DNA from: Jiella mangrovi
Lineage (GTDB): Bacteria; Pseudomonadota; Alphaproteobacteria; Rhizobiales; Rhizobiaceae
Direction of reading: 5' to 3'
Length of the DNA stretch: 64,000 bases
Assembly: GCF_017815135.1 (NCBI RefSeq)
Contig: NZ_JAGJCF010000003.1
Coordinates: forward strand, 124,001 to 188,000
The translations under genes were made by a program, and so were the position numbers. This document shows, piece after piece, positions 1 to 64,000 of the stretch. The notes under the pieces were generated by a model. The model made no database searches and was not told the DNA's origin. It was given only the letters and a program-made list of their open reading frames with translations. Each line of letters starts with the position of its first letter. The first letter of the stretch is position 1.

Positions 1-262
1 GCTCCTCTACGATGCTTCGCACGCGCAGTTCATCGCCAGCCAGACCCGCAGTCTGCGGCGACGCATCGGCGCCTATCGGCGGTCGGTGACGCATCAGCCG
101 GGACGCATGGCGGCGACGATCGGTGAGCACGAGCGCATCCTCGACGCCATAGAGCGGGCCGACGCCGAGGAGGCCTTCAAGGCCGCCCTCGACCACGTCA
201 ATCTCCTCGGCGACGATATGGCGGATTTCATAGCGGGTCTGCCCTCGATGGCTGAGGGATGA
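1..262 (+). CDS. GntR-family regulator, FCD ligand-binding domain (3' end only)
   Basis: Only the last 86 codons lie in the window; the reading frame begins at base 2. The visible part is helical and contains GEHERILDAIERADAEEAF followed by KAALDHV, the closing signature of the FCD effector domain of GntR regulators, in which His residues help hold a metal or carboxylate ligand. The DNA-binding winged helix must lie upstream of the window. The stop overlaps by 35 bases the end of the convergent hydrolase gene. FCD regulators usually control catabolism of organic acids or sugars, but the target cannot be told from this fragment. Confidence 0.8.
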   Translation, partial: LLYDASHAQFIASQTRSLRRRIGAYRRSVTHQPGRMAATIGEHERILDAIERADAEEAFKAALDHVNLLGDDMADFIAGLPSMAEG

Positions 263-980
263 CAGTGCCGTGGCCGATGACGGCGGCGAGGATCTCGTTG
301 AAGGCCTGCGGCGCCTCGATCATCGGAAAATGACCGACATCGGCCATTGCGTGAACGACGAGGTCAGGAAGATGCAACTGTGTCGCCGGATCCGTTAGCA
401 GCGAGGAATTGATCGTGATGGCGGGCGCGCGAAGTTTCGGCCACCGAGCCTCGATGTCATAAAGGAGGAGCGATCGTAGAGCCGCCAGCGCCGTCGCCTT
501 CGGCATCCGCATCATGGATGCCGTGATCTCGCCGCGGATCTCCCGCGAAACTCGAGGCGCTACAATATGCTCGATCATGGAGCGGAGCGTGCCTTCGAAA
601 TCCGCATCGAAGGCCGCAAGCCGAAGCCTGATCTCGCCTGGCGGGCGCGATGCGTAGAACCGTGAATCGGTGAATGTATCGACGCCGACGAGCAGCCTGC
701 ATCGACGGCCCAGCGCGATCGCCGCTTCCAGCGCAACCGGCCCACCCATGGAATGCCCGACCAGCACCACAGGATCGCTTGTCGTTTCATTCACGACGCT
801 GACGACATGAGATGCGAATGAAGCGATTGACGCGTTCTTTTCATTGTCGTTGCTTGCCGCAACGCCGTGACCTGGCAGGTCGATAGCTAAAACCTTCGCA
901 GCGGCGGACCAGGAAATTCCAGTCTGCTCGCGCCAGATTGTTCGATCGCCGCACCATCCGTGAATCAGGATTATCGTCAT
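228..980 (-). CDS. Alpha/beta hydrolase
   Basis: A 250-residue protein of the alpha/beta hydrolase fold, with the full single-domain length. LIHGWCGDRTIW (residues 5-16) is the oxyanion loop, GHSMGG (75-80) is the nucleophile elbow with Ser77, and DVGHFPMIEAP near residue 215 carries the catalytic His. No signal peptide is seen, so it is probably cytoplasmic. The family hydrolyses esters, lactones, amides or C-C bonds and the substrate cannot be named. It stands alone between the convergent GntR gene and an insertion-sequence scar that begins about 40 bases upstream of its start, so its promoter may have been altered by that insertion. Confidence 0.85.
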   Translation of the reverse strand: MTIILIHGWCGDRTIWREQTGISWSAAAKVLAIDLPGHGVAASNDNEKNASIASFASHVVSVVNETTSDPVVLVGHSMGGPVALEAAIALGRRCRLLVGVDTFTDSRFYASRPPGEIRLRLAAFDADFEGTLRSMIEHIVAPRVSREIRGEITASMMRMPKATALAALRSLLLYDIEARWPKLRAPAITINSSLLTDPATQLHLPDLVVHAMADVGHFPMIEAPQAFNEILAAVIGHGTVIPQPSRADPL

Positions 981-1022
981 ATGTCGGTCTGCATGGCTTT
1001 ACGGCGAGACATGCTCACGGAT

Positions 1023-1242
1023 TGTATCTGATGCGGTTTGAGGTGGTCCAGCTTTCCCGGACAGTTTGATAAGCTTGGTTCCCCCGAAAGAGGGGGCGGA
1101 GGTTATGACGGGAAAACGGAAGCGAGACTCATCGGACTTCAAGGCTGAGGTCGCGCTGGAGGCGATCCGGGGCGAGATGACGTTGGCGCAGCTTTCTGCG
1201 AAGGACGGCATCCATCAGACGGTGATCAGGGCTTGTAAGAAG
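1023..1242 (+). mobile_element. IS3-family left-end fragment with truncated orfA
   Basis: From ATG 1105 the frame encodes MTGKRKRDSSDF, then KAEVALEAIRGEMTLAQLSA and HQTVI, the helix-turn-helix start of IS3-family OrfA (small transposase subunit). Homology stops around 1242 after the RACKK stretch, about half way into a normal OrfA, and no OrfB or right end follows. The non-coding 80 bases upstream are probably the left end; the exact boundary near 1023 is a guess. The element is dead as it stands. It abuts a broken dehydrogenase gene, so it marks a past insertion and deletion. Confidence 0.6.
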
Positions 1243-1528
1243 CTACCGCGGTGCGCAACGGACCGGGCCTCAGATGGGCGGCGGTCGGTCCGCACATGAC
1301 CTATCATCTCGGCGGAGGCGAGAGCGGATCGCCTCCTACCTCGATCATCTTGGCGACAGCCAGCAGCGACGCTGGGACGATCTCGGAACTCCGACACTGA
1401 CGAAGGCGCTGCGAGCAAAGCTGATCGCGGAAACGCTGAGCGACGCGGACGGCAAAAACGTCTCGCAGCTCGCCGTCGAGCGCGACGCCAAGCTGGTTGA
1501 GGTCGTTGAAAGCCTTCGCTCGAAGTGA
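1243..1528 (+). pseudogene. 3-hydroxyacyl-CoA / L-carnitine dehydrogenase C-terminal remnant, frameshifted
   Basis: Frame from 1248 reads RNGPGLRWAAVGPHMTYHL then GGGESG, which matches the C-terminal helical domain of L-carnitine/3-hydroxyacyl-CoA dehydrogenases (GPGLRWA..GP...YHLGGGEGG). After about base 1330 the homology continues in the next frame as IASYLDHLGDSQQRRWDDLG and on to VEVVESLRSK at the stop 1526-1528, consistent with loss of one base. The NAD-binding domain is missing; an IS3-type fragment sits directly at the 5' side. I infer a degraded catabolic gene, not a working enzyme. Confidence 0.65.
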
Positions 1529-1838
1529 CTTGCCCCGGGTGGCAGGCCGTTGGCTGCTGCCGGCTTTTGCGGGCACACGGTTGCATGGTTGTGGAGCCGC
1601 GTCGCATTCCGACGCCGATCAGCAGGCGATGCCGCTGAACGCGTTGAAACGGGAGGCGCTCTACAACGTCCGAACGCACGAAATCGGGGCTTTCAAGCGT
1701 CGTAGCGCAATCACTCGGGCTATTGAACGCTGTACAATATACCATGAACTGGCTATGCCTCTACAACACGGTCTTGCATTGCATGACGCTCGAAATTCTC
1801 AGCGCCACGGTAAGCGCTCGGTTGGCGGAGGCGGATTC
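1529..1838. other. Leader region upstream of the amidase operon
   Basis: About 310 bases with no convincing gene. The amidase frame stays open backward to 1497, but that stretch has no amidase homology. The region holds the palindrome at 1722-1738, and is therefore probably the control region of the amidase, aminotransferase and hydrolase genes. Nothing else recognisable was seen in it. Confidence 0.6.
1722..1738. promoter_or_regulatory. Predicted TetR-family operator (site 1)
   Basis: ATTGAACGCTGTACAAT, a 7-3-7 imperfect palindrome (ATTGNAC-N3-GTACAAT) about 100 bases before the amidase ATG. The same arms occur at 7681-7697 and 8556-8572 around the TetR gene. The repetition at three promoters of one catabolic island is what supports an operator role; the binding protein is inferred to be the TetR product encoded at 7737-8507. 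Confidence 0.7.
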
Positions 1839-3350
1839 ATGACGGAACCCTGCGATCTTTCTGCTGTGACGGCGCGCCGGCTGATCGGCCGCAAGCAGCT
1901 CTCGCCGGTCGAGCTCGTCGAAAGCTGCATCGCCCGGATCGAGGCCGTCGACCCTGCCATCAACGCCTTCGTCGCTCGTGACTTCGAGCGGGCGAGAGAT
2001 GTCGCCCGTAAGCATGAAGAGGCGGTGACCGCCGGCGCTGGCCTCGGTCCGCTGCACGGGCTTCCCCTCGGGGTCAAGGACATGGTCAACGCCGAAGGGC
2101 TGGTGACCTCTTTCGGCAGCCCGGCTCATCGCGACAATGTCGCGGCGGGTGACGAGCGCATGGTGGCGGCCCTCAGGGCGGCCGGCGCGCTCGTCATGGG
2201 CAAGACCAACGTTCCCGAATGGGGCGCCGGCGGAAATTCCCGTAATGCCGTGTACGGCACCACCGGCAATCCGTTCGACCCGTCGAAGAACGCCGCCGGC
2301 TCCTCCGGCGGATCGGCGGCGGCGCTGGCGACGGGCATGGTTCCCCTTGCGACGGGTTCCGATACCGGCGGCTCGCTGCGAAATCCCGCCGCCTATTGCG
2401 GCATCGTCGGCTTTCGTCCGACCGCCGGCCTCGTTCCCTCGGAACTGCGCGGCATGGCGTGGCTGCAGCTTTCGACCCTCGGTCCGATGGGCCGCTGCGT
2501 CGAGGACGTCGCTCTGATGCTGTCGACGATCGTCGGCGACGACAAGCGCGACCCGCTCGCAAGAACCGTTCATGGCGAGCCCATGAGGGGGATGGATCGC
2601 TTCGCGAGGCTTCCGAGCGTGGATCTTTCCTCGCTGAAGATCGCCTATACGAGCGATTTCGGTTTCGCGCCCACCGAGAAGGCGCTTGCCGCCGCGTTTC
2701 TTGAAAAGCTCGACGGGTTCAAGTCGGTCTTCAGGGCTGCCGATGCCGCCCATCCCGACTGCAGCGGCGCCGACGACGCCTTCGCCCGCCTGCGGGCGGT
2801 GCTGTTTCTGGGCCCGCACCGGCGGCTCCTCGAAAAGGATTCGAGCCTGGTCGGAGAGAATGTTCGCCAGAACGTCGAGGAGGGGCTCGGCTACTCGGCG
2901 GCCGACATCGCCGAAGGCTTCGAGCTGCAGACCGCACTTTATCGCCGCTGGCAGAGCTTCTACGACGACTATGATTTCGTCGTCTCGCCGGCCGTCACGG
3001 TCAGCCCGCGTCCCTGGACAGAGCTTTATCCGGCGGCAATCGACGGCGTGCCGACACGCAGCTACTACCACTGGCTGGCGATGGCCTATGCGCCGACGCT
3101 TGCCGGCCATCCGGCGATCAGCCTGCCGGTCGGCCTCGATCATGCCGGCATGCCGTTCGGGCTGCAGATCGTGGGTCCGCGCGGCGGCGATCTGGCCCTG
3201 CTCGCCATGGCGGCGGAGCTGGAGAGCGTGCTTGCCGCCGATCCCTCGCTCAAGCGCCCGGTCCCGGACATTGCGCGGCTGAAGGCGGCGCCGCCGATCG
3301 CCGCCATGCCGGATTTCATGCCGGCAGCCGGTGCCGGCGAAACGGCGTGA
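1839..3350 (+). CDS. Amidase (amidase-signature family)
   Basis: A 503-residue amidase-signature enzyme of normal length. The Ser-cisSer-Lys triad is visible: Lys80 in GVKDMVN, Ser155 in GSSGGS, and nucleophile Ser179 in GSDTGGSLRNPAAYCGIVGF. It hydrolyses a C-N amide bond, releasing ammonia or an amine, in the cytoplasm. ATG 1839 is preferred over the open frame reaching back to 1497 because the family N-terminus (LSAVTARRLIGRKQLSPVEL) begins here and a GGCGGAGGCGG stretch precedes it. It heads a run with the aminotransferase and the phosphotriesterase-like gene and lies behind a predicted TetR-family operator. The exact substrate is unknown. Confidence 0.9.
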   Translation: MTEPCDLSAVTARRLIGRKQLSPVELVESCIARIEAVDPAINAFVARDFERARDVARKHEEAVTAGAGLGPLHGLPLGVKDMVNAEGLVTSFGSPAHRDNVAAGDERMVAALRAAGALVMGKTNVPEWGAGGNSRNAVYGTTGNPFDPSKNAAGSSGGSAAALATGMVPLATGSDTGGSLRNPAAYCGIVGFRPTAGLVPSELRGMAWLQLSTLGPMGRCVEDVALMLSTIVGDDKRDPLARTVHGEPMRGMDRFARLPSVDLSSLKIAYTSDFGFAPTEKALAAAFLEKLDGFKSVFRAADAAHPDCSGADDAFARLRAVLFLGPHRRLLEKDSSLVGENVRQNVEEGLGYSAADIAEGFELQTALYRRWQSFYDDYDFVVSPAVTVSPRPWTELYPAAIDGVPTRSYYHWLAMAYAPTLAGHPAISLPVGLDHAGMPFGLQIVGPRGGDLALLAMAAELESVLAADPSLKRPVPDIARLKAAPPIAAMPDFMPAAGAGETA

Positions 3351-3372
3351 CCCCCTCAAAGATCTTGGGAAC

Positions 3373-4692
3373 ATGTCCATGGCGATGCAGTCTGGTGTAG
3401 CCTCGAGCGCCCTGGCGACGGCTTTGGAAGAGGTCGAGCAGCGCTACCGGGACCGAAATGCCGAGAGCTGGGCGCTGCTCGAGCGGGCGTCGGCGGTGAT
3501 GCCGGGCGGAAACACGCGCTCGTCGCTGTGGTCGGACCCGTTCCCGCTCTATTTCGTCTCGGGCGAGGGCTGCCGTCTCAAGGACGCCGACGGACACAGC
3601 TATGTCGACCTTCTGGGCGAGTTCACCGCCGGCATCTTCGGGCATTCCTCGGCCGTGCTCAAGGATGCCGTTAGTGCCGCCCATGCGAACGGCATCAACC
3701 TTTCCTCGCACAATACCTACGAGGTGCGTCTCGCCGAACTCCTGACCGCCCGCTTTCCGTCGATGGATCTCCTGCGCTTCTGCAATTCGGGAACGGAAGC
3801 CAATCTCATGGCGGTCGCGCTCGCCAAGATCGCAACTTCGCGCGAGCGCGTCGTCGTGTTCGAGAAGGGCTATCATGGCGGGCTTCTTACCTTCGGGGCG
3901 GCCAGCGCGAAGGTCAACGCGCCGCATAAGTTCGAGATTCTGCCCTATGACGACGTCGACGCCGCACGGGCACTGTTTGCGGCGAAAGGTGCCGAGATCG
4001 CCTGCGTCCTGGTCGAGCCGATGCAGGGGGCCGGCGGCTGCCGGGTGGGCTCGCGCGCGTTTCTTGCGGCGCTGCGCGACCTGACCGCCGAGAGCGGGGC
4101 GGTGCTGATCTTCGACGAGGTCCAGACGGCGCGCATGGGAGAAGGCGGGCTGCAAAAGCGCCTCGGAATCATCCCGGACCTGACGACCATCGGCAAGTTC
4201 TTCGGCGGGGGGCTCGGCTTTGGATGCTTCGGCGGCCGGCGAGGCCTGATGGAGCGGCTCGATCCGCGCCGACCGGACGCGATCTCCCACGCCGGCACCT
4301 TCAACAACAACACGCTGACGATGGCCGCCGGCATCGCGGCGGCGGAGCATTATCTGACGGCGGAAAAGCTGGACGCGCTGTTCGACCGTGGCGAAGCGCT
4401 GCGCTCGCGCCTCGAGGCACTGTTTGCGGACCGCAAGGCGCCGTACACGGTTACGGGTCTCGGCTCGATCATGAACATTCACGGCGCGGCGGCCGATCAC
4501 GGCGATTCCGCACGACTTCTGAAGCTCGCGCATTTTGCGCTCGCCGAGCGCGGCTACTACTTCGCCTCGCGAGGGCTGATCGCCCTGTCGCTGGCAGTCG
4601 GCGACACCGAGATCGACGGCTTTCTGAACGCCATGGCCGCCTTTCTTGATGAAAGCGCGGCCGTCTTCTCATCCGTTGACCGTAGCGCTTGA
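3373..4692 (+). CDS. Class III aminotransferase, glutamate-1-semialdehyde aminomutase-like
   Basis: A PLP-dependent fold-type I enzyme of 439 residues. Visible family marks are the PGGNTRS start typical of HemL-like proteins, FCNSGTEANLMAVALA (PLP phosphate site), the YHGG motif, LIFDEVQTAR with the PLP-contacting Asp, and Lys275 in TTIGKFFGGG as the Schiff-base lysine. ATG 3373 is chosen over 3331 because CTTGGGA precedes it. It is unlikely to be the haem-pathway HemL since it sits in a catabolic operon between an amidase and a phosphotriesterase-like hydrolase; transamination of a beta- or gamma-amino acid released by the amidase is a reasonable guess. Confidence 0.87.
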   Translation: MSMAMQSGVASSALATALEEVEQRYRDRNAESWALLERASAVMPGGNTRSSLWSDPFPLYFVSGEGCRLKDADGHSYVDLLGEFTAGIFGHSSAVLKDAVSAAHANGINLSSHNTYEVRLAELLTARFPSMDLLRFCNSGTEANLMAVALAKIATSRERVVVFEKGYHGGLLTFGAASAKVNAPHKFEILPYDDVDAARALFAAKGAEIACVLVEPMQGAGGCRVGSRAFLAALRDLTAESGAVLIFDEVQTARMGEGGLQKRLGIIPDLTTIGKFFGGGLGFGCFGGRRGLMERLDPRRPDAISHAGTFNNNTLTMAAGIAAAEHYLTAEKLDALFDRGEALRSRLEALFADRKAPYTVTGLGSIMNIHGAAADHGDSARLLKLAHFALAERGYYFASRGLIALSLAVGDTEIDGFLNAMAAFLDESAAVFSSVDRSA

Positions 4693-4693
4693 G

Positions 4694-5758
4694 ATGGCCT
4701 CGTTCAGCGACCTGACGGGCAAGGTCCAGACCGTCACCGGACTGATCGATCCGGGCGAACTCGGCATGACGCTGATGCACGAACATCTGGCGATCGACCT
4801 CAACGCGCCACGGTTTCGCACCGAGACGATCCCGGACGGCGCCTCGGACGCCCCGATCGACCTGTGCAATTGCTTCCGGGCGCGCTACGGCCAGACCTAT
4901 TTCCGGGACAATTTCCGCCTCGACTGCCAGGATGTGGTCACGAACGAACTGCGCGAGATGCGCCGGGCGGGCGGCCGGACGGTGGTGGACCTGACCGTCG
5001 GCGGGCTCGCGCCTCGGCCCGATCATCTGCGCCGGATGGCGGAAGATGCCGACGTCCACATCGTCATGGGCTGCGGCTATTATGTCGACGAGTACCAGCC
5101 GGGCGAGAATGCCGGCAGATCCGTCGATGATTTCGCCGCGCTGATGATCGCCCAGCTTCTCGAAGGCGCCTGGGGCACGAATGTGAAAGCCGGCATCATC
5201 GGCGAGATCGGCTGCCAGTCACCCTGGACCGACCAGGAAAAGCGGGTGATGCAAGGCGCATTGGAGGCCCAGAAGGCGAGCGGGGCCGCGCTCAACGTCC
5301 ATCCCGGCCGCCACGAAGACCAGCCGCAGGAGGTGGCGGATTTCGTGCGCTCGGCCGGCGGGCCGATGGACCGGCTGATCATCAGCCATATCGACCGCAC
5401 GATCTTCGACGCCGATCGTCTCTTCCGCCTTGCCGACACCGGCTGTGTCCTCGAATACGACCTCTTCGGATGGGAGGAGAGCCACTATTTCCCCAATCCG
5501 GACATCGACCTGCCGAATGACGCGATGCGGCTGAAATGGCTGCGGCAGTTGATCGAGCGCGGCCATCGCGACCAGATCCTGATCAGCCACGACATCTGCA
5601 CCAAGGGCCGGCTGGAGCATTTCGGCGGGCACGGCTACCAACACATCTTCGCCAATGTCGTGCCGTTGATGCGCCGGCGCGGCTTCAGCGAGGAGGACAT
5701 CCGCACGATCCTCGTCGAGACGCCGAAACGCCTGCTGACCTTCGTCGCGCCGGGCTGA
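4694..5758 (+). CDS. Phosphotriesterase-family metal hydrolase (lactonase/amidohydrolase)
   Basis: A 354-residue TIM-barrel metallohydrolase of the phosphotriesterase homology group. H29-E-H31 in GMTLMHEHL gives the first metal ligands, GIIGEIGCQSP carries a Glu where true phosphotriesterases have the carboxylated Lys, NVHPGRHED and IISHIDR give the later His ligands, and ILISHDICTK the final Asp. The Glu variant is typical of PHP-like homologues that often act on lactones or amides. ATG 4694 lies 2 bases after the aminotransferase stop, so translation is probably coupled. A start at 4646 would overlap that gene. Substrate is unknown. Confidence 0.85.
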   Translation: MASFSDLTGKVQTVTGLIDPGELGMTLMHEHLAIDLNAPRFRTETIPDGASDAPIDLCNCFRARYGQTYFRDNFRLDCQDVVTNELREMRRAGGRTVVDLTVGGLAPRPDHLRRMAEDADVHIVMGCGYYVDEYQPGENAGRSVDDFAALMIAQLLEGAWGTNVKAGIIGEIGCQSPWTDQEKRVMQGALEAQKASGAALNVHPGRHEDQPQEVADFVRSAGGPMDRLIISHIDRTIFDADRLFRLADTGCVLEYDLFGWEESHYFPNPDIDLPNDAMRLKWLRQLIERGHRDQILISHDICTKGRLEHFGGHGYQHIFANVVPLMRRRGFSEEDIRTILVETPKRLLTFVAPG

Positions 5759-5765
5759 CGGCTTA

Positions 5766-5815
5766 AAGCAGGATGCCGAAAAGTTGCATGACTTCTCGGA
5801 TACCATCATGGGCAT
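5766..5815. repeat. Possible rhizobial intergenic repeat fragment
   Basis: GCAGGATGCCGAAAAGTTGC followed by ACTTCTCGGATACCATCATG resembles a short dispersed sequence often found between genes in Hyphomicrobiales. It lies between two convergent operons (phosphotriesterase-like gene and flavoprotein), where such repeats may act as bidirectional terminators. The match is from memory and has only one copy in this window, so confidence is low. Confidence 0.3.
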
Positions 5816-5984
5816 AAACGATGACTCAGAGCGAAATGGCGACTCCGTTAGATCGCATTTCTCTCAAAAGGTTGCGGTGTAGCGAGAGGCCGTGACGTCG
5901 CGCCCCTGTTGCGGCACCATCATTGCCTGAAAACGGAAGAGTTTTCCGGCCTATCCGGCTTTCGCCAAGCCGCAGGAAGCGCGG

Positions 5985-7223
5985 TCAGGCAGAACTCAGC
6001 CGGGCCGGGGCGAGCATGCGCGCGAGCCTGTCTTCGGCGCCATCCATCGCGTCTGCAAGAAGCGCGGCGGTGGTGGGGCCGAGGGTGAAGCCCTGGTGCC
6101 CATGGCCGAAATTCATCCACAGTCCGGGATGCCGTGGGGCCTCGCCGACGAGCGGCAGCATGTCCGGCAGGCAGGGGCGCGTCCCATGCCAGGGCGTGTC
6201 TTCGACCCGGTTGCCGAGAGGCAGAAGCTCGCGCACGGCAGTCTCGGCGACTGCGAGCTGACGGGGCGCCGACGGCGCGCCCATCGCCGTCAGTTCGGCG
6301 CCTGTGGCAATGCGCAGGCCGTCCTTCATCGGGGAAAGGACCGCCCCGTTGGCGACATCCATCAGCGGAAGGTTCAGGCTCGGTTCGCAGGCGTAATGCG
6401 CGTGATAGCCGCGCTTCTTCACCATGTGGATGCGGTAGCCGAACGGGCCGAGGAGGTCCGGAGACCAAGGCCCGAGGGCAACGACGGCGGCCTGCGCGGA
6501 AACCGGCCCGTCCGTTGTTTCGACCCGCCATCCCTTACCGTCAGGGCGGAGCGACATCGCGTCGCCCGTCGCGATCGTTCCCCCTCGACGCTCGAAGAGT
6601 TCGGCATAAGCCGTCACGAGACCGCCGGGATTTGAAGAGGTCCACGAATCCGTCCAGTGCACCGCGCCGGCGAGCGGACGCATGAGGACCGGCTCCGCAG
6701 CCGCGAGGTCGGGGCCGCTGATCCGCCTTGCGCCGACACCATAGTCGCGTTGCAGCCTTTCGGCTTCCGTCCACGCTGCGTCGAACGCCGCCTCGGACCG
6801 ATAGGCCTGGCGAAAGCCTTCCCGCTTGATCTGGTTGTCGGCTCCCGCGGCGGCGATGAGCGGGGCGTGGTCCGTCGTCGCCCGTTCGGCGAGTTTGCTG
6901 TAGGCGGCTGAGATCGCCCGGTGACGGTTCGGCGCCGAGTGCCAGAAATAGCGGGCAAGGCTCGCCGCGACGCCCGGCACAGCCCGCAGGCTGTAGCGCA
7001 CGGAGTTGTCGCGGTTCAGCGCGATCTGGAAGAGCGTCGCCAGATCCCGGGGCATGGCGTAAGGCTCGACGGCTTCGGCCTGGATGATCCCGGCATTGCC
7101 GTAGCTGGTCTCACGCCCCGGCTCGCGGCGGTCGATCAGAAGGACCGACCGGCCCCGGGCCTGAAGTGCCAGGGCCGACGTGACGCCGACCATGCCGGCG
7201 CCGAGGACGATTACATCGGCCAT
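5985..7223 (-). CDS. FAD-dependent D-amino-acid dehydrogenase-like oxidoreductase
   Basis: A 412-residue DAO-fold flavoenzyme of DadA-like size. The dinucleotide-binding motif VLGAGMVGVTSALALQARG is at the extreme N-terminus, followed by VLLIDRREPGRETSYGNAG, the DadA-type flavin-contact segment, and a C-terminal GHGHQGFTLGPTTA flavin loop. It should oxidise a D-amino acid or similar amine to an imino acid and pass electrons to the respiratory chain. ATG 7223 is chosen; a GTG at 7232 is also possible. It lies downstream of ridA in the same leftward operon, which fits, because RidA removes the reactive imine that such an enzyme makes. Confidence 0.85.
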   Translation of the reverse strand: MADVIVLGAGMVGVTSALALQARGRSVLLIDRREPGRETSYGNAGIIQAEAVEPYAMPRDLATLFQIALNRDNSVRYSLRAVPGVAASLARYFWHSAPNRHRAISAAYSKLAERATTDHAPLIAAAGADNQIKREGFRQAYRSEAAFDAAWTEAERLQRDYGVGARRISGPDLAAAEPVLMRPLAGAVHWTDSWTSSNPGGLVTAYAELFERRGGTIATGDAMSLRPDGKGWRVETTDGPVSAQAAVVALGPWSPDLLGPFGYRIHMVKKRGYHAHYACEPSLNLPLMDVANGAVLSPMKDGLRIATGAELTAMGAPSAPRQLAVAETAVRELLPLGNRVEDTPWHGTRPCLPDMLPLVGEAPRHPGLWMNFGHGHQGFTLGPTTAALLADAMDGAEDRLARMLAPARLSSA

Positions 7224-7279
7224 TGACGTCACTCGCGTTTGCGGACGGGCTCGAGAGGTCCTGCCGAACGGCGAAGGCC

Positions 7280-7627
7280 TTAGGCCGAGGCGGCGGCGAT
7301 CACGGTGATCTCGACGAGAGCGTCGATCATCAGCGGCGCCTCGACGGTGGTGCGCACAGGCAGCGGATCGGTGAAATAGGTCTTGTAGGCCGCGTTGAAG
7401 GCGGCGAAGTCGGCCTTGTTCGCGAGGTAACAGGTGCAGGAGACGACGTCGGCGAGCGTCAGGCCTTCGCCCTTCAAGGTGGCGGCGATGCGGTCCAGCG
7501 TCTGGTGGGTCTGCGCCTCAATTCCGGCCGGCACGGTCCCGTCGTCGAGGAGGCCGAGTTCGCCGGACAGATAGACCGTGGTTCCCACGCGGCGGACCTT
7601 GGAAAAGGGAAGGGCGGGTGCGGACAT
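7280..7627 (-). CDS. RidA-family enamine/imine deaminase
   Basis: A 115-residue RidA (YjgF/YER057c/UK114) protein. PVRTTVEAPLMIDALVEI near the C-terminus carries the conserved substrate-binding Arg92 and the Glu that positions water. It forms trimers and hydrolyses reactive enamines/imines to keto acids and ammonia. ATG 7627 follows AAGGAG at ideal spacing; the frame also stays open up to 7696, but that would run through the palindrome at 7681-7697. It is first in the operon with the DadA-like flavoprotein 57 bases downstream, so its job is probably to clear that enzyme's imine product. Confidence 0.88.
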   Translation of the reverse strand: MSAPALPFSKVRRVGTTVYLSGELGLLDDGTVPAGIEAQTHQTLDRIAATLKGEGLTLADVVSCTCYLANKADFAAFNAAYKTYFTDPLPVRTTVEAPLMIDALVEITVIAAASA

Positions 7628-7680
7628 GAGGGAGCTCCTTGCGTATCTGTCGGATGGATCGTCGTTGACAGCGGCCAGAT

Positions 7681-7697
7681 ATTGCACGTCGTACAAT
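7681..7697. promoter_or_regulatory. Predicted TetR-family operator (site 2)
   Basis: ATTGCACGTCGTACAAT, same 7-3-7 palindrome as sites 1 and 3. It lies about 54 bases upstream of the ridA start and 40 bases past the stop of the TetR gene, so it would control the ridA-flavoprotein operon. Confidence 0.72.
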
Positions 7698-7736
7698 TAA
7701 CGGCAACGCCCGAGTCCTTTCCCGGAATGCTCGGGG

Positions 7737-8507
7737 TCATGGTGGGGTGTTGGCAGGGGCGCGCAGCTCCAGCCCCTTGAGGAGCGATTCCAGCAGCGCG
7801 TCGAACCCGGTGTCGAGAGGGCATTCCGATCCGTTCTTCCAGCGCATGACGAAGGCCCGGTTCAGCATGAGCGGGAGAGCCCTGCGCGTGTGCGGAAAGC
7901 GTTCGTCGTCGAGCTCGTCGAGCCGGACCTCGAAGCTTTTCTCCCATTCGGCGGTCTGCTCCGCCGGACCGGGCGCGAGTTCCATGGTGACGAAGCCGAC
8001 CAGCCCGCCGACAAGGGCATTGAACGCATCGACCATGGCCTGGTCGCGATAGCCGGCCTGGCTCAGCGCGGCGAGGATGATTTCCACCCAGGGCGCGTTC
8101 GGTGCGCCGTTCGAGCGCATCTGTGCGCCGAGAAGCGGCGCCGCATTGGGGTGGCGATGGACGCGCTCGCGAAACCGGCGGAACAACAGTCGCAGCGTGT
8201 CGCGCCAGTCGGCGCAGGTGTCTTCAGGGTCGATCATTCCGGCCGTCAGCGCGCCGGCGATATCGGAGAAGAGATCGGCCTTGGAGCCGCCAATGTGCCA
8301 GTAGATGGCAGTCGGGTAGACGTCGAGCTGGCGCGAGAGTTCGCGCATCGTCAGGGCGTCGAGGCCCTTGCGATCGATCAGGTCGATCGCCGCGTCGACG
8401 ATCCGCTCGCGCGTCAGGCCGACCGCTGCCGCACGCCCGAGCTGGCGGGATGCCTGCGCCTGATCCTTCGCCGGTGCGCGAACACCGCTGTTTTCCCTCT
8501 TGGCCAT
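7737..8507 (-). CDS. TetR-family transcriptional regulator
   Basis: A 256-residue regulator. The N-terminal helix-turn-helix is clear: GLTRERIVDAAIDLIDRKG, then LTMRELSRQLDVYPTAIYWH, in the TetR pattern; the remaining 190 residues are the helical ligand and dimer domain. ATG 8507 with AGGAAG upstream is chosen; the open frame reaches 8582 but that would include the palindrome at 8556-8572. It is divergent from the TRAP transporter genes, with that palindrome between them, so it probably represses the transporter, itself, the ridA pair and the amidase run. The inducer is likely the imported substrate or a product of it. Confidence 0.88.
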   Translation of the reverse strand: MAKRENSGVRAPAKDQAQASRQLGRAAAVGLTRERIVDAAIDLIDRKGLDALTMRELSRQLDVYPTAIYWHIGGSKADLFSDIAGALTAGMIDPEDTCADWRDTLRLLFRRFRERVHRHPNAAPLLGAQMRSNGAPNAPWVEIILAALSQAGYRDQAMVDAFNALVGGLVGFVTMELAPGPAEQTAEWEKSFEVRLDELDDERFPHTRRALPLMLNRAFVMRWKNGSECPLDTGFDALLESLLKGLELRAPANTPP

Positions 8508-8555
8508 CACTTCCTGCTCATAAAAAGGCGCGCACAAAAAAACCGCAGCCGCACA

Positions 8556-8572
8556 ATTGCACAAAGTACAAT
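8556..8572. promoter_or_regulatory. Predicted TetR-family operator (site 3)
   Basis: ATTGCACAAAGTACAAT, the third copy of the palindrome, placed between the divergent TetR gene (start 8507) and the TRAP permease gene (start 8675). One flanking base on each side also pairs (A8555/T8573). Position suits repression of both directions. Confidence 0.73.
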
Positions 8573-8674
8573 TAGCATGCATGCTGCTTTCAGCCGAGGA
8601 CTAAAAGCTGCGGCAGGCAATGATTTACCACCTACGGTCCGTCCGTGGGGGATTGACGCAAAAGGTCGAATTGA

Positions 8675-9961
8675 ATGGCAGCACTGCCGATCGTCTTCGT
8701 GTCCGCCGCTCTTTTGATGACCGGAGCGGTCCTGGCACATTTGATCGGCGCTGCCTCGATCGCCAGCTTCATCGCGGCCGATCGTGCGCGCTTCCTGGCG
8801 GCGGTGCCGCAGCGGATCATCGCCAACATCGACCTGTTCTCCATCATGTCGATGCCGCTCTTCATCCTGGCGGGGGAGGTGATGAACCGGGCCGGCGTCA
8901 CCGAGGCGCTTCTGAATTTCGCCATGTCGATCGCCGCCCGGCTGAAGGGCGGTCTCGGGCACGTCAACGTCCTGACCTCGGTGTTCTTCGCCGGAATTTC
9001 GGGATCGGCCGTCGCCGACGCGGCCTCGATCTCGAACACGCTCGTCCCGGCCATGCACAAATCGGGATATTCGCTCAGCTATGCCGGCGCGATCACGGCG
9101 GCGTCCTCGGTGATCGGGCCGATCATTCCGCCTTCGATCATCATGATCTTCTACTGCGCGCTGGTTCAGACCTCGGTCACGGCGCTGTTCATCGCCGGCA
9201 TTCTGCCCGGGCTCTTGATGGCGGTCGTCCTGTTTCTCGCCAACGGCTATCTCGCCCACAAGCATGACCATCCGCGCGGGGAAAGCGTCGATCTTCCCGA
9301 ATTCTCCAGGCGGTTCGTGCGGGCCGTTCCGGCGCTGGTCATCCCGCTGGTGATCATGGGCGGCATCATCTTCGGCGTGACGACCCCGACCGAGGCTGCG
9401 GCCGTCGCCGTCTTGTGCGCGATCCTGGCCGGCATGGTCTATCGGTCGATGTCGGTGTCGGCGCTCTATGAGGCCTTGAAGCGGACGGCCTCGCTGTCGG
9501 GCTCGATCTTCATCCTTCTGGCTGCCGTCGCCATCTTCAGCTATCTGGCCGGGATCGAGCAGATCCCGCTCGCCCTGGCGAGACTCCTCGATTCGCTCGG
9601 CCTCGACGGCTGGAAATATCTCCTGCTCCTGAACGGCATCTTCCTCGTCGCGGGCATGTTCCTGGAGGTGCCGGTAGCGCTCGCGCTGTTCGTGCCGCTT
9701 CTCGTTCCGCCGGCGATCGCCTCGGGCGCCGATCCCATCCATCTCGGCATCGTCATCGTGGTCAATCTGACGCTCGGGATGGTCACCCCGCCCTTCGGCG
9801 CCGCGCTGCTGGTCGTCTCGGCGGTCAGCAATGCGCCCTACTGGTCGATCGCCAGGGCGGCGCTTCCCTTCCTCGCCGTTCAACTCGTGCTGCTCGGCGT
9901 CCTCACCTTCGTGCCGGAAATCACGCTCGCTTTGCCGCGAGCCCTCGGCTACGTGAACTGA
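8675..9961 (+). CDS. TRAP transporter large permease (DctM-type)
   Basis: A 428-residue, almost wholly hydrophobic protein with about 12 membrane segments, of the DctM family. Family marks include MPLFILAGEVMNRAGV near residue 65, SVFFAGISGSAVADAASISN, the IIPPSIIMIFY stretch and MVTPPFGAALLVVS near the C-terminus. It forms the sodium-coupled channel of a tripartite ATP-independent transporter in the inner membrane. Its gene comes first, followed 11 bases later by the small permease and then by the binding protein, an M-Q-P order. Expression is probably set by the palindrome upstream. Confidence 0.92.
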   Translation: MAALPIVFVSAALLMTGAVLAHLIGAASIASFIAADRARFLAAVPQRIIANIDLFSIMSMPLFILAGEVMNRAGVTEALLNFAMSIAARLKGGLGHVNVLTSVFFAGISGSAVADAASISNTLVPAMHKSGYSLSYAGAITAASSVIGPIIPPSIIMIFYCALVQTSVTALFIAGILPGLLMAVVLFLANGYLAHKHDHPRGESVDLPEFSRRFVRAVPALVIPLVIMGGIIFGVTTPTEAAAVAVLCAILAGMVYRSMSVSALYEALKRTASLSGSIFILLAAVAIFSYLAGIEQIPLALARLLDSLGLDGWKYLLLLNGIFLVAGMFLEVPVALALFVPLLVPPAIASGADPIHLGIVIVVNLTLGMVTPPFGAALLVVSAVSNAPYWSIARAALPFLAVQLVLLGVLTFVPEITLALPRALGYVN

Positions 9962-9972
9962 GAGGTGCGGCG

Positions 9973-10506
9973 ATGAAGCGGCTGGCGATGATCCTGCACG
10001 GTCTGTCGGACCGACTGAACCTGGCGGCGGAATTCCTGTCGGCCCTGATGTTCCTGGGCATGCTGCTGACGGTGCTGCTCCAGGTCGTTGCCCGCTACAT
10101 CTTCCACTCGCCCCCGTTCTGGACCGAGGAGCTGGCGCGCTGGCTGATGGTCTGGGGCGGGCTTCTGGGGGCGACGGTCGCCTTCCACACGCGCACCGAC
10201 CCTGCGATCGTCAACCCGCCCAAGGATCATCCCGGCCGCCAGAAGGTACAGATCGTCTCGCGCTTCGTCGCCGCGTGGCTCTTCTTCCTGCCGGTGATCT
10301 GGTTCTGCTACCCGTTCGTCCTTCGTCAGATCGACCGGCCCTCGGAGGGCCTGCACATCTCCACGGCCTGGATGGCCATGGCCCTGCCGATCTCCGCCAT
10401 CCTCACCTGCCTGCACGCGCTCTCGGGCCTTCTCAGCCTTTCGCTCTATGACCAGAGATCCGTCCAAGCGCAGAGCGGCCAGAGCGAACTCGAAATCGAA
10501 ATCTAG
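9973..10506 (+). CDS. TRAP transporter small permease (DctQ-type)
   Basis: A 177-residue DctQ protein with four predicted membrane helices. The motif VLLQVVARYIFHSPPFWTEE followed by LARWLMVWGGLLGA is the family signature. It bridges the large permease and the periplasmic binding protein. It starts 11 bases after the large-permease stop. Its tail carries a basic, serine-rich stretch and the binding-protein gene begins 19 bases after its stop. Confidence 0.88.
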   Translation: MKRLAMILHGLSDRLNLAAEFLSALMFLGMLLTVLLQVVARYIFHSPPFWTEELARWLMVWGGLLGATVAFHTRTDPAIVNPPKDHPGRQKVQIVSRFVAAWLFFLPVIWFCYPFVLRQIDRPSEGLHISTAWMAMALPISAILTCLHALSGLLSLSLYDQRSVQAQSGQSELEIEI

Positions 10507-10525
10507 CCTCAAGCGACCGGAGAAC

Positions 10526-11515
10526 ATGATGAAATCACTTTTGACTACCTGCGCCTTCCTGAGCCTGATGCTGGCCACCCCGACATTCGCACAACAGGTG
10601 AGCCTAGCCGAGGACAGCGTCACGGACCTGGAAAATTCCGGCACGGCACGCTGGGCGCACACCTTTATCGAAGCGCTCGACCAGAAGGGGTGGGACACCG
10701 AGACCTTCCCGGTCAACACCATTGGCGGAGAGGACGAGCGCCTGGATCAGATCCGCTCTGGCATCCTCGACGTGTCGATGTCGGACTACCAGAAGGCCGT
10801 CCAGTTCGATCCTGAAATGCTGGTTCTCCGGCTGCCCTATCTCTTCAAGAGCCAGGAACAGTTCGCCCGGTTCATGACGGAATCGGACTTTCTCGATACC
10901 GCGAACGAAAAACTCGCCGGCGACGATCTGAGGGTCCTGGCGATCGTGCCGCTCGGGCCGTTCATGGCGATCTTCAACAACAAGAAGGAAGTGAAGACGG
11001 CCGACGACATGAAGGGCCTGCGCATGCGCGCCCTCGACGAGTCGCAGATGGTGCTTTTCAAGGCGCTCGGCGCGTCCGGTGTCGTCATTCCGTTCGCCGA
11101 GGTTCCCAATGCGATCCAGACCGGCGTTGCGGACGGCTATGTGAATCCGCTCGGCGTTCCCCTGACCTTCGGCCAGGCCGATTTGTTCACGAACGCGACG
11201 GATGCCCGCGTCTTCCCGTCGATGCGTGTCGCCCTCGCGTCGCTTTCCTGGTGGAACGGGCTGTCGGACGAGGAGAAGGCGCAGGTGACGGAAGCGGCGG
11301 CGACCGCCTCGAAGGACGTTCTCGACTGGGTGCCGAAGGTTCACGACCGGCAGGTCAAGGATCTCGAGAAGGCCGGGGTCGCGGTCTACGAGCCGAAGCC
11401 GGAAGAGCTGCAGACCTTCCGGGACGCGACCGCCGGCATGTCCAAGGACGTGGCGAATGTGGACCAGGCGCGCGTCGACGAGATCATCAAGTCAGTCGAC
11501 GGCTACGCCCAGTAA
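10526..11515 (+). CDS. TRAP transporter substrate-binding protein (DctP-type)
   Basis: A 329-residue periplasmic binding protein. Residues 1-22 form a signal peptide (MMKSLLTTCAFLSLMLATPT, cleaved after AFA-like FAQ). The DctP fold is shown by GEDERLDQIRSG, LPYLFKSQEQF, MKGLRMRA with the Arg that binds the substrate carboxylate, and GVADGYVNPLGVPLTF. The frame is open back to 10448 but the signal peptide and CCGGAGAAC fix the start at 10526. The substrate should carry a carboxylate; the neighbouring deacylase and DadA-like genes suggest an N-acyl or D-amino acid. Confidence 0.92.
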   Translation: MMKSLLTTCAFLSLMLATPTFAQQVSLAEDSVTDLENSGTARWAHTFIEALDQKGWDTETFPVNTIGGEDERLDQIRSGILDVSMSDYQKAVQFDPEMLVLRLPYLFKSQEQFARFMTESDFLDTANEKLAGDDLRVLAIVPLGPFMAIFNNKKEVKTADDMKGLRMRALDESQMVLFKALGASGVVIPFAEVPNAIQTGVADGYVNPLGVPLTFGQADLFTNATDARVFPSMRVALASLSWWNGLSDEEKAQVTEAAATASKDVLDWVPKVHDRQVKDLEKAGVAVYEPKPEELQTFRDATAGMSKDVANVDQARVDEIIKSVDGYAQ

Positions 11516-11579
11516 TTCGGCATTCCCTCGGGGAGGGTCGAGGCCTTCCCCGAGGCCTGAGATACAAGGCGGGATCAGC

Positions 11580-13106
11580 ATGGCATCGAACCGAGAAGAG
11601 ACCGGCGGCGGCCTGTTCGACATCGTGATCCGCGGTGGCCGGGTCATCGATCCCGAAAGCGGCCGGGACGAGATCGCCGACGTCGCGATCCGCGGCGACG
11701 CGATCGCGGCGGTGGGGGCCGATCTCGGTCCCGCCGAAAGGGTCATCGAAGCCAGGGGCCTCGTCGTCGCGCCGGGCTTCGTCGATCTCCATGCTCATGG
11801 CCAATCCGTGCCGGCCGACCGCATGCAGGCCTTCGACGGCGTCACCACGACGCTGGAGCTCGAAGTCGGCGCCCTGCCGGTGGGCGAGTGGTACGACGTC
11901 CATGCCCGCATGGGCCGTGTCCTGAACTACGGAACGGCGGCGGCCTGGCTGTTCGCCCGCAAGGCGGTGATGATCGGCCTCGATCTCGACGCCAGCCAAT
12001 CCTCCATCGCCTTCATGGGCGCCGGCTCGCACGACATGCGCTGGTCGGTCGAGACCGCCGGGGACCGCGAGGTCGAGGAGATCGTCGCGCTGGTCCGTCA
12101 GGGTCTCGACGAAGGCGCCATCGGCATCGGCATTCCCAATGGCTACGCGCCGGGGGCGGGGCTGAAGGAACTGACCCGGATCTGCGATCAGGCCTATGAG
12201 ACCGGCTGTCCGACCTACACCCACATTCCCTATGCCTCGAACATCGATCCGAAGAGCGCGGTCGAATCCTATGTGCGGCTGATCGGGCTCGCCGGCGCAA
12301 CGGGCGCGCACATGCATGTGTGCCACCTCAATTCCACCAGCCTTCAGGACATCGAGCGCGCCGCCGAGATCCTCCAGCGGGCGCAGGCGCAAGGCCTGCC
12401 CGTGACGGTCGAGGCCTATCCGTATGGTACCGGCTCGACGGTCGTCGGCGCCGGGTTCTTCACCGATCCCGAATTCATCAGGCGCACCGGAACCGGCTAT
12501 GACGATATCCAGCTGGTGCGCAATGGCCACCGCTTCACGGATGTCGACGATCTGGTGACGGCGCGGGAGAAGGACCCGTCCGATCTGGTGCTTTGGCACT
12601 TCCTCGATGTCGAGGCGAACGACCGCCACCGCGAGCTTCTGGACGTGTCGATAACCTACCCCGGCGGGGCGATCGCCTCGGATGCCGTTCCCTGGACCCT
12701 GCCGGACGGATCGCTCTATTTCGGGGAGGAATGGCCGCTTCCCGAAGAGGTGTCCTCCCATCCGCGATCCTCGGGGACCTTCACGCGGTTCCTTCGGCAA
12801 TATGTGCGCGAGCGCGGCGCCGTTTCCCTGATGGAGGCGATCGCCAAATGCACGCTGATTCCGGCGCGGGTCATCGAGGGATGCGCGCCGCAGATGAGCA
12901 GGAAGGCCCGGCTGAAACCCGGCTGCGACGCCGACATCGTCGTCTTCGATCCCGAGACGGTGACGGACAAGGCGACCTTCGAGGCGATGAACCGCACGTC
13001 CGAGGGCGTCGTCCATCTGCTGGTGAACGGCCGGAGCGTGATCGCTGACGGGACGCTCGATCGCGAGGCCGCACCCGGGCGGCCGGTGCGGCGCGAGCCG
13101 CGGTGA
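11580..13106 (+). CDS. N-acyl-D-amino-acid (D-glutamate type) deacylase, amidohydrolase family
   Basis: A 508-residue zinc amidohydrolase of the D-aminoacylase group. H71-A-H73 in GFVDLHAHGQ gives the metal pair ligands, followed by RMQAFDGVTTTLELEVGALP, a segment I associate with Bordetella-type N-acyl-D-glutamate deacylases. Later motifs are THIPYASN, HMHVCHLNS (His ligand), VTVEAYPYG, and a closing GCDADIVVFDPETV typical of the family. It removes the acyl group from an N-acyl-D-amino acid in the cytoplasm. ATG 11580 begins real homology. It is last but one in the transporter operon and overlaps the COG0523 GTPase by GTGA, so the freed D-amino acid is probably then oxidised by the flavoprotein encoded at 5985-7223. 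Confidence 0.85.
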   Translation: MASNREETGGGLFDIVIRGGRVIDPESGRDEIADVAIRGDAIAAVGADLGPAERVIEARGLVVAPGFVDLHAHGQSVPADRMQAFDGVTTTLELEVGALPVGEWYDVHARMGRVLNYGTAAAWLFARKAVMIGLDLDASQSSIAFMGAGSHDMRWSVETAGDREVEEIVALVRQGLDEGAIGIGIPNGYAPGAGLKELTRICDQAYETGCPTYTHIPYASNIDPKSAVESYVRLIGLAGATGAHMHVCHLNSTSLQDIERAAEILQRAQAQGLPVTVEAYPYGTGSTVVGAGFFTDPEFIRRTGTGYDDIQLVRNGHRFTDVDDLVTAREKDPSDLVLWHFLDVEANDRHRELLDVSITYPGGAIASDAVPWTLPDGSLYFGEEWPLPEEVSSHPRSSGTFTRFLRQYVRERGAVSLMEAIAKCTLIPARVIEGCAPQMSRKARLKPGCDADIVVFDPETVTDKATFEAMNRTSEGVVHLLVNGRSVIADGTLDREAAPGRPVRREPR

Positions 13107-14050
13107 GCGGCGTTCCGATCATTCTGGTCACCGGGTTTCTCGGTGCCGGAAAGACGACGCTGATCAACGCGCTCCTGCAAGCCGGGCATGGCCGCCGCAT
13201 CGCTGCGATCGTCAACGACTTTGGCTCGATCAACATCGATGCGGAGATCCTTGCCGAGGCGAATGACGAGGTCATCGGACTGAAGAACGGCTGCATCTGC
13301 TGTTCGCTGCAGGGCGATCTCCTGCGCACGCTGAAGACGGTCCTGACACGCAAACCGCAGCCGGATGCGATCGTCATCGAGGCGAGCGGTGTCGCCGATC
13401 CGCGCGGCATCGTCGAGGCGCTGCTCGATCCGGTCATCTGGCAGAGCGCCAATCTCGATTCGGTCCTGTGCGTCGTCGATGCCGAGGACGTGTCTGATGG
13501 TCCGGAGCGGTTGGCCGACGAGCTTTGGCTCGCCCAGCTGGGCGCAGCGGATTTCGTGTTTCTCGCAAAGACGAGCCGGCTGGAAGCCGCGGCCATTTCC
13601 GACCTGCGCGCCGCGCTGGCTTTGCAGACGAAGCGTCTGATCTTCGATCCGGACCGGGAAGGCCTGCCGCTGGACGTCCTGCTCGCGCCCTTTGCCGATC
13701 GTCAGCGCGATCCGCCTGCCGCCCCTTCGCCCGCGACACGCGCCTTCCGCTTCGAGACCTTTGAATGGCGCTGCCGATCGGCCGTGACGATGGCGGCCTT
13801 TCAGGCGGCGATCGGCCGGCTTGCCCCGGACCTTGTTCGGGCGAAGGGCTTCCTGCGATTTGACGAGCAGCCGGGCCGCAGGTTCCTGTTCCAGATGGTC
13901 GGAAGCCGCGCCTCCGTCTCACCGGCCGCGGATCATTCCGGCGAGGCCGGTTGCAGCCTCGTCCTGATCGGGGAACGCACGCGCTTCGATCCCGAGAAGA
14001 CACGGCACATTCTCGATAGTCTGAGCGCAGGCGGCTCTAAGCGGTCCTGA
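13103..14050 (+). CDS. COG0523 (CobW/YjiA-type) GTPase, putative metallochaperone
   Basis: A 315-residue G3E GTPase. GFLGAGKTT (residues 11-19) is the Walker A loop, C64-I-C66-C67 is the metal-binding CxCC, and EASGVADP supplies the G3E-type Walker B/Glu region. A short CobW C-terminal domain follows (FRFETFEWRC onwards). Such proteins deliver zinc or other metals to target enzymes. The GTG start at 13103 overlaps the stop of the zinc deacylase gene, so the two are translationally coupled, which suggests that the deacylase may be its client. Confidence 0.85.
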   Translation: MSGVPIILVTGFLGAGKTTLINALLQAGHGRRIAAIVNDFGSINIDAEILAEANDEVIGLKNGCICCSLQGDLLRTLKTVLTRKPQPDAIVIEASGVADPRGIVEALLDPVIWQSANLDSVLCVVDAEDVSDGPERLADELWLAQLGAADFVFLAKTSRLEAAAISDLRAALALQTKRLIFDPDREGLPLDVLLAPFADRQRDPPAAPSPATRAFRFETFEWRCRSAVTMAAFQAAIGRLAPDLVRAKGFLRFDEQPGRRFLFQMVGSRASVSPAADHSGEAGCSLVLIGERTRFDPEKTRHILDSLSAGGSKRS

Positions 14051-14053
14051 AGT

Positions 14054-14100
14054 CCCGTCCTTTCGAAAGATAAAAAACGGCGCGAAAGATGAAGGACGGG
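14054..14100. terminator. Inverted repeat between convergent operons
   Basis: CCCGTCCTT (14054-14062) pairs perfectly with AAGGACGGG (14092-14100) across a 29-base loop. It lies just after the GTPase stop and before the convergent second TRAP operon's end, so it could terminate one or both transcripts. The loop is long and there is no strong T-run, so the call is tentative. Confidence 0.4.
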
Positions 14101-14189
14101 CAGGGGGCTGGAGTTGGTCATGGTCATCGCAGCGCTCGCCAACGAGACCGAGACGCCCTTCGCGCTGACGGAAGTGCTGCTTTGCCGGT

Positions 14190-15527
14190 CTACTGCATCC
14201 AGCCCAGAAGCAGGTGTGAAAGTCCGGGAAACGCCGCGATGATCGCAAGTCCGATGAGACTGGTGATCAGGAATGGGACGGCTCCCAGCGCGATCTTTTC
14301 CAGCGACATGCGGGTGATGTTCGCCGCCACGAAGAGGTTGATCCCGACGGGGGGCGTGAACAGGCCGATCGCCAGATTGACCATCAGCGCGACGCCGAAC
14401 CAGACCGGATCCCAGCCGAGATGGTGCACCACCGGCATGAAGATCGGCAAGGCGATGAACATGATGGTGATGGCGTCCATGAACATGCCGGCGATCAGCA
14501 CCACCAGCATGATGACGGCGAGGATGACCCACTGGTTGTCGCTGAGCGCCAGCAGGGCGCCGGAATATTTGCCGACGAGATCGTCCACCGTGACCACCCA
14601 GCCGAACAGGCTGGCGAAGGTGACGACCAGCATGACGACGGCGGAGGAGGCGCTTGCCTCCACCAGCGCTCCATAGAGCGTCGAAAAGGTCAGCGTGCGA
14701 TAGATGAACAGGCCGACGAAGAGCGCGTAGACCGTCGCGACCATCGCCGCCTCGGTCGGCGTGAAGACGCCGCCATAGATGCCGCCGAGAATGACGACGG
14801 GGGTGAGCAGGCCCCAGAAGGCGTCGAGGAAGGAGCGGCCGAGGCGCGGCAGGTAGCCCATGCCCTCATAGGGGGGTGGGGCAAGCGCCGCGAGGCCGCC
14901 CGTCCCTGCGGCGGTGGTCATTGCCGCATGGCGCGCCTTGCCGGCGAAGGGCAGTGTCGCGACCATCAAAAGGCCCATGACGAGACCGGGAATGATCGCC
15001 GCGATGAAGAGCTGGGCGATCGAGGTTTCGGCGATGACGCCGTAGATCACGAGACCGATCGAGGGCGGAATGACGATGGACAGCGCCGCGCCCGTGCACA
15101 CGAGCGCGGCGGCGAAGGGCTTGGGATAGCCGTCCTCCTCCATGCCGCGAATGATCAGCGGGCCGATCGCCGCCACCGACGCAGGGCCGGAGCCCGACAC
15201 CGCGCCCCAGAACAGGCAGACGACCGTGCCGACGACGCCCATGCCCCCCGGCAGCGCCCCGACGAGAACGCGGAAGAAGCGGATCATCCGTTCGGCGATG
15301 CCGACCGTGCCCATCAAGGTGCCGGCGAGGATGAAGAAGGGGATCGCCAGAAGCGAGAACTTGGCGATGCCGCTGGCCAGAAGATCGCCGACGAGATCGA
15401 GGCCGAAGCCCATCTGCCACATGGCATAGAGCGAGGAGAGGCCGAGCGCGAAGGCGACCGGCACGCGCAGGAACAGGAGAAGGAAGAACACCACCACCAT
15501 CGCGGTGCCGGGATCGAGTTCGACCAT
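14190..15527 (-). CDS. TRAP transporter large permease (DctM-type), second system
   Basis: A 445-residue polytopic permease. Family marks are RVPVAFALGLSSLYAMWQ near the N-terminus, IPFFILAGTLMGTVGIAERM, FWGAVSGSGPASVAAIGPL, IVIPPSIGLVIYGV, and FTPPVGINLFVAA near the end. It is the last gene of a P-Q-M operon read leftward; its ATG lies 2 bases after the small-permease stop. It differs enough from the large permease at 8675-9961 to be a separate transporter, not a duplication. The substrate is probably an organic acid handled by the divergent thiolase/ligase genes. Confidence 0.92.
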   Translation of the reverse strand: MVELDPGTAMVVVFFLLLFLRVPVAFALGLSSLYAMWQMGFGLDLVGDLLASGIAKFSLLAIPFFILAGTLMGTVGIAERMIRFFRVLVGALPGGMGVVGTVVCLFWGAVSGSGPASVAAIGPLIIRGMEEDGYPKPFAAALVCTGAALSIVIPPSIGLVIYGVIAETSIAQLFIAAIIPGLVMGLLMVATLPFAGKARHAAMTTAAGTGGLAALAPPPYEGMGYLPRLGRSFLDAFWGLLTPVVILGGIYGGVFTPTEAAMVATVYALFVGLFIYRTLTFSTLYGALVEASASSAVVMLVVTFASLFGWVVTVDDLVGKYSGALLALSDNQWVILAVIMLVVLIAGMFMDAITIMFIALPIFMPVVHHLGWDPVWFGVALMVNLAIGLFTPPVGINLFVAANITRMSLEKIALGAVPFLITSLIGLAIIAAFPGLSHLLLGWMQ

Positions 15528-15529
15528 CG

Positions 15530-16021
15530 TCAGATCCCCTTGCCGTCATCGGGGACGCCGCCGGGCTGGCGCCAGGCGGCAAGGCCCGTCTGGACGAGCC
15601 GGAAAGCGATGAGCAGAAAGCCGACCGGCAGGCCGACCGAAACGTACCATTCGGGGATCTGCATGCCCGACGAGGTGACGCCGCTCTGATACTGGTCCTG
15701 AACCAGCTGCCAGGTGAACCAGGCCGACAGGACGAGCAGCAGGACCGACAGGGCGCCTGAAAAGACGACGGCGATGCGACGCCCGCCGGCCGGCAGCATG
15801 TCGGTGAAGAGCGTCACCGCGAGGTGCTCGCCGCGCCGCGCTGCAATCGCCGCACCGAAGACGGTCAGAAGCAGGAAGCCGTCGAGCAGGAGCTCCTGGG
15901 TCGCGGCGAAGGAATAGCTCGTCAGGTATCGCACCACGACATTGGTGAAGCCGAGCGCCGTCATGCCGAGGAAGATCACGGCGCAGACGATCTTCTCCGC
16001 CTCGTCGAGGAGATGACGCAT
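15530..16021 (-). CDS. TRAP transporter small permease (DctQ-type), second system
   Basis: A 163-residue four-helix DctQ protein. Core is CAVIFLGMTALGFTNVVVRY and FAATQELLLDGFLLLTVFGA, then RRGEHLAVTLF. ATG 16021 gives the usual length; upstream open frame (to 16420) is low-complexity shadow of the neighbouring genes and lacks homology. It sits between the binding-protein gene (122 bases upstream) and the large permease. Confidence 0.87.
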   Translation of the reverse strand: MRHLLDEAEKIVCAVIFLGMTALGFTNVVVRYLTSYSFAATQELLLDGFLLLTVFGAAIAARRGEHLAVTLFTDMLPAGGRRIAVVFSGALSVLLLVLSAWFTWQLVQDQYQSGVTSSGMQIPEWYVSVGLPVGFLLIAFRLVQTGLAAWRQPGGVPDDGKGI

Positions 16022-16143
16022 GGGGGCTTCTCGGTTGGGTGGAGATGAGCTCGAAAGAGCCGGCCGGATCGTCGCGGCGATCTGCCGGGCGGCGAGACGG
16101 GAAGGGCGGCGGGCCGTCAATCTGGGCGCCGCCGCCCTCGAGG

Positions 16144-17160
16144 TCAGTTGGCGGGCTTCGAGCCGGCCGAGATCGTGTCCTGGAACAAGGCGACGAGATC
16201 CGGTCCGACCTTCTCTGCCCAGGTGTCGAATGCGGGCTTGGTCGCCTTTCGGAACGCGTCGATCTCCTCGGCGCTCGGCTCGTAGACCTCCATGCCCTTT
16301 TCCTTCAGGAAGTCGATTCCCTTGGCGGTGTCCTCTCGGGTAATCTTCTTCTGATAGGTCATCGCCTCCTCGGCAGCGGATTTCACCATCGCCTTGGTCT
16401 TGTCGTCCCACGAATCCCACCGCTTCTGCGAGACGCCGATGAAGATCGGATCGTAGGAATAGTGCCAGGGCGTGATGTATTTCTGCACCTCGTAGACGCG
16501 CTGCGGGATGATCACCGCGCCGATCGGGTTTTCCTGGCCATCAACGACGCCCTGCTGCAGGGCGGAGAACGTTTCGGTCCACTGCATCTGCTGCGGGTTG
16601 GCGCCGAGCGCGTTCATCACGTCGATATACATCGGCCCGGCGACGCGCATCTTCAGGCCCTTCATGTCGGCCGGCGTCTTGATCGGGTGGACGTTGTTGG
16701 TGACCTCGCGAAAGCCGTTCTCGCCCCAGGCGAGGACGACGATGCCCTTCTTTGCCAGAATCTCGGTCATGCGCTCGCCGGGCTTGCCAGCGGTGGTCGC
16801 ATCGACGTCGTCATAGTCGTTGTAGAGATAGGGCAGCGAGAACACCGCCATTTCCGGCACCAGCGGGGTGACGTTGATCGCCGAGGTGACGACGAAGTCC
16901 AGCGCGCCGCGGCCGACCATCTCGGCCTGCTTCATCTGGTCGCCGCCGGTGAGCTGGGCGTTGGGGAAGATCCTGACGTCCATCTCGCCGCCCGATTGCT
17001 CTTTCAGCAGCTCGTTGAACTTCTCGGCGCCCTTCTGCCAGGTCGTCGTGTCGTTGGTGTTGTGGGACAGGCGGAACGTCTCGGCGTTCACCGGTGTCAT
17101 CGTGGTCGTCGCGAATGCGGCGATGAGGGCTGCTGCGGCAGCCAGATGCTTGAATGTCAC
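16144..17160 (-). CDS. TRAP transporter substrate-binding protein (DctP-type), second system
   Basis: A 338-residue periplasmic binding protein with a signal peptide (MTFKHLAAAAALIAAFATTT, then MTPVNA). DctP features are FRLSHNTNDTTTWQKGAEKF, PNAQLTGGDQ, SLPYLYNDYDD, MKGLKMRVAGPMYIDVMNAL with the carboxylate-binding Arg, and VVDGQENPIGAV. The start is GTG 17160, placed 6 bases after GGGAGGAATCAAC-type sequence; the in-frame ATGs upstream precede no signal peptide. It is first in its operon and is divergent from the IclR gene, sharing a 200-base control region with it. Confidence 0.9.
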   Translation of the reverse strand: MTFKHLAAAAALIAAFATTTMTPVNAETFRLSHNTNDTTTWQKGAEKFNELLKEQSGGEMDVRIFPNAQLTGGDQMKQAEMVGRGALDFVVTSAINVTPLVPEMAVFSLPYLYNDYDDVDATTAGKPGERMTEILAKKGIVVLAWGENGFREVTNNVHPIKTPADMKGLKMRVAGPMYIDVMNALGANPQQMQWTETFSALQQGVVDGQENPIGAVIIPQRVYEVQKYITPWHYSYDPIFIGVSQKRWDSWDDKTKAMVKSAAEEAMTYQKKITREDTAKGIDFLKEKGMEVYEPSAEEIDAFRKATKPAFDTWAEKVGPDLVALFQDTISAGSKPAN

Positions 17161-17319
17161 GTTGATTCCTCCCGGGTCGATGTCTGCCGGCCGCATCTCC
17201 CTCCTCCAAGGGGTCCACATCATGGACACTGCATGCCGCCGATGAGGGCTAGGTTGCCATTGCTGTGAGGCACTTGCAAGTTCTTATCGCCTGTCCGACA
17301 ATGACATCTGGAATTTGAA

Positions 17320-17334
17320 GTCCACAATCTGGAC
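17320..17334. promoter_or_regulatory. Perfect palindrome in the IclR/TRAP divergent promoter
   Basis: GTCCACAATCTGGAC is a perfect 5-5-5 inverted repeat (GTCCA-N5-TGGAC) located 12 to 33 bases before the possible IclR starts and about 160 bases before the binding-protein gene. TGGA/TCCA half-sites with short spacers are usual for IclR-family regulators, so it may be an autoregulatory operator. Only one copy was noticed. Confidence 0.45.
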
Positions 17335-17345
17335 GGAGTCGAGGG

Positions 17346-18245
17346 TTGGATACGCTGTCGAAGGCCATGTCGGAGGGAGGGGGAGCGCAAAGCGTCGATC
17401 GGGCGCTGATGCTGCTCTCTTTGATCGGCCGCCATTGCGAGGACGGCGCAACCCTGTCGGCCATCGTCGACGGTAGCGGCCTCAACCGGCCGACGGCGCG
17501 GCGCCTCGTCCTCGCTCTGATGCGCTCGCGGCTGGTCGAGCAGGATGGCGTCACGCGGCGATATTTCCTCGGCGAGGAAGCCTATGTGCTGGGCATTCTC
17601 GCCTCCAATCGCTTCGGCTTTCTCGACTGCGCCCAGGAAAGCCTCGCCGCCCTCGCGAGACAAAGCGGCGATACCAGCTTCGCCTCCATCCGCCGGGGCG
17701 ACTATTCGGTCTGCCTGCACCGCGAGGAGGGCGCCTTTCCGATCCGCACCCATGCGCTTCTGCCCGGCTACCGCCACCCGCTCGGCGTCGGCGCCGGGGC
17801 CATGGCGATGCTGGCGGCGCTGAACGATCACGAGGTCGCGCGGGTGCTGGCCGTCAATGCGGCGGCCCTCGCCGAACACTTTCCGGCCTATACGCCGGAG
17901 GCGATCGCCTCCGACATCGCCTTTGCGAGGCGGCAGGGTTTCGCGCTCAATCCGGGGCGGGTGCTGGCCAATTCCTGGGCGATCGGCAAGGCTGTCCGCT
18001 ATCCGGACGGCCGGGTGGCCGGCGCCTTGTCCATCGCCGCCATCGACAGTCGCATGGGCGAGGGGCGCCAGCGTGAACTGGCAAGCCTTCTGGCTGCCGA
18101 GACGGCCCGGGTTGAAGCGCGCCTGCGCAGCCGTTTTGAGGGATCTGCCGATGGCCGGCAGACCGGCGATGCGGCCCGCAGGGCAGACGGCGAACGGCGC
18201 GAAGCGCCCGGAAAAGACATTCTGATGGGAGGTATCGGATCATGA
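17346..18245 (+). CDS. IclR-family transcriptional regulator
   Basis: A 299-residue regulator if the TTG at 17346 is used, or 292 from ATG 17367; neither has a strong ribosome-binding site. AQSVDRALMLLSLIGRH, then LSAIVDGSGLNRPTARRLVL is the winged helix-turn-helix, and from about residue 80 the IclR effector domain follows (ASIRRGDYSVCLHREEG, LGVGAGAMAML). A basic, Gly/Arg-rich tail of about 30 residues is unusual. Its stop overlaps the thiolase ATG (ATGA), so it is the first gene of the acyl-CoA operon and probably controls that operon and the divergent transporter. Confidence 0.87.
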   Translation: MDTLSKAMSEGGGAQSVDRALMLLSLIGRHCEDGATLSAIVDGSGLNRPTARRLVLALMRSRLVEQDGVTRRYFLGEEAYVLGILASNRFGFLDCAQESLAALARQSGDTSFASIRRGDYSVCLHREEGAFPIRTHALLPGYRHPLGVGAGAMAMLAALNDHEVARVLAVNAAALAEHFPAYTPEAIASDIAFARRQGFALNPGRVLANSWAIGKAVRYPDGRVAGALSIAAIDSRMGEGRQRELASLLAAETARVEARLRSRFEGSADGRQTGDAARRADGERREAPGKDILMGGIGS

Positions 18246-19414
18246 GCAGCAAGGCACGCATCGTCGGCTGGTCGCACAGCCATTTCGGCAAGGTCGAGGC
18301 GCCCTCGACGCAGGCCCTGATGGGCGAGGTCGTCGGCCCCGCCATCGTCCATGCCGGCATCGAGACGAAGGATGTCGACGGCATCTTCGTCGGCGTCATG
18401 AACAACGGCTTTTCCAAGCAGGACTTTCAGGGCGCCCTCGTCGGGATGGCCCATGAGGGGCTCGGCCAGGTGCCGGCGGTCAGGATGGAAAACGCCTGCG
18501 CCACCGGCTCGGCGGCGCTCTACACGGCGATGGACTTCATCGAATCGGGCAGAGGCCGCATCGCCGTCGTCGTCGGCGCCGAGAAGATGACGGCGATCCC
18601 CACCGTCGAGGTCGGCGACATCCTGCTCGGCGCGAGCTACCGCGAGGAAGAAGCCGAGGTCGAGGGCGGCTTTGCCGGCATCTTCGGCCGCATCGCCCAG
18701 ACCTATTTCCAGAAGTTCGGCGACCGGTCGGAAGAACTCGCGATGATCGCCGCGAAGAACCATTCCAACGGCATGGCCAACCCCTACGCCCACATGCGCA
18801 AGGATTTCGGCTTCGACTTCTGCAACACCGTCTCCGACAAGAACCCCTATGTCGCCGGCCCCTTACGGCGCACCGACTGTTCGCTGGTCTCCGACGGCGC
18901 GGCGGCGATCGTTCTTGCCGACGAGGAAACCGCCGAGACGCTCGAGCGGGCGATCGCCTTCAAGGCCCGCCACCATGCCAACGACGTCCTCGCCATCTCG
19001 CGGCGGGATCCGACCGAATTCGCCGGTGCCCAAATCGCCTGGGCGAAAGCGCTGGAACAGGCGGGGCTGACGCTGGACGATCTCGATCTCGTCGAGACCC
19101 ACGACTGCTTCACCATCGCCGAGATGATCGAATACGAGGCGATGGGGCTGGCGAAGCGCGGCGAGGGCTACAAGGTCATACGCGAGGGTATCACCCGCAA
19201 GGACGGCAAGCTGCCGGTCAATCCCTCGGGTGGGCTGAAGTCCAAGGGCCACCCGATCGGCGCCACCGGCGTCTCCATGCATGTGATGGCGGCGATGCAG
19301 CTGATGGGCGAGGCCGGTGACATGCAGATCAAGGATGCCAAGACCGCCGGGGTCTTCAATATGGGCGGGGCGGCCGTCGCCAACTACGTTTCGATCCTGG
19401 AGCGAGTGAAGTGA
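18242..19414 (+). CDS. Thiolase-family acyltransferase (SCP-x-like)
   Basis: A 390-residue thiolase of the SCP-x/acetyl-CoA acetyltransferase-like branch. Cys86 in MENACATGSAALYTAM is the acyl-accepting cysteine, ETHDCFTIAEM carries the conserved His, and GGLKSKGHPIGATG is the C-terminal thiolase motif. It should cleave a 3-oxoacyl-CoA with CoA. The ATG overlaps the IclR stop and its own stop overlaps the GTG of the acyl-CoA ligase, so the three genes are tightly coupled. The branch often works on bulky or branched acyl chains rather than ordinary fatty acids. Confidence 0.88.
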   Translation: MSSKARIVGWSHSHFGKVEAPSTQALMGEVVGPAIVHAGIETKDVDGIFVGVMNNGFSKQDFQGALVGMAHEGLGQVPAVRMENACATGSAALYTAMDFIESGRGRIAVVVGAEKMTAIPTVEVGDILLGASYREEEAEVEGGFAGIFGRIAQTYFQKFGDRSEELAMIAAKNHSNGMANPYAHMRKDFGFDFCNTVSDKNPYVAGPLRRTDCSLVSDGAAAIVLADEETAETLERAIAFKARHHANDVLAISRRDPTEFAGAQIAWAKALEQAGLTLDDLDLVETHDCFTIAEMIEYEAMGLAKRGEGYKVIREGITRKDGKLPVNPSGGLKSKGHPIGATGVSMHVMAAMQLMGEAGDMQIKDAKTAGVFNMGGAAVANYVSILERVK

Positions 19415-21045
19415 CGGCAGGCCTGTCCTCGGCGAACGATCCGAAGGGAGGCGTCGCGCCGCAATCGACCCGCGTCTCCAATCTCGCCCATCTCGTCACG
19501 CGGACGAGCCGCCGGCTCGGTGATCGTCCTGCGCTCGTCTGGGGTGAGCGGACATGGAGCTGGCGGGAGTTCGACGCCCGCATCGACGCCATGGCGGCGG
19601 CGCTGAAGGAGCGCTTCGGCGTGACGAAAGGCGACCGCATCCTCGTCCAGTCGCAGAACTGCAACCAGATGTTCGAGGCGATGTTCGCCTGTTTCCGGCT
19701 CGGCGCGGTCTATGTGCCGACGAACTACCGCCAGACGCCGGGCGAGGTCGCCTACCTGCTCGCGGCCAGCGGCGCGCGGGGCCTTATCTGCAACGCCGGC
19801 TTCCCTGCCCATGCCGAGGCCTGCCTGACGTCGGCCAGTGCGCCGGACTTCGTCATCGCCATCGGCAAGGCGGCCTTCGGCGAGGATTACGACGAACTGG
19901 TCGCGGCCCATCTCGGCCAGACGGTGCCCAACGCGCCGGTCGATCGTGACGACCCGTGCTGGTTCTTCTTCACCTCCGGCACCACGGGACGGCCGAAGGC
20001 GGCGGTGCTGACCCACGGCCAGATGGCCTTCGTCGCCGTCAACCACCTCAACGACTTGATGCCCGGCACCGGGCCAAACGACGCCTCGCTGGTCGTCGCG
20101 CCGCTCTCCCACGGCGCCGGCGTCCACCAGCTCACCCAGGTCGCGGCCGGCGCGACCACCGTCCTGATGCCCTCGGAGCGCTTCGACGTCGCCGAGGCCT
20201 GGCGCCTCGTCGAGCGGCTGAAGATCACCAACATGTTCACCGTGCCGACCATCGTGAAGCGGCTGGTGGAGCATCCGGCCGTGGACGATTTCGACCATTC
20301 CTCGCTGCGCCACGTCATCTATGCCGGCGCGCCGATGTACCGGGCGGACCAGAAGCGGGCGCTGGAAAAGCTCGGCCCCGTCATCGTCCAGTATTTCGGC
20401 CTCGGCGAGGTGACCGGCAACATCACGGTTCTTCCCTGCGCCGAGCACAGCCTCGACGACGAAGTGGCAAGGCTCGGCACCTGCGGTTTCGAGCGCACGG
20501 GGATCGAAATTGCGATCCAGGACGAGGACGGCAACGAATTGCCGCTCGGGGCAAGCGGCGAGATCTGCGTCACCGGGCCGGCGGTCTTTGCCGGCTATTA
20601 CGACAACCCGGAAGCCAATGCGAAGGCGTTCCGCAACGGCTGGTTCCGCACCGGCGATCTCGGCCACCGGGACGAGGCGGGCTATCTCTACATCACCGGC
20701 CGGGCCTCCGACATGTACATTTCCGGCGGTTCCAACATCTATCCGCGCGAGATCGAGGAGAAGATCCTCGCCCACCCGAAAATCTCCGAAGCCGCCGTCG
20801 TCGGCGTGCCGGACGAGGCCTGGGGCGAGGTCGGCATCGCGGTGCTGGTGGCGGTGCCCGGCGAGCCCGTGACGGAGGCGGAGATCGGCGCGTTTCTCGC
20901 TGAGAAGATCGCCCGCTACAAGCTGCCGAAACGCTTCGTCTTCTTCGACGAGATGCCGAAGTCGGCCTATGGCAAGATCACCAAGAAGCTGGTGCGCCAG
21001 GCGCTGGAAGAGCGTGGCCTCCTCTCCGGTGAGGCCGTGGGGTGA
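19411..21045 (+). CDS. Acyl-CoA synthetase (AMP-forming ligase)
   Basis: A 544-residue ANL-family ligase of full length. FFFTSGTTGRPKAAVLTHGQ at about residue 185 is the AMP-binding P-loop; QYFGLGEVTGNITVLP is the adenine motif region, GWFRTGDLGHRDEAGYLYIT carries the ribose-binding Asp, and PKSAYGKITKKLVRQ contains the catalytic Lys of the C-terminal domain. It activates a carboxylic acid to its CoA thioester. GTG 19411 overlaps the thiolase stop. Combined with the adjacent TRAP transporter, thiolase and SDR, this suggests uptake, CoA activation and side-chain cleavage of an organic acid. Confidence 0.92.
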   Translation: MTAGLSSANDPKGGVAPQSTRVSNLAHLVTRTSRRLGDRPALVWGERTWSWREFDARIDAMAAALKERFGVTKGDRILVQSQNCNQMFEAMFACFRLGAVYVPTNYRQTPGEVAYLLAASGARGLICNAGFPAHAEACLTSASAPDFVIAIGKAAFGEDYDELVAAHLGQTVPNAPVDRDDPCWFFFTSGTTGRPKAAVLTHGQMAFVAVNHLNDLMPGTGPNDASLVVAPLSHGAGVHQLTQVAAGATTVLMPSERFDVAEAWRLVERLKITNMFTVPTIVKRLVEHPAVDDFDHSSLRHVIYAGAPMYRADQKRALEKLGPVIVQYFGLGEVTGNITVLPCAEHSLDDEVARLGTCGFERTGIEIAIQDEDGNELPLGASGEICVTGPAVFAGYYDNPEANAKAFRNGWFRTGDLGHRDEAGYLYITGRASDMYISGGSNIYPREIEEKILAHPKISEAAVVGVPDEAWGEVGIAVLVAVPGEPVTEAEIGAFLAEKIARYKLPKRFVFFDEMPKSAYGKITKKLVRQALEERGLLSGEAVG

Positions 21046-21896
21046 CGATGGCGGCGCTGCGTGAGATCCGCCATCCGGGACCCGTCGCACCCGTCCGCCA
21101 TGCCAGGGCCTGGGGCGAGGCGGTGGCGCTCGACTTCACCGTCGAACCTGGCGAGACGATGGAAGCCGGCCTCGGCAGGGGCGTCATCGCCGCCGGCTGC
21201 GACGCGGCCTATGTCGCCATCGCCGGCGCGACCCTCGATCCGTTTCGCTATGTCATGCCGGCCGGATCGCCCGGGCCGAGCCATGCCGCCTGGTATTCGC
21301 AGACTTATGCGCCGGAGGGTTTCGTCACCGTCCGCGAGGCGGGAGCCATCGTCGGTTGGCGCGACGGCGCCCCCTTCGTCCATTGCCATGGCCTGTGGCA
21401 GGCCGAGGGCGAGCCGATCGCCATGGGCCACATGCTGCCGGCCGAGAGCATTGCCGCCGAGCCCGTCCGCGTCAAAGGCTTCGGGCTGTGCGGCGCCGTC
21501 TTCGAGGCAAGGCAGGACGAGGAGACCAATTTTCGCCTGTTCGCCGCGCAATCCGCCGGCCGGCCCGGCAATGGCAGTGCCCGGGCGCTGGCGGTGACGC
21601 TGCGGCCGAACCAGGACGTCGCCCTCGCCATCGAAAGCATCTGCGCAGACCAAGGCATCACCGCCGCCCGCATCCACGGCATCGGCAGCCTCAACGGCGC
21701 CCGCTTCGAAAGCGGCCCGGCAATGGAGTCCTACGCCTCGGAACTCCTGATCCGCGACGGGCGTCTGGCGGAGGGTCGCGCCCGCCTCGACGTTGCGGTG
21801 GTCGCCATGGACGGTGCGATCTTCGAGGGGGTGCTGGTGCGCGGCGACAATCCGGTCTGCGTGACCTTCGAGCTGGTGATCGTGCCGGAGAGGTGA
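21042..21896 (+). CDS. PPC-domain (DUF296) protein, two-module
   Basis: A 284-residue protein from GTG 21042 (overlapping the ligase stop) or 282 from ATG 21048. The C-terminal half, LAVTLRPNQDVALAIESICA then GITAARIHGIGSLNGARF and GAIFEGVLVRGDNPVCVTFE, matches the PPC/DUF296 fold, including the GSL and G-x-V-x-R-G features. The N-terminal half (PFVHCHGLWQ, AMGHMLPAES) looks like a degenerate second copy of the same fold, with a possible His metal site. The domain is known from plant AT-hook proteins and bacterial proteins of unknown role. Being inside a CoA operon, an enzymatic or thioester-binding job is possible, but not shown. Confidence 0.7.
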   Translation: MTMAALREIRHPGPVAPVRHARAWGEAVALDFTVEPGETMEAGLGRGVIAAGCDAAYVAIAGATLDPFRYVMPAGSPGPSHAAWYSQTYAPEGFVTVREAGAIVGWRDGAPFVHCHGLWQAEGEPIAMGHMLPAESIAAEPVRVKGFGLCGAVFEARQDEETNFRLFAAQSAGRPGNGSARALAVTLRPNQDVALAIESICADQGITAARIHGIGSLNGARFESGPAMESYASELLIRDGRLAEGRARLDVAVVAMDGAIFEGVLVRGDNPVCVTFELVIVPER

Positions 21897-21940
21897 GGGA
21901 TAATTGGGAGCTGTTGCTCCGACGGCCTCGCGCCCTGCGC

Positions 21941-22115
21941 ACCCCCCTCTGTCCTGCCGGACATCTCCCCCTCAAGGGGGGAGATCAGGCGGCTGTGGGG
22001 GCGGCGCCCACGGACCCGACGGTCGAGCGGTGACTCGCGTTTCAGGAGAAGCGAAGGCGGCGGACGCCGTCGATCTCCCCCCTTGAGGGGGAGATGCCGG
22101 CAGGCAGAGGGGGGT
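21941..22115. repeat. 175-bp palindromic intergenic repeat (copy 1)
   Basis: Two arms in inverse orientation: 21941-21985 begins ACCCCCCTCTGTCCTGCCGG and ends GGGGGGAGAT, and 22072-22115 is nearly its reverse complement; 86 bases separate them. Each arm also holds its own small CTCCCCCT/AGGGGG-type hairpin. A second element of the same length and plan lies at 60349-60523. It resembles the palindromic mosaic repeats of rhizobial genomes. It separates the PPC and SDR genes of the operon and could form a strong RNA structure there. Confidence 0.75.
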
Positions 22116-22166
22116 AGCCGCTGCCGCAGCGGTTCAGAGGAATCTCATACAGGGAGGGACGAAACC

Positions 22167-22943
22167 ATGACGGAAATCAAGAAAGTCGTGCTCGTCACCG
22201 GCGCAGCGCGGGGCATCGGCCTTGCGACCGCAAAGCGGTTTCTGGCGGAAGGCTGGCTCGTCGCCATGCTCGACATCGATGGGCCGGCGCAGGAGGCGGC
22301 CGTCACGGCGCTGAAGCGGCCGGAGGATACGCTGGCGCTCAGCGCCGACGTCTCCGAACCCGAGGCCGCGACGCGGACGGTGGCGGCGGTGGAAGCGCGG
22401 TTCGGGCGGCTCGACGCGCTGGTCAACAATGCCGGCACGGCGGTGTTCAAGCCGCTGCTGGAAACGACGAACGAGGAATGGCAGCGGGTGCTCGCTGTCA
22501 ATCTCGGCGGGCCGTTCATGATGACCAATGCCGCTGCGCCGGTGATGGCGAAGACCGGGGGCGGGGCGATCGTCAACATCACCTCGATCTCCGGCCTGAG
22601 GGCCTCGACCCTTCGCGTCGCCTACGGCACCTCCAAGGCCGCACTGGCGCATCTGACCAAGCAGCAGGCGGTGGAACTTGCCGGGCTCGGTATCCGGGTC
22701 AACGCCGTCGCGCCCGGCCCGGTGGAGACCGCCATGGCGAAGGCCGTCCACAGCCCGGAGATCCGCCGCGACTATCGTGACACCATCCCGCTCGAACGCT
22801 ACGGTCTCGAGGAGGAACTGGCCGACGCCATCTACTATCTGTGCTCCAGTCGCTCGAGCTATGTGACCGGCCAGACGCTCGCCGTCGACGGCGGCTTCGA
22901 AGCGGCCGGCATCGGCCTGCCGACCCTGCGGCGCGGCAACTGA
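22167..22943 (+). CDS. Short-chain dehydrogenase/reductase
   Basis: A 258-residue classical SDR. TGAARGIGLATAKRF is the cofactor glycine motif, DIDGPAQ after the second strand indicates NAD(H) preference through Asp, NNAG is the structural motif, and SGLRAS..VAYGTSKAAL gives the Ser, Tyr and Lys of the active site. ATG 22167 follows AGGGAGGG. It probably oxidises or reduces a hydroxyacyl or alcohol intermediate made by the upstream thiolase/ligase operon, from which it is separated by the 175-bp repeat. Confidence 0.88.
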   Translation: MTEIKKVVLVTGAARGIGLATAKRFLAEGWLVAMLDIDGPAQEAAVTALKRPEDTLALSADVSEPEAATRTVAAVEARFGRLDALVNNAGTAVFKPLLETTNEEWQRVLAVNLGGPFMMTNAAAPVMAKTGGGAIVNITSISGLRASTLRVAYGTSKAALAHLTKQQAVELAGLGIRVNAVAPGPVETAMAKAVHSPEIRRDYRDTIPLERYGLEEELADAIYYLCSSRSSYVTGQTLAVDGGFEAAGIGLPTLRRGN

Positions 22944-22959
22944 GGGAGGGCGCGCCGGC

Positions 22960-24135
22960 TCAGTCCCCGGTCCCGAACGCGTCGCTCGTCGCGGCGAGGT
23001 CGGAGGTCAGGACCTCGACGTCGGCATCGTGGCCGGCCTCGACCGAGAAGGGGCGCTGATAGATCTTCTCGCTATTCTTGGCGGCAATGACGTAGTCGCC
23101 TTCGGCAAGGACGATCGTGGTGAAGGCGCCGACGCTCTGGCGCACGAGATCGCCCGAGGCCGTGGTGATGGTCCAGGCGGTGTCGGCAATTGCCTCGCCG
23201 CCGTGCTCGCGCACGAGTTTCATCGTCAGGAGCGCGGCCCTCTGGGTAAGGGTCGCCTCGGTGATCTTGCCGGCCTCGACGCGGATGTCCGCCCTGACGA
23301 CGGCGTTTGCCGATCCGTAGTGGGAAACGACCTGGTAGGAGCCGGCGTTCAGCCGCACAACCTTTTCGGGGGGAACGTCGCTGGCGACGAGCTTGCGGCC
23401 GACCTCGTCGTTCTCGTCCTCGGAGTAGATGTCGAAGCTCAGCCGCGATGCCGCGGGCTTGCCATCGTCGCCGACGACGGCGTTCAGCTTCAGGCCGCCG
23501 GCGTCGAGAACGACGGTCTCCTGGATCTTCACCCCGGCAAAGTCGATCCGCTTGACGATGCCGGCCCGTCCGAAGCCGACATGCAGGATGTAGGTGCCGG
23601 GCGGCACGTCGAAATCGGGCGTCGCACTCTGCGACGAGGCGATCAGCGAGGAGCTTCCGTCGATCGGTGGAACGGCCGAGAACAGCCGCCATACGAGCCC
23701 GTTGGGAACCTGCGCACCACCTTCGGACAGAACCGCTCGAAGGGAAAGCGTCTGCCGCCGCTGCAGGAAATTCTTGTCCGGCCCGTTTGTCGGCGCATAG
23801 GCCGGAAGGCCGGGCAGGTCGATCGTCGGGGCGAGCGGCTTGCCGGGCAGTTTCGGCAGGGCGATCGGCTCGAAATGCCGCAACGGGCTCGAAGGCGGTG
23901 CGCCGACATCGCCGGCATCCGGCAAAAGCTCTCTTGCCGAGGGCGAGACGTAGGGCCCCGGCCGGTCGGAGCCGCTACCGAAAATGTCACCGAGACCCAG
24001 GAAGCCGCCACCGCCACCGCGGTCCCCACCGCCGCCGCCGCCGGCTGGCTGCGCGAATGCCGGGTGGGTGGCGGGGACCGCCGTCAGTACGGCCGCAAGA
24101 AGGGCCGCCGCGAGGCACGGTGCGGTTCTGCGCAT
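22960..24135 (-). CDS. Exported protein of unknown function, repeated beta-rich modules
   Basis: I do not recognise this gene. From ATG 24135 it encodes 391 residues; an earlier ATG at 24210 is possible. A signal peptide MRRTAPCLAAALLAAVLTAV with an AFA-Q cut is followed by a Gly-rich linker (GGGGGGDRGGGGG), a Pro-rich stretch, and then about four similar beta-rich modules of the type ..VPPGTYILHVGFGRAGI.., ..LNAGSYQVVSHYGSANAVV.., ..LAEGDYVIAAKNSEKIY. These resemble carboxypeptidase-regulatory or PEGA-like carbohydrate/envelope modules. Probably periplasmic or outer-surface. It faces the SDR gene 16 bases away and is divergent from the nitroreductase. Confidence 0.7.
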   Translation of the reverse strand: MRRTAPCLAAALLAAVLTAVPATHPAFAQPAGGGGGGDRGGGGGFLGLGDIFGSGSDRPGPYVSPSARELLPDAGDVGAPPSSPLRHFEPIALPKLPGKPLAPTIDLPGLPAYAPTNGPDKNFLQRRQTLSLRAVLSEGGAQVPNGLVWRLFSAVPPIDGSSSLIASSQSATPDFDVPPGTYILHVGFGRAGIVKRIDFAGVKIQETVVLDAGGLKLNAVVGDDGKPAASRLSFDIYSEDENDEVGRKLVASDVPPEKVVRLNAGSYQVVSHYGSANAVVRADIRVEAGKITEATLTQRAALLTMKLVREHGGEAIADTAWTITTASGDLVRQSVGAFTTIVLAEGDYVIAAKNSEKIYQRPFSVEAGHDADVEVLTSDLAATSDAFGTGD

Positions 24136-24360
24136 CGTGACCGCTCTCAAGACGGCATCGACAAGCTTGCAAGCCCGCGCGCGCGCGGCGATCGTTGGCA
24201 TTTCCCCCATGCCATCATCCTTGACCGCAAATCCTCGACAAATTCAAGGCAGTGATCGTGCCTGTGCACAGACGGCAGAACGGCCCGTTCATCGTCCTTC
24301 GCGATTGCCAAGCCGAGGCATCGGGCCTAGCTCTGCGGCAAGACTGACGGAGACCCTATC

Positions 24361-24945
24361 TTGACCGAAGCCACTGAACTCCTGGCCACGCGCCGTTCGA
24401 TCCCGATCCCGATGCTCGCGGCGCCCGCCCCGTCCGGCGAGGAACTCGACCGCATCCTGACGATCGCCGCCCGGGTTCCCGACCATGGCAAGCTCGCGCC
24501 ATGGCGCTTCATCCTCTATCGCGGCGAGGCGGCGCGCGCGATCGGCGAGAGGCTGGCCTCGATCGTCGCAGGTCGCGAGGGCGAGCGGATGACGGAGAAC
24601 CGGCACAAGGTCGAAGCCGAGCGCTTCAGCCGCAGCCCGCTCGTCGTCGGCGTCGTCTCCACTGCGAGCGAGCATGTGAAGATCCCGGTGTGGGAGCAGC
24701 AGCTCTCCGGCGCGGCAGCTGCGATGAACCTCGTCCATGCGGCGCATGCTCATGGATATGCAGCGAACTGGGTGACCGAATGGGTGGCCTATGACGAGGA
24801 GGCCAAGGCAGTTCTCGGCATTTCCGAAGAGGAAAAGGTGATCGGCTTCGTCCATATCGGAACCCCGACGGAGCCACCATCCGAGCGCCCGAGGCCGGAG
24901 CTTTCGGCCATCGTTTCGGAAGCGAAAGGGCCGGGGAGCGAGTGA
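24361..24945 (+). CDS. Nitroreductase-family flavoprotein (YdjA-like)
   Basis: A 194-residue protein starting with TTG at 24361. The N-terminal TEATELLATRRSIP and RVPDHGKLAPWRFILYRG give the FMN phosphate and ring contacts, and AAHAHGYAANWVTEW a later flavin site; the short length fits the YdjA-type minimal nitroreductases, which use NAD(P)H. The true substrate of such enzymes is rarely known. Its stop shares bases with the start of the flavin-reductase-like gene, so the two are coupled. Confidence 0.85.
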   Translation: MTEATELLATRRSIPIPMLAAPAPSGEELDRILTIAARVPDHGKLAPWRFILYRGEAARAIGERLASIVAGREGERMTENRHKVEAERFSRSPLVVGVVSTASEHVKIPVWEQQLSGAAAAMNLVHAAHAHGYAANWVTEWVAYDEEAKAVLGISEEEKVIGFVHIGTPTEPPSERPRPELSAIVSEAKGPGSE

Positions 24946-25568
24946 TGCTGTACTACACGACCGACAACAACGCGCACGGCCTGCCGCATGATCCGTTCAA
25001 GGCGATCGTCTCGCCGCGCCCGATCGGATGGATCTCGACGAAAAGCCGGGAGGGCGCGGTCAATCTTGCTCCCTACAGTTTCTTCAATGCGATCAGTGAT
25101 CGGCCCAAGCTCGTCATGTTCTCGTCCGCCGGCATGAAGGACACGGCGAGTTTCGCGATCGAGAGCGGCGAGTTTGTCGCCAATCTGGCTACCCGCGATC
25201 TCGCCGTCCAGCTCAACAAGACGTCGGCGCAAGCGCCCCGCGGGACCAGCGAATTTGCGGTCTCCGGCCTCACTGAGGCGCCGTGCCGCATCGTCGCCGC
25301 GCCGCGCGTCGCCGAAAGCCCGGCGGCGCTCGAATGCAAGGTCACCCATTCTTTCCGTCCCGAGGGGCTGGATGGCGCGGTCTCGGACAATACGGTCGTC
25401 ATCGGACAGGTGGTGGCAATCCATATCGACGAGGCGATCTTGAAGGACGGGATGATCGACATGGCGCTCGCCGCGCCGCTCGCCCGCCTCGGCTATCTCG
25501 ACTATTCGGTCAGCGACGAGGTCTTTCAAATGCGCCGGCCGCGGATGCCCGACGCATCGGACGTGTGA
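24945..25568 (+). CDS. Flavin reductase-like (FMN-binding split-barrel) protein
   Basis: A 207-residue FMN-binding split-barrel protein. FKAIVSPRPIGWISTKSREG followed by NLAPYSFFNAISDRPK is the flavin-binding signature of the DIM6/NTAB group. It starts at ATG 24945, overlapping the nitroreductase stop (TGATG), or at GTG 24942. Two flavoproteins in tandem suggest a shared redox function; the natural substrate is not known. Confidence 0.85.
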   Translation: MLYYTTDNNAHGLPHDPFKAIVSPRPIGWISTKSREGAVNLAPYSFFNAISDRPKLVMFSSAGMKDTASFAIESGEFVANLATRDLAVQLNKTSAQAPRGTSEFAVSGLTEAPCRIVAAPRVAESPAALECKVTHSFRPEGLDGAVSDNTVVIGQVVAIHIDEAILKDGMIDMALAAPLARLGYLDYSVSDEVFQMRRPRMPDASDV

Positions 25569-25687
25569 ATCCGGTCGTGACGCTGACGGTTTTCTTTCCG
25601 TCAAGGAACATGGTGAACGAAAGCTAAACCTTTTGCCCCGATCATGGCGCTGACCATTCGAATCTCGGGCGAGGGGTGTCAGCTTCC

Positions 25688-26815
25688 ATGATCGTACAGC
25701 GTTTTGCCAAATGGACCCGTGAAGCGACGACCCGCGAGCGCTGCGAGGCGGCGACGATGCTTGCCGAGACGCTCGTTCATGGCGGCGCCAAAGGCACAGA
25801 CCGCGACGTCATCGTCGCCTCCCTGACGCTTCTTCTAGACGATCCGGCCGCTTCCGTGCGGCTGGCGATGGCACGGGTGCTTTCGGGCGGTCGTAACGTT
25901 CCGCGCTCGCTCCTCTTCGCGCTTGCGGCGGACATTCAGCCCGTTGCCACGCAAATCGTCGGCAACAGCGCTGATCTGTCCCAAGACGAGCTCGTCGATC
26001 TTGCCGCCGTCGGTTCGGCGGCGGCACGCCGCGCGATCGCCGAGCGGCCGGTCGTGCCGCTTCCCGTCAGTGCGGTGATCGCCGAAACCGGAGAGGCCGA
26101 AGCGGCGCTGGCGCTTGCCCGCAACGATGGAGCGGCGATTTCCGATCAGAGCTTTTCACGGCTGGTGGAGCGCTTCTGCGGCGATGGCCCTATCCGCGAC
26201 GCGCTTTTGGGTCGCTCGGACCTGCCGGCCTCCGTGCGTCACCAGCTGATGGTGGCCGTGGGAGAGATACTGGCGCAATCAGATCTCCTGCAAAACCTTT
26301 TCGGCGCCAGCCGAGCGGCCGCTGTCGCCTATTTTGCGTCGGAGCGTGGCACTAATCTTCTCGCCGAGAAACTGACGAGCCGCCAGACGGCGCAGTTCGG
26401 CGAGCATCTTCGCGTCAGTGGCGGCGTCACGCCCTCCTTGCTGCTTCGCGCCGTCTGTACGGGCAACATCGAGCTTTTCACGACCCTTCTCGCCAGCCTG
26501 TCGCGCCGTTCCGAGCGCCGGGTGGCCACGATCGTCGCCGGCGGGCGCTCACCGGCTCTGAGAGCGCTGGTTCTCAGCTGCGGCATTGCCGAGGGTCAGG
26601 CGTTCCTCTTCGCCGAGGCGATTTCGCTGTGGCGGTCGATTGCCCGCGGCGACAGCACGATGCGCCCCGCCGCCGTGCCAGCCGTCCTGCTCGCGCGGGC
26701 ATGCGCTGCGGGCATGAACGGCAAGATCCTGCCCGAAGCCATGATCCTTCTGCGCCAGCTTGCCCGCGAGGCAGAGCGCGACGCGGCCCGCGACACCGCG
26801 CAGGTCGCGGCCTGA
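25688..26815 (+). CDS. DUF2336 protein (helical repeat)
   Basis: A 375-residue soluble alpha-helical protein from ATG 25688 (a GTG at 25676 is also possible). The short alpha-alpha repeats (ERCEAATMLAETLVHG, DRDVIVASLTLLLDDPAASV, RLAMARVLSG) have the HEAT-like look of DUF2336 proteins, which are widespread in alphaproteobacteria and of unknown role; some sit next to response regulators. It stands alone here, with about 120 bases before it and 149 after. Confidence 0.72.
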   Translation: MIVQRFAKWTREATTRERCEAATMLAETLVHGGAKGTDRDVIVASLTLLLDDPAASVRLAMARVLSGGRNVPRSLLFALAADIQPVATQIVGNSADLSQDELVDLAAVGSAAARRAIAERPVVPLPVSAVIAETGEAEAALALARNDGAAISDQSFSRLVERFCGDGPIRDALLGRSDLPASVRHQLMVAVGEILAQSDLLQNLFGASRAAAVAYFASERGTNLLAEKLTSRQTAQFGEHLRVSGGVTPSLLLRAVCTGNIELFTTLLASLSRRSERRVATIVAGGRSPALRALVLSCGIAEGQAFLFAEAISLWRSIARGDSTMRPAAVPAVLLARACAAGMNGKILPEAMILLRQLAREAERDAARDTAQVAA

Positions 26816-26964
26816 ACCGACGGTTCGCAAGCCTTGAGACGCGTTCCGCGAGCATTTCCGGTCAAAGCCGGTTCTGCTCTCACGTGCGGACAATGCGGCT
26901 CGACGGAGCAATCGAACGTTTCGCGTGAACTCGTGTTCGGTCGAAACGCTCAAGACCGGATCGC

Positions 26965-27738
26965 TCAGTAGCGAAACTGTTCGGTCAGGATGCGCTCGTC
27001 CCAGGAATGATCCTGATCGAACAGGATGGTGCAGACCTCGTCGGCCGCTTCGCGGATCGTGACCTGTCTGACGGATTTCACCTCCGTCGCGTCGGCGACC
27101 GCGTTGACCGGCCGTTTCTCGTCCTCGAGGGCGACGATCGAGACGGTCTGATGATTGCGCAGAAGCGCACCGCGCCAGCGCCGCGGCCGGAACGGGCTGA
27201 CGGGCGTCAGCGCCAGCAGCGGCGCGTCGATGGGCAGAATCGGCCCCTGAGCCGAGAGATTATAGGCGGTCGACCCGGTCGGCGTCGCCACCATCACGCC
27301 ATCGCAGACGAGCTCGTCGAGCCGCACCTTGCCGTCGATCGAAATCTGCAGTCGCGCCGCCTGATAGGACTGGCGGAAGATCGACACTTCGTTGATCGCC
27401 AGGGCCCGGTGCTCGGTTCCCTCGGCGTCGATCGCGACCATTTCCAGTGGATGGATGGCGTTTTCGACGGCCGCCGCCAGGCGCTCGCGCAGCCCCTGCT
27501 CGCGATAGTGGTTCATCAGGAAGCCGATGGTGCCCTTGTTCATGCCGTAGATCGGCCGCGCCGTATCCATGAACCGGTGCAGGGTCTGGAGCATGAAGCC
27601 GTCACCGCCGAGCGCGACGACGACGTCCGCCGTCTCGCTCGAGGCGTTGCCGTAAAGGGCCGAAAGCCGGCGCGCGGCTTCCTGCGCATGCGCAGTCTCG
27701 CTGGCGACGAAGGCGATGGAGTGGAACGAGCGGGGCAT
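26965..27738 (-). CDS. nadK: NAD kinase
   Basis: A 257-residue ATP-NAD kinase, short as in rhizobia. [16 protein letters not shown] is the GGDG catalytic motif with the essential Asp, [12 protein letters not shown] the NAD contact (NxGxxGF), and [20 protein letters not shown] the third signature. It makes NADP from NAD in the cytoplasm. It precedes fae on the same strand's far side and is probably a separate transcription unit. Confidence 0.95.
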
Positions 27739-28049
27739 CGTGGAACTTCAGGCCATCGCTTGGAATGTGATTTTTCGGACTCTAACGGCTCGACTATCGA
27801 CGAGCTAGTGTCGGCGGTTCGAACTCCGGGCTTTGCGGTACCGCACAGAACGCCCAATCCCTCTCGTGCCGTCCGCGGCCGGCCGGCCATGGCCCGACGT
27901 CCTTCTGGCAGACGAAAGGGGCCTTGCGGCCCCTTCCGACAGACGTCGCGTGATGAAGCTTCCTACTGGAAACCGAGTTTGGCGGCCAATCGCCGGAGAA
28001 GGCCGGCGGGCATCGCCGACTTGTCGTCTTCCCCGGGATGGTCTCTTGT
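27739..28049. other. Gap between nadK and fae with a hairpin
   Basis: About 311 bases. No gene was recognised. The only clear structure is the hairpin at 27916-27935, listed separately. The rest probably holds the nadK promoter. Confidence 0.5.
27916..27935 (-). terminator. Rho-independent-type terminator after fae
   Basis: AAGGGGCC-TTGC-GGCCCCTT is a perfect 8-bp stem with a 4-base loop. Read leftward, as fae is transcribed, it ends in a TTTC stretch, and it lies 115 bases past the fae stop. Confidence 0.65.
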
Positions 28050-28559
28050 CTAAGCGCCTGCGAAGGGATGCGCGGCGGAGCCCTTCTTCGAGACGACCTC
28101 GGCGGCCGTCGGCGTGCCCTTGATGGCGCGCTCGATCGATTCCATCGTGGCCTGATAGTTGTAGTCCCGGATCTTGGCGTCGTCCTCGGCCTCCCAGTGG
28201 ATGAAGACGCCGACGCAGATGAACAGGTCGTCGGCTTCGGCCGCCGGGATGATGCCCTTTTCGACCGAATCGGCGACGGCGCGGGCAACGGCGGTCTGGG
28301 CCGGGCCGAACATCTGGACGGCCTGCTTGGCGCCCTTGATGGTGACCTTGTTGAACATCACGGTGTTCGGCTTGCAGGGCAGGTTCGGCGCGACGACTGC
28401 GAGGAGGGTGGTGAAACCGTCCTTGTTGTTGGTCAAAGAGTTACAGAACGCCGACTCGGCAGCCGAGCCGCGGGGACCGATGATCAGATCGATATGCGCA
28501 ACTTCGTTGCCTTCACCGACGAGCGACTCGCCGACCATGACCTTGTTGATTGTCGCCAT
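28050..28559 (-). CDS. fae: Formaldehyde-activating enzyme
   Basis: A 169-residue Fae, the usual length. It begins [20 protein letters not shown] then [11 protein letters not shown], containing the active-site His, and continues [20 protein letters not shown] and [20 protein letters not shown], all strongly conserved. It condenses formaldehyde with tetrahydromethanopterin to methylene-H4MPT, the entry step of C1 oxidation. ATG 28559 follows GGAGGAATAGCTCA. It is the last gene of the leftward C1 run, but 236 bases separate it from the citG-like gene, so it probably also has its own promoter, as suits a very abundant enzyme. Confidence 0.97.
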
Positions 28560-28795
28560 TGAGCTATTCCTCCAAAATCCGTTTGCTACTGCGTCCGACA
28601 CAGTCGGCCGCGCGAAGACGTTCCGATCCGAAAGAAGATTTCGAACCGATCGCGCGACTTTGCGGCCGCGTTGGATCGTCCTCCTCCCGGTCGCCGAGCA
28701 AAACCCGGCTGAGACTATCCTTGTTCGCGGCGTCCGCATGGGACCGGTTTGCCAGATAGCTTGGGGCCAGATGGACCCCTGCGCCTGACAGTCAA

Positions 28796-29689
28796 TCACC
28801 CTCGCAGCGCTTCCGCAAGATTTCTCGCGAACAGGGTCGCGACCGTCAGGTCCGCCGAAGTGCCGGGATTGAGGCCCTCCTGCTTGAGCGAATTATCGAA
28901 ACCGAGTGCAACCGTCAGGATCTCCTGGGGATCGCTTAGCCCGTTCAAGGTGTTACTGAACTCCTGAAACCGGACGCGGGTCGCCTCTGCCGTTTCGGAG
29001 CCGAATTTTCGGGCGATGTGACTGTCGGGAAATTTGCCGGCAAAGGAAAGAAAGACCCGAACCGTCCGGGCGTCGCCCAGAACGTCGATCGGGGTTGGTA
29101 CGGTCACGTCGGCGGCCGCAAGGCGGGTCTCGAAGATGTCCTCGAAGCTTTTGGCATATTGGCGCGCGACGAGATCGCTGTCGGACACGAGAGCCATCGC
29201 CTCGACGAGAGAGATTGTCGGCGCATCGCGGACGTCGTTTTCCGGCCGGCGCACAAGCCCGCCGGGATTGGCGAGGGCGATCGCCGCAAAGGCTGCCTTC
29301 GCGTCGTCGGCGCCAAGATCCGCCAGAACGCGGTCGAGGCCAGAGCGGAGCGCCGCGACAAGATCCCGCGATGACGAAGCCTTGGCACTTTCGGCAGCCG
29401 TGGTCTCGGCCGCTGCGGCGAGCGGGGCGCAAAGGAGAAGGATGCCGAGATTGGCATTGACCCCGACGGCGGCGAAACTCGCCTCGGTCGCCGCGAGGAT
29501 CCGCGCCCCGACCGGTGCTCCCGTGCGGGCGATGGCCGGCGCGGCCGCCTTGGCCGCGGCCCGGAAGGTCTCCGTCGTCATGCCGTGGCCGGCGGCGAAC
29601 CGATGGACGTTGCCGGGCTTCAGCGTCTCGATCTCCGCGTGACAGGCGGCGAGAAACGCTGCTTCGACCGTTGCCGAAGAAAGGCTCAT
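28796..29689 (-). CDS. CitG/MdcB-like triphosphoribosyl-dephospho-CoA synthase homologue (C1-cluster 'orf7' type)
   Basis: A 297-residue homologue of triphosphoribosyl-dephospho-CoA synthase. [20 protein letters not shown] is the family substrate motif, [14 protein letters not shown] the second, and [20 protein letters not shown] the third. In methylotroph H4MPT clusters such a gene lies between an ATP-grasp gene and fae and is needed for the pathway, though its reaction is not firmly known; it may build part of the cofactor. ATG 29689 overlaps the stop of the upstream ATP-grasp gene (ATGA). No citrate or malonate lyase genes are nearby, which argues against the classical CitG role. Confidence 0.82.
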
Positions 29690-30633
29690 GTCAGGGCTGG
29701 ATGCTCGCGGACCCGGCGCCGGGCGGCGAGGGCGCCGAGAAGGTCCTTCGCCCGAACAGCTGCGATGTCGAGGCCGCTCGCCTTTTTCAGCCCGGTCCAG
29801 GCCGGCATGGAATTGACCTCCAGAACGTTTGGCCGGCCGCTTGCATCCTTCAAGAGATCGACGCCGCAAAAGTCGCCGCCGACCGCCGTGGTGGCGGCTA
29901 TGGCGAGGTCTTCGAGCTCGCGGTCGGCCTCGATCGCATGGGCCGAGGCGCCCTGCTTGATATTGGTGATCCAGCATGCCGCCTCGCGGCGCATGGCGGC
30001 GACGACGCGCCCCTGCGAGACGAGGACGCGGTAGTCCGACCATCGCCCGTCAGACGAATGGCCGATGAAGCGCTGGAGATAGAAGACGCCGCCGGCGATC
30101 TCGTCATGCGGCGGCAGGTCGTCGATGCTGCCGATCAGCCTCAGGCCCTTGCCCTGCGCCCCGAACAGCGGCTTGAGAACGAGCGCGCGGTTTTCCGCCG
30201 CGACGATCCGCTCGGCCTCGGCGCGCGATTCCACCGTCCAGCTGCGCGGCGTCGGCAGGCCGGCCTTTGCGATGAGGAAACTGGTCATCGCCTTGTCGAC
30301 GCAGTTCTCGATCGCCCGCGCATCGTTGGAGACGAGGACGCCCAGTCTGCCGAGGGCGTGGAGGATCGACAGCCGCCGGGTCACCGCCTCGAAGCTGCCG
30401 CCGTCCATGGTGCGGACGCACACGGCGTCGGGAAGCGTCTCGCCGAAGCCGGGGAAGACGAGCCCATGGCGCGCGCCAGTGTCGAAGCCGACATCGGCAA
30501 GGCCCGAGGTGACGACCAGCGCGCCTCCTGCCTCGAACGCGTCCTTCAGTTCGCGCGCATGTCGATCGAGATTGGCCGTGACGAGCAGGATGCGCGGCTT
30601 GCCGGCGCCTCCCGGCTCAGCCGAAAGAGGCAT
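29686..30633 (-). CDS. RimK-like ATP-grasp ligase (C1-cluster 'orf5' type)
   Basis: A 315-residue ATP-grasp protein. IENCVDKAMTSFLIAKAGLP begins the fold, VLKPLFGAQGKGLRLI is the ATP-binding lysine and Gly loop, and VGGDFCGVDLLKD then VLEVNSMPAWTGLKKASG supplies the Mg-binding acidic and Asn residues. The closest well-studied relatives add glutamate to tetrahydromethanopterin or F420 in archaea, so a cofactor-tailing role in H4MPT synthesis is likely here. Its start overlaps mch by 17 bases and its end overlaps the citG-like gene by ATGA. Confidence 0.85.
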   Translation of the reverse strand: MPLSAEPGGAGKPRILLVTANLDRHARELKDAFEAGGALVVTSGLADVGFDTGARHGLVFPGFGETLPDAVCVRTMDGGSFEAVTRRLSILHALGRLGVLVSNDARAIENCVDKAMTSFLIAKAGLPTPRSWTVESRAEAERIVAAENRALVLKPLFGAQGKGLRLIGSIDDLPPHDEIAGGVFYLQRFIGHSSDGRWSDYRVLVSQGRVVAAMRREAACWITNIKQGASAHAIEADRELEDLAIAATTAVGGDFCGVDLLKDASGRPNVLEVNSMPAWTGLKKASGLDIAAVRAKDLLGALAARRRVREHPALT

Positions 30634-31588
30634 CGATCAGCTCCGCATCGACCCTGCCGGCCGAGAAGGTCTCGCCGCTCTCCAGCGCGACGACATGCAC
30701 CTCGGCGGGCGAGAACAGCATGCCGTCGATCTTGTAGAAATCGCCGTCATAGCGCGAGAAGATCTCTTTGAACGGCTTGCCGTAATCCTCCGACTGGCTG
30801 CTCGGAAGCTTCTCGGCGAGGGCCCTTGCGGCATCGGCGGGGCCGGTGACGGCGAGCATCACCCGCCCGCCATAGATCACCGCGTCGTTGGTGCGGCCCA
30901 TGGCGGTGAGAAAGTCGGGATGGGGCGGCGCCAGCGGCGCCGTGCCGATCCCCTCCACGATGGTCTGCATGTCGAACTTCAGCTCATGCGCCTTGTGCAG
31001 CGCCACTTCGACGACGCGGCCGACGATCTGGATGCTTCCCGCCAGCGATTGGGTCGGCGTGAAGATCACCGTGAGGTTTTCCGGCGTGATGTCGCAGGCG
31101 TCGGCAATGCGTCGCACCAGGGCCTCCGGCGGCGAGCTGGCGGCTTCGAGCACGAGCGTCGCCGCTTCGCTCTGGTCGGCATAGGCGATGTCGGTGAACA
31201 GCGTCTCCTTGCCGGCGAGGGCGCGGGCGGGGCCGGATCCCATGGCGAAGTAGCTTTCCTCGCCCTCCTCGTTTGTCAGCTGCCAGCCGGCATACTGGCT
31301 GCCCATAAAGGCGATCACCGGGTTCGACGAGCGTACCGTCAGGGCGAAGGGGCAGCGCGGCAGTCGCTCCGAGGCGCCGATCGTCACCGAACCGAGCCCG
31401 CCGAGGCAGATTTCGGTGATCAAGCGGCCGGCCTCGATACTGCCGGGAACGCTTGCGCCGGCGTCGATCACCGTCTCACCGGCCGCGCCCGTCGACACGG
31501 CCAGCTTCAGTTCCTGCGCTCTCGTGCGGAGTTCCTCGACGAGCGGCAGGGCGCCAGCGTTCACGGATAGGACCCTCGTCTGACTCAT
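30617..31588 (-). CDS. mch: Methenyl-tetrahydromethanopterin cyclohydrolase
   Basis: A 323-residue Mch of normal length. Recognisable stretches are VIDAGASVPGSIEAGRLITE, ICLGGLGSVTIG, VIAFMGSQYAGWQLTNE and YGGRVMLAVTG. It hydrolyses methenyl-H4MPT to 5-formyl-H4MPT, the step between the MtdB and Fhc reactions. Its ATG overlaps the stop of the ATP-grasp gene upstream (ATGA), so it belongs to one translationally coupled run starting at mtdB. Confidence 0.96.
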   Translation of the reverse strand: MSQTRVLSVNAGALPLVEELRTRAQELKLAVSTGAAGETVIDAGASVPGSIEAGRLITEICLGGLGSVTIGASERLPRCPFALTVRSSNPVIAFMGSQYAGWQLTNEEGEESYFAMGSGPARALAGKETLFTDIAYADQSEAATLVLEAASSPPEALVRRIADACDITPENLTVIFTPTQSLAGSIQIVGRVVEVALHKAHELKFDMQTIVEGIGTAPLAPPHPDFLTAMGRTNDAVIYGGRVMLAVTGPADAARALAEKLPSSQSEDYGKPFKEIFSRYDGDFYKIDGMLFSPAEVHVVALESGETFSAGRVDAELIDASFG

Positions 31589-32709
31589 GCCGCCTTACTC
31601 CCCAGCATCTGGTTGATTTCCCGCGTTCTATCACGAAACAGCCGTTCGGCGGCTTCGGCAGTGGCAGCCGAAGCGACCACCGTGCAGATCGGTTCGCCGC
31701 GTTCGAACCGCGCTGGCGGGTCGGTGCGGTCGCGTGTCCATCCGGGCCAGCGGAAGCTGTCCGCGATGACCACCGTCCGAACCGCCCAGGCGAGCCCGCT
31801 TGCGCGGGTTTCGCCATACGGATCGGTATCCAGTTCGGGCAGTTCGCCCCGCATGGCAGCAAGATGCAGGCCGAGGAGCGGACGCTCGGGATGGTCGAAG
31901 ACGTCGATCGTCGCCCCGGCCCGGGCATTGATCTCGAGCAGAACGGCATCCCGGCCATCGAGGACGAAGTCCGCGCTGCAGAGCCCGCGCAAGGGCATGG
32001 TCGAAAGCACGCCGGCGACCTCTTCCCGCATGGTTTCGTCCGGTCCGGCCGCCACCTTCACCGGGCCGACGGCGCCGCCGTAGCGAAACGGCTCTTCGGG
32101 GGAGGGATCGCTCCATTGGCGCGAATAGCCGAGACACGCATAAAGCTCGCCGGCCGCGACGAAAGCCATGGAGATTCGCTCGCCGCTGACGAAGCGCTGG
32201 TAGTAGCGATCCGGAGCCTCATCGGCATCGCCATGACGAACATGGCTGCCGCCGCAGCCGCCGATCTTCTTCGACAGCCAGTTTTCGCGGTCGGCGGGTC
32301 GCGATCTGCAAATCGTCGGATGGGCGACGCCGGCCTTTCGGCAGGCTGCCGCGAAGGCCTCCGGGTCCTTCAGCCGGCGGGCGGTCTCGGGGTCGGTGCC
32401 GAGGATCGGCCAGCGGGAGGCGACGCTTTGAAGAAGCTCCGGCCGGTCCTCGAAGCCCGCGCCGTAGACGAAGCCGAGCGGTTCCTCGCCTTCGCTCAGA
32501 CGCTCCAGAGCTGCGAGCAGGGCGTCGCTGGAAAAGCCATCCGGATAATGCCCGCGCAGAACCTCGCTCTTGCGCGCGTGATCGCGCAGATCGAGATCGC
32601 CGAAAAAATCCACCGCGAGACAGTCGATTCCGGCGAGTTTCGCGCTCGCCGCGATCTGCCGCGCCGAAAAGGCCGCTGCAAGGATCGTCGGCCGGCCCAT
32701 GTCGGTCAT
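31585..32709 (-). CDS. ATP-grasp protein of the H4MPT cluster ('orf17' type)
   Basis: A 374-residue ATP-grasp-like protein. The N-terminal part (GRPTILAAAFSARQIAASAK, AGIDCLAVDFFGD) is a Rossmann-like preATP-grasp domain; SKKIGGCGGSHVRH holds an ATP-loop-like stretch and LCSADFVLDGRDAVLLEINA the acidic/Asn metal site. Homologues sit in the C1 clusters of methylotrophs, where they are required for H4MPT-dependent growth or cofactor synthesis; the exact reaction is unknown. It overlaps both mtdB and mch by ATGA. Confidence 0.82.
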   Translation of the reverse strand: MTDMGRPTILAAAFSARQIAASAKLAGIDCLAVDFFGDLDLRDHARKSEVLRGHYPDGFSSDALLAALERLSEGEEPLGFVYGAGFEDRPELLQSVASRWPILGTDPETARRLKDPEAFAAACRKAGVAHPTICRSRPADRENWLSKKIGGCGGSHVRHGDADEAPDRYYQRFVSGERISMAFVAAGELYACLGYSRQWSDPSPEEPFRYGGAVGPVKVAAGPDETMREEVAGVLSTMPLRGLCSADFVLDGRDAVLLEINARAGATIDVFDHPERPLLGLHLAAMRGELPELDTDPYGETRASGLAWAVRTVVIADSFRWPGWTRDRTDPPARFERGEPICTVVASAATAEAAERLFRDRTREINQMLGSKAA

Positions 32710-33602
32710 GACACGAGGCTGCGGGCGAGCTGGAATGCGTCACGGAAATCGAGCGATTGCGGCTCCTTGGCCTCGATCATGCGCTTGAGCAGACCCTGCT
32801 CCGTGTTCGACTTCATCGGACCGACGGCGAGCGCGCCGATCCCGAGCGCGTTCGTTCCCTCGATCGGCTCGCCATTCGCCATCACCTCGATCCCATCCAG
32901 CCCAAGCGGCGGCACGGCATTGGCGTCGGCCGCGACGAGCAGCTTTTCGGCGGTCTGGAGCTGCTCCAGGCTGAGAACCTGCACGCCGGCCCTGGCCGCG
33001 GAGAAGACCACCTCGACGTCCGCGATGATGGCGGTGTTCTTCTCGTCGCTCGATCCGTCGACCGGCTTGACCGTCACACCGAAGCGCTCCTTCATCTCGT
33101 CGGCCCGTTTCTGAACGCGCTCGAGGCCCGAATAGCCGACGATCTTCACCCGGGCGCCCTCGAGGGCTGATATCACCGCGGCGCAATAGCCGACGACGCC
33201 GGTGGCGCCGAAGACGGCGATCGAGACGTCGGAAAGCGCCTTTCCCATCTTGTCCTTGAGCGTCTTTTCGACGAGGGCCACCATCGCGGCGGCGGTGGTG
33301 AACGAGCCGGCGGGATCGGCCATGATGTTGCAGCCGAACGGGGGCACGAGCGCGCCCTTCGCCGTCTCGATCATGTCGAGGGCGAGCACCGCGTCGTCAC
33401 CGCCGAAGAACACCGCCGAGTGGACGCCGCGATCGGGCGGGCGCGAGAAGATCACGTCCTGGACGAGATCGGCGACGTCCTCCATCGTCACGTCTTCATA
33501 GGGCGTGACGGAATCGTAGCCGGCATCGAGAGCCATGTTGACGTCGAACGGGCTGACATGCTTGTGCGGCGTGAGCATGTGGAGGATGTTCTTTGCTGCC
33601 AT
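32706..33602 (-). CDS. mtdB: NAD(P)-dependent methylene-tetrahydromethanopterin dehydrogenase
   Basis: A 298-residue MtdB. The N-terminal KNILHMLTPHKHVSPFDVNM, ALDAGYDSVTPYEDVTMEDV and FSRPPDRGV are hallmark sequences, and VAVFGATGVVGYCAAVISA-type SIAVFGATGVVGY is the dinucleotide-binding motif. It oxidises methylene-H4MPT to methenyl-H4MPT with NAD or NADP. ATG 33602 has GGAGAAA at good spacing; 33617 is less likely. It opens the coupled run mtdB, ATP-grasp, mch, ATP-grasp, citG-like, each overlapping the next. Confidence 0.94.
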   Translation of the reverse strand: MAAKNILHMLTPHKHVSPFDVNMALDAGYDSVTPYEDVTMEDVADLVQDVIFSRPPDRGVHSAVFFGGDDAVLALDMIETAKGALVPPFGCNIMADPAGSFTTAAAMVALVEKTLKDKMGKALSDVSIAVFGATGVVGYCAAVISALEGARVKIVGYSGLERVQKRADEMKERFGVTVKPVDGSSDEKNTAIIADVEVVFSAARAGVQVLSLEQLQTAEKLLVAADANAVPPLGLDGIEVMANGEPIEGTNALGIGALAVGPMKSNTEQGLLKRMIEAKEPQSLDFRDAFQLARSLVS

Positions 33603-33692
33603 CGGGTGTTTCTCCATTCGTTCTTGTCGTTGCGGTCTGTCTTGCGGAAGCGGCTGATCTCGTGGCGGCGAGTGCCGCGATGGGGCGGGGCG

Positions 33693-34676
33693 TCAGCCCG
33701 TGCCGAGGCGGCGCGCGGCCAAGGCGCTGCGGCTGATTTCGATGCCGCGATTGCGGCCGCTGACGATGCGAATGTCGAGGCTGTCGGCAAGGCCCAAACG
33801 GCTCAGATGGCTGACCAGCCGTTTTGCGGTATCGGCGCTTTCGGCAAAGGCGAAACCGGTCGGTCCCCAGGAGCTCTGGCCGATCCCGTGGGCGCCATTC
33901 GCCCCCAGCCATTCGCAGGCCGCCGCGACTTTCGCGCTGGTGAAGATGCCGCCCTGCGCCGCGGCGAAATGGGCGCCGACTTTATTCTGGACCTCGCTGA
34001 TCGCAGCCCCGAAGGACGAAAGGTCTTGCTCGGCGAGGGCTGGGAGCGCGCGCAAGAGGACGAGCTGACAGATGCGCGCGGCCTGGCTCGAGGGGAAGGG
34101 CGAGAGCGCGGCGAAGGCTTCGAGTTCGTCCGGACCGTGAATGCCTTCCCGCTGCGGGTCCATGACGAGGATGGCACGCCAGTTTTCCGGAAATGGCAGC
34201 CGCGCGATCAGGGGCGGGGGCCTGTCCGACTGGCCCTTGCCGCCATCCACGGCGACGCCGCCGCCGGTGACGAAGGCGACGCCGAGGCCGGACCGGTTGC
34301 CCCGCCCGAGCCGCGCGGCGTCGCGCTCGGGGTCGAGCTCGAGCCCTTCAAGGCGGCGCAATCCGCAGGCGATGGCCAATGCGAGCTGCGTGCCGGAACC
34401 GAGGCCGGCATGGGCGGGTATCGCCGTCTCGATGGCGACGTCGTAGCCTGATGACAGCGCGAGCATCTCGCGAATATCGGCAACATGGCCGAGCGCCCGC
34501 TCGGCGTCGTCGCCGCGCACCACGTCGCGGCTGCCGCGCCGAAGCGTGACGGTCGTCGCCGGGGCTTCGAGAGCAAGGCCTATACCGCCGAAACGCCGGC
34601 CGAGAGATCCGCCGGGGTCGAGGAATCCCAAATGCAGCCGGGCAGGCGCCGAGACGGTGACTGCGTCTTCGCTCAA
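33693..34676 (-). CDS. Beta-ribofuranosylaminobenzene 5'-phosphate synthase (GHMP fold)
   Basis: A 327-residue GHMP-fold protein. It starts VSAPARLHLGFLDPGGSLGR, the substrate-binding start shared with the archaeal and Methylobacterium enzyme, and has the GHMP loop PAHAGLGSGTQ at residues 87-97. It joins 4-hydroxybenzoate or p-aminobenzoate to PRPP with loss of CO2, the first committed step of methanopterin synthesis. The start is a TTG at 34676 behind AGGATAACTC; the long frame upstream to 35045 runs through the divergent pterin gene and is rejected. It lies 90 bases before mtdB. Confidence 0.87.
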   Translation of the reverse strand: MSEDAVTVSAPARLHLGFLDPGGSLGRRFGGIGLALEAPATTVTLRRGSRDVVRGDDAERALGHVADIREMLALSSGYDVAIETAIPAHAGLGSGTQLALAIACGLRRLEGLELDPERDAARLGRGNRSGLGVAFVTGGGVAVDGGKGQSDRPPPLIARLPFPENWRAILVMDPQREGIHGPDELEAFAALSPFPSSQAARICQLVLLRALPALAEQDLSSFGAAISEVQNKVGAHFAAAQGGIFTSAKVAAACEWLGANGAHGIGQSSWGPTGFAFAESADTAKRLVSHLSRLGLADSLDIRIVSGRNRGIEISRSALAARRLGTG

Positions 34677-34751
34677 AGAGTTATCCTGCCTTGATAGGTG
34701 CCCGAGTCCTATTATTGTGGCCTTGGATGACGGGGCAAGGGAGAAATTGCG

Positions 34752-35123
34752 ATGGCAGCGAAGACCTATTCCGATGCCGAGGTCGAGGACAGGCTGAAAG
34801 CGGAGCTGCCGACATGGCGGCTCGAAGAGGGCTGGATCCGCCGAACCTACAAGACGAACAGCTGGAAGGGCACCTTGATGCTGATCAACACGGTCGGCCA
34901 TCTCGCCGAGGCGGCTTTCCACCATCCGGACCTCACCGCCTCCTACGCCTGGGTCGAGGTTCGGCTGATGAACCATGCCGCCAAGGGCATCACCGATGCG
35001 GACTTCGCCCTCGCCCGAAAGATCGAGGACGTGGTGATGTGGCAACCGGGCAAGGAAGACGGCCCGCTGCAGGGAACGCCGGACGATCCGCGCTTTGCCT
35101 ACATCAAATACGACGAGGGCTGA
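34752..35123 (+). CDS. 4a-hydroxytetrahydrobiopterin dehydratase-like (PCD/DCoH)
   Basis: A 123-residue protein of the pterin-4a-carbinolamine dehydratase fold. AEAAFHHPDLTASYAWVEVR has the HHP active-site His pair and LMNHAAKGITDADFALARKI the second catalytic part. Standard PCD recycles tetrahydrobiopterin; homologues in methylotroph C1 clusters are thought to act in pterin cofactor synthesis. It is divergent from the beta-RFAP synthase with 75 bases between the starts and leads the fhc genes, after a 173-base gap. Confidence 0.85.
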   Translation: MAAKTYSDAEVEDRLKAELPTWRLEEGWIRRTYKTNSWKGTLMLINTVGHLAEAAFHHPDLTASYAWVEVRLMNHAAKGITDADFALARKIEDVVMWQPGKEDGPLQGTPDDPRFAYIKYDEG

Positions 35124-35296
35124 TCGCCCGTCCGAACCGCGGGTTCACATTCGGCGCACGCTGCGGGTGGCGACTTGCCATTTCCGCCTTCTTACGGCGC
35201 CAAGCGCGCGGGCATCCTGCTCGAGGCAAGGCGAAGGTCGATTGACCTTCGCTTCGCAGACAATAGCTTCGCCTGGGGCACAGAAAGCGAGTCGTC

Positions 35297-36409
35297 TTGG
35301 AGACTGCGTGGATAGACGGAAAGCCGGCGTCTCTTGAAGAGGCGCTGCGTGCCGCTGGAACCCTGCTGGGAAAGGCGCGCCAGCCGCTGGTCACCGGCCT
35401 TCGCACCGATGTTGCAGGGGTGAGGGCGGCCTTTTTGCTCGCCCTCCGCGCCGGCGGGATCGTCGACCATGCAAAATCGGCGGGTCTTTACCCGTTCATC
35501 GCCGCCGCGCGCGACGGCGGCGCCTTTCTCGCGGCACCCGGCGAGATGCGCCGGCGCGCCGACCGGGTTCTGATCGTCGGTGACGAGCCCGCAACGATCG
35601 GCGCCGACCTCCTGAGAATGCTGGCCGAAACCACACCCGATCTCGGCGTGCGTAGCCGCGGCGCCGGCCGCAGCTTCATGGCTGTTTCGCGTCAGACCGT
35701 GACGCTGCCGGGGGGCGTGGAAAGTGACCATCTCGACTGCGCCAGCGACGACGTCGTCGATCTTCTCGGGATGGTGAGAGCAAAGCTCGGCGGCCGCAGG
35801 GTGGGCGAGGGCGCCGTCGGCGACGAAGTGGTCGAGACTGTCGCCCGGTTTCTTTCCGAAGCGGGGTTTGCCGCCATCATCTTTTCGCCGTCGGAATTCG
35901 GCGAGATCGGGACCGAGCAGATTTTCGGTCTGGCCGAAGACCTCAACCAGACCACCCGCGCAAGCACGCTTCTCGTCGTCGCTGATCCCGACGCGCTCGG
36001 CGCGGCGCTGCAGGCGACCTGGACCAGCGGTTTTCCCTTGCGGATTTCCCATGGCCGCGGCGAGTGGGAACACGATCCGGCGCTGTTTTCCAGCGAGCGG
36101 CAGATTGCGAAAGAGGGAGAGGCGGATGTCGTCGTCTATGTCGATGCCCTGGCCGGCGCCGATACCTCTCTCCCTCCGCCCGAAAAGCCGACGATCCTGA
36201 TCGCCGCCGGCTCGGGCCAGACGTCCGGAGCCAAGGTCGCGTTCAAGGTCGGGGCGGCCGGCCGCGACCACGATGGCGTTCTCTACAATGCGCGGTTCGG
36301 CGATTTCGTCGCGACATCCGCGGAGACGAAAAGCGAGCTGCCGACGGCGGCGGGCATTCTCGACGCTTTGGCCAGCCAGCTTGGCGAGAACGCGGAGAAA
36401 GCGGCCTGA
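35297..36409 (+). CDS. fhcB: Formyltransferase/hydrolase complex subunit B (FmdB-like)
   Basis: A 370-residue relative of the molybdopterin subunit of formylmethanofuran dehydrogenase, far shorter than an active FmdB/FwdB. It begins with the rare TTG 35297 (ETAWIDGKPASLEEALRAAG). Stretches LVTGLRTDVAGVRAAFLLAL, RRADRVLIVGDEPATIGADL and TNQTTRAS-like LNQTTRASTLLVVAD match FhcB. The bacterial Fhc complex has lost the redox centre and uses subunit B structurally, while A and D hydrolyse formyl groups to formate. It is first of the fhcBADC run, ending 28 bases before fhcA. Confidence 0.88.
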   Translation: METAWIDGKPASLEEALRAAGTLLGKARQPLVTGLRTDVAGVRAAFLLALRAGGIVDHAKSAGLYPFIAAARDGGAFLAAPGEMRRRADRVLIVGDEPATIGADLLRMLAETTPDLGVRSRGAGRSFMAVSRQTVTLPGGVESDHLDCASDDVVDLLGMVRAKLGGRRVGEGAVGDEVVETVARFLSEAGFAAIIFSPSEFGEIGTEQIFGLAEDLNQTTRASTLLVVADPDALGAALQATWTSGFPLRISHGRGEWEHDPALFSSERQIAKEGEADVVVYVDALAGADTSLPPPEKPTILIAAGSGQTSGAKVAFKVGAAGRDHDGVLYNARFGDFVATSAETKSELPTAAGILDALASQLGENAEKAA

Positions 36410-36437
36410 TGGGCAGCGGCAGGGAGGGAAATCGGCC

Positions 36438-38078
36438 ATGCTGACACGGCTGAAGGGCGGTCACGTCGTCGATCCGGCGAATGATCGTGATGGCGTTGGT
36501 GACGTCTTCATCGAAGACGGGACGGTAGTCGAGGCGCCCGCGCCCGCAAGAGAGGCCGACGAGACGATCGACTGCACCGGCCTCGTCGTCATGGCGGGCG
36601 CCATCGACATCCATTCGCACATCGCCGGCGGCCATGTGAACACGGCGCGCCTGCTCCTGCCGGAGTGGCACAGGGCGTTTTCGTCGCGGCCCGGCGAGAC
36701 GGCGCTGTCGAAGGTCGGCTGGACGACGGAGGAGACCGGGCTTCGCTACGCCGAGATGGGCTTCACCACGGTGGTCGAACCCGCCATGGCGCCGTCCTCG
36801 GCCCTGCATGCCCATCTCGAACTGGCCGACACGCCGATCATCGACAAGGCGACGCTCGTCGTCCTCGGCAATGACGATCTCTTGCTCGAGATGATCCGCG
36901 CTGGCGAGAGCGACGCCGCGATCGCCGACTACGTGTCCTGGACGGTCGCCTCCAGCCGGGCACTCGGCGTCAAATGCATCAATGCCGGGGGCTCGGCGGC
37001 CTTCAAGGAGAACGTCCGCAAATTCGACTTCGACGACGTGGTGCCCGATTACGGCGTCTCGTCCCGCCAGATCATGAAGACGCTGCAGAGCGCAGTGAAG
37101 ACCCTCGGCATCCCGCACCCTTTGCATGTCCACTGCAACAATCTCGGCGTGCCCGGCGCTTCCTCGGACGCGATCGAGGCGACGATCAAGGCCGCCGAGG
37201 GCGATCCTCTGCATCTCGCCCATATCCAGTTCTACGGCTATGGCACCGAGGGCAAGCGACGGTTCTCCTCGCGGGGGCAGAAGCTTGCCGAGCTCGTGAA
37301 TGCGACGAAGGAGGTCACCGTCGATATCGGCCAGGTCATGTTCGGTCAGACCGTGACCATTTCGTCGGACGAGCTGCGCCAGTTCGCCGGGGCGAAGCAG
37401 GCGAGCCCCGGCAAGAGCATCATCTTCGACCACGAGGCCAATGGCGGCGGCGTCGTGCCGATGGACTACAAAAAGAAGAGCTTCCACAACGCCCTGCAAT
37501 GGGCGATCGGGCTCGAGCTATTCCTGTTGATCGAGGATCCGTCCCGCGTGTTCTTCACGACGGACCACCCGAACGGCGCGCCCTTCACCACCTATCCTGA
37601 CATTTTCGCGCTTTTGATGGATCGGGGCGTGAGGGCCCGATGGCTCGAAGCGCTGCCGAAATCGGTCGCGAAGATGACGTCGCTGCCCGAGATCGAGCGC
37701 GAATACACGCTTGGCGAGATCGCGACGATGACGCGAGCTGCCCCAGCAAGGCTGCTGGGGACGGCCGATCGTGGCCATCTGGGCGCTGGCGCCGTCGGCG
37801 ATGTCTCGGTCTACCGGCCGGGCGACGACAAGGCGGCGATGTTCGCGAGGGCCGCCTATGTCCTGAAGGACGGGGATCTGGTCGTGCGCGATGGCGCGGT
37901 GGTCAAGCGCAAGTTCGGCCGGGCGCTCACCCTCAGGCCGGAACCGGACAAGGCGATGCAGACCCGTCTCGACCGGTATTTCGACGACAAATATGGGCTG
38001 TCCTCCCGATGGTTCGAAGTGCCCGAAGGCGCGCTCGGACGCGAGGAGCCGTTCAAGGTGATGCCATGCCGGGCGTGA
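36438..38078 (+). CDS. fhcA: Formyltransferase/hydrolase complex subunit A (FmdA-like hydrolase)
   Basis: A 546-residue amidohydrolase-fold subunit. H59-S-H61 in AIDIHSHIAGGHVNTARLLL gives the binuclear metal site, with HVHCNNLGVPG and HLAHIQFYGYG giving further His ligands, and FTTDHPNGAPFTTYPDIFAL the Asp. It releases formate from N-formylmethanofuran-type carrier. ATG 36438 follows AGGGAGGGA. Its 3' end overlaps fhcD by 13 bases. Confidence 0.94.
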   Translation: MLTRLKGGHVVDPANDRDGVGDVFIEDGTVVEAPAPAREADETIDCTGLVVMAGAIDIHSHIAGGHVNTARLLLPEWHRAFSSRPGETALSKVGWTTEETGLRYAEMGFTTVVEPAMAPSSALHAHLELADTPIIDKATLVVLGNDDLLLEMIRAGESDAAIADYVSWTVASSRALGVKCINAGGSAAFKENVRKFDFDDVVPDYGVSSRQIMKTLQSAVKTLGIPHPLHVHCNNLGVPGASSDAIEATIKAAEGDPLHLAHIQFYGYGTEGKRRFSSRGQKLAELVNATKEVTVDIGQVMFGQTVTISSDELRQFAGAKQASPGKSIIFDHEANGGGVVPMDYKKKSFHNALQWAIGLELFLLIEDPSRVFFTTDHPNGAPFTTYPDIFALLMDRGVRARWLEALPKSVAKMTSLPEIEREYTLGEIATMTRAAPARLLGTADRGHLGAGAVGDVSVYRPGDDKAAMFARAAYVLKDGDLVVRDGAVVKRKFGRALTLRPEPDKAMQTRLDRYFDDKYGLSSRWFEVPEGALGREEPFKVMPCRA

Positions 38079-39010
38079 ACGAGACATTGGTAGGTGAGGG
38101 CGGCGTCGCGTCGGTCGTCAACGGCGTTCGTATCGACGACGGCTTCGCCGAGGCCTTTCCCATGGCCGGCACGGCCCTGCAGATCACCGCCGTCAACGAG
38201 AAATGGGCTCTGGAGGCGGCCCGCTCGATGACCGGTTTTGCCACCTCGGTCATCGCCTGCGGCTGCGAGGGCGGGATCGACCGCGTCCTTTCGCCGGAGG
38301 AGACCCGCGACGGCCGGCCGGGCGTGCGCGTCCTGTTTTTCTCCTTCGATGCCGGCGGGCTCGAAAAGCAGGTCACCACCCGCCTTGGCCAGTGCGTCCT
38401 CACCAGCCCGTCATCGGCCTGCTACGCCGATCTCGAAGGCGAGGCGGAGATCGATCTGGGCTCCGGGATCCGCTATTTCGCCGATGGCTGGCAGATCTCG
38501 AAGAAGTTCGAGGGTAGGCATTTCTGGCGCATGCCTGTCATGGAGGGGGAGTTCCTCTGCGAGGCGCGCACGGGCGTCACCACCAACGGCGTCGGCGGCG
38601 GCAATCTCCTGATCATGGCCGCGACGAGCGCCCAGGCGCTGGCCGCATCGGAAGCCGCCATCGCCGCCATGCGCAAGGTGCCAGACGTGATCATGCCGTT
38701 TCCCGGCGGGATCGTGCGCTCCGGCTCGAAGGTCGGCGGCAAGTACGAGGGCATGATGGCCTCCACCAACGACGCCTACTGCCCGACGCTAAAGGGCGTT
38801 ACGAAATCCGAGCTCGGGCCGGAGATCGGCTCGGTGCTGGAGATCGTGATCGACGGGCTGACGGCCGGGGCGGTGTCCGATGCGATGCGCGTCGGCATCA
38901 AGGCGATCACCGAACTCGGGCCGCAGGACGGGGCGTTGCGGATCGGCGCCGGCAATTACGGCGGCAATCTCGGGCCCCATCATTTCCATCTGAAGGATCT
39001 GCTCCCATGA
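38066..39010 (+). CDS. fhcD: Formylmethanofuran:H4MPT formyltransferase (Ftr/FhcD)
   Basis: A 314-residue formyltransferase. NGVRIDDGFAEAFPMAGTAL then QITAVNEKWALEAARSMTGF, GCGCEGGID-like ACGCEGGIDRVL and MMASTNDAYCPTLKGV are conserved Ftr segments. It moves the formyl group from 5-formyl-H4MPT to the methanofuran-like carrier, from which FhcA releases formate. ATG 38066 lies within the end of fhcA. The last bases overlap the fhcC start (ATGA). Confidence 0.95.
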   Translation: MPGVNETLVGEGGVASVVNGVRIDDGFAEAFPMAGTALQITAVNEKWALEAARSMTGFATSVIACGCEGGIDRVLSPEETRDGRPGVRVLFFSFDAGGLEKQVTTRLGQCVLTSPSSACYADLEGEAEIDLGSGIRYFADGWQISKKFEGRHFWRMPVMEGEFLCEARTGVTTNGVGGGNLLIMAATSAQALAASEAAIAAMRKVPDVIMPFPGGIVRSGSKVGGKYEGMMASTNDAYCPTLKGVTKSELGPEIGSVLEIVIDGLTAGAVSDAMRVGIKAITELGPQDGALRIGAGNYGGNLGPHHFHLKDLLP

Positions 39011-39816
39011 CCGGGCTGACCTTTCGCAAGAAGAGCGAGCCGCAGGAGCGGCTGGACCTGTCGCCACTGGTTCCGTCGCGGCTCAAGGGCCTGACGCGGA
39101 AGGACATGGCGGGGGTCGTCGTCGGAACCACGCGGCTGCGCCTGACCGTCGGAGACCTGTTCGACATTTCCGGCGACGATGCGGCCGAGATATGCTTCGA
39201 GGGCGGTTCGCCGCGTTTCGACCGGATCGGCGAGGCGATGGATGCCGGCGAAATCCGCGTCGATGGCGACGCCGGCAACCGGCTCGGGCGGGCGATGAGC
39301 GGCGGTCGGATCACCGTCGAGGGCTCGGTCGGTGGCCATGCCGGCTCGGCGATGTCCGGTGGCGTGATCCGTATCGCGGGCGATTGCGGCGAGCGCCTCG
39401 GCGGCCCGCTGGCGGGCGAGATGGCCGGCATCAAAGGCGGCACGATCGTCGTTGCCGGCAAGGCCGGGCCTCGGGCCGGCGATCGCATGCGCCGCGGCGT
39501 GATTTCGATCATGGGCGATGCCGAAGACGATGTCGGCAGCCGGATGATCGCCGGCAGCATCATCGTCGGGGGGCGGGCGGGCGGCACACCCGGCCGGCTG
39601 ATGAAGCGCGGCACGCTGTTCCTGTGCGGCGGGGCGGAGCATCTCGCGCCGACCTTTCTCGACAACGGGCCGGCCGATCTCCTCATTTTCAGCGTGATGG
39701 CGCGGGAATTTTCAAAAGGGGTGGTCGGGCCGGTCGGGTTCGACGGGATGGCGATGCGCCGGCTTGGCGGCGACACGGCGGTTCTGGGGCTCGGCGAGAT
39801 CTTCCTGCCGCTTTGA
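39007..39816 (+). CDS. fhcC: Formyltransferase/hydrolase complex subunit C (FmdC-like)
   Basis: A 269-residue beta-helix subunit. The repeats GRAMSGGRITVEGSVGGHAG, GSAMSGGVIRIAGDCGERLG and GEMAGIKGGTIVVAGKAGP are the GxGx-type turns seen in FmdC and in the glutamate-synthase C-terminal domain. It helps assemble the complex with FhcA, FhcB and FhcD. Coupled to fhcD by ATGA overlap and last in its operon. Confidence 0.93.
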   Translation: MTGLTFRKKSEPQERLDLSPLVPSRLKGLTRKDMAGVVVGTTRLRLTVGDLFDISGDDAAEICFEGGSPRFDRIGEAMDAGEIRVDGDAGNRLGRAMSGGRITVEGSVGGHAGSAMSGGVIRIAGDCGERLGGPLAGEMAGIKGGTIVVAGKAGPRAGDRMRRGVISIMGDAEDDVGSRMIAGSIIVGGRAGGTPGRLMKRGTLFLCGGAEHLAPTFLDNGPADLLIFSVMAREFSKGVVGPVGFDGMAMRRLGGDTAVLGLGEIFLPL

Positions 39817-40031
39817 GCCGGCGGCAAGGCGAGGGCATTTGGCATCCGCTGCCCGTCGTCCAGTGGCAGTTGGCGCCGCGAAACCGGCGAATATGCCCTG
39901 TCGAGCGCCGGATGGCCCGCTGCGGCACCGCGCCGCCTGCCACCATGCATCCATGTCGCTATTTTCTGCGAAACTCCGGGACCTGACCCTTGCACGGTGG
40001 GCGCCGTGTTGATCGGAAGGAAACGCAGCCG

Positions 40032-40238
40032 ATGATCGATCTCGTCATGACCGTCTGCCTAGTCGCCAACCCGGCGAGCTGCAAGGAGGAGCGTCTGACG
40101 TATCAGGCGCGGGGAACGACGGCGCAGTGCATGATGCTGTCCTCGCCCTATGTCGCCGAATGGGCCGGCAATCACCCCAAATGGAAGGTGACCAAGTGGC
40201 GCTGTGAATGGCCCGGGCAGCGGCAGGATCCGATCTGA
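40032..40238 (+). CDS. Small conserved hypothetical protein
   Basis: A 68-residue protein starting at ATG 40032 (MIDLVMTVCLVANPASCKEE). It ends in WAGNHPKWKVTKWRCEWPG. The three or four cysteines and the Trp-rich C-terminus recur in short Hyphomicrobiales proteins that I recall only as hypothetical. An N-terminal hydrophobic stretch may be a short export signal, with the Cys pairs forming disulphides. It stands alone between fhcC and the peroxiredoxin-like gene. Confidence 0.6.
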   Translation: MIDLVMTVCLVANPASCKEERLTYQARGTTAQCMMLSSPYVAEWAGNHPKWKVTKWRCEWPGQRQDPI

Positions 40239-40399
40239 CCGGCGACGGGCCAGCCGTCTGACGGCTCCCGGGCGTAACGCCGACCCGGCGAGACTCGACC
40301 GGTTGACCTTGGGGCTCCTTGACCGTTCGTTGCGCTTTCCACTTCGGCGTGACGCCCCATAATGCAGCGGGGCACCCGTCTGGAACGAGAGTATCACGA

Positions 40400-40957
40400 A
40401 TGGCCGCACATCCCCCCGTCTGCGAGTTCGGCTGGCCGGCCGTCGATGCCGAGCTTCCCGGCGTCGATGGCAAGAAGCACAGGATCTTCGAATGTCGCGG
40501 CGAGAACGGTCTGCTGGTCGCCTTCATCTGCAATCACTGCCCCTATGTGAAGGCGGTGATCGACCGGCTGGTCCGCGACGCCGCAGAGCTTTCCGCGATC
40601 GGGATCGGCACGGTCGCGATCTCCTCCAACGACGCCGAGGCCTATCCTCAGGACTCGTTCGAGAACATGAAGCGCTTTGCCCAGGCCCACGGGTTTTCGT
40701 TCCCCTATCTTCATGACGAGGACCAGAGCGTCGCGCGGGCCTATGGCGCCGTCTGCACACCGGATTTCTTCGGCTTCAACAAGGCGCTGAAGCTGCAATA
40801 TCGCGGCCGGATCGACGCGTCCCGCAAGGAGGAGGCGCCCAAAGGCACCGCCCGCGACCTCTTCGACGCGATGCGACGGGTCGCCGAGACGGGAGAGGGA
40901 CCTTCCGGGCAGATCCCCTCGATCGGCTGCTCGATCAAATGGAAGGAGGCCGCCTGA
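40400..40957 (+). CDS. Peroxiredoxin/thioredoxin-like (AhpC-TSA fold) protein
   Basis: A 185-residue thioredoxin-fold protein. The active-site line is FICNHCPYVKAVIDRLV, an NHCPYVKA motif found in a sub-group of AhpC/TSA proteins, with Cys at the position of the redox cysteine; GAVCTPDFFGF carries the cis-Pro loop and another Cys. Probably cytoplasmic, as no signal peptide is seen. It probably reduces a disulphide or peroxide. The start ATG 40400 is chosen over 40319, and the stop overlaps the phosphatase start (TGATG). Confidence 0.82.
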   Translation: MAAHPPVCEFGWPAVDAELPGVDGKKHRIFECRGENGLLVAFICNHCPYVKAVIDRLVRDAAELSAIGIGTVAISSNDAEAYPQDSFENMKRFAQAHGFSFPYLHDEDQSVARAYGAVCTPDFFGFNKALKLQYRGRIDASRKEEAPKGTARDLFDAMRRVAETGEGPSGQIPSIGCSIKWKEAA

Positions 40958-41634
40958 TGGCCCGCGCCGACTGGCCGAAGGCGGTTCTGTTCGATCTTGA
41001 CGGAACGCTGATCGATTCGGCGCCGGATCTTCACGCCGCGCTCAATCAGACGCTGGAGAGCTATGGCGAGCCGCCCTTCACGCTCGAGGCGGTCACGCGG
41101 ATGATCGGCGCCGGCGTGCCAAAGCTCGTTGAGCGCGCCTATGCCGCGCTGGACAAGGAGCTCGATCCGGCGACACGCGACAGGATCGTCGATCGCTTCC
41201 TCAAGATCTACGAGCCGCGCAGCACCGAACTCACGACGCTCTGCGCCGGCGCCAGCGAGGTGACGCGAAGCCTGAAGGCCGATGGCCGAAAGATCGGCAT
41301 CGTCACCAACAAGCCCGGCCATGCGACGAAGGAGATCCTGCAGCATTTCGGGCTCTTCGAGCTGATGGATATCATTATCGGCGGCGATGCCGGGCCGCCG
41401 ACCAAGCCGGCGCCGGGGCTCCTTCTTCTCGCCTGCGAGAGACTCGGCCTCGATCCCGCCGATGTCGTCTTCGTCGGCGACAGCGAGAACGATGTCGGGG
41501 CGGGGAAAGCCGCGAAGATCACCGTCGTCGCCGTCATCGGCGGCTATACGACTCTGTCGCCGGAAGAGCTTGCCCCGGATGCCGCGGTCGACAGCCTCGC
41601 TGATCTGCCGGCTTTGTTCCAGACGCTTCGCTGA
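40957..41634 (+). CDS. gph: Phosphoglycolate phosphatase-type HAD hydrolase
   Basis: A 225-residue HAD-superfamily protein. VLFDLDGTLIDSAPDLHAAL is motif I with the nucleophile Asp and acid Asp, IVTNKPG is motif II, the KPAP of PPTKPAPGLLL is motif III, and VFVGDSENDVGAGKAA is motif IV. The N-terminal DSAPDLHAALN matches the Gph type, which removes phosphoglycolate; other HAD phosphatases cannot be excluded. AAGGAGG precedes ATG 40957, which overlaps the previous gene's stop. Confidence 0.85.
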   Translation: MARADWPKAVLFDLDGTLIDSAPDLHAALNQTLESYGEPPFTLEAVTRMIGAGVPKLVERAYAALDKELDPATRDRIVDRFLKIYEPRSTELTTLCAGASEVTRSLKADGRKIGIVTNKPGHATKEILQHFGLFELMDIIIGGDAGPPTKPAPGLLLLACERLGLDPADVVFVGDSENDVGAGKAAKITVVAVIGGYTTLSPEELAPDAAVDSLADLPALFQTLR

Positions 41635-41827
41635 GACAGTAGCGCCAGAGATGCTGGCGGCCAATTCCGTAAGGAAAACGAACCTTATCTGGGCAAATCC
41701 AGTTGCGCCAATCGTCCACGCGACTTGCGGCTTGCCCGCCGTATTTGATTTTCTTTTCAATGCCCTAGATGTTTACCCTAGATGCGGCTCGCACTGTTGC
41801 CGGAACGCGGCGGGAGATCGGGCAATC

Positions 41828-41923
41828 ATGATGAACTACAGAAGAGCCGAGGACAGCATCCTCGTTGCGACAATCGGTCTATGGCTCGTGGTGGTTGCAG
41901 TAGCCTGCGCACTGAGCGGATAA
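41828..41923 (+). CDS. Possible 31-residue single-span membrane protein
   Basis: ATG 41828 to TAA 41923 encodes MMNYRRAEDSILVATIGLWL then VVVAVACALSG: a short charged start and one hydrophobic helix of about 20 residues. A GGCGGGAGATC stretch lies upstream. It sits alone in the 490-base gap between gph and the DUF2934 gene. Such tiny membrane proteins often escape annotation; I have no family to assign. Confidence 0.4.
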   Translation: MMNYRRAEDSILVATIGLWLVVVAVACALSG

Positions 41924-42125
41924 TGCACGTTCGCGGTGATTCGCGCGAGGCGATTCAGCGCGGGACGGTGTTCGCAAGAGGTGGCGGGCGTAAAAAAGCT
42001 TATGCAGCCAAAGAGTTTAGGCAAACTTGGCGATCTGGTGATGCAACCATTTACCGGCGCTTGGACTTTTTGCGGAGCGACTTGAATCACAACTCTTGCC
42101 GACGGGCGGGCAGGGAGGAGACAAC

Positions 42126-42485
42126 ATGCCGAGGATCGACGACGCGGCCGAGATCCGGGCTCTTGCATACCAAATCTGGGAACAGGAAGGCTGCCCCACC
42201 GGGCGCGAGCACGAGCACTGGGCCGAGGCCAATCGGATCTATGCCGAGCTTCACCCGGTCGATGCAACGCCCGTCATGGCGCGGGAAATCGAGCCGGAGG
42301 CGTTCACTGCCGGGCTCTCGGAAGTCGAACGACTGAGACAGGCTCTGTGGACACCCGAGCCCTTCGGCAGAGAATTTTATCCCAACGAGGTCGTCTCACA
42401 GCGACCGGCCTGGCGGCGTCCGAGGCCGATGCCGGATCCGGCGATCCTGCAGGACGCTCCGCCGCGCATGCGCCGAAGCGGCTGA
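42126..42485 (+). CDS. DUF2934 protein
   Basis: A 119-residue protein. RALAYQIWEQEGCPTGREHE then HWAEANRIYAEL is the short DUF2934 core (IRxRAYxIWExEGxPxGxxxxHW), a motif of unknown role common in rhizobia, often in one- or two-copy small proteins. Its second half is acidic and then Arg/Pro rich. ATG 42126 is preceded by GGGAGGAG. No partner gene is evident. Confidence 0.8.
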   Translation: MPRIDDAAEIRALAYQIWEQEGCPTGREHEHWAEANRIYAELHPVDATPVMAREIEPEAFTAGLSEVERLRQALWTPEPFGREFYPNEVVSQRPAWRRPRPMPDPAILQDAPPRMRRSG

Positions 42486-42566
42486 GCTGGATCGAGCGAC
42501 CGGAACTGGCGGCAAGCCCATGGCTGGTGCCGCGGTGCTCGAGCGAGCGCCGCGGACAGGGCATAA

Positions 42567-43391
42567 TCAGCTGCGCTTGTCTTTTTCCTTGAGCTGCGAC
42601 CAGGTGTTCTGCTGGTCCAGCATCGACTGCAGGAACGCGACATTCGCCTCCGCCTGCTGCGGGTCGAGTTCGGCGCTGGCGATCTGTTTGGCCTCGGCGA
42701 AACGTCCCTGCAGGCCGACGACCAGCGCCAGGTTCTGACGCACGCGGCTGTCGACGCCGCGCTGTTGCACCGCCTGCTTTAGATAGCGCTCGGCGGAGGC
42801 GAGGTCGTTCGTCAAAACGTAGGACATGCCGAGATTGGACAGGACGGTCGGCTCGTTCGGCTGAATTTCGAGAGCCTTGCGATAGAACGTCCGCGCCTCG
42901 TCCGATTTTCCCATCTGATCGAGGATCGCGCCTTCGGCTGAAAACAGCCGCCAGTCCGGTCGATCCGGCGTCTGCGCGCGGCGGATCGTCTCGAGCGCCT
43001 TGGGAAGATTGCCCGCTGCCGCCAAAGCCTTTCCATAAGCGGACAGGACATCGCGATCGTCCGGATGGGCGATGGCGACCTGCTGCATCACCGCGAGCGA
43101 CTGGTCGTTGCGGCCGACCATCTGCAGGAGGGCTGCGTAGGAGAGCCCGGTGCCCTTGTCCTTGGGATTTTTCTGGTAGGCCTGCCCGTAGGATCTGACG
43201 GCGCCATCGAGTTGCGCGGCCGGAACCCCCGAAGCCGGCTGTCCCGTCTGCGCCGGATTGCTGCGACCGATGGAGCCCGTCGTTTCACTCGAGACGGAGG
43301 CGCAGCCCTGAATCGCCAAAAGCGCCAGCGTTGCGGCGCAAATGCCGCCGCGCTTGAAGTGCCGCGTCGGACGGTGGGCGCGCAGGGCCAT
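42567..43391 (-). CDS. TPR-repeat lipoprotein (TadD/Flp-assembly-like)
   Basis: A 274-residue protein. The start has a lipoprotein signal: GGICAATLALLAIQGCASVS with a lipobox-like AIQGC. From about residue 60 TPR repeats follow (LSYAALLQMVGRNDQSLAVM, DVLSAYGKALAAAGNLPKAL, AILDQMGKSDEARTFYRKAL). This layout is that of TadD-like proteins, but no pilus genes are near. ATG 43391 is used since the frame from 43457 has no signal start. It probably acts as a periplasmic/outer-membrane scaffold. It is divergent from the aminopeptidase. Confidence 0.8.
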   Translation of the reverse strand: MALRAHRPTRHFKRGGICAATLALLAIQGCASVSSETTGSIGRSNPAQTGQPASGVPAAQLDGAVRSYGQAYQKNPKDKGTGLSYAALLQMVGRNDQSLAVMQQVAIAHPDDRDVLSAYGKALAAAGNLPKALETIRRAQTPDRPDWRLFSAEGAILDQMGKSDEARTFYRKALEIQPNEPTVLSNLGMSYVLTNDLASAERYLKQAVQQRGVDSRVRQNLALVVGLQGRFAEAKQIASAELDPQQAEANVAFLQSMLDQQNTWSQLKEKDKRS

Positions 43392-43610
43392 CTGATCATC
43401 TCCATCGTGAAAATCTTGTCGCCGACCCGCCGTGAGAGCCGGTTTCGCGGACGACAATATTTCGTTAACCCTAACGAGCGGTTAACCACATGGCTGGGTC
43501 GGGCTCGTCAAAAACCCTTTCGCAATGTCCGCGCCAGCCTTCGTTCTGCCGCATGGAAGGGCCTTACGAGACCTTCCATAAACGGCGCATTCCTCTCGGA
43601 GCTTTCCATA

Positions 43611-45017
43611 ATGACCATCAAGCTTACCTCTCGCCCCGCAGCCGGATCGCGCCCCATACGCGCCGTGACGCCTGCCGGCCTGGACAGTCTTTCCGGATCC
43701 GAGAGTAAGTGGGCGAAGACGATGCGCTTTTCCGGGGAGGCGGGGTCGTTCCTGGTCGTGCCGGGCGAGGGCGGCGAGCCCGTCTCGGCGCTTCTGGGGA
43801 TCGGGGCGTCCCAGAAAGACGCTTGGCGCAAGGCCGCCGTCCCGTTCAGCTTCGGCGCTCTTTCTGGCAAGCTGCCGGCCGGGCAATGGCATGTCGAAGC
43901 CGACGACGGTGCCGGGGACCCGACGCTGCGCGCGCTCGCAATGCGCCTCGGCGGCTACCGCTTTTCGCGCTACAAGGCGGCGGCCGGGAAGGACGAGGCC
44001 GATGTCGAGGTCTTCGCCGGAGAAGAGGCAGACCTAGAAGAGGCGAACCGCCTGGCCGACGCGGTCTTTCTGGCGCGCGATCTGATCAACACGCCGACGA
44101 ACGATCTCGGACCCGCCGAACTCGAAGCCGCCGCGCGCAAGCTTGCCGACGAATTCGGCGCCGAGTTTTCGGTCATCACCGGCGACGAGCTCCTCGCCCG
44201 AAACTTCCCGATGATCCACGCCGTCGGCAGGGCGAGCGCCGATGCGCCGAGGCTGATCGACTTTTCCTGCGGCCGCGCCGACGCGCCCAAGGTGACACTG
44301 GTCGGCAAGGGTGTCTGTTTCGATACCGGCGGCCTCGACATCAAGCCGTCCTCCTCGATGCTCCTGATGAAGAAGGACATGGGCGGCGCCGCCAATGTGC
44401 TCGGACTTGCCCGCCTGATCATGGCGAGCCGGCTCGACGTTCGTCTGCGGGTGCTGATTCCGGCGGTGGAGAACTCGATCTCCGCTTCGGCCTTCCGCCC
44501 CGGCGACGTGCTTCAAAGCCGCAAGGGCAAGACGGTCGAGATCGGCAATACGGATGCCGAGGGCCGGCTGGTCCTCGCCGACGCCCTGACACTCGCCGAT
44601 GAGGAGACGCCGGAGATCCTGATCGACATGGCGACGCTGACGGGCGCGGCGCGTGTGGCGCTCGGCCCGGACATGCCGCCCTTCTACAGCTCCGATGCGG
44701 AGTTTTCGGCGAGCCTTGCCGCAGCGTCGGTCGCCGTTGCCGATCCGGTCTGGCAGCTGCCGCTCTACCAGCCCTATGCGGAAAACCTTTCCTCGAAGAT
44801 CGCCGACATCAACAATGTCACCAGCGACGGGTTCGCCGGGTCGATCACGGCCGCGCTGTTCCTCGAAGGCTTCGTGGAACGGGCCAAGAGCTGGGCGCAT
44901 TTCGACGTCTATGGCTGGAGGCCGAAGGCTTCGCCGATCGGACCCGTCGGCGGTGAGGCTCAGGCAATCCGCGCGATCTATGCCGTGTTGCAGCAGCGCT
45001 TCGGGACGGTGTCCTGA
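43611..45017 (+). CDS. Leucyl aminopeptidase (M17 family)
   Basis: A 468-residue M17 aminopeptidase. LVGKGVCFDTGGLDIKPSSS contains a metal-binding Asp and the start of the active site, and NTDAEGRLVLADAL at residue 313 is the family signature with the zinc-binding Asp and Glu plus catalytic Arg. The N-terminal 160 residues form the shorter domain. It removes N-terminal residues from peptides, using two divalent metals in a hexamer. The true start is ATG 43611; the frame upstream is non-coding. The downstream NlpC/P60 gene is 76 bases away and probably in the same operon. Confidence 0.93.
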   Translation: MTIKLTSRPAAGSRPIRAVTPAGLDSLSGSESKWAKTMRFSGEAGSFLVVPGEGGEPVSALLGIGASQKDAWRKAAVPFSFGALSGKLPAGQWHVEADDGAGDPTLRALAMRLGGYRFSRYKAAAGKDEADVEVFAGEEADLEEANRLADAVFLARDLINTPTNDLGPAELEAAARKLADEFGAEFSVITGDELLARNFPMIHAVGRASADAPRLIDFSCGRADAPKVTLVGKGVCFDTGGLDIKPSSSMLLMKKDMGGAANVLGLARLIMASRLDVRLRVLIPAVENSISASAFRPGDVLQSRKGKTVEIGNTDAEGRLVLADALTLADEETPEILIDMATLTGAARVALGPDMPPFYSSDAEFSASLAAASVAVADPVWQLPLYQPYAENLSSKIADINNVTSDGFAGSITAALFLEGFVERAKSWAHFDVYGWRPKASPIGPVGGEAQAIRAIYAVLQQRFGTVS

Positions 45018-45093
45018 GCGTGATCGTCCGGCAGGCGGGCTGACATGGCCTTAGAACGGGGCCTTCGAACGGGGCCCTCGAAAGGGGATGAGA

Positions 45094-45963
45094 ATGTCCG
45101 ATGGACTGAACCCTCGGCTGAACGCCTTTCGCGGCGATCTGGCCGATGCTCGGTTGGAAGGAAGGGTCGAGGCCGAGCGTTTCGTGAAGGGGCAGGCGCA
45201 GCGCGTGGTCGTGCCTCTCGCGCCGCTCAGGCGCCGGCCGCATGACGAGGCGCCGCTCGACACGGAACTCCTGATGGGCGAACGCGTCCTCGTCTTCGAG
45301 ACGACGACGGACGGCTGGTCCTGGGTGCAGGCCGAAGCCGACGGCTATGTCGGTTATCTTCCGGCCTCCTGCCTCGGGCCACAGGACGATCGGGTTCCCA
45401 CCGCGCGGGTCGTGGCTCCGCGAACGCTGGTCTTCTCCGGCCCGGACATCAAGCTCAAGCCGCTCGGCGCCCTGCCGATGGGAGCCCTGGTGACGGTGAC
45501 GGGCGGCGCGAGCGACCACAACGCCGACTATGCCGAGCTTTCCTCCGGCGGCTACGTCGTGGTGCAGCATCTCGCCCCGCTGGATGCGCTGCAGGCGGAT
45601 TTCGTCGCGGTGGCAGAGAAATTCCTCGGTGTCCCGTATCTGTGGGGCGGCAAGAGCGTGCTCGGCATCGACTGTTCGGGCCTCGTCCAGATCGCTCTGG
45701 AGATGACCGGGCGGCGGGCGCCGCGAGACAGCGGCGTCCAGGAGCGCGCACTTGGAACGCGGCTCGCCGGCATCGAGGGGCTGCAGCGCGGCGACCTCGT
45801 CTTCTGGAAGGGCCATCTCGGGATCATGGCCGACGGACAGCATCTCCTCCATGCCAATGCCCATCACATGATGACGGCGATCGAGCCGTTGTCGAGCACG
45901 GTCGAGCGGCTGGAAGCAAAAGGGGTTCCCGTCACCAGCATCCGGCGGCTTCAAGCCGGCTGA
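45094..45963 (+). CDS. NlpC/P60 family peptidase with SH3-like domains
   Basis: A 289-residue protein with two SH3-like beta domains (residues about 30-150) and a C-terminal NlpC/P60 domain. Cys194 in GIDCSGLVQIALEMTG is the nucleophile and GHLGIMADGQHLLHANAHH carries the catalytic His. The family cleaves gamma-D-Glu-diaminopimelate links in wall peptides. It lacks a signal peptide, so it may act on recycled muropeptides in the cytoplasm. That would pair it with the M17 aminopeptidase immediately upstream. ATG 45094 has AAGGGGATGAGA in front; 45088 is possible. Confidence 0.9.
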   Translation: MSDGLNPRLNAFRGDLADARLEGRVEAERFVKGQAQRVVVPLAPLRRRPHDEAPLDTELLMGERVLVFETTTDGWSWVQAEADGYVGYLPASCLGPQDDRVPTARVVAPRTLVFSGPDIKLKPLGALPMGALVTVTGGASDHNADYAELSSGGYVVVQHLAPLDALQADFVAVAEKFLGVPYLWGGKSVLGIDCSGLVQIALEMTGRRAPRDSGVQERALGTRLAGIEGLQRGDLVFWKGHLGIMADGQHLLHANAHHMMTAIEPLSSTVERLEAKGVPVTSIRRLQAG

Positions 45964-46062
45964 GGCGAAATGGCGAGGTCGCGCCGTTGGCTCGGCGGGA
46001 CTGATCGTCTAGTTCTCGTCCTATGGGCGCCCCTGTGTGTGAGGCGCCGATGGGAGGAAGAG

Positions 46063-46809
46063 ATGAGCGATAAGATTGCGGTTGTGACCGGCGGCGGGAC
46101 GGGCGTCGGCAAGGCGATCACCAGGGCACTGGTCGCCGACGGATTTCAGGTGGTGATCACCGGCCGGCGCGAGAGTGTGCTGAAAGAGGCTGCCAAAGAG
46201 ATCGATGCAAGCGCGGTTCATGCCGTCGCCGCGGACGTCTCCGATCGGGCCGCCGTCGCGACGCTGTTTGCGAGGGTCGAGGAGAAGTTTGGCCGGCTGG
46301 ATCTCCTCGTCAACAATGCCGGCGTCTTTTCGCCCTCCGTGCCGCTCGAGGAGCTGCCGGCGGAGGAGTGGAACAAGGCCGTCGGCGCCAATCTCTCCGG
46401 CTCGTTCTTCTGTATCCAGGAAGCCTTCCGCATCATGAAGGCGCAGAGCCCGCGCGGCGGAAGGATCATCAACAACGGCTCGATATCGGCAACGACGCCC
46501 CGGCCGAATTCGGCGCCCTATACGGCGACCAAGCACGCCATCACCGGCCTCACCAAGGCGGCTTCCCTCGACGGGCGCAAGTTCGACATCGCCGTCGGCC
46601 AGATCGACATCGGCAATGCCGCGAGCGAAATGACATCGAAGATGTCCGGCGGCGTCATGCAGGCGAATGGCGAGATGCGCCCCGAGCCGACCATCGACGC
46701 CGCCCACATCGCGCGGGCGGTTTCCTACATGGCGAGCCTGCCGCTCGATGCGAACGTCTTCACCATGACCGTGATGGCCAACCAGATGCCCTTTGTCGGG
46801 CGTGGCTGA
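46063..46809 (+). CDS. Short-chain dehydrogenase/reductase
   Basis: A 248-residue [20 protein letters not shown] is the cofactor loop, ITGRRE after the second strand carries Arg residues that favour NADP, NNAG is present, and [21 protein letters not shown] holds the Ser, Tyr and Lys. It sits 100 bases after the NlpC/P60 gene and before a convergent cheW. ATG 46063 follows GGGAGGAAGAG. Substrate not predictable. Confidence 0.87.
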
Positions 46810-46897
46810 GCGACAGGCCGGCGCGCCCGCCAGAAAGCTCGCGCCGGCTGTCCTTCGCCGAATCTGCCGCTGATAGGAGGCAGCGGCGAGACGACAA

Positions 46898-47383
46898 TCA
46901 GAAGAATTCCGCCTTGTTCGTCTCGGAGAACATCCGCTCCAGATTGAGGAAACAGATCATCTCGCCCTGCTGGGGGATGATGCCCTCGACGAAGCTCTTG
47001 TCGAAGCCCGAATTCATTTCGGGCACGGGCTGGATCACTTCGGTGGCGACCGAGAGGATGTCGGAGACGCGATCGACCATCAGGCCGAAGATGGCGCCGC
47101 CGAGCTCGGCGACGACGATGGCGCTGCGCTCGGTGGGCTCGGAGCGGCCGAGGCCGAGCTTGCGGGCGGTATTGATGACGGGAATCACTGCGCCGCGCAG
47201 ATTCATCATCCCCATGACTTCGGGCGGGGCATGCGGCAGCGGCGTCGACTTGGCGTAGCCGCGGATCTCGCGGATCGACGTGGTGCGCACGCAGAACTGC
47301 TGCTCGCCGAGATAAAAGGCGATGATCTCGATCGGGGGCTCGCTCGCGTGGCTTTGGCTGGCGGGGGCTTCTGCTGTCATCAT
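46898..47383 (-). CDS. cheW: CheW-type chemotaxis adaptor
   Basis: A 161-residue CheW domain protein. FYLGEQQFCVRTTSIREIRG, then VMGMMNLRGAVIPVINTARK and GLMVDRVSDIL are the three conserved parts of the fold. It normally links chemoreceptors to CheA. No other chemotaxis gene is in the window, so it is an isolated CheW, probably joining an array encoded elsewhere. It has its own promoter region of 433 bases shared with the divergent fusion gene. Confidence 0.92.
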   Translation of the reverse strand: MMTAEAPASQSHASEPPIEIIAFYLGEQQFCVRTTSIREIRGYAKSTPLPHAPPEVMGMMNLRGAVIPVINTARKLGLGRSEPTERSAIVVAELGGAIFGLMVDRVSDILSVATEVIQPVPEMNSGFDKSFVEGIIPQQGEMICFLNLERMFSETNKAEFF

Positions 47384-47816
47384 TTCATTGGTTCCACTGA
47401 AAGTGTTGCGCGGATTGCCACTTGGTTCGTGCGCTCGCCTTGAGAGTTTCGGTCACAGATGCTGGTGTGTTCGGCTTGAAGTGGCTCTCTTCGCCGGAAA
47501 GGCGCGAAGGCGAGGCTGAATTTCCAAAACACCACACGAAATCAGATCTTCACCGCGTGTCCTTTCGATACCGAAATCCGTTGCGTCACGTTCCGGCACT
47601 CGGCCGGATGTCGGCAGCGGAATGTTAGCAGGCAAAACCTTATCGGTTCTTTCTGGCGCTTGGCTGGAGGGAGCGGCTAGACACCGATGGGAAGCTGCGC
47701 GGTGGCGATAGCGGCAGGTTGCAAGCAGGCGATGGCGATGAATTTCTCCGTCGCTTTTCAGCCCGCATCAAGGCATAAGGGCGCAGTCGTGCGGCCGGTA
47801 TGGATGTTCGCGGATT
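47384..47816. other. 433-base divergent gap between cheW and the GNAT-peptidase gene
   Basis: No gene was recognised in this stretch; short open frames here lack codon-usage or start signals. It must hold the promoters of two divergent units. No clear palindrome or repeat was noticed. Confidence 0.5.
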
Positions 47817-48989
47817 ATGACTGCCATGCTCGCAAACAGCGCTTCGATCGATGCACTTGATCCATCCCGTGAAAAAGAACCGCTGGCCCGTCTGCGGCCG
47901 GCGACCGCGGAAGACATCGATGCGCTGGTCGCGCTCGAAGAGGCCTCCTTCGTCGCGGACCGCATCACCCGCCGATCGTTCAGAAACCTCATCGGTTCGC
48001 CGAGTGCGCTCATCATCGTTGCCTGTGGCGGCGACCAGCGCACGCTCGCCGGCTATGCCGCGCTGCTGTTTCGCCGGGGCACCGCGCTGGCGCGGCTCTA
48101 TTCGCTCGCGGTGGCGGTCGGCGCCGCCGGAAAGGGCATCGGTCGCGCGCTGTTGAAGGCCGCCGAGACCGAGGCCTTCGAGCGCGACCGCATCCTCTTG
48201 CGGCTGGAGGTGCGCGAGGACAACGAGCGGGCGATCAAGCTCTACCGCGCCAACGGCTATCGGCCGATCGGTCGCTATCTCGACTATTACGACGACCACA
48301 TGCCGGCGCTGCGCTTCGAAAAGACCCTGCGCGGCGAAAAGCTCTTCGAGACCGGCGTTCCCTATTACGAGCAGACCACCGATTTCACCTGTGGGTCATG
48401 CTGTCTGATGATGGCGATGGCGCGGGACGTGCCGGGATTTCGTCTCGATCCGGTGATGGAAATCCGCCTCTGGCGCGAGGCGACGACGATTTTCATGATG
48501 TCCGGCCCTGGCGGCTGCGACCCCTTTGGCCTCGCCGTCACGGCCCATGAATTCGGCCTCGATGCGCAGATACACGTCTCTCAGGCCGGCGATCTCTTTC
48601 TCGAGGGCGTCAGAAACGTCCACAAGCAGAAGGTGATGATGCTCGCCCAGGAGGATTTCCGCCGGCGGGCCGCAGAGTATGAGATCCCGACCGTCGTCGA
48701 GCCGTTCACCCTCGATCTGCTCTCGGCTCATCTGAAGAAAGGCGGCACGGCGATCGTGCTCGTTTCCGGCTACCACATGTTCGCCAAGAAGGTGCCGCAC
48801 TGGGTGCTCGCCCATGGGGACGATGGTCGCCATATTGTCATCCACGACCCCTGGGTCGCTGACGAAAAGGGCGAATCCATCGCCGACGCGGCCTATTTGC
48901 CGCTGCCTTATGCAACCTTTGACAAGATGGCGCGCTTCGGGAAGTCCGTCCTGCGGGCGGCCGTTTTTCTCTCACCGCGCCGGAGCTGA
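47817..48989 (+). CDS. GNAT acetyltransferase fused to a C39-like (papain-fold) peptidase
   Basis: A 390-residue two-domain protein. Residues about 25-170 are a GNAT domain (RLRPATAEDIDALVALEEAS, then YSLAVAVGAAGKGIGRALLK with the acetyl-CoA loop, and REDNERAIKLYRANGYRPIG). Residues 175-390 are a papain-like peptidase: YYEQTTDFTCGSCCLMMAMA with Cys192, His328 in VPHWVLAHG and Asp344 in HDPW. The start is ATG 47817, or the second ATG 47826. The ATP-grasp ligase gene starts 9 bases after its stop. Iyer and colleagues described this fusion beside RLAN/ATP-grasp ligases and predicted synthesis or tagging of peptides. A known substrate is lacking. Confidence 0.8.
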   Translation: MTAMLANSASIDALDPSREKEPLARLRPATAEDIDALVALEEASFVADRITRRSFRNLIGSPSALIIVACGGDQRTLAGYAALLFRRGTALARLYSLAVAVGAAGKGIGRALLKAAETEAFERDRILLRLEVREDNERAIKLYRANGYRPIGRYLDYYDDHMPALRFEKTLRGEKLFETGVPYYEQTTDFTCGSCCLMMAMARDVPGFRLDPVMEIRLWREATTIFMMSGPGGCDPFGLAVTAHEFGLDAQIHVSQAGDLFLEGVRNVHKQKVMMLAQEDFRRRAAEYEIPTVVEPFTLDLLSAHLKKGGTAIVLVSGYHMFAKKVPHWVLAHGDDGRHIVIHDPWVADEKGESIADAAYLPLPYATFDKMARFGKSVLRAAVFLSPRRS

Positions 48990-48998
48990 ACCTCCTTC

Positions 48999-50453
48999 AT
49001 GTCCCAATGGGTCGTCCTCGCCGGTCGCTTGTCCGACCTCGACAACAGCGCCACCCCGCACAAGGTGATGACCAGCCGGGACTATCTTGCCCGTCCCGGC
49101 CTGTTTCGCGGACAGCGCCCGAAGATCATCAATCTGTCGCGCAGCTACACCTATCAAAGCCGGGGCTATTACGCCTCGCTGCTGGCCGAGGCGCGTGGCC
49201 ATCGCATCATTCCCTCGGTCGAGACGATGATCGACCTGTCGGAGAAGAAGCTCTACGAAAACGCGCTGCCCGAACTCGATTCCGTGCTTCGCAAGGCCTG
49301 TGCCAAAGGTGAGACGGTCTCGTCGCCGATAAGAATCTATTTCGGCTATGCCTGCGACGCGCGGCTCGAGCGATTTGCCAAGCTGGTCTTCGACTGGTTT
49401 CGGGCGCCGGCACTCGACATTCACATCGAACCGAACGCCGCCGTGCCGACCATCAAGCGGATTGCGTTTTCGCCGCTCGGCAAGTTCGACGACGGCGAGA
49501 TGGCGCGGCTCTATGCCGCGATGGAGCGCTATACGGCGCGTGAATGGCGCGCCGCCAAGACCAAGACGCCGGCGAAATACGCCTTCGCGACCCTCTATGA
49601 TCCCCGCGAGGAGCTGCCGCCGTCCTCGGTCGATACGCTCAAGCACTGGTCCCGGGTCGCGGCCCGGCTCGGTGTCGACGTCGAGCCGATCACCAGAAAG
49701 GACCTGCCGCGGCTCGCCAATTTCGACGCCCTGTTCATCCGCGAGACCACCTCGATCTCCAACCATACCTATCGCTTTGCCCGCCGGGCGATGCAGGAGG
49801 GGATGCCGGTCATCGACGATCCGATTTCGATGATCCGCTGCACCAACAAGGTCTATCTCAACGAGCTGATGGCGGCGAACGCCGTCGCCTGTCCGCAGAG
49901 CCTGATGATCGCCGGCCGCGAGGACCTCAAACGCGCCGCCGACGAACTCGGCTTTCCGATGGTGCTGAAAATTCCCGACGGCTCGTTCTCGCGCGGGGTC
50001 AAGAAAGTCGCCGATTTTGCCGGCCTCGAAACTTTGGCGACGGCGTGGCTGGAAGATTCCGACCTTCTGATCGCGCAGAAATTCATGCCGACGAAATTCG
50101 ATTGGCGGATTGGCGTTCTGGGCGGCGAGCCGCTCTTCGCGGTCCAGTATCTGATGGCCAACAACCATTGGCAGATCATCAATCACGAGACCGGCGGTCG
50201 CCCGCTCGAAGGTGGCTTCAAGACCTTCTCGCTCGGCGATACGCCGCCTCACGTCCTCGATGCGGGGCTGCGAGCCGCCCGCTGCATCGGCGACGGGCTT
50301 TACGGCGTGGACCTCAAGGAAACCGACGACGGGGTCTTCGTCATCGAGGTCAACGACAACCCGAACCTCGAACACGGTGTCGAGGATCAGGTCGAGAAGG
50401 ACGAGGTCTGGACCCGGCTCACCCGCTGGTTCATCGACCGGATCGAGCGGTAA
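48999..50453 (+). CDS. RLAN-domain RimK-like ATP-grasp ligase
   Basis: A 484-residue protein. The N-terminal ~200 residues (NLSRSYTYQSRGYYASLLAE, RIYFGYACDARLERFAKLVF) correspond to the RLAN domain, and from about residue 270 the RimK-like ATP-grasp begins (TNKVYLNELMAANAVACPQS, FPMVLKIPDGSFSRGVKKVA, IEVNDNPNLEHGVEDQ, with Mg-binding Glu and Asn). It should form amide bonds using ATP, joining amino acids or peptides end to end or to a protein. It pairs with the GNAT-peptidase fusion 9 bases upstream in one operon, the peptidase probably trimming and the ligase extending. Confidence 0.85.
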   Translation: MSQWVVLAGRLSDLDNSATPHKVMTSRDYLARPGLFRGQRPKIINLSRSYTYQSRGYYASLLAEARGHRIIPSVETMIDLSEKKLYENALPELDSVLRKACAKGETVSSPIRIYFGYACDARLERFAKLVFDWFRAPALDIHIEPNAAVPTIKRIAFSPLGKFDDGEMARLYAAMERYTAREWRAAKTKTPAKYAFATLYDPREELPPSSVDTLKHWSRVAARLGVDVEPITRKDLPRLANFDALFIRETTSISNHTYRFARRAMQEGMPVIDDPISMIRCTNKVYLNELMAANAVACPQSLMIAGREDLKRAADELGFPMVLKIPDGSFSRGVKKVADFAGLETLATAWLEDSDLLIAQKFMPTKFDWRIGVLGGEPLFAVQYLMANNHWQIINHETGGRPLEGGFKTFSLGDTPPHVLDAGLRAARCIGDGLYGVDLKETDDGVFVIEVNDNPNLEHGVEDQVEKDEVWTRLTRWFIDRIER

Positions 50454-50510
50454 ATCGAGCCGCCTCGATTTTCGAGCGCGGGCTCGCGTTCCTCGAACCG
50501 CGCTCTCTCG

Positions 50511-52196
50511 TCAGGCCTCGCGCATGTGATCCGCGCGGCCGCGCGCGCCGACGATTTCGATCGAGGCGGAGGGAGCGCTGAACCAGTAGGCGGTCCTGGA
50601 GCCCGAATAGCCCGTATTGCTCCACGAGCCGCCGAGCCGGACAGCATTGGGCTGGCTGAATGTCTGGCCTCGGCCCTCGGTGTTGTCGCCCCAGTTATTG
50701 GCATAGGGGCCGCCGAATGCATTCCCCCAGACCCAGAGGCAGCCGGTCGCCTGGGTGACGCCCCATTTCGAGGTGAATTTGCGATCGTGGTTCGATGCGC
50801 CGACATTGGTCGTTGCAAGGCCGGTCGTCACCGGATCGCTGCCGCGCGATGCCGCTTCGAGCGTTCCGAACGCTGCGGCAGAAAAATCGCCGTAGCCGAG
50901 CAGCCGCTTGCCCACGGACGAGAGCAGTTCCGTCGCCTCGTACCAGGTCAGCGAGCCGTAGGTCGCAACGCCGTCGCCGCCGAACATCCCCGGCACTTTC
51001 GGTGGAACCGATCCGGTGGCGATCGTCGCGCCGGCGCGCGATGATCCGTCGACGTCGACATTGGTGCCGGTCAGATAGATGTCGCACCAGAACTGGCCCG
51101 CCACCAGCGCCATGCCGCGCGGATCGGCGCAGGCCGGCCGCCATTTCAGGTCCCACAGGCTGTAGGGATTGATCTGCGGTGTCCCATCGCCGCCGGTGTT
51201 GTAGCCCCCGGCATTTCCGCCGGCCGCATAGTGGAAGCCGCCGACTTTCCGGCTGTCCGCCGTCGTATGTCCGGACGGCGCCTGAAAATTCGCGTCCGCT
51301 TTGACCGACCCGTCGGAGCAGACATAGATCGCGTAGTCGGTCCCTGGAACGAGCGCCGGCATCTCGACGGCGGTCGGCGCGGCAAACGCGTGAACGAAGC
51401 CGGCGACGCCGACAAGCGTGCCCGCCTTCATGTTGAGTGTTCCCGTTCCGGTTCGCGTGAAGGCGACGCTCGCGGGGTCGGCTTTGCGGAAAAGGCCCGC
51501 CGCCAGATGCTCGAGCGCGGCCGTCTGGGGGAAGGTGACGCGCCCCGTCGTCCGCTCGACCGCGATCGCATCGTGGAACGTCGCGCCATCGGGAGAGACC
51601 TTGAGGCGGAAATCGTCGTCGCCGTAAAGCCCCATCAGGGCGCGGGTCGACCATCCGCTCTGGAAATTGAAGCCGGCATCCTTGCCGGCACCCTCCTTGT
51701 TGAACGTGCCGAGCACGCTGCCATTGCCGCTTCCCGACACGTCGTCATGACTGATGAGGACGGCGGAGGTCTTCACGGCAAGGCGATTGTTGTCGTCGGC
51801 CGCGGTGTTGACGCCGAGACGCGAGAGCGTGCCGGACGAGAACTCCTCGGCGCCCGGGACGGCGGATGTCCAACCGGCCCCGTCGTGAAGGAGCAGTCTG
51901 CCCTCGGATGAACACCAGGCCCGCCATCCCGCCCGCGGTTCGAGGAACATCCAGGCGCCGTCCTGCCAGACCGCGACGTTGCCGCCTTGTCCGATCCAGT
52001 CTCCCGAGGCGCTGCTGGAGACGATGTAGCGATCGCCGGCGAGGGGATCGGCCGGCGGCTCGGTCAGGTCGCGGGCGTGGACGGCGAGATGGACGAGGGC
52101 ATCGAGCCGGATCAGCGCGTCGTTGTGCGTGACGTGCTTCTGGGCTTGATCGGCGAGGATGACGGGAAGGGCGAGGCGATCCGTTGTGTCGGGCAT
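50511..52196 (-). CDS. DUF2793 tail-fibre-like protein with C-type-lectin-like end
   Basis: A 561-residue protein. Residues about 8-105 form a DUF2793 domain (ADQAQKHVTHNDALIRLDAL, DRYIVSSSASGDWIGQGGNV), seen in phage and gene-transfer-agent tail proteins. A middle beta-rich fibre region follows. The last ~170 residues (PRGMALVAGQFWCDIYLTGT, LTWYEATELLSSVGKRLLGY, VRLGGSWSNTGYSGSRTAYW, ending GARGRADHMREA) look like the C-type-lectin fold of phage tropism proteins diversified by retroelements. AAGGACC precedes ATG 52196. There is no other phage gene and no reverse transcriptase in the window, so it is an orphan, probably surface or tail related. Confidence 0.72.
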   Translation of the reverse strand: MPDTTDRLALPVILADQAQKHVTHNDALIRLDALVHLAVHARDLTEPPADPLAGDRYIVSSSASGDWIGQGGNVAVWQDGAWMFLEPRAGWRAWCSSEGRLLLHDGAGWTSAVPGAEEFSSGTLSRLGVNTAADDNNRLAVKTSAVLISHDDVSGSGNGSVLGTFNKEGAGKDAGFNFQSGWSTRALMGLYGDDDFRLKVSPDGATFHDAIAVERTTGRVTFPQTAALEHLAAGLFRKADPASVAFTRTGTGTLNMKAGTLVGVAGFVHAFAAPTAVEMPALVPGTDYAIYVCSDGSVKADANFQAPSGHTTADSRKVGGFHYAAGGNAGGYNTGGDGTPQINPYSLWDLKWRPACADPRGMALVAGQFWCDIYLTGTNVDVDGSSRAGATIATGSVPPKVPGMFGGDGVATYGSLTWYEATELLSSVGKRLLGYGDFSAAAFGTLEAASRGSDPVTTGLATTNVGASNHDRKFTSKWGVTQATGCLWVWGNAFGGPYANNWGDNTEGRGQTFSQPNAVRLGGSWSNTGYSGSRTAYWFSAPSASIEIVGARGRADHMREA

Positions 52197-52239
52197 GGTT
52201 AGGTCCTTGTGGAGAAGAATCTTCGCAAGGATCGCCTGT

Positions 52240-52340
52240 GATCGGGCACCCGCGGATTACTTTTCCAAAAATGCCAAAAATTGAATCAATGATTTCCCAT
52301 ATAAAACAGAGGTTTTTATAAAAAACATGAGAGATTGCTT
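52240..52340. other. AT-rich stretch before the tail-fibre-like gene
   Basis: Around 52258-52330 the sequence (for example TTTTTATAAAAAACATGAGA) is much richer in A and T than the rest of the window. It probably contains the promoter of the tail-fibre-like gene or marks an insertion junction; the whole gap to the LrgB gene is 213 bases and no gene was seen. Confidence 0.5.
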
Positions 52341-52409
52341 GATCTTGGATATCCTCGGTTTCGACGGAGCGGCGCGGCCGATCCGGGCCGACGGCCCGCG
52401 CCAACCCGC

Positions 52410-53132
52410 TCAGGCGAACAGCGCCCACAGGAGCGGCAGGAGGATCGCGGTCGCCAACGCGTTGAGCCCCATGGCGAGACCGGAAAATGCTCCGGCCGCC
52501 TCGCTCTCCTGGAGGGCTCTCGCCGTACCGATGCCGTGAGAGGCGGTGCCGAGGGCGAAGCCGCGCGCCGTCGGATCGCCGATCTTCAGGCGGTCGAGCA
52601 GGAGCGGACCCAGCGAGCCTCCCAGAATGCCCGTCACGATGACGAAGACGGCGGTGAGCGAGGGCAGGCCGCCGAGCTTTTCGGCAATTCCCATCGCGAC
52701 CGGCGCGGTGACGGATTTCGGCGCCAGCGAGACCAGGCTGACGTGATCGAGCCCGAGGACGTAGCCGAGGCCGAGCGCCGTGCCCATCGCCGTCAGCGAG
52801 CCGAGGAGAAGGCTCGCAACGACGGCGATGGCGCTCTTCCTGACCTTCTCGAACTGCCGGTAGAGCGGGATCGCCAGCGCGACGGTCGCCGGCCCGAGCA
52901 GGAAATGGATGAACTGCGCGCCCTCGAAATAGGTCCGATAGGACGTGCCCGTCGCAACGAGGATCGCGACGAGGGCGGCGACGGCAACGAGCACCGGATT
53001 GAGCAGCGCCGGCCGCTTGGCCCGGACATAGAGCCACACCGCCGCCTGGTAGACGACGAGGGTGAGCGTCAGGGCGAGCAGGGGGCTTGCCGCGAGATAG
53101 ACCCAGATGTCGGAGATCGTTTCGGGCAGCAT
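52410..53132 (-). CDS. LrgB/CidB-type membrane protein
   Basis: A 240-residue polytopic membrane protein of the LrgB family. GPATVALAIPLYRQFEKVRK, VSLAPKSVTAPVAMGIAEKL and ALGTASHGIGTARALQESE are conserved family blocks. Together with the upstream LrgA-type gene it is part of the holin-like pair thought to control murein hydrolase export, membrane potential or, in some bacteria, pyruvate/glycolate transport. Its start lies 2 bases past the stop of the partner gene. Confidence 0.92.
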   Translation of the reverse strand: MLPETISDIWVYLAASPLLALTLTLVVYQAAVWLYVRAKRPALLNPVLVAVAALVAILVATGTSYRTYFEGAQFIHFLLGPATVALAIPLYRQFEKVRKSAIAVVASLLLGSLTAMGTALGLGYVLGLDHVSLVSLAPKSVTAPVAMGIAEKLGGLPSLTAVFVIVTGILGGSLGPLLLDRLKIGDPTARGFALGTASHGIGTARALQESEAAGAFSGLAMGLNALATAILLPLLWALFA

Positions 53133-53133
53133 G

Positions 53134-53508
53134 TTATTGCCCCCTTCCGGCCGGGGCCTCCGGGCCGTCCTGCCGTCCTTTGCCCATCAGCTTCATGGCG
53201 AGCGCCGTGACCGCGATGGTCACGAGCGTCGAAACGACGAGGGCCACGATCACCGGCAGCGCCTCGTCTTCCAGCCGCGCAGCATGCTGCATGATGCCGA
53301 CGCCGGCGGGCACGAACAGCAGCGAAAGGTTCGAAAGCAGCGTATCGCCGACCGCGCCGATGTCCTTCGGCACGCCCTTGCGGATCGCAAGGACCGCGAA
53401 CAGGATGACCATGCCGATCACCGGCCCGGGAAGAGGCAGGCCGCTCGCGGCGGATATCGTCTCGCCCGCGAGCTGGCAGAGGAGAATGGCGGTGAGTGCC
53501 TGGAGCAT
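53134..53508 (-). CDS. LrgA/CidA-type holin-like membrane protein
   Basis: A 124-residue protein with four hydrophobic helices. LLCQLAGETISAASGLPLPG, then PVIGMVILF and LLSNLSLLFVPAGVGIMQH are the LrgA family signature. It precedes the LrgB gene in the same leftward operon. The C-terminal ~20 residues are hydrophilic and glycine rich. Confidence 0.92.
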   Translation of the reverse strand: MLQALTAILLCQLAGETISAASGLPLPGPVIGMVILFAVLAIRKGVPKDIGAVGDTLLSNLSLLFVPAGVGIMQHAARLEDEALPVIVALVVSTLVTIAVTALAMKLMGKGRQDGPEAPAGRGQ

Positions 53509-53755
53509 GGGAAGACCTTATCGAGCGGGACGTTTGCCGACGATGCCATGTTAGCGATGGATTGCGCCGCAGCAATGCGGAGATGGGGATAGCAGCCGTG
53601 CCGTGGCCGGTTGGACGAACGATGACCGCCTCCGAGATTTGAGCGCACCGCCCTTGTTCCATCCCGGCGAAGCCAAGTTAGACAAACGTCTCCCTTGATG
53701 CAGGTGTGTAAGTGTTTAAGTGTGCATTTGGAGAGCGGCCAGAGAGGATGGCGCA

Positions 53756-54184
53756 ATGAGCAAATACGATCCCCTTGGCGTCTATCTTGGTACTCAACAC
53801 AAATCTCGCATCACGATGACGTTTCGTGAGATCGAGCAGATCCTCACATTCCCGCTCCCGCGCTCGAAGCAGCACCGGGCGTGGTGGAGCAACAATCCCA
53901 GTAACAACGTCATGACATATCAATGGCTGAAAGCCGGCTACGAGACCGAGGCCGTCGATATCGCCGGCGAGCGGTTGACGTTCCGACGTGCTGGGGGCGG
54001 GGCGTTCCCGGTGTCAGCGCCGGAGCCCAGCGGAGGCAGCGACGATGTGGCCGCTGAGCGCGACGACGCCCTCCCGAAGCGCGACCCGATTTTCGGCTGC
54101 ATGAGCGGAACGTTGAAACTCCTGGATGGTGTCGATCTGACCGAGCCGTTCGAATCGGACTGGTCCGAGAGCTTGTCACTGTGA
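53756..54184 (+). CDS. DUF7662-like putative antitoxin of a VapC-type pair
   Basis: A 142-residue protein. Residues 3-78 (KYDPLGVYLGTQHKSRITMT, FREIEQILTFPLPRSKQHRA, WWSNNPSNNVMTYQWLKAGY) match a small domain I know as DUF7662 in restriction-like and hypothetical proteins, possibly nucleic-acid binding. The tail FGCMSGTLKLLDGVDLTEPF resembles the toxin-neutralising C-terminus of AbrB-type VapB antitoxins (FGCMKGTVTIAPGVDLTEP). Its stop overlaps the GTG of the PIN toxin. I infer an antitoxin in which the usual AbrB head has been replaced. Confidence 0.75.
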   Translation: MSKYDPLGVYLGTQHKSRITMTFREIEQILTFPLPRSKQHRAWWSNNPSNNVMTYQWLKAGYETEAVDIAGERLTFRRAGGGAFPVSAPEPSGGSDDVAAERDDALPKRDPIFGCMSGTLKLLDGVDLTEPFESDWSESLSL

Positions 54185-54603
54185 CCGATCAGTCGCTGCT
54201 TCTCGATACCTGCGCGGTCATCTGGCTTTCGCAGGGAGTGGAGGTCTCTGATGCGGCAACAGAAGCGATCGCGGAGGCTCGCAAGTCCGGCGATGGTGGA
54301 GTGCGGGTTTCCGTCATGACCGCTTGGGAACTCGGAATGCTCGTCGCGAAGGGACGGTTGCCGGCCAGCTTGCCGGCTGATCGGTGGTTCGAGCAGTTCG
54401 TTCGCGTCGGTGGCGTTCGGGTCGAGACCGTCACACCTTCGATCCTCGTCGCCTCGTCATTCCTTCCCGGGACCGTGCATGGCGATCCAATGGATCGGAT
54501 CATCATGGCGACGGCCAGGGAGCACGGTTTGACGATCTTGACCCGAGACCGGGGCATCCTGTCATACAGTGCTGCCGGTTATGTACGAGCGATCGCCTGC
54601 TGA
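54181..54603 (+). CDS. PIN-domain toxin (VapC-like ribonuclease)
   Basis: A 140-residue PIN domain starting at GTG 54181, which shares bases with the antitoxin stop. The acidic cluster is present: Asp9 in LLLDTCAVIWL, Glu50 in AWELGML, Asp102 and Asp105 in GDPMDRIIMATA, and Asp123 in TRDRGI. Such toxins cut RNA with Mg and are held inactive by the upstream antitoxin. It belongs to the branch with the sequence DTCAVIWL, usually paired with AbrB-type antitoxins. Confidence 0.9.
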   Translation: MTDQSLLLDTCAVIWLSQGVEVSDAATEAIAEARKSGDGGVRVSVMTAWELGMLVAKGRLPASLPADRWFEQFVRVGGVRVETVTPSILVASSFLPGTVHGDPMDRIIMATAREHGLTILTRDRGILSYSAAGYVRAIAC

Positions 54604-54745
54604 ACAGGCGACAGCCCCGGTGGTGAGTCCTTTTTGAGCCGCTACGCACTCCTGTCGCTGAATGACGGTGACAAGTTGAAATGCGCCCCCATCTCGGACG
54701 GCGCCTGTGCTATCGCTGTCGGTTCCGCGATCACTCGAAAGTCCC

Positions 54746-56707
54746 ATGCGCTTCCCACCATCCTTCCTTGACGAGATAAGAGACCGGGTGCCGATATCCG
54801 AGGTGATCGGTCGGCGGGTGACCTTCGACCGCAAGAAATCCCAGCCGGGGCGCGGGGATTACTGGGCCTGCTGTCCGTTCCATGGCGAAAAGACGCCGTC
54901 CTTCCACTGCGAGGATCAGAAGGGCCGCTACCACTGCTTCGGCTGCGGCGTTTCGGGCGATCATTTCCGGTTTCTCACCGAGCTCGAAGGCCTGTCCTTT
55001 CCTGAAGCCGTCGAGCGGCTGGCCGGCGAGGCGGGTCTTGCCATGCCAGAGCGCGACGCGGCGTCCGAAGCGCGCGAGGCAAAGCGCGGCACGCTCCTCG
55101 ACGCCTTGAGCGAGGCGGCAGCGTTCTTTCGCCAGCAACTGCACGAATCCGATGGCGCGAAAGCCCGGGCCTATCTGCGCGACCGGGGCATGGATCCGCG
55201 CACGCAAAGCTCGTTCGGCCTCGGCTTTGCGCCGAATTCGCGCAATCGGCTGAAGGAGCATCTGGCCGGCAAGGGGCTCGGCAAGGACGAGATCGAGGGC
55301 GCTGGCCTCGTCGTCCATGGCGAGGGGATCTCGGTTTCCTACGACCGGTTTCGCGACCGCATCATGTTTCCGATCCTCGATGCCGGCGAAAAGGTCGTCG
55401 CCTTCGGCGGCCGGGCGATGGCCGCGGACGCGCAGGCGAAATATCTGAACTCCCCGGAGACCGAGGTCTTCCACAAGGGCGAGATGCTGTTCAATCTCGC
55501 CAAGGCTCGCAGAGCCGCACGCGATGCCGGAACCTTGATCCTCGTCGAGGGCTACATGGACGTCATCATGCTGGCGCAGGCGGGTTTTCATCACGCCGTC
55601 GCGCCGCTCGGCACCGCGATGACGGAGCGCCAGATCGAGCTTCTCTGGCGCACGGCCGGCGAGCCGATCCTGTGCTTCGACGGGGATGCGGCGGGGCTGA
55701 AGGCCGCGAACCGCGCCGCCGAACTCGCAATGCCGCTTTTGAAGCCCGGCCGATCCTTGCGGTTCGCGCTGTTGCCGCAGGGCAAGGATCCCGACGATCT
55801 CGTGCGCGAGGGTGGCCCGGAAGCCTTCACGCAGGTGCTTTCGGCCGCAAGACCGCTGGCAGATCTCGTCTGGATGCGCGAGACGCAGGGCGGAAATTTC
55901 GACACGCCCGAACGCCGGGCCGAGCTCGAATACCGGATGAAGGGCCTGTTCCGCACGATCGGCGACGAAGCGGTGCGCCGCCATTATCTCGACGACCTTT
56001 CGGCGCGCCTGTCGAGCTTCTTCGGCTCCGGCCATCGCGCCGAGCGGGGGCAGCGCGAGGGATGGAAAGGCCGGGACGCAGGCAATCGCGGCGGCTCGGG
56101 CTATGGCCGGCGCGACGGCCCAAAGGGGCGGGGACAGCCGGGCCGCGCGGCGATCTCCGATCGTCTGGCGCGCTCGCGGTTGGCCTCCTCGGCAAATTTG
56201 CCGGCCGCTTCCCTCCGGGAGATCGCGATCGTCGTCGGTTTCGTCAATCATCCGCTTCTGATGGAGGAAGAGTTCGAGATCTTCGCCGCTCTCGATCTGC
56301 CGAATGGTGATCTCGCCCGCCTTCGATCCTCGGTGCTGGATGCCCACGCCACCAATCCGCCCCACAGCCGGGACGAGCTTCTGGCCCAGTTGCGCGCTCA
56401 CGGCACGGCCGGTCTGTTCGAGGCTTTCGAGACGAAGCTGAAGGCGGTGCGGCTCTGGCCGGTCCTGGCCGATGCGGCGCCGGAGGATGCGCGTGAGGCG
56501 CTGAAGCAGATGTTGCAGCTGCAACACAGGTTTCTGGCGCTTCGCCGCGAGCTCAAATTCGCCGAGGAGGCATTTGGTCGCGAGGTGAACGATGCGACCT
56601 ATGCCCACATGATGGAAATCAAGAGCGAGATCGAGCGCGTCGACGGCACGGAAGCGCTGATCGACGGCTTCGGCCTCTTGTCAGGACGGCCGATGAAGTC
56701 CATTTGA
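54746..56707 (+). CDS. dnaG: DNA primase
   Basis: A 653-residue DnaG. The zinc-binding site is Cys43, His46, Cys64 and Cys67 (CPFHGEKTPSFHCEDQKG, then YHCFGC). The TOPRIM core has the catalytic Glu in LILVEGYMDVIML near residue 268 and DGDAAG near 312. A flexible Gly/Arg-rich linker (about residues 432-470) precedes the DnaB-binding C-terminal domain. It makes the RNA primers of replication. ATG 54746 starts the family N-terminus MRFPPSFLDEIRDRVPISEV. It precedes rpoD as in most proteobacteria, but the rpsU gene of the enterobacterial operon is not adjacent. Confidence 0.97.
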   Translation: MRFPPSFLDEIRDRVPISEVIGRRVTFDRKKSQPGRGDYWACCPFHGEKTPSFHCEDQKGRYHCFGCGVSGDHFRFLTELEGLSFPEAVERLAGEAGLAMPERDAASEAREAKRGTLLDALSEAAAFFRQQLHESDGAKARAYLRDRGMDPRTQSSFGLGFAPNSRNRLKEHLAGKGLGKDEIEGAGLVVHGEGISVSYDRFRDRIMFPILDAGEKVVAFGGRAMAADAQAKYLNSPETEVFHKGEMLFNLAKARRAARDAGTLILVEGYMDVIMLAQAGFHHAVAPLGTAMTERQIELLWRTAGEPILCFDGDAAGLKAANRAAELAMPLLKPGRSLRFALLPQGKDPDDLVREGGPEAFTQVLSAARPLADLVWMRETQGGNFDTPERRAELEYRMKGLFRTIGDEAVRRHYLDDLSARLSSFFGSGHRAERGQREGWKGRDAGNRGGSGYGRRDGPKGRGQPGRAAISDRLARSRLASSANLPAASLREIAIVVGFVNHPLLMEEEFEIFAALDLPNGDLARLRSSVLDAHATNPPHSRDELLAQLRAHGTAGLFEAFETKLKAVRLWPVLADAAPEDAREALKQMLQLQHRFLALRRELKFAEEAFGREVNDATYAHMMEIKSEIERVDGTEALIDGFGLLSGRPMKSI

Positions 56708-57048
56708 GGGGTCCGGTGGGAGCTCTGGTCGAGTGTGGGACGTGGGCAAAACCCCGCAATATCGCCCAAGACCATCGCGGATCGGTGCTTGACAGAACAC
56801 AGTTGTTCGGTCGAGAGGGCGAACTATCAGACGCCAGAGCTTGAAAGATCGCGCGACTGCGCCTTCTTAAAGGCGCCTCGCGGCAAAAGTGCCGAATTGT
56901 CACGCCAAGCCGCGGTCGAGTTATGGTTAAGCCGTCGTTAACGGCACATGTTGCATTTGGTGGCCGAGCTGGTCGCAGCGTGGCGACCGCCCCTGACCTT
57001 TGAAAAAGGGGCCCGCCCGACGGGCATGCGAACTGGAGAATGAAACGT
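56708..57048. other. 341-base gap between dnaG and rpoD
   Basis: No gene was recognised. A perfect 7-bp hairpin GCGCCTT-CTTA-AAGGCGC lies at 56859-56876 without a T-run, so it may pause but is not a typical terminator. The region probably carries an internal rpoD promoter. Confidence 0.5.
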
Positions 57049-59070
57049 ATGGCGACAAAGGCCAAGGAAAGCGAAGCAGCCGTCGAGGAGCGTAACGACA
57101 ACACGCCGGACGGACCGCTGCTCGACCTTTCGGACGACGCCGTCAAGAAAATGATCAAGGCCGCGAAAAAGCGCGGCTTCGTGACCATGGACAAATTGAA
57201 CTCGATGCTTTCGGACGACGTCACGTCCGAGCAGATCGAGGACATGATGGCCATGCTCAACGACATGGGCATCAACGTCGTCGAGGACGACGAAGAGGGC
57301 GGCGAGGAAGAATCCGAAGAAAAGGAATCGACCGAAGTCGCCGAGGCCGGCACGACCCAGGTCGCGACGACCCCCAAGCGCGAGGCGGGAGACCGCACCG
57401 ACGATCCCGTGCGCATGTATCTGCGCGAGATGGGGTCGGTCGAGCTGTTGTCGCGCGAGGGCGAGATCGCCATCGCCAAGCGCATCGAGGCCGGCCGCGA
57501 GACGATGATCGCCGGGCTTTGCGAAAGCCCGCTGACCTTCCAGGCGATCATCATCTGGCGCGACGAGCTCAACGAAGGCAACATCATGTTGCGCGAGATC
57601 GTCGATCTCGAAGCGACCTATGCCGGCCCGGAGGCCAAGACCCCGGCCGCGCCTGCCGTCGAGGGGGGCGCTGCGGCGCCGAACGGGGCCAATGGCGCGA
57701 ACGGCGCCGGCGCCGAGGCATCCTCCGGCGAGCGGATGAATGGCGACGGCGCGCAGGCCGGGACCGACGATGACGACGACGAGGACGATCTCGAGAACAA
57801 CCTGTCGCTGGCGGCGATGGAAGCCGAGATCCTGCCGCAGGTCATGGACATCTTCGACCAGATCGCCGAGGGCTACCGGCGTCTGCGCAAGCTCCAGGAT
57901 CAGCAGGTCGAAAACCGTCTCGCGGCCCAGGGCACCCTGTCGCCGAGCCAGGAGCGCTCCTACAAGAAGCTGAAGGAAGACCTCGTCGCGGCGGTCAAGA
58001 GCCTCTCGCTCAACCAGAACCGCATCGATGCCTTGGTCGCCCAGCTCTACGACATCAACAAGCGCCTCGTCGGCAACGAAGGCAAGCTCCTGCGCCTCGC
58101 CGAGTCCCACGGCGTCAAGCGCGAGGAATTCCTGCGCGAATATCAGGGCTCCGAGCTCGATCCGAACTGGACCCGCCACGTCGCCAATCTCTCCGGCAAG
58201 GGCTGGCTGAAATTCGTCCAGAACGACAAGGACGGCATCAAGAATCTCCGCCAGGAGATTCAGAACCTCGCTACCGAGACGGGCCTCGAGATCACCGAGT
58301 TCCGCCGCATCGTCCAGATGGTCAAGAAGGGCGAGGCCGAGGCGAGGCAGGCCAAGAAGGAGATGGTCGAGGCGAACCTTCGGCTCGTCATCTCGATCGC
58401 CAAAAAATATACGAACCGCGGCCTGCAGTTCCTGGATCTCATCCAGGAGGGCAATATCGGCCTGATGAAGGCGGTGGACAAGTTCGAATACCGCCGCGGC
58501 TACAAGTTCTCGACCTATGCGACCTGGTGGATCAGGCAGGCGATCACCCGTTCGATCGCCGATCAGGCCCGCACCATCCGCATTCCGGTGCATATGATCG
58601 AGACGATCAACAAGATCGTGCGAACCTCGCGCCAGATGCTGCACGAGATCGGCCGCGAACCGACCCCGGAAGAGCTGGCCGAAAAGCTCGCCATGCCGCT
58701 CGAAAAGGTCCGCAAGGTCCTGAAGATCGCCAAGGAGCCGATCTCCCTCGAAACGCCGGTCGGCGACGAGGAGGATTCACATCTCGGCGACTTCATCGAG
58801 GACAAGAACGCCATCCTGCCGATCGACGCGGCCATTCAGGGCAATCTGCGCGAGACGACGACCCGTGTGCTGGCTTCGCTCACGCCGCGCGAGGAGCGCG
58901 TTCTCAGAATGCGCTTCGGCATCGGCATGAACACCGATCACACGCTGGAAGAGGTCGGCCAGCAGTTCTCGGTGACAAGAGAGCGCATTCGCCAGATCGA
59001 GGCGAAGGCGCTGCGGAAGCTCAAGCACCCGTCGCGCTCGCGCAAGCTCAGAAGCTTCCTCGACAGCTGA
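57049..59070 (+). CDS. rpoD: RNA polymerase housekeeping sigma factor
   Basis: A 673-residue sigma-70. The N-terminal region 1.1 and the acidic spacer ([13 protein letters not shown], then a second acidic run [12 protein letters not shown]) are typical of alphaproteobacteria. Region 2 contains [15 protein letters not shown] at residue 485, and region 4.2 [20 protein letters not shown] at 642 recognises the -35 element. ATG 57049 is chosen because GGAGA is 10 bases before it, while the earlier ATG 57040 is too close to it. It directs transcription of housekeeping genes. Confidence 0.97.
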
Positions 59071-59091
59071 CATCCTGCGACAGAGATCGAT

Positions 59092-59127
59092 GACGGCCCG
59101 TGTGATCTGACGATCGCGCGGGCCGTC
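59092..59127 (+). terminator. Terminator-like hairpin after rpoD
   Basis: GACGGCCCG (59092-59100) pairs perfectly with CGGGCCGTC (59119-59127), 18-base loop, followed by TCCGTTTCTG. It begins 22 bases after the rpoD stop. Confidence 0.65.
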
Positions 59128-59369
59128 TCCGTTTCTGCCTGCGCGATCGATGGTCGGGTCGCGCCCGGTCGCGACAGTCGCCACCGTGCGGGTGTTCCGC
59201 AAAGCCCGACATGGGCGGGACCCGAGGATGCCGGGCCCGGCCCCTCAGCCTTGCCCTCGGCCGCCCTGGGGTATAGTTGGCTGCCCCTCAGGGGGGCGGC
59301 TTGGCGCGATTGTCCCGACATTCGCCTTCGGCCGACCGAGTAACTCAGAGTACGAAGGGCCAGAGGACC

Positions 59370-60317
59370 ATGCTTCCAAGGATCGCCGTGATCGGCTGCG
59401 GGCAGTGGGGACAGAACCACGTTCGAACTCTTGCCGAGATCGGGGCGCTCGCCGCAGTCGCCGACCGCAATCTCGAGAGGGCGGAAGTCTTTGCCGAGCG
59501 CCATGGCGTCGCCGCCATGGACCCTGACGAGGCGATCGCATCGTCCGAGATCGATGCTCTCGTCCTGGCCCTGCCTGCCAGCGTTCACGGGCCCGTAGCG
59601 CGCGCGGCCTTCGCGGCCGGCAAGGACGTCCTGATCGAAAAGCCGATCGCGCTCGACGTCGCCGATGCCGAGCTGACGGCCGCTGTCGCCCGCAAGGCCG
59701 ACCGCATCCTCATGGTCGGCCATGTCCTGCGCTTTCATCCGGTGTTCCAGAAGCTCGTCGCCACCGTGGCGGAAGGGCGGATCGGCACGGTGCGCCACAT
59801 CATCGCCAATCGCATGGGGCTCGGCCGCTTCCTCGGCATGGATGTCGTCTGGGATCTCGCCCCCCACGACCTTTCGCTGATCCTGAAGATGGCCGGTTCC
59901 ATGCCGCTCTCGGTCACGGCCATGCGCCGGACGGTCATGTCCGATGCGACCGACATCGCCGACATCCTCATGGAGTTCGCCGGCGGGCTGAAGGCCGAGG
60001 TTCACGCCTCGCGCGTCTCGCCCTATCGCGATCGGCGCTTCTCGGTGATCGGGACCGAGGGCATGATCGTCTTCGACGACCTCGCGCCGGAGGGGGAGAA
60101 GCTCGGTCTCTATCCCCATAAGGTCTGGCGCGACGGGGCGGTCTTCGCCTTCGAGAATGCGCCGGTCACCTATCTGCCGGTTTCGCCCGGACTGCCGCTC
60201 GACCGCGAGCTTCGGCACTTCATCGACTGCATCGTCAACCGCCGTCAGCCGGAGACCGGCGCGGATGAGGCCGTGGAGACGGTGCGGATTTTGAACGAGG
60301 CGTCTCCGCTGGGGTGA
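59370..60317 (+). CDS. Gfo/Idh/MocA-family oxidoreductase
   Basis: A 315-residue NAD(P)-dependent dehydrogenase. VIGCGQWGQNHVRTL is the dinucleotide-binding loop, EKPIALDVADAELTAAVARK carries the conserved EKP lysine, and GHVLRFHPVFQKLV the next conserved stretch. Members act on sugars, inositols or sugar nucleotides. Small size and the GQWGQNH start resemble those found in nucleotide-sugar clusters, but no such cluster is visible. ATG 59370 follows GAGGACC and is chosen over 59277. Confidence 0.87.
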   Translation: MLPRIAVIGCGQWGQNHVRTLAEIGALAAVADRNLERAEVFAERHGVAAMDPDEAIASSEIDALVLALPASVHGPVARAAFAAGKDVLIEKPIALDVADAELTAAVARKADRILMVGHVLRFHPVFQKLVATVAEGRIGTVRHIIANRMGLGRFLGMDVVWDLAPHDLSLILKMAGSMPLSVTAMRRTVMSDATDIADILMEFAGGLKAEVHASRVSPYRDRRFSVIGTEGMIVFDDLAPEGEKLGLYPHKVWRDGAVFAFENAPVTYLPVSPGLPLDRELRHFIDCIVNRRQPETGADEAVETVRILNEASPLG

Positions 60318-60348
60318 GTGTGGGGTGGGGGCTTGCGGCTGGCGTCTT

Positions 60349-60523
60349 ACCCCCCTCTGTCCTGCCGGACATCTCCCCCACAAGGGGGGAGATTGATCTT
60401 GCTTCGGCGACAGTGGTCTTCCTGCAGCGTTTCCGTTCTGCACTGGCATTTCAGCAAAGAGCGACGGCACTGAAGCTGCCGATCTCCCCCCTCGTGGGGG
60501 AGATGCCGGCAGGCAGAGGGGGG
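60349..60523. repeat. 175-bp palindromic intergenic repeat (copy 2)
   Basis: Arms 60349-60393 (ACCCCCCTCTGTCCTGCCGG ...) and 60481-60523 are inverse copies separated by 87 bases, the same overall length and plan as the element at 21941-22115. The two spacers share a weaker resemblance (for example TTTCAG and GCGA.GGC stretches), so they are diverged copies of one element. It lies between the convergent oxidoreductase and mnmA genes. Confidence 0.75.
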
Positions 60524-60587
60524 CGCACAGCCGCTGCCTGTCAGAACCCACCGGCCAAAACCACAAAAACCAGCCTCGAGCGAAACC

Positions 60588-61778
60588 CTACGCGCTCGCC
60601 GCGACCGCTTCGCGTGCAGGAAGGCGGCCCGCCGGAAGGCTTTCCGCGATGACGCCGCCGCCGAGCACTTCGGCGCCGGCCTCCATGCCGTCATAAAAGA
60701 CGCAGGCCTGGCCGGGCGCGACGCCGTCTTCGCCGAGAACCAGCTCGACCTCGACCGAGCCCTCGTCGACCGCGACGATGCGCGCGGGAGCGGGCGGGCG
60801 CGTCGAGCGGACCTTGACGAAGAGATCGCCTTCGGCGCCGAGATACGCCTCTGGCGTCCGCTCGCCGAGCCAGTTCACGTCGCGCAGGCGAATGCGCCGC
60901 GTCATCAGCGCCTCGCGCGGGCCGACGGTCACCGTCGCGTTCGCGGCATCGAGTGCCACGACGTAGAGCGGATCACCGGCGGCGATGCCGAGGCCCCGGC
61001 GCTGGCCGATGGTGTAGTGGACAATGCCCTCGTGCCGGCCGAGGACGCGGCCGTCGAGATGGACGATGTCGCCCGGCTCGCCCGCCTCTGGGCGCAGCTT
61101 GCGGATGACATCGAAGTAGCGGCCCTTGGAGACGAAGCAGATGTCCTGGCTGTCAGGCTTGGCCGCAACGGAAAGCCCGAAGCGCTCGGCGACCTGCCGG
61201 GTCTCGTCCTTGGTCATGGTGCCCAGCGGAAAGCGCAGGAAGTCGAGCTGCGCCTGGGTGGTGCCATAGAGGAAATAGCTCTGGTCGCGGTCGAGGTCCT
61301 TCGGCCGGTACATTGCCCGGTGGGGGCCGCGCTGGCGGGTTTCGATGTAGTGGCCCGTCGCCAGCGCGTCGGCACCGAGATCCTCGGTCGTGGCGAGAAG
61401 ATCGCGGAACTTGACCGTCTGATTGCAGGCGACGCAAGGGATCGGCGTCTCGCCTGAGAGATAGCTGTCCGCGAAGGGGTCGATCACGGCCTTCCGGAAA
61501 CGCTCCTCGTAGTCGAGCACGTAATGGTCGATGCCGAGCGTCTCGGCGACACGGCGGGCGTCGTGGATGTCCTGGCCGGCGCAGCAGGCGCCGGCGCGCC
61601 GCGGCGCTGTTCCGGCGTCGTAGAGCTGGAGCGTGATGCCGACGACATCGTAGCCGGCCTCGGCGAGCAGCGCCGCAGTCACCGACGAATCCACGCCGCC
61701 GGACATGGCGACGACAATTCGGGTCTCGGCCGGAGGCTTGGCGATATCGAGGCTGTTCAGCGAAACGTGCGGGGACAT
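60588..61778 (-). CDS. mnmA: tRNA-specific 2-thiouridylase
   Basis: A 396-residue MnmA. SGGVDSS (residues 26-32) is the PP-loop, Cys118 in [10 protein letters not shown] is the first catalytic cysteine and [13 protein letters not shown] holds the second. A C-terminal beta-barrel follows. It transfers sulfur to uridine 34 of Lys, Glu and Gln tRNAs. ATG 61778 is chosen; a longer frame to 61943 lacks homology. Confidence 0.95.
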
Positions 61779-62083
61779 GCTCGGACCTTTGTGACGTCCG
61801 TTTCGTTCGCGCGTCTGAAAATCTTGAAAAGCGGCGAGCCGAAACAATCGTTCCGATGCCATATCGGCGATTTGCGCCGCCCTTTCAACGCATGGATGGG
61901 GCGCAAATTTGGCAAGCAAGGTCAAGTTTCGACCTTCAGGCATGCGAGTGCACTGAGTTCGCCAAGGATTTTCAGCAACTTCTTATCGAAACCTTACGCG
62001 TGGCTTGACTCTTTTTTTAGAAGCCGGGCGTACGCTCAGCCTGATTGGGTCTGTGATTAGAGTATCAGCGTATCGAGAGTGCA
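61779..62083. other. 305-base gap upstream of mnmA and sciP
   Basis: This divergent region holds the promoters of mnmA and sciP. A GACTC (GANTC) site at 62007-62011, next to a run of seven T, is a potential CcrM methylation site about 75 bases before sciP. No other structure was recognised. Confidence 0.5.
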
Positions 62084-62374
62084 ATGACCGATCAGGTTAG
62101 ACCACGGGTAAAATATGTCATCGGGCCGGATGGAAGCCCGCTGACACTGGCGGATTTGCCGCCGACCAACACGAGGCGATGGGTGATCCGTCGCAAGGCG
62201 GAGGTCGTCGCGGCCGTCAGGGGAGGGTTGCTCAGTCTCGACGAGGCATGCTCCCGCTACACGCTGACTGTCGAGGAGTTCGTCTCCTGGCAGATGTCGA
62301 TCGATCAGCACGGCCTGGCCGGGCTTCGGACGACCCAGCTTCAGGAGTATCGCCGCAAGGTGGATCTCCACTGA
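62084..62374 (+). CDS. sciP: SciP (DUF1153) small CtrA-inhibitory protein
   Basis: A 96-residue DUF1153 protein of the usual SciP length. RVKYVIGPDGSPLTLADLPP, then TRRWVIRRKAEVVAAVRGGL, and EACSRYTLTVEEFVSWQ with the helix-turn-helix-like segment match the SciP family. In Caulobacter SciP represses CtrA-dependent transcription early in the cell cycle by binding near or on CtrA. It faces cpdR, 231 bases away, another CtrA-pathway gene. Confidence 0.92.
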   Translation: MTDQVRPRVKYVIGPDGSPLTLADLPPTNTRRWVIRRKAEVVAAVRGGLLSLDEACSRYTLTVEEFVSWQMSIDQHGLAGLRTTQLQEYRRKVDLH

Positions 62375-62605
62375 CGCGGCGGGCGACGAGATCGCCCGGC
62401 GCGTTTGATCAGTGCCTTACATCGCCGGGCGAGCCGCAAGGCCGCCGGGCGCATAGCCACTTCGAGAACTCTGTCGGCCCATGCCCCTGCAAGCAGGGCA
62501 CGCCCGTGGCGTTTGAGAGGATTAGTTTGACCGTCGATCGTGCCCGCCACAGCTCGTGCCGGCGATCGATTCTGCCCGCCGCCGATCATGGTCGGGCACT
62601 CCCCC

Positions 62606-63019
62606 TCAGGCGCAGAAGCGCTCGGCCGTCTCGCCGCCGTGCGATCTCGAGGTCGGTGACGCGAGAACCCGGCCGATATGGCGGCGGATATCGACGAGGC
62701 TGAACGGCTTGTCGATCACTCCAACGATGATCGCCGCCAGATCCTCGGCCGCTTCCTTCTGCTCCGCATAGCCGGTCATCAGCTGTATGCGCAGGCCGGG
62801 CCACCGGCTGGCTGCGGCATGGGCGAGTTCGATCCCGGTCATCGCCGGCATGCGGATGTCGGACAAAAGCAGATCGAAGGCGCCGTCGTGCTCCTCGAGC
62901 ATTTCGAGGGCAAGTTCGCCGTCCTCGACGGAAATGACCTCATGGCCTTCCAGACGCAGCGCACGCTCCACCAGGAGGCGCACACTCGTGTCATCTTCTG
63001 CGATCAGCAGTTTGGCCAC
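62606..63019 (-). CDS. cpdR: CpdR-type single-domain response regulator
   Basis: A 137-residue receiver domain with no output domain. The GTG at 63019 has GGGAG six bases before it. Asp54 in LLLSDIRMPAMTG is the phosphorylation site, LMTGYAEQ carries the switch Thr and IDKPFSLVDIRRHI the conserved Lys. Sequence and length match CpdR, which targets CtrA and other proteins to ClpXP when unphosphorylated. Its tail is about 17 residues longer than usual. It lies next to hpt and convergent to sciP. Confidence 0.85.
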   Translation of the reverse strand: MAKLLIAEDDTSVRLLVERALRLEGHEVISVEDGELALEMLEEHDGAFDLLLSDIRMPAMTGIELAHAAASRWPGLRIQLMTGYAEQKEAAEDLAAIIVGVIDKPFSLVDIRRHIGRVLASPTSRSHGGETAERFCA

Positions 63020-63291
63020 GTGAAACTCCCTCAATCATCGACGAATCGATAGATATACGACCTTCGCCGAAATCACTTGTGTGGAGCTTGCTTTTAATGA
63101 ATTGCGCGAAGCGCTGCGACAACGACGCCGGGTTTTCCCCAAAGCTTTACCGTCGCGTGTTCGCCGAGGCAGCGTTTTGAGGTCCGGCAAATGCTTTCAG
63201 ACGAAAATCGCGATTGCGGCGATAGCCTTCGCAGCGATGCCGGTCGTGGCGGGATGGTCAGGCGTCCGGAGGACTGTGGTCTCGCGCTGGC

Positions 63292-63828
63292 CTAGTCGAC
63301 AACGTGACCGATGAAGGGCAGCTCGCGCAGGGCGTGGCCGACATCCATGCCGTAGCCGACGACGAAATAGTCCGGGCAGTCGAAGCCGACATAGTCGCCC
63401 TCGATATCGGCCTTGCGATGGCCCTTCTTGTCGAGGAGGACGGCGAGTTCGACCTTGGTCGCGCCGCGGCCGAGAAGCAGCTTGCGGGCAAAGGCGAGCG
63501 TGCGTCCCGATTCCAGGATGTCGTCGAGCAGAAGGACCGGCCGGCCCTCAACGTCGGCGTCAATGTCGCGCATGATCTTCACGTCGCCGCCTTGCGTTCC
63601 CGCCCCGTAGCTCGACAGTGAGATGAACTCGACCTGCGGCGCGACGCCGGCATGATGCATGGCCCGGACGAGATCCGCCGCGAAGACGAATGCGCCCTTC
63701 AGAACCGAGACGACGACGAGGTCTTTATCGGCCGCAGCGGCAATTTCCTCGGCCAACCGCTGGACCTCTGCCGCAATCTGTTCGCTGCTGAACAGAACCT
63801 CGATCGATCTTCCACTGACTGTGATCAC
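63292..63828 (-). CDS. hpt: Hypoxanthine phosphoribosyltransferase
   Basis: A 178-residue phosphoribosyltransferase. VLLLDDILESGRTLAFARKL is the PRPP-binding loop; FISLSSYGAGTQ is the flexible loop and VVGYGMDVGHALRELPFIGH the base-binding end. It makes IMP (or GMP) from free base and PRPP. The start is GTG 63828, sharing bases with the stop of the next gene upstream, so they are coupled. Confidence 0.92.
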   Translation of the reverse strand: MITVSGRSIEVLFSSEQIAAEVQRLAEEIAAAADKDLVVVSVLKGAFVFAADLVRAMHHAGVAPQVEFISLSSYGAGTQGGDVKIMRDIDADVEGRPVLLLDDILESGRTLAFARKLLLGRGATKVELAVLLDKKGHRKADIEGDYVGFDCPDYFVVGYGMDVGHALRELPFIGHVVD

Positions 63829-64000
63829 TGCTCGCCTTTGCCGCTTGTACCGAAGAAGCCCACCCGGACATCTCCCTTCGCATTGTCCGGCACGGCGATC
63901 ATCGAGACGAAGTCGACGGATTGGCCGGCGCCGAGACGGCCGACACTGGTCTGAAGCGTGCGCGAGCGCAAGCCCGCGCTGCGATCGGCGAAGTCGATCC
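63825..64000 (-). CDS. C-terminal end of a protein, perhaps a DUF3426/zinc-ribbon type
   Basis: Only the last 57 residues are in the window (SRTLQTSVGRLGAGQSVDFV then SMIAVPDNAKGDVRVGFF, ending GTSGKGEQ). The pattern recalls the C-terminal domain of MJ0042/DUF3426 zinc-ribbon proteins that sit beside hpt in related genomes, but the N-terminal zinc ribbon that would prove it lies beyond the window. Its stop overlaps the hpt GTG start. Confidence 0.55.
   Translation of the reverse strand, partial: IDFADRSAGLRSRTLQTSVGRLGAGQSVDFVSMIAVPDNAKGDVRVGFFGTSGKGEQ

Follow-up and report, generated by a model that had tools for sequence, protein, structure and literature searches.

A conserved GNAT-ligase core with an optional C39-like peptidase in the predicted RLAN/DUF3335 amidoligase family, seen from Jiella mangrovi

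The adjacent GNAT-C39 and RLAN-ATP-grasp genes of Jiella mangrovi belong to a family of amidoligase systems that was predicted earlier, and in the loci compared here the near-constant part of such a system is the GNAT together with the ligase, the C39-like peptidase being dispensable. The pair lies in a stretch of 64,000 nucleotides (contig NZ_JAGJCF010000003.1, positions 124,001 to 188,000; hereafter the window, to which unprefixed coordinates refer). A first-pass annotation of the window had read it as a GNAT and a papain-like peptidase in one chain, with an RLAN-ATP-grasp ligase 9 bases further on; open reading frames and Pfam matches agree with this arrangement, the parts of which are:

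47817-48989 (+): GNAT-C39 fusion gene, 390 aa (ORF and Pfam)
47883-48332 (+): GNAT domain (about residues 23-172), apparently of the N-terminal-acetyltransferase type (PF00583, 53.2 bits; RimI model, 64.5 bits; modelled structure nearest Ard1/RimI)
48357-48971 (+): C39-like papain-fold domain DUF3335 (residues 181-385), with Gln186, Cys192, His328 and Asp344 (PF11814, 254.8 bits)
48999-50453 (+): RLAN-ATP-grasp ligase gene, 484 aa, 9 bases downstream of the GNAT-C39 gene (ORF and Pfam)
49077-49505 (+): RLAN domain (residues 27-169; PF14401, 139 bits, cut-off 25)
49578-50450 (+): RimK/LysX-like ATP-grasp module (residues 194-484), with R248, K324, R370, D438, E450 and N452

The ATP-grasp part of the ligase is matched by PF08443 (RimK) at 32.6 bits against a cut-off of 21, and all four Pfam matches of the pair (PF11814, PF00583, PF14401 and PF08443) are above their cut-offs. 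The start codon at 47817 is uncertain, since residues 1-19 are of low confidence in the structure model and several homologues begin later. The genome (4.9 Mb in 41 contigs) has a single DUF3335 match and a single RLAN match; among named relatives, the closest found is Jiella endophytica, whose ligase is 92% identical over 484 columns (91% by tblastn). The convergent neighbour at 50511-52196 (-) carries DUF2793 and a Mtd second domain (Pfam), which we take to be phage-tail-fibre-like parts.

It is clear that the active sites are conserved among the relatives of both proteins. Gln186, Cys192 and His328 of the C39 domain are invariant in the 107 aligned C39 domains, with residue 344 an Asp in 99 and a Glu in 8; in the 178 aligned GNAT domains (like the C39 domains, matches with E < 1e-15) Glu131 is invariant and Tyr143 is present in 173. 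These two GNAT residues align with the same residues of the genome's RimI-like protein, at positions that are presumably those of the RimI catalytic pair Glu103/Tyr115. In the ligase, K324, R370, D438, E450 and N452 are unchanged in 174 of the 175 aligned rows and gapped in the last; in the alignment with RimK, K324, D438, E450 and N452 correspond to Lys141, Asp248, Glu260 and Asn262, of which we take D248 and E260 to be catalytic. The first-pass claim that the catalytic residues are intact (Cys192, His328 and Asp344 in the C39 domain, Asn and Glu in the ATP-grasp) is borne out. When D248, E260 and the RimK ligand contacts given in PMC10092738 are compared, the outcome is mixed: K141, R64, R189, D248, E260 and N262 are retained in the ligase, and R8, R211 and N213 are lost; R8 is replaced by Pro or Ala (in an N-terminal stretch where the alignment is unsure), R211 by Gln in 174 of 175 ligases, and N213 by Val, Tyr or Ile.

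Iyer et al. (2009) reportedly predicted amidoligase systems built from RLAN-ATP-grasp, GNAT and papain-like proteins. The window pair has the same Pfam domains (RLAN, RimK-like ATP-grasp, DUF3335 and GNAT) and the same linkage, with RLAN and a RimK-like ATP-grasp in one chain and a GNAT-DUF3335 fusion linked to the ligase; it is a member of that family. One passage of a paper citing Iyer et al. also describes DUF3335 as often fused to GNAT domains. What the present comparison would add to the 2009 prediction is the near-constant GNAT, the optional C39, the single-chain and viral versions, and a GNAT that by its modelled fold is probably of the N-terminal-acetyltransferase type. In the open-access literature no paper naming the product of an RLAN ligase was found, nor one in which 'RLAN' and 'ATP-grasp' occur together. 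A 'RimK family protein' stands next to a GNAT in the fosmid table of Pseudomonas sp. ANT_H4 (PMC9756463) and, judged from the description in that table, the two genes look like a pair of the RLAN/GNAT type. In the pellicles of Pseudoalteromonas tunicata a 'RimK family alpha-L-glutamate ligase', protein EAR30706, ranks third among those with raised levels, at log2 6.5 and 5.1 (PMC12153261).

RLAN and DUF3335 are found together far above chance. Among 199 genomes of the window's own family, 83 have RLAN, 61 have DUF3335 and 60 have both (Fisher p 2e-30, which ignores kinship); in a 398-genome draw of the phylum, where the RLAN and DUF3335 genome lists were matched by eye, the corresponding numbers are 71, 57 and 56 (p 5e-53, with kinship again ignored). 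With RLAN in 60 of 61 and 56 of 57 DUF3335 genomes, DUF3335 almost never occurs without RLAN, and RLAN often occurs without DUF3335; the lack of co-conservation that the first-pass annotation had named as evidence against itself did not occur. The window pair is ordinary as a member of its family, and its interest is that of a widespread unsolved pathway. In 14 control genomes DUF3335 was matched in Methanosarcina acetivorans only, and RLAN was matched in none. The ligase matches 39 plasmid records, 11 of them covering at least 80% of it, and 19 phage records, none of them with that coverage. Among relatives, laboratory strains of Mesorhizobium and Azospirillum carry the pair.

The loci compared come from the window, from 100 further stretches (94 with RLAN, six without) and from the 80 best-matching loci of named genomes, these being the ones most similar to the window; together they yield 175 RLAN loci and 170 distinct ligases. 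The sample is not random, all 23 genomes of the family draw that have RLAN without DUF3335 having been included deliberately. A profile made from 85 GNAT sequences of these loci finds a GNAT of the same subfamily within 2.5 kb of RLAN at 173 of the 175 loci, the weakest match having an E value of 9e-26. At the two others, L129 is cut by a contig edge and the L081/L082 genome has its GNAT-C39 gene on another contig. The profile is also specific, all 178 strong matches in the 181 stretches sitting in RLAN or GNAT-C39 loci. C39 is present at 101 of the 175 loci, in a sample enriched for C39-less genomes; at the other 74 it was not found within the stretch, and for G053, G386 and G204 it lies elsewhere in the genome. 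Nearly all of these 74 loci have a stand-alone or ligase-fused GNAT instead, most often a stand-alone protein of about 150-190 residues whose gene commonly overlaps the ligase start by 4 bases, and at three loci (L059, L076 and L110) GNAT, RLAN and ATP-grasp form a single frame. Gene order varies, with co-directional, divergent and ligase-first arrangements. The earlier proposal of peptide synthesis or tagging is thus partly supported: it agrees with the domains and folds and names the correct kind of system, but its core was misplaced, since with C39 missing at 74 of 175 loci the conserved core is the GNAT and the ligase rather than the GNAT-C39 fusion and the ligase.

On the ligase tree (FastTree, 139 rows thinned from 176, some branches long) parsimony requires a minimum of 25 switches between presence and absence of C39, of which the starred branches force 17; L076, L081 and L107 were labelled as having C39 since it occurs elsewhere in their genomes. 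The simple reading, in which the direction of change is presumed, would be repeated loss from an ancestral fusion. Two loci of the sample are labelled Acidobacteria; L199 groups with a Hyphomonas locus and L208 was thinned from the tree, and both may be mis-binned. Four genomes (G537, G204, G053 and G546) have two GNATs, one beside the ligase and one with C39. Such retention of a second GNAT, separate from the one that accompanies the ligase, suggests an independent task for the C39 fusion, which in G204 (L108) stands with DUF2817 and DUF155 genes. At L060:6506-7144 (+) the GNAT and ligase genes are separated by a C39 segment on the opposite strand, which scores 79.6 bits against about 250 for other members and is perhaps an inversion in decay. 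DUF3335 copies with no ligase in the stretch are found at L122:5974-7065 (-), L123:3992-5050 (-) and L123:13045-14250 (+), and their N-terminal halves have no match to the window's GNAT.

DUF155 (PF02582) and DUF2817 (PF10994) were considered as universal partners and rejected, each occurring in 8 of 100 stretches. One or both adjoin the GNAT-C39/ligase genes at L092, L096, L098, L102, L108, L111, L115, L118, L129 and L132; we take DUF155 to be the RMND1/Sif2 family, with no obvious role here, and DUF2817 to be a peptidase. Seven further neighbours at loci lacking C39, and 20 families recurring among the neighbours, showed no theme past local synteny. At L113:6534-8095 (-) a GNAT gene directly abuts one that encodes a PUA-domain amino-acid kinase; the order is identical in L114 and may be plain synteny.

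By modelled fold, the GNAT half is nearest to the protein N-terminal acetyltransferases Ard1 and RimI, and the ligase half to LysX/ArgX/RimK, enzymes which append amino acids at C-terminal glutamates. The fold-search lists come from the ATP-grasp and GNAT halves, the RLAN half being residues 1-190; the ligase model has a pTM of 0.60, so the arrangement of RLAN and ligase is unsure. Among the identities tried, RimK (S6:glutamate ligase) was rejected at 24.5 bits with PRK10446 (cut-off 331) and 88.7 with rimK_fam (143.4), although the ATP-grasp fold and catalytic residues are common to both; LysX/ArgX was rejected at 90.4 bits against 275.6, and RimI, as the identity of the GNAT, at 64.5 against 86.4 (ranking second among the genome's 21 matches). 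RimI and Ard1 are the best structural matches of the GNAT half, from which the window's GNAT differs by its tie to a ligase gene. In RimK with RimB (by analogy, the Rlo operon) a ligase is genetically linked to a peptidase (PMC12239564), as here, but the window pair has an extra RLAN domain, a GNAT partner, and a papain-like instead of a retropepsin-like peptidase. A genetic precedent comes from another ATP-grasp with a linked peptidase, for which PMC12239564 reports that deletion of the ATP-grasp gene fully or partly rescues loss of the peptidases.

We give about even chances to the pair being a two-enzyme module that caps and extends peptides, with a peptidase as an optional third activity. 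With acetyl-CoA as donor, the GNAT would acetylate the alpha-amino end of an acceptor, either a short peptide or the terminus of a polypeptide. Using ATP, the RLAN-ATP-grasp protein would then activate that acceptor's carboxyl end and ligate an amino acid there, in the manner of RimK and LysX/ArgX. The RLAN domain may aid binding of a cellular acceptor or regulate the ligase, and the C39-like domain, where present, would cut product or precursor. As an accessory for trimming or turnover, C39 could vanish while the rest stays; synthesis is assigned to the GNAT and ligase, and trimming or recycling to C39, because the GNAT is clearly missing in no cellular genome examined and C39 is often absent. 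The scheme builds on the domains, the active-site residues, the near-constant GNAT-ligase linkage, the repeated absence of C39, the single-chain fusions, the viral two-gene versions and the nearest folds. From these we infer an acceptor shared by both enzymes, the order of the steps and the roles of RLAN and C39; a short peptide is somewhat favoured over a folded protein as the acceptor. A further form of the scheme, which we hold with considerable doubt, is a two-ended system, 'RimI-RimK in one operon', which would seal the amino end of a peptide or small protein and add amino acids at its carboxyl end, the fused peptidase serving as an eraser in some lineages and stripped-down phage copies acting on host peptides or translation.

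Several points call for caution over this mechanism. Substrates are not fixed by fold kinship, NAGGN synthetase being a GNAT and ATP-grasp that acts on free amino acids; RimK R8, R211 and N213 are lost in the ligase; the viral ATP-grasps at L217, L218/L219 and L222 have no GNAT in the stretch; the two-GNAT genomes are unexplained by a one-step scheme; and linkage by itself is no proof of a common substrate. What is offered is the anatomy of a predicted family and a testable scheme: a core of GNAT and ligase with C39 dispensable guides gene deletion, the expected mass shift is plus 42 and the added amino-acid residues, and the single-chain and viral versions offer small proteins for testing.

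Alternatively, the product could be an osmolyte or storage metabolite like NAGGN, the GNAT acetylating a free amino acid, the ligase adding a second, and the peptidase recycling the N-acetyl dipeptide; we regard this as a real but minor possibility. NAGGN synthetase (Ngg, TIGR03103) combines the same two activities, GNAT and ATP-grasp, in one protein and, according to a passage of PMC8070244, has a peptidase gene in its operon; unlike the window ligase it has no RLAN. In the family draw it occurs in 48 of 83 RLAN genomes versus 27 of 116 without RLAN (48/27/35/89, ignoring kinship), and among the RLAN genomes C39 leans to those with NAGGN synthetase (39/21/9/14, p 0.05, kinship likewise ignored). 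The DUF2817 genes adjoining in 8 of 100 stretches would also suit such a pathway. However, the Jiella mangrovi genome already encodes a true NAGGN synthetase on contig C5 (G000:C5:35985-37625 (-), 913 bits), so this reading would need a second product. The same gene led to rejection of NAGGN synthetase as the identity of the pair, the GNAT-C39 protein scoring 22.8 against a cut-off of 569 for TIGR03103 and the ligase having no match listed. Furthermore, the RimI model gives the window's GNAT 64.5 bits and the NAGGN enzyme only 37.5, and no asparagine-synthase-type amidotransferase was found when 24 neighbour families present in at least five stretches were sampled by representatives of 22 (all but f18 and f23).

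It is unlikely that the pair is a modifier of protein ends of the RimI/RimK kind, textbook targets of which are S18 and S6, acetylating and extending one or two particular proteins and so tuning translation, with phages doing likewise. Both halves are by fold closest to protein-end modifiers, viral copies exist, and all five RimK-domain matches in the genome fall below the S6-RimK cut-off. Yet S6 tails, by inspection, do not track RLAN in 15 RLAN-positive and 15 RLAN-negative genomes, same-genus sisters included, although this counts only weakly against S6, as a target is not bound to change. The genome has a separate RimI-like gene (83.8 bits, just short of the 86.4 cut-off); one chain acting on both ends of a folded protein would be awkward; and LysW, the acceptor of LysX/ArgX, has no match in the genome, which counts against a LysW-carrier pathway as well. 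The genome also encodes a glutathione synthase and an MptN-like ligase. A second RimK-family ligase of the window, at 29686-30633 (-), is nearest to MptN (tetrahydromethanopterin:glutamate ligase; 178.6 bits, cut-off 350) and scores 152.4 with rimK_fam, just over its cut-off of 143.4.

Maturation of a ribosomal peptide in the manner of RiPPs or graspetides, with C39 cutting a leader, the GNAT capping the new amino end and the ligase extending or cross-linking, would explain the GNAT-C39 fusion by its cut-then-cap order, and transporter C39 peptidases do cleave double-glycine leaders (a passage of PMC10318531), but it is very improbable given that C39 is missing at 74 of 175 loci and that no conserved small ORF was recognised as a precursor among 9,128 of 18-110 aa lying no more than 2.5 kb from the genes, those families common to distant loci appearing by inspection as antisense shadows or pieces of flanking genes, though a fast-changing precursor could escape.

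Two scans of viral sequences gave six and nine loci, on contigs that are partly shared. On four viral contigs (L220, the same as L229; L230; L231; and L232) GNAT and ATP-grasp genes overlap, with neither RLAN nor C39. At L220, L231 and L232 the neighbours have matches to phage families (baseplate, integrase, endolysin, replication or annealing), whereas the one protein tested at L230 matched none of these. In an excerpt of PMC7824862, phage GNATs and R2K ATP-grasp ligases are suggested to modify host proteins. At L222 a short RLAN is present and a GNAT is lacking from the stretch, and L221 is interrupted by the contig end. An ATP-grasp of this clade, with no GNAT or RLAN in the stretch, lies within phage structural modules at L217:5917-6888 and L218:6016-6951; it adjoins portal genes in L217 and L218/L219, and in L218 it sits between the terminase and portal genes.
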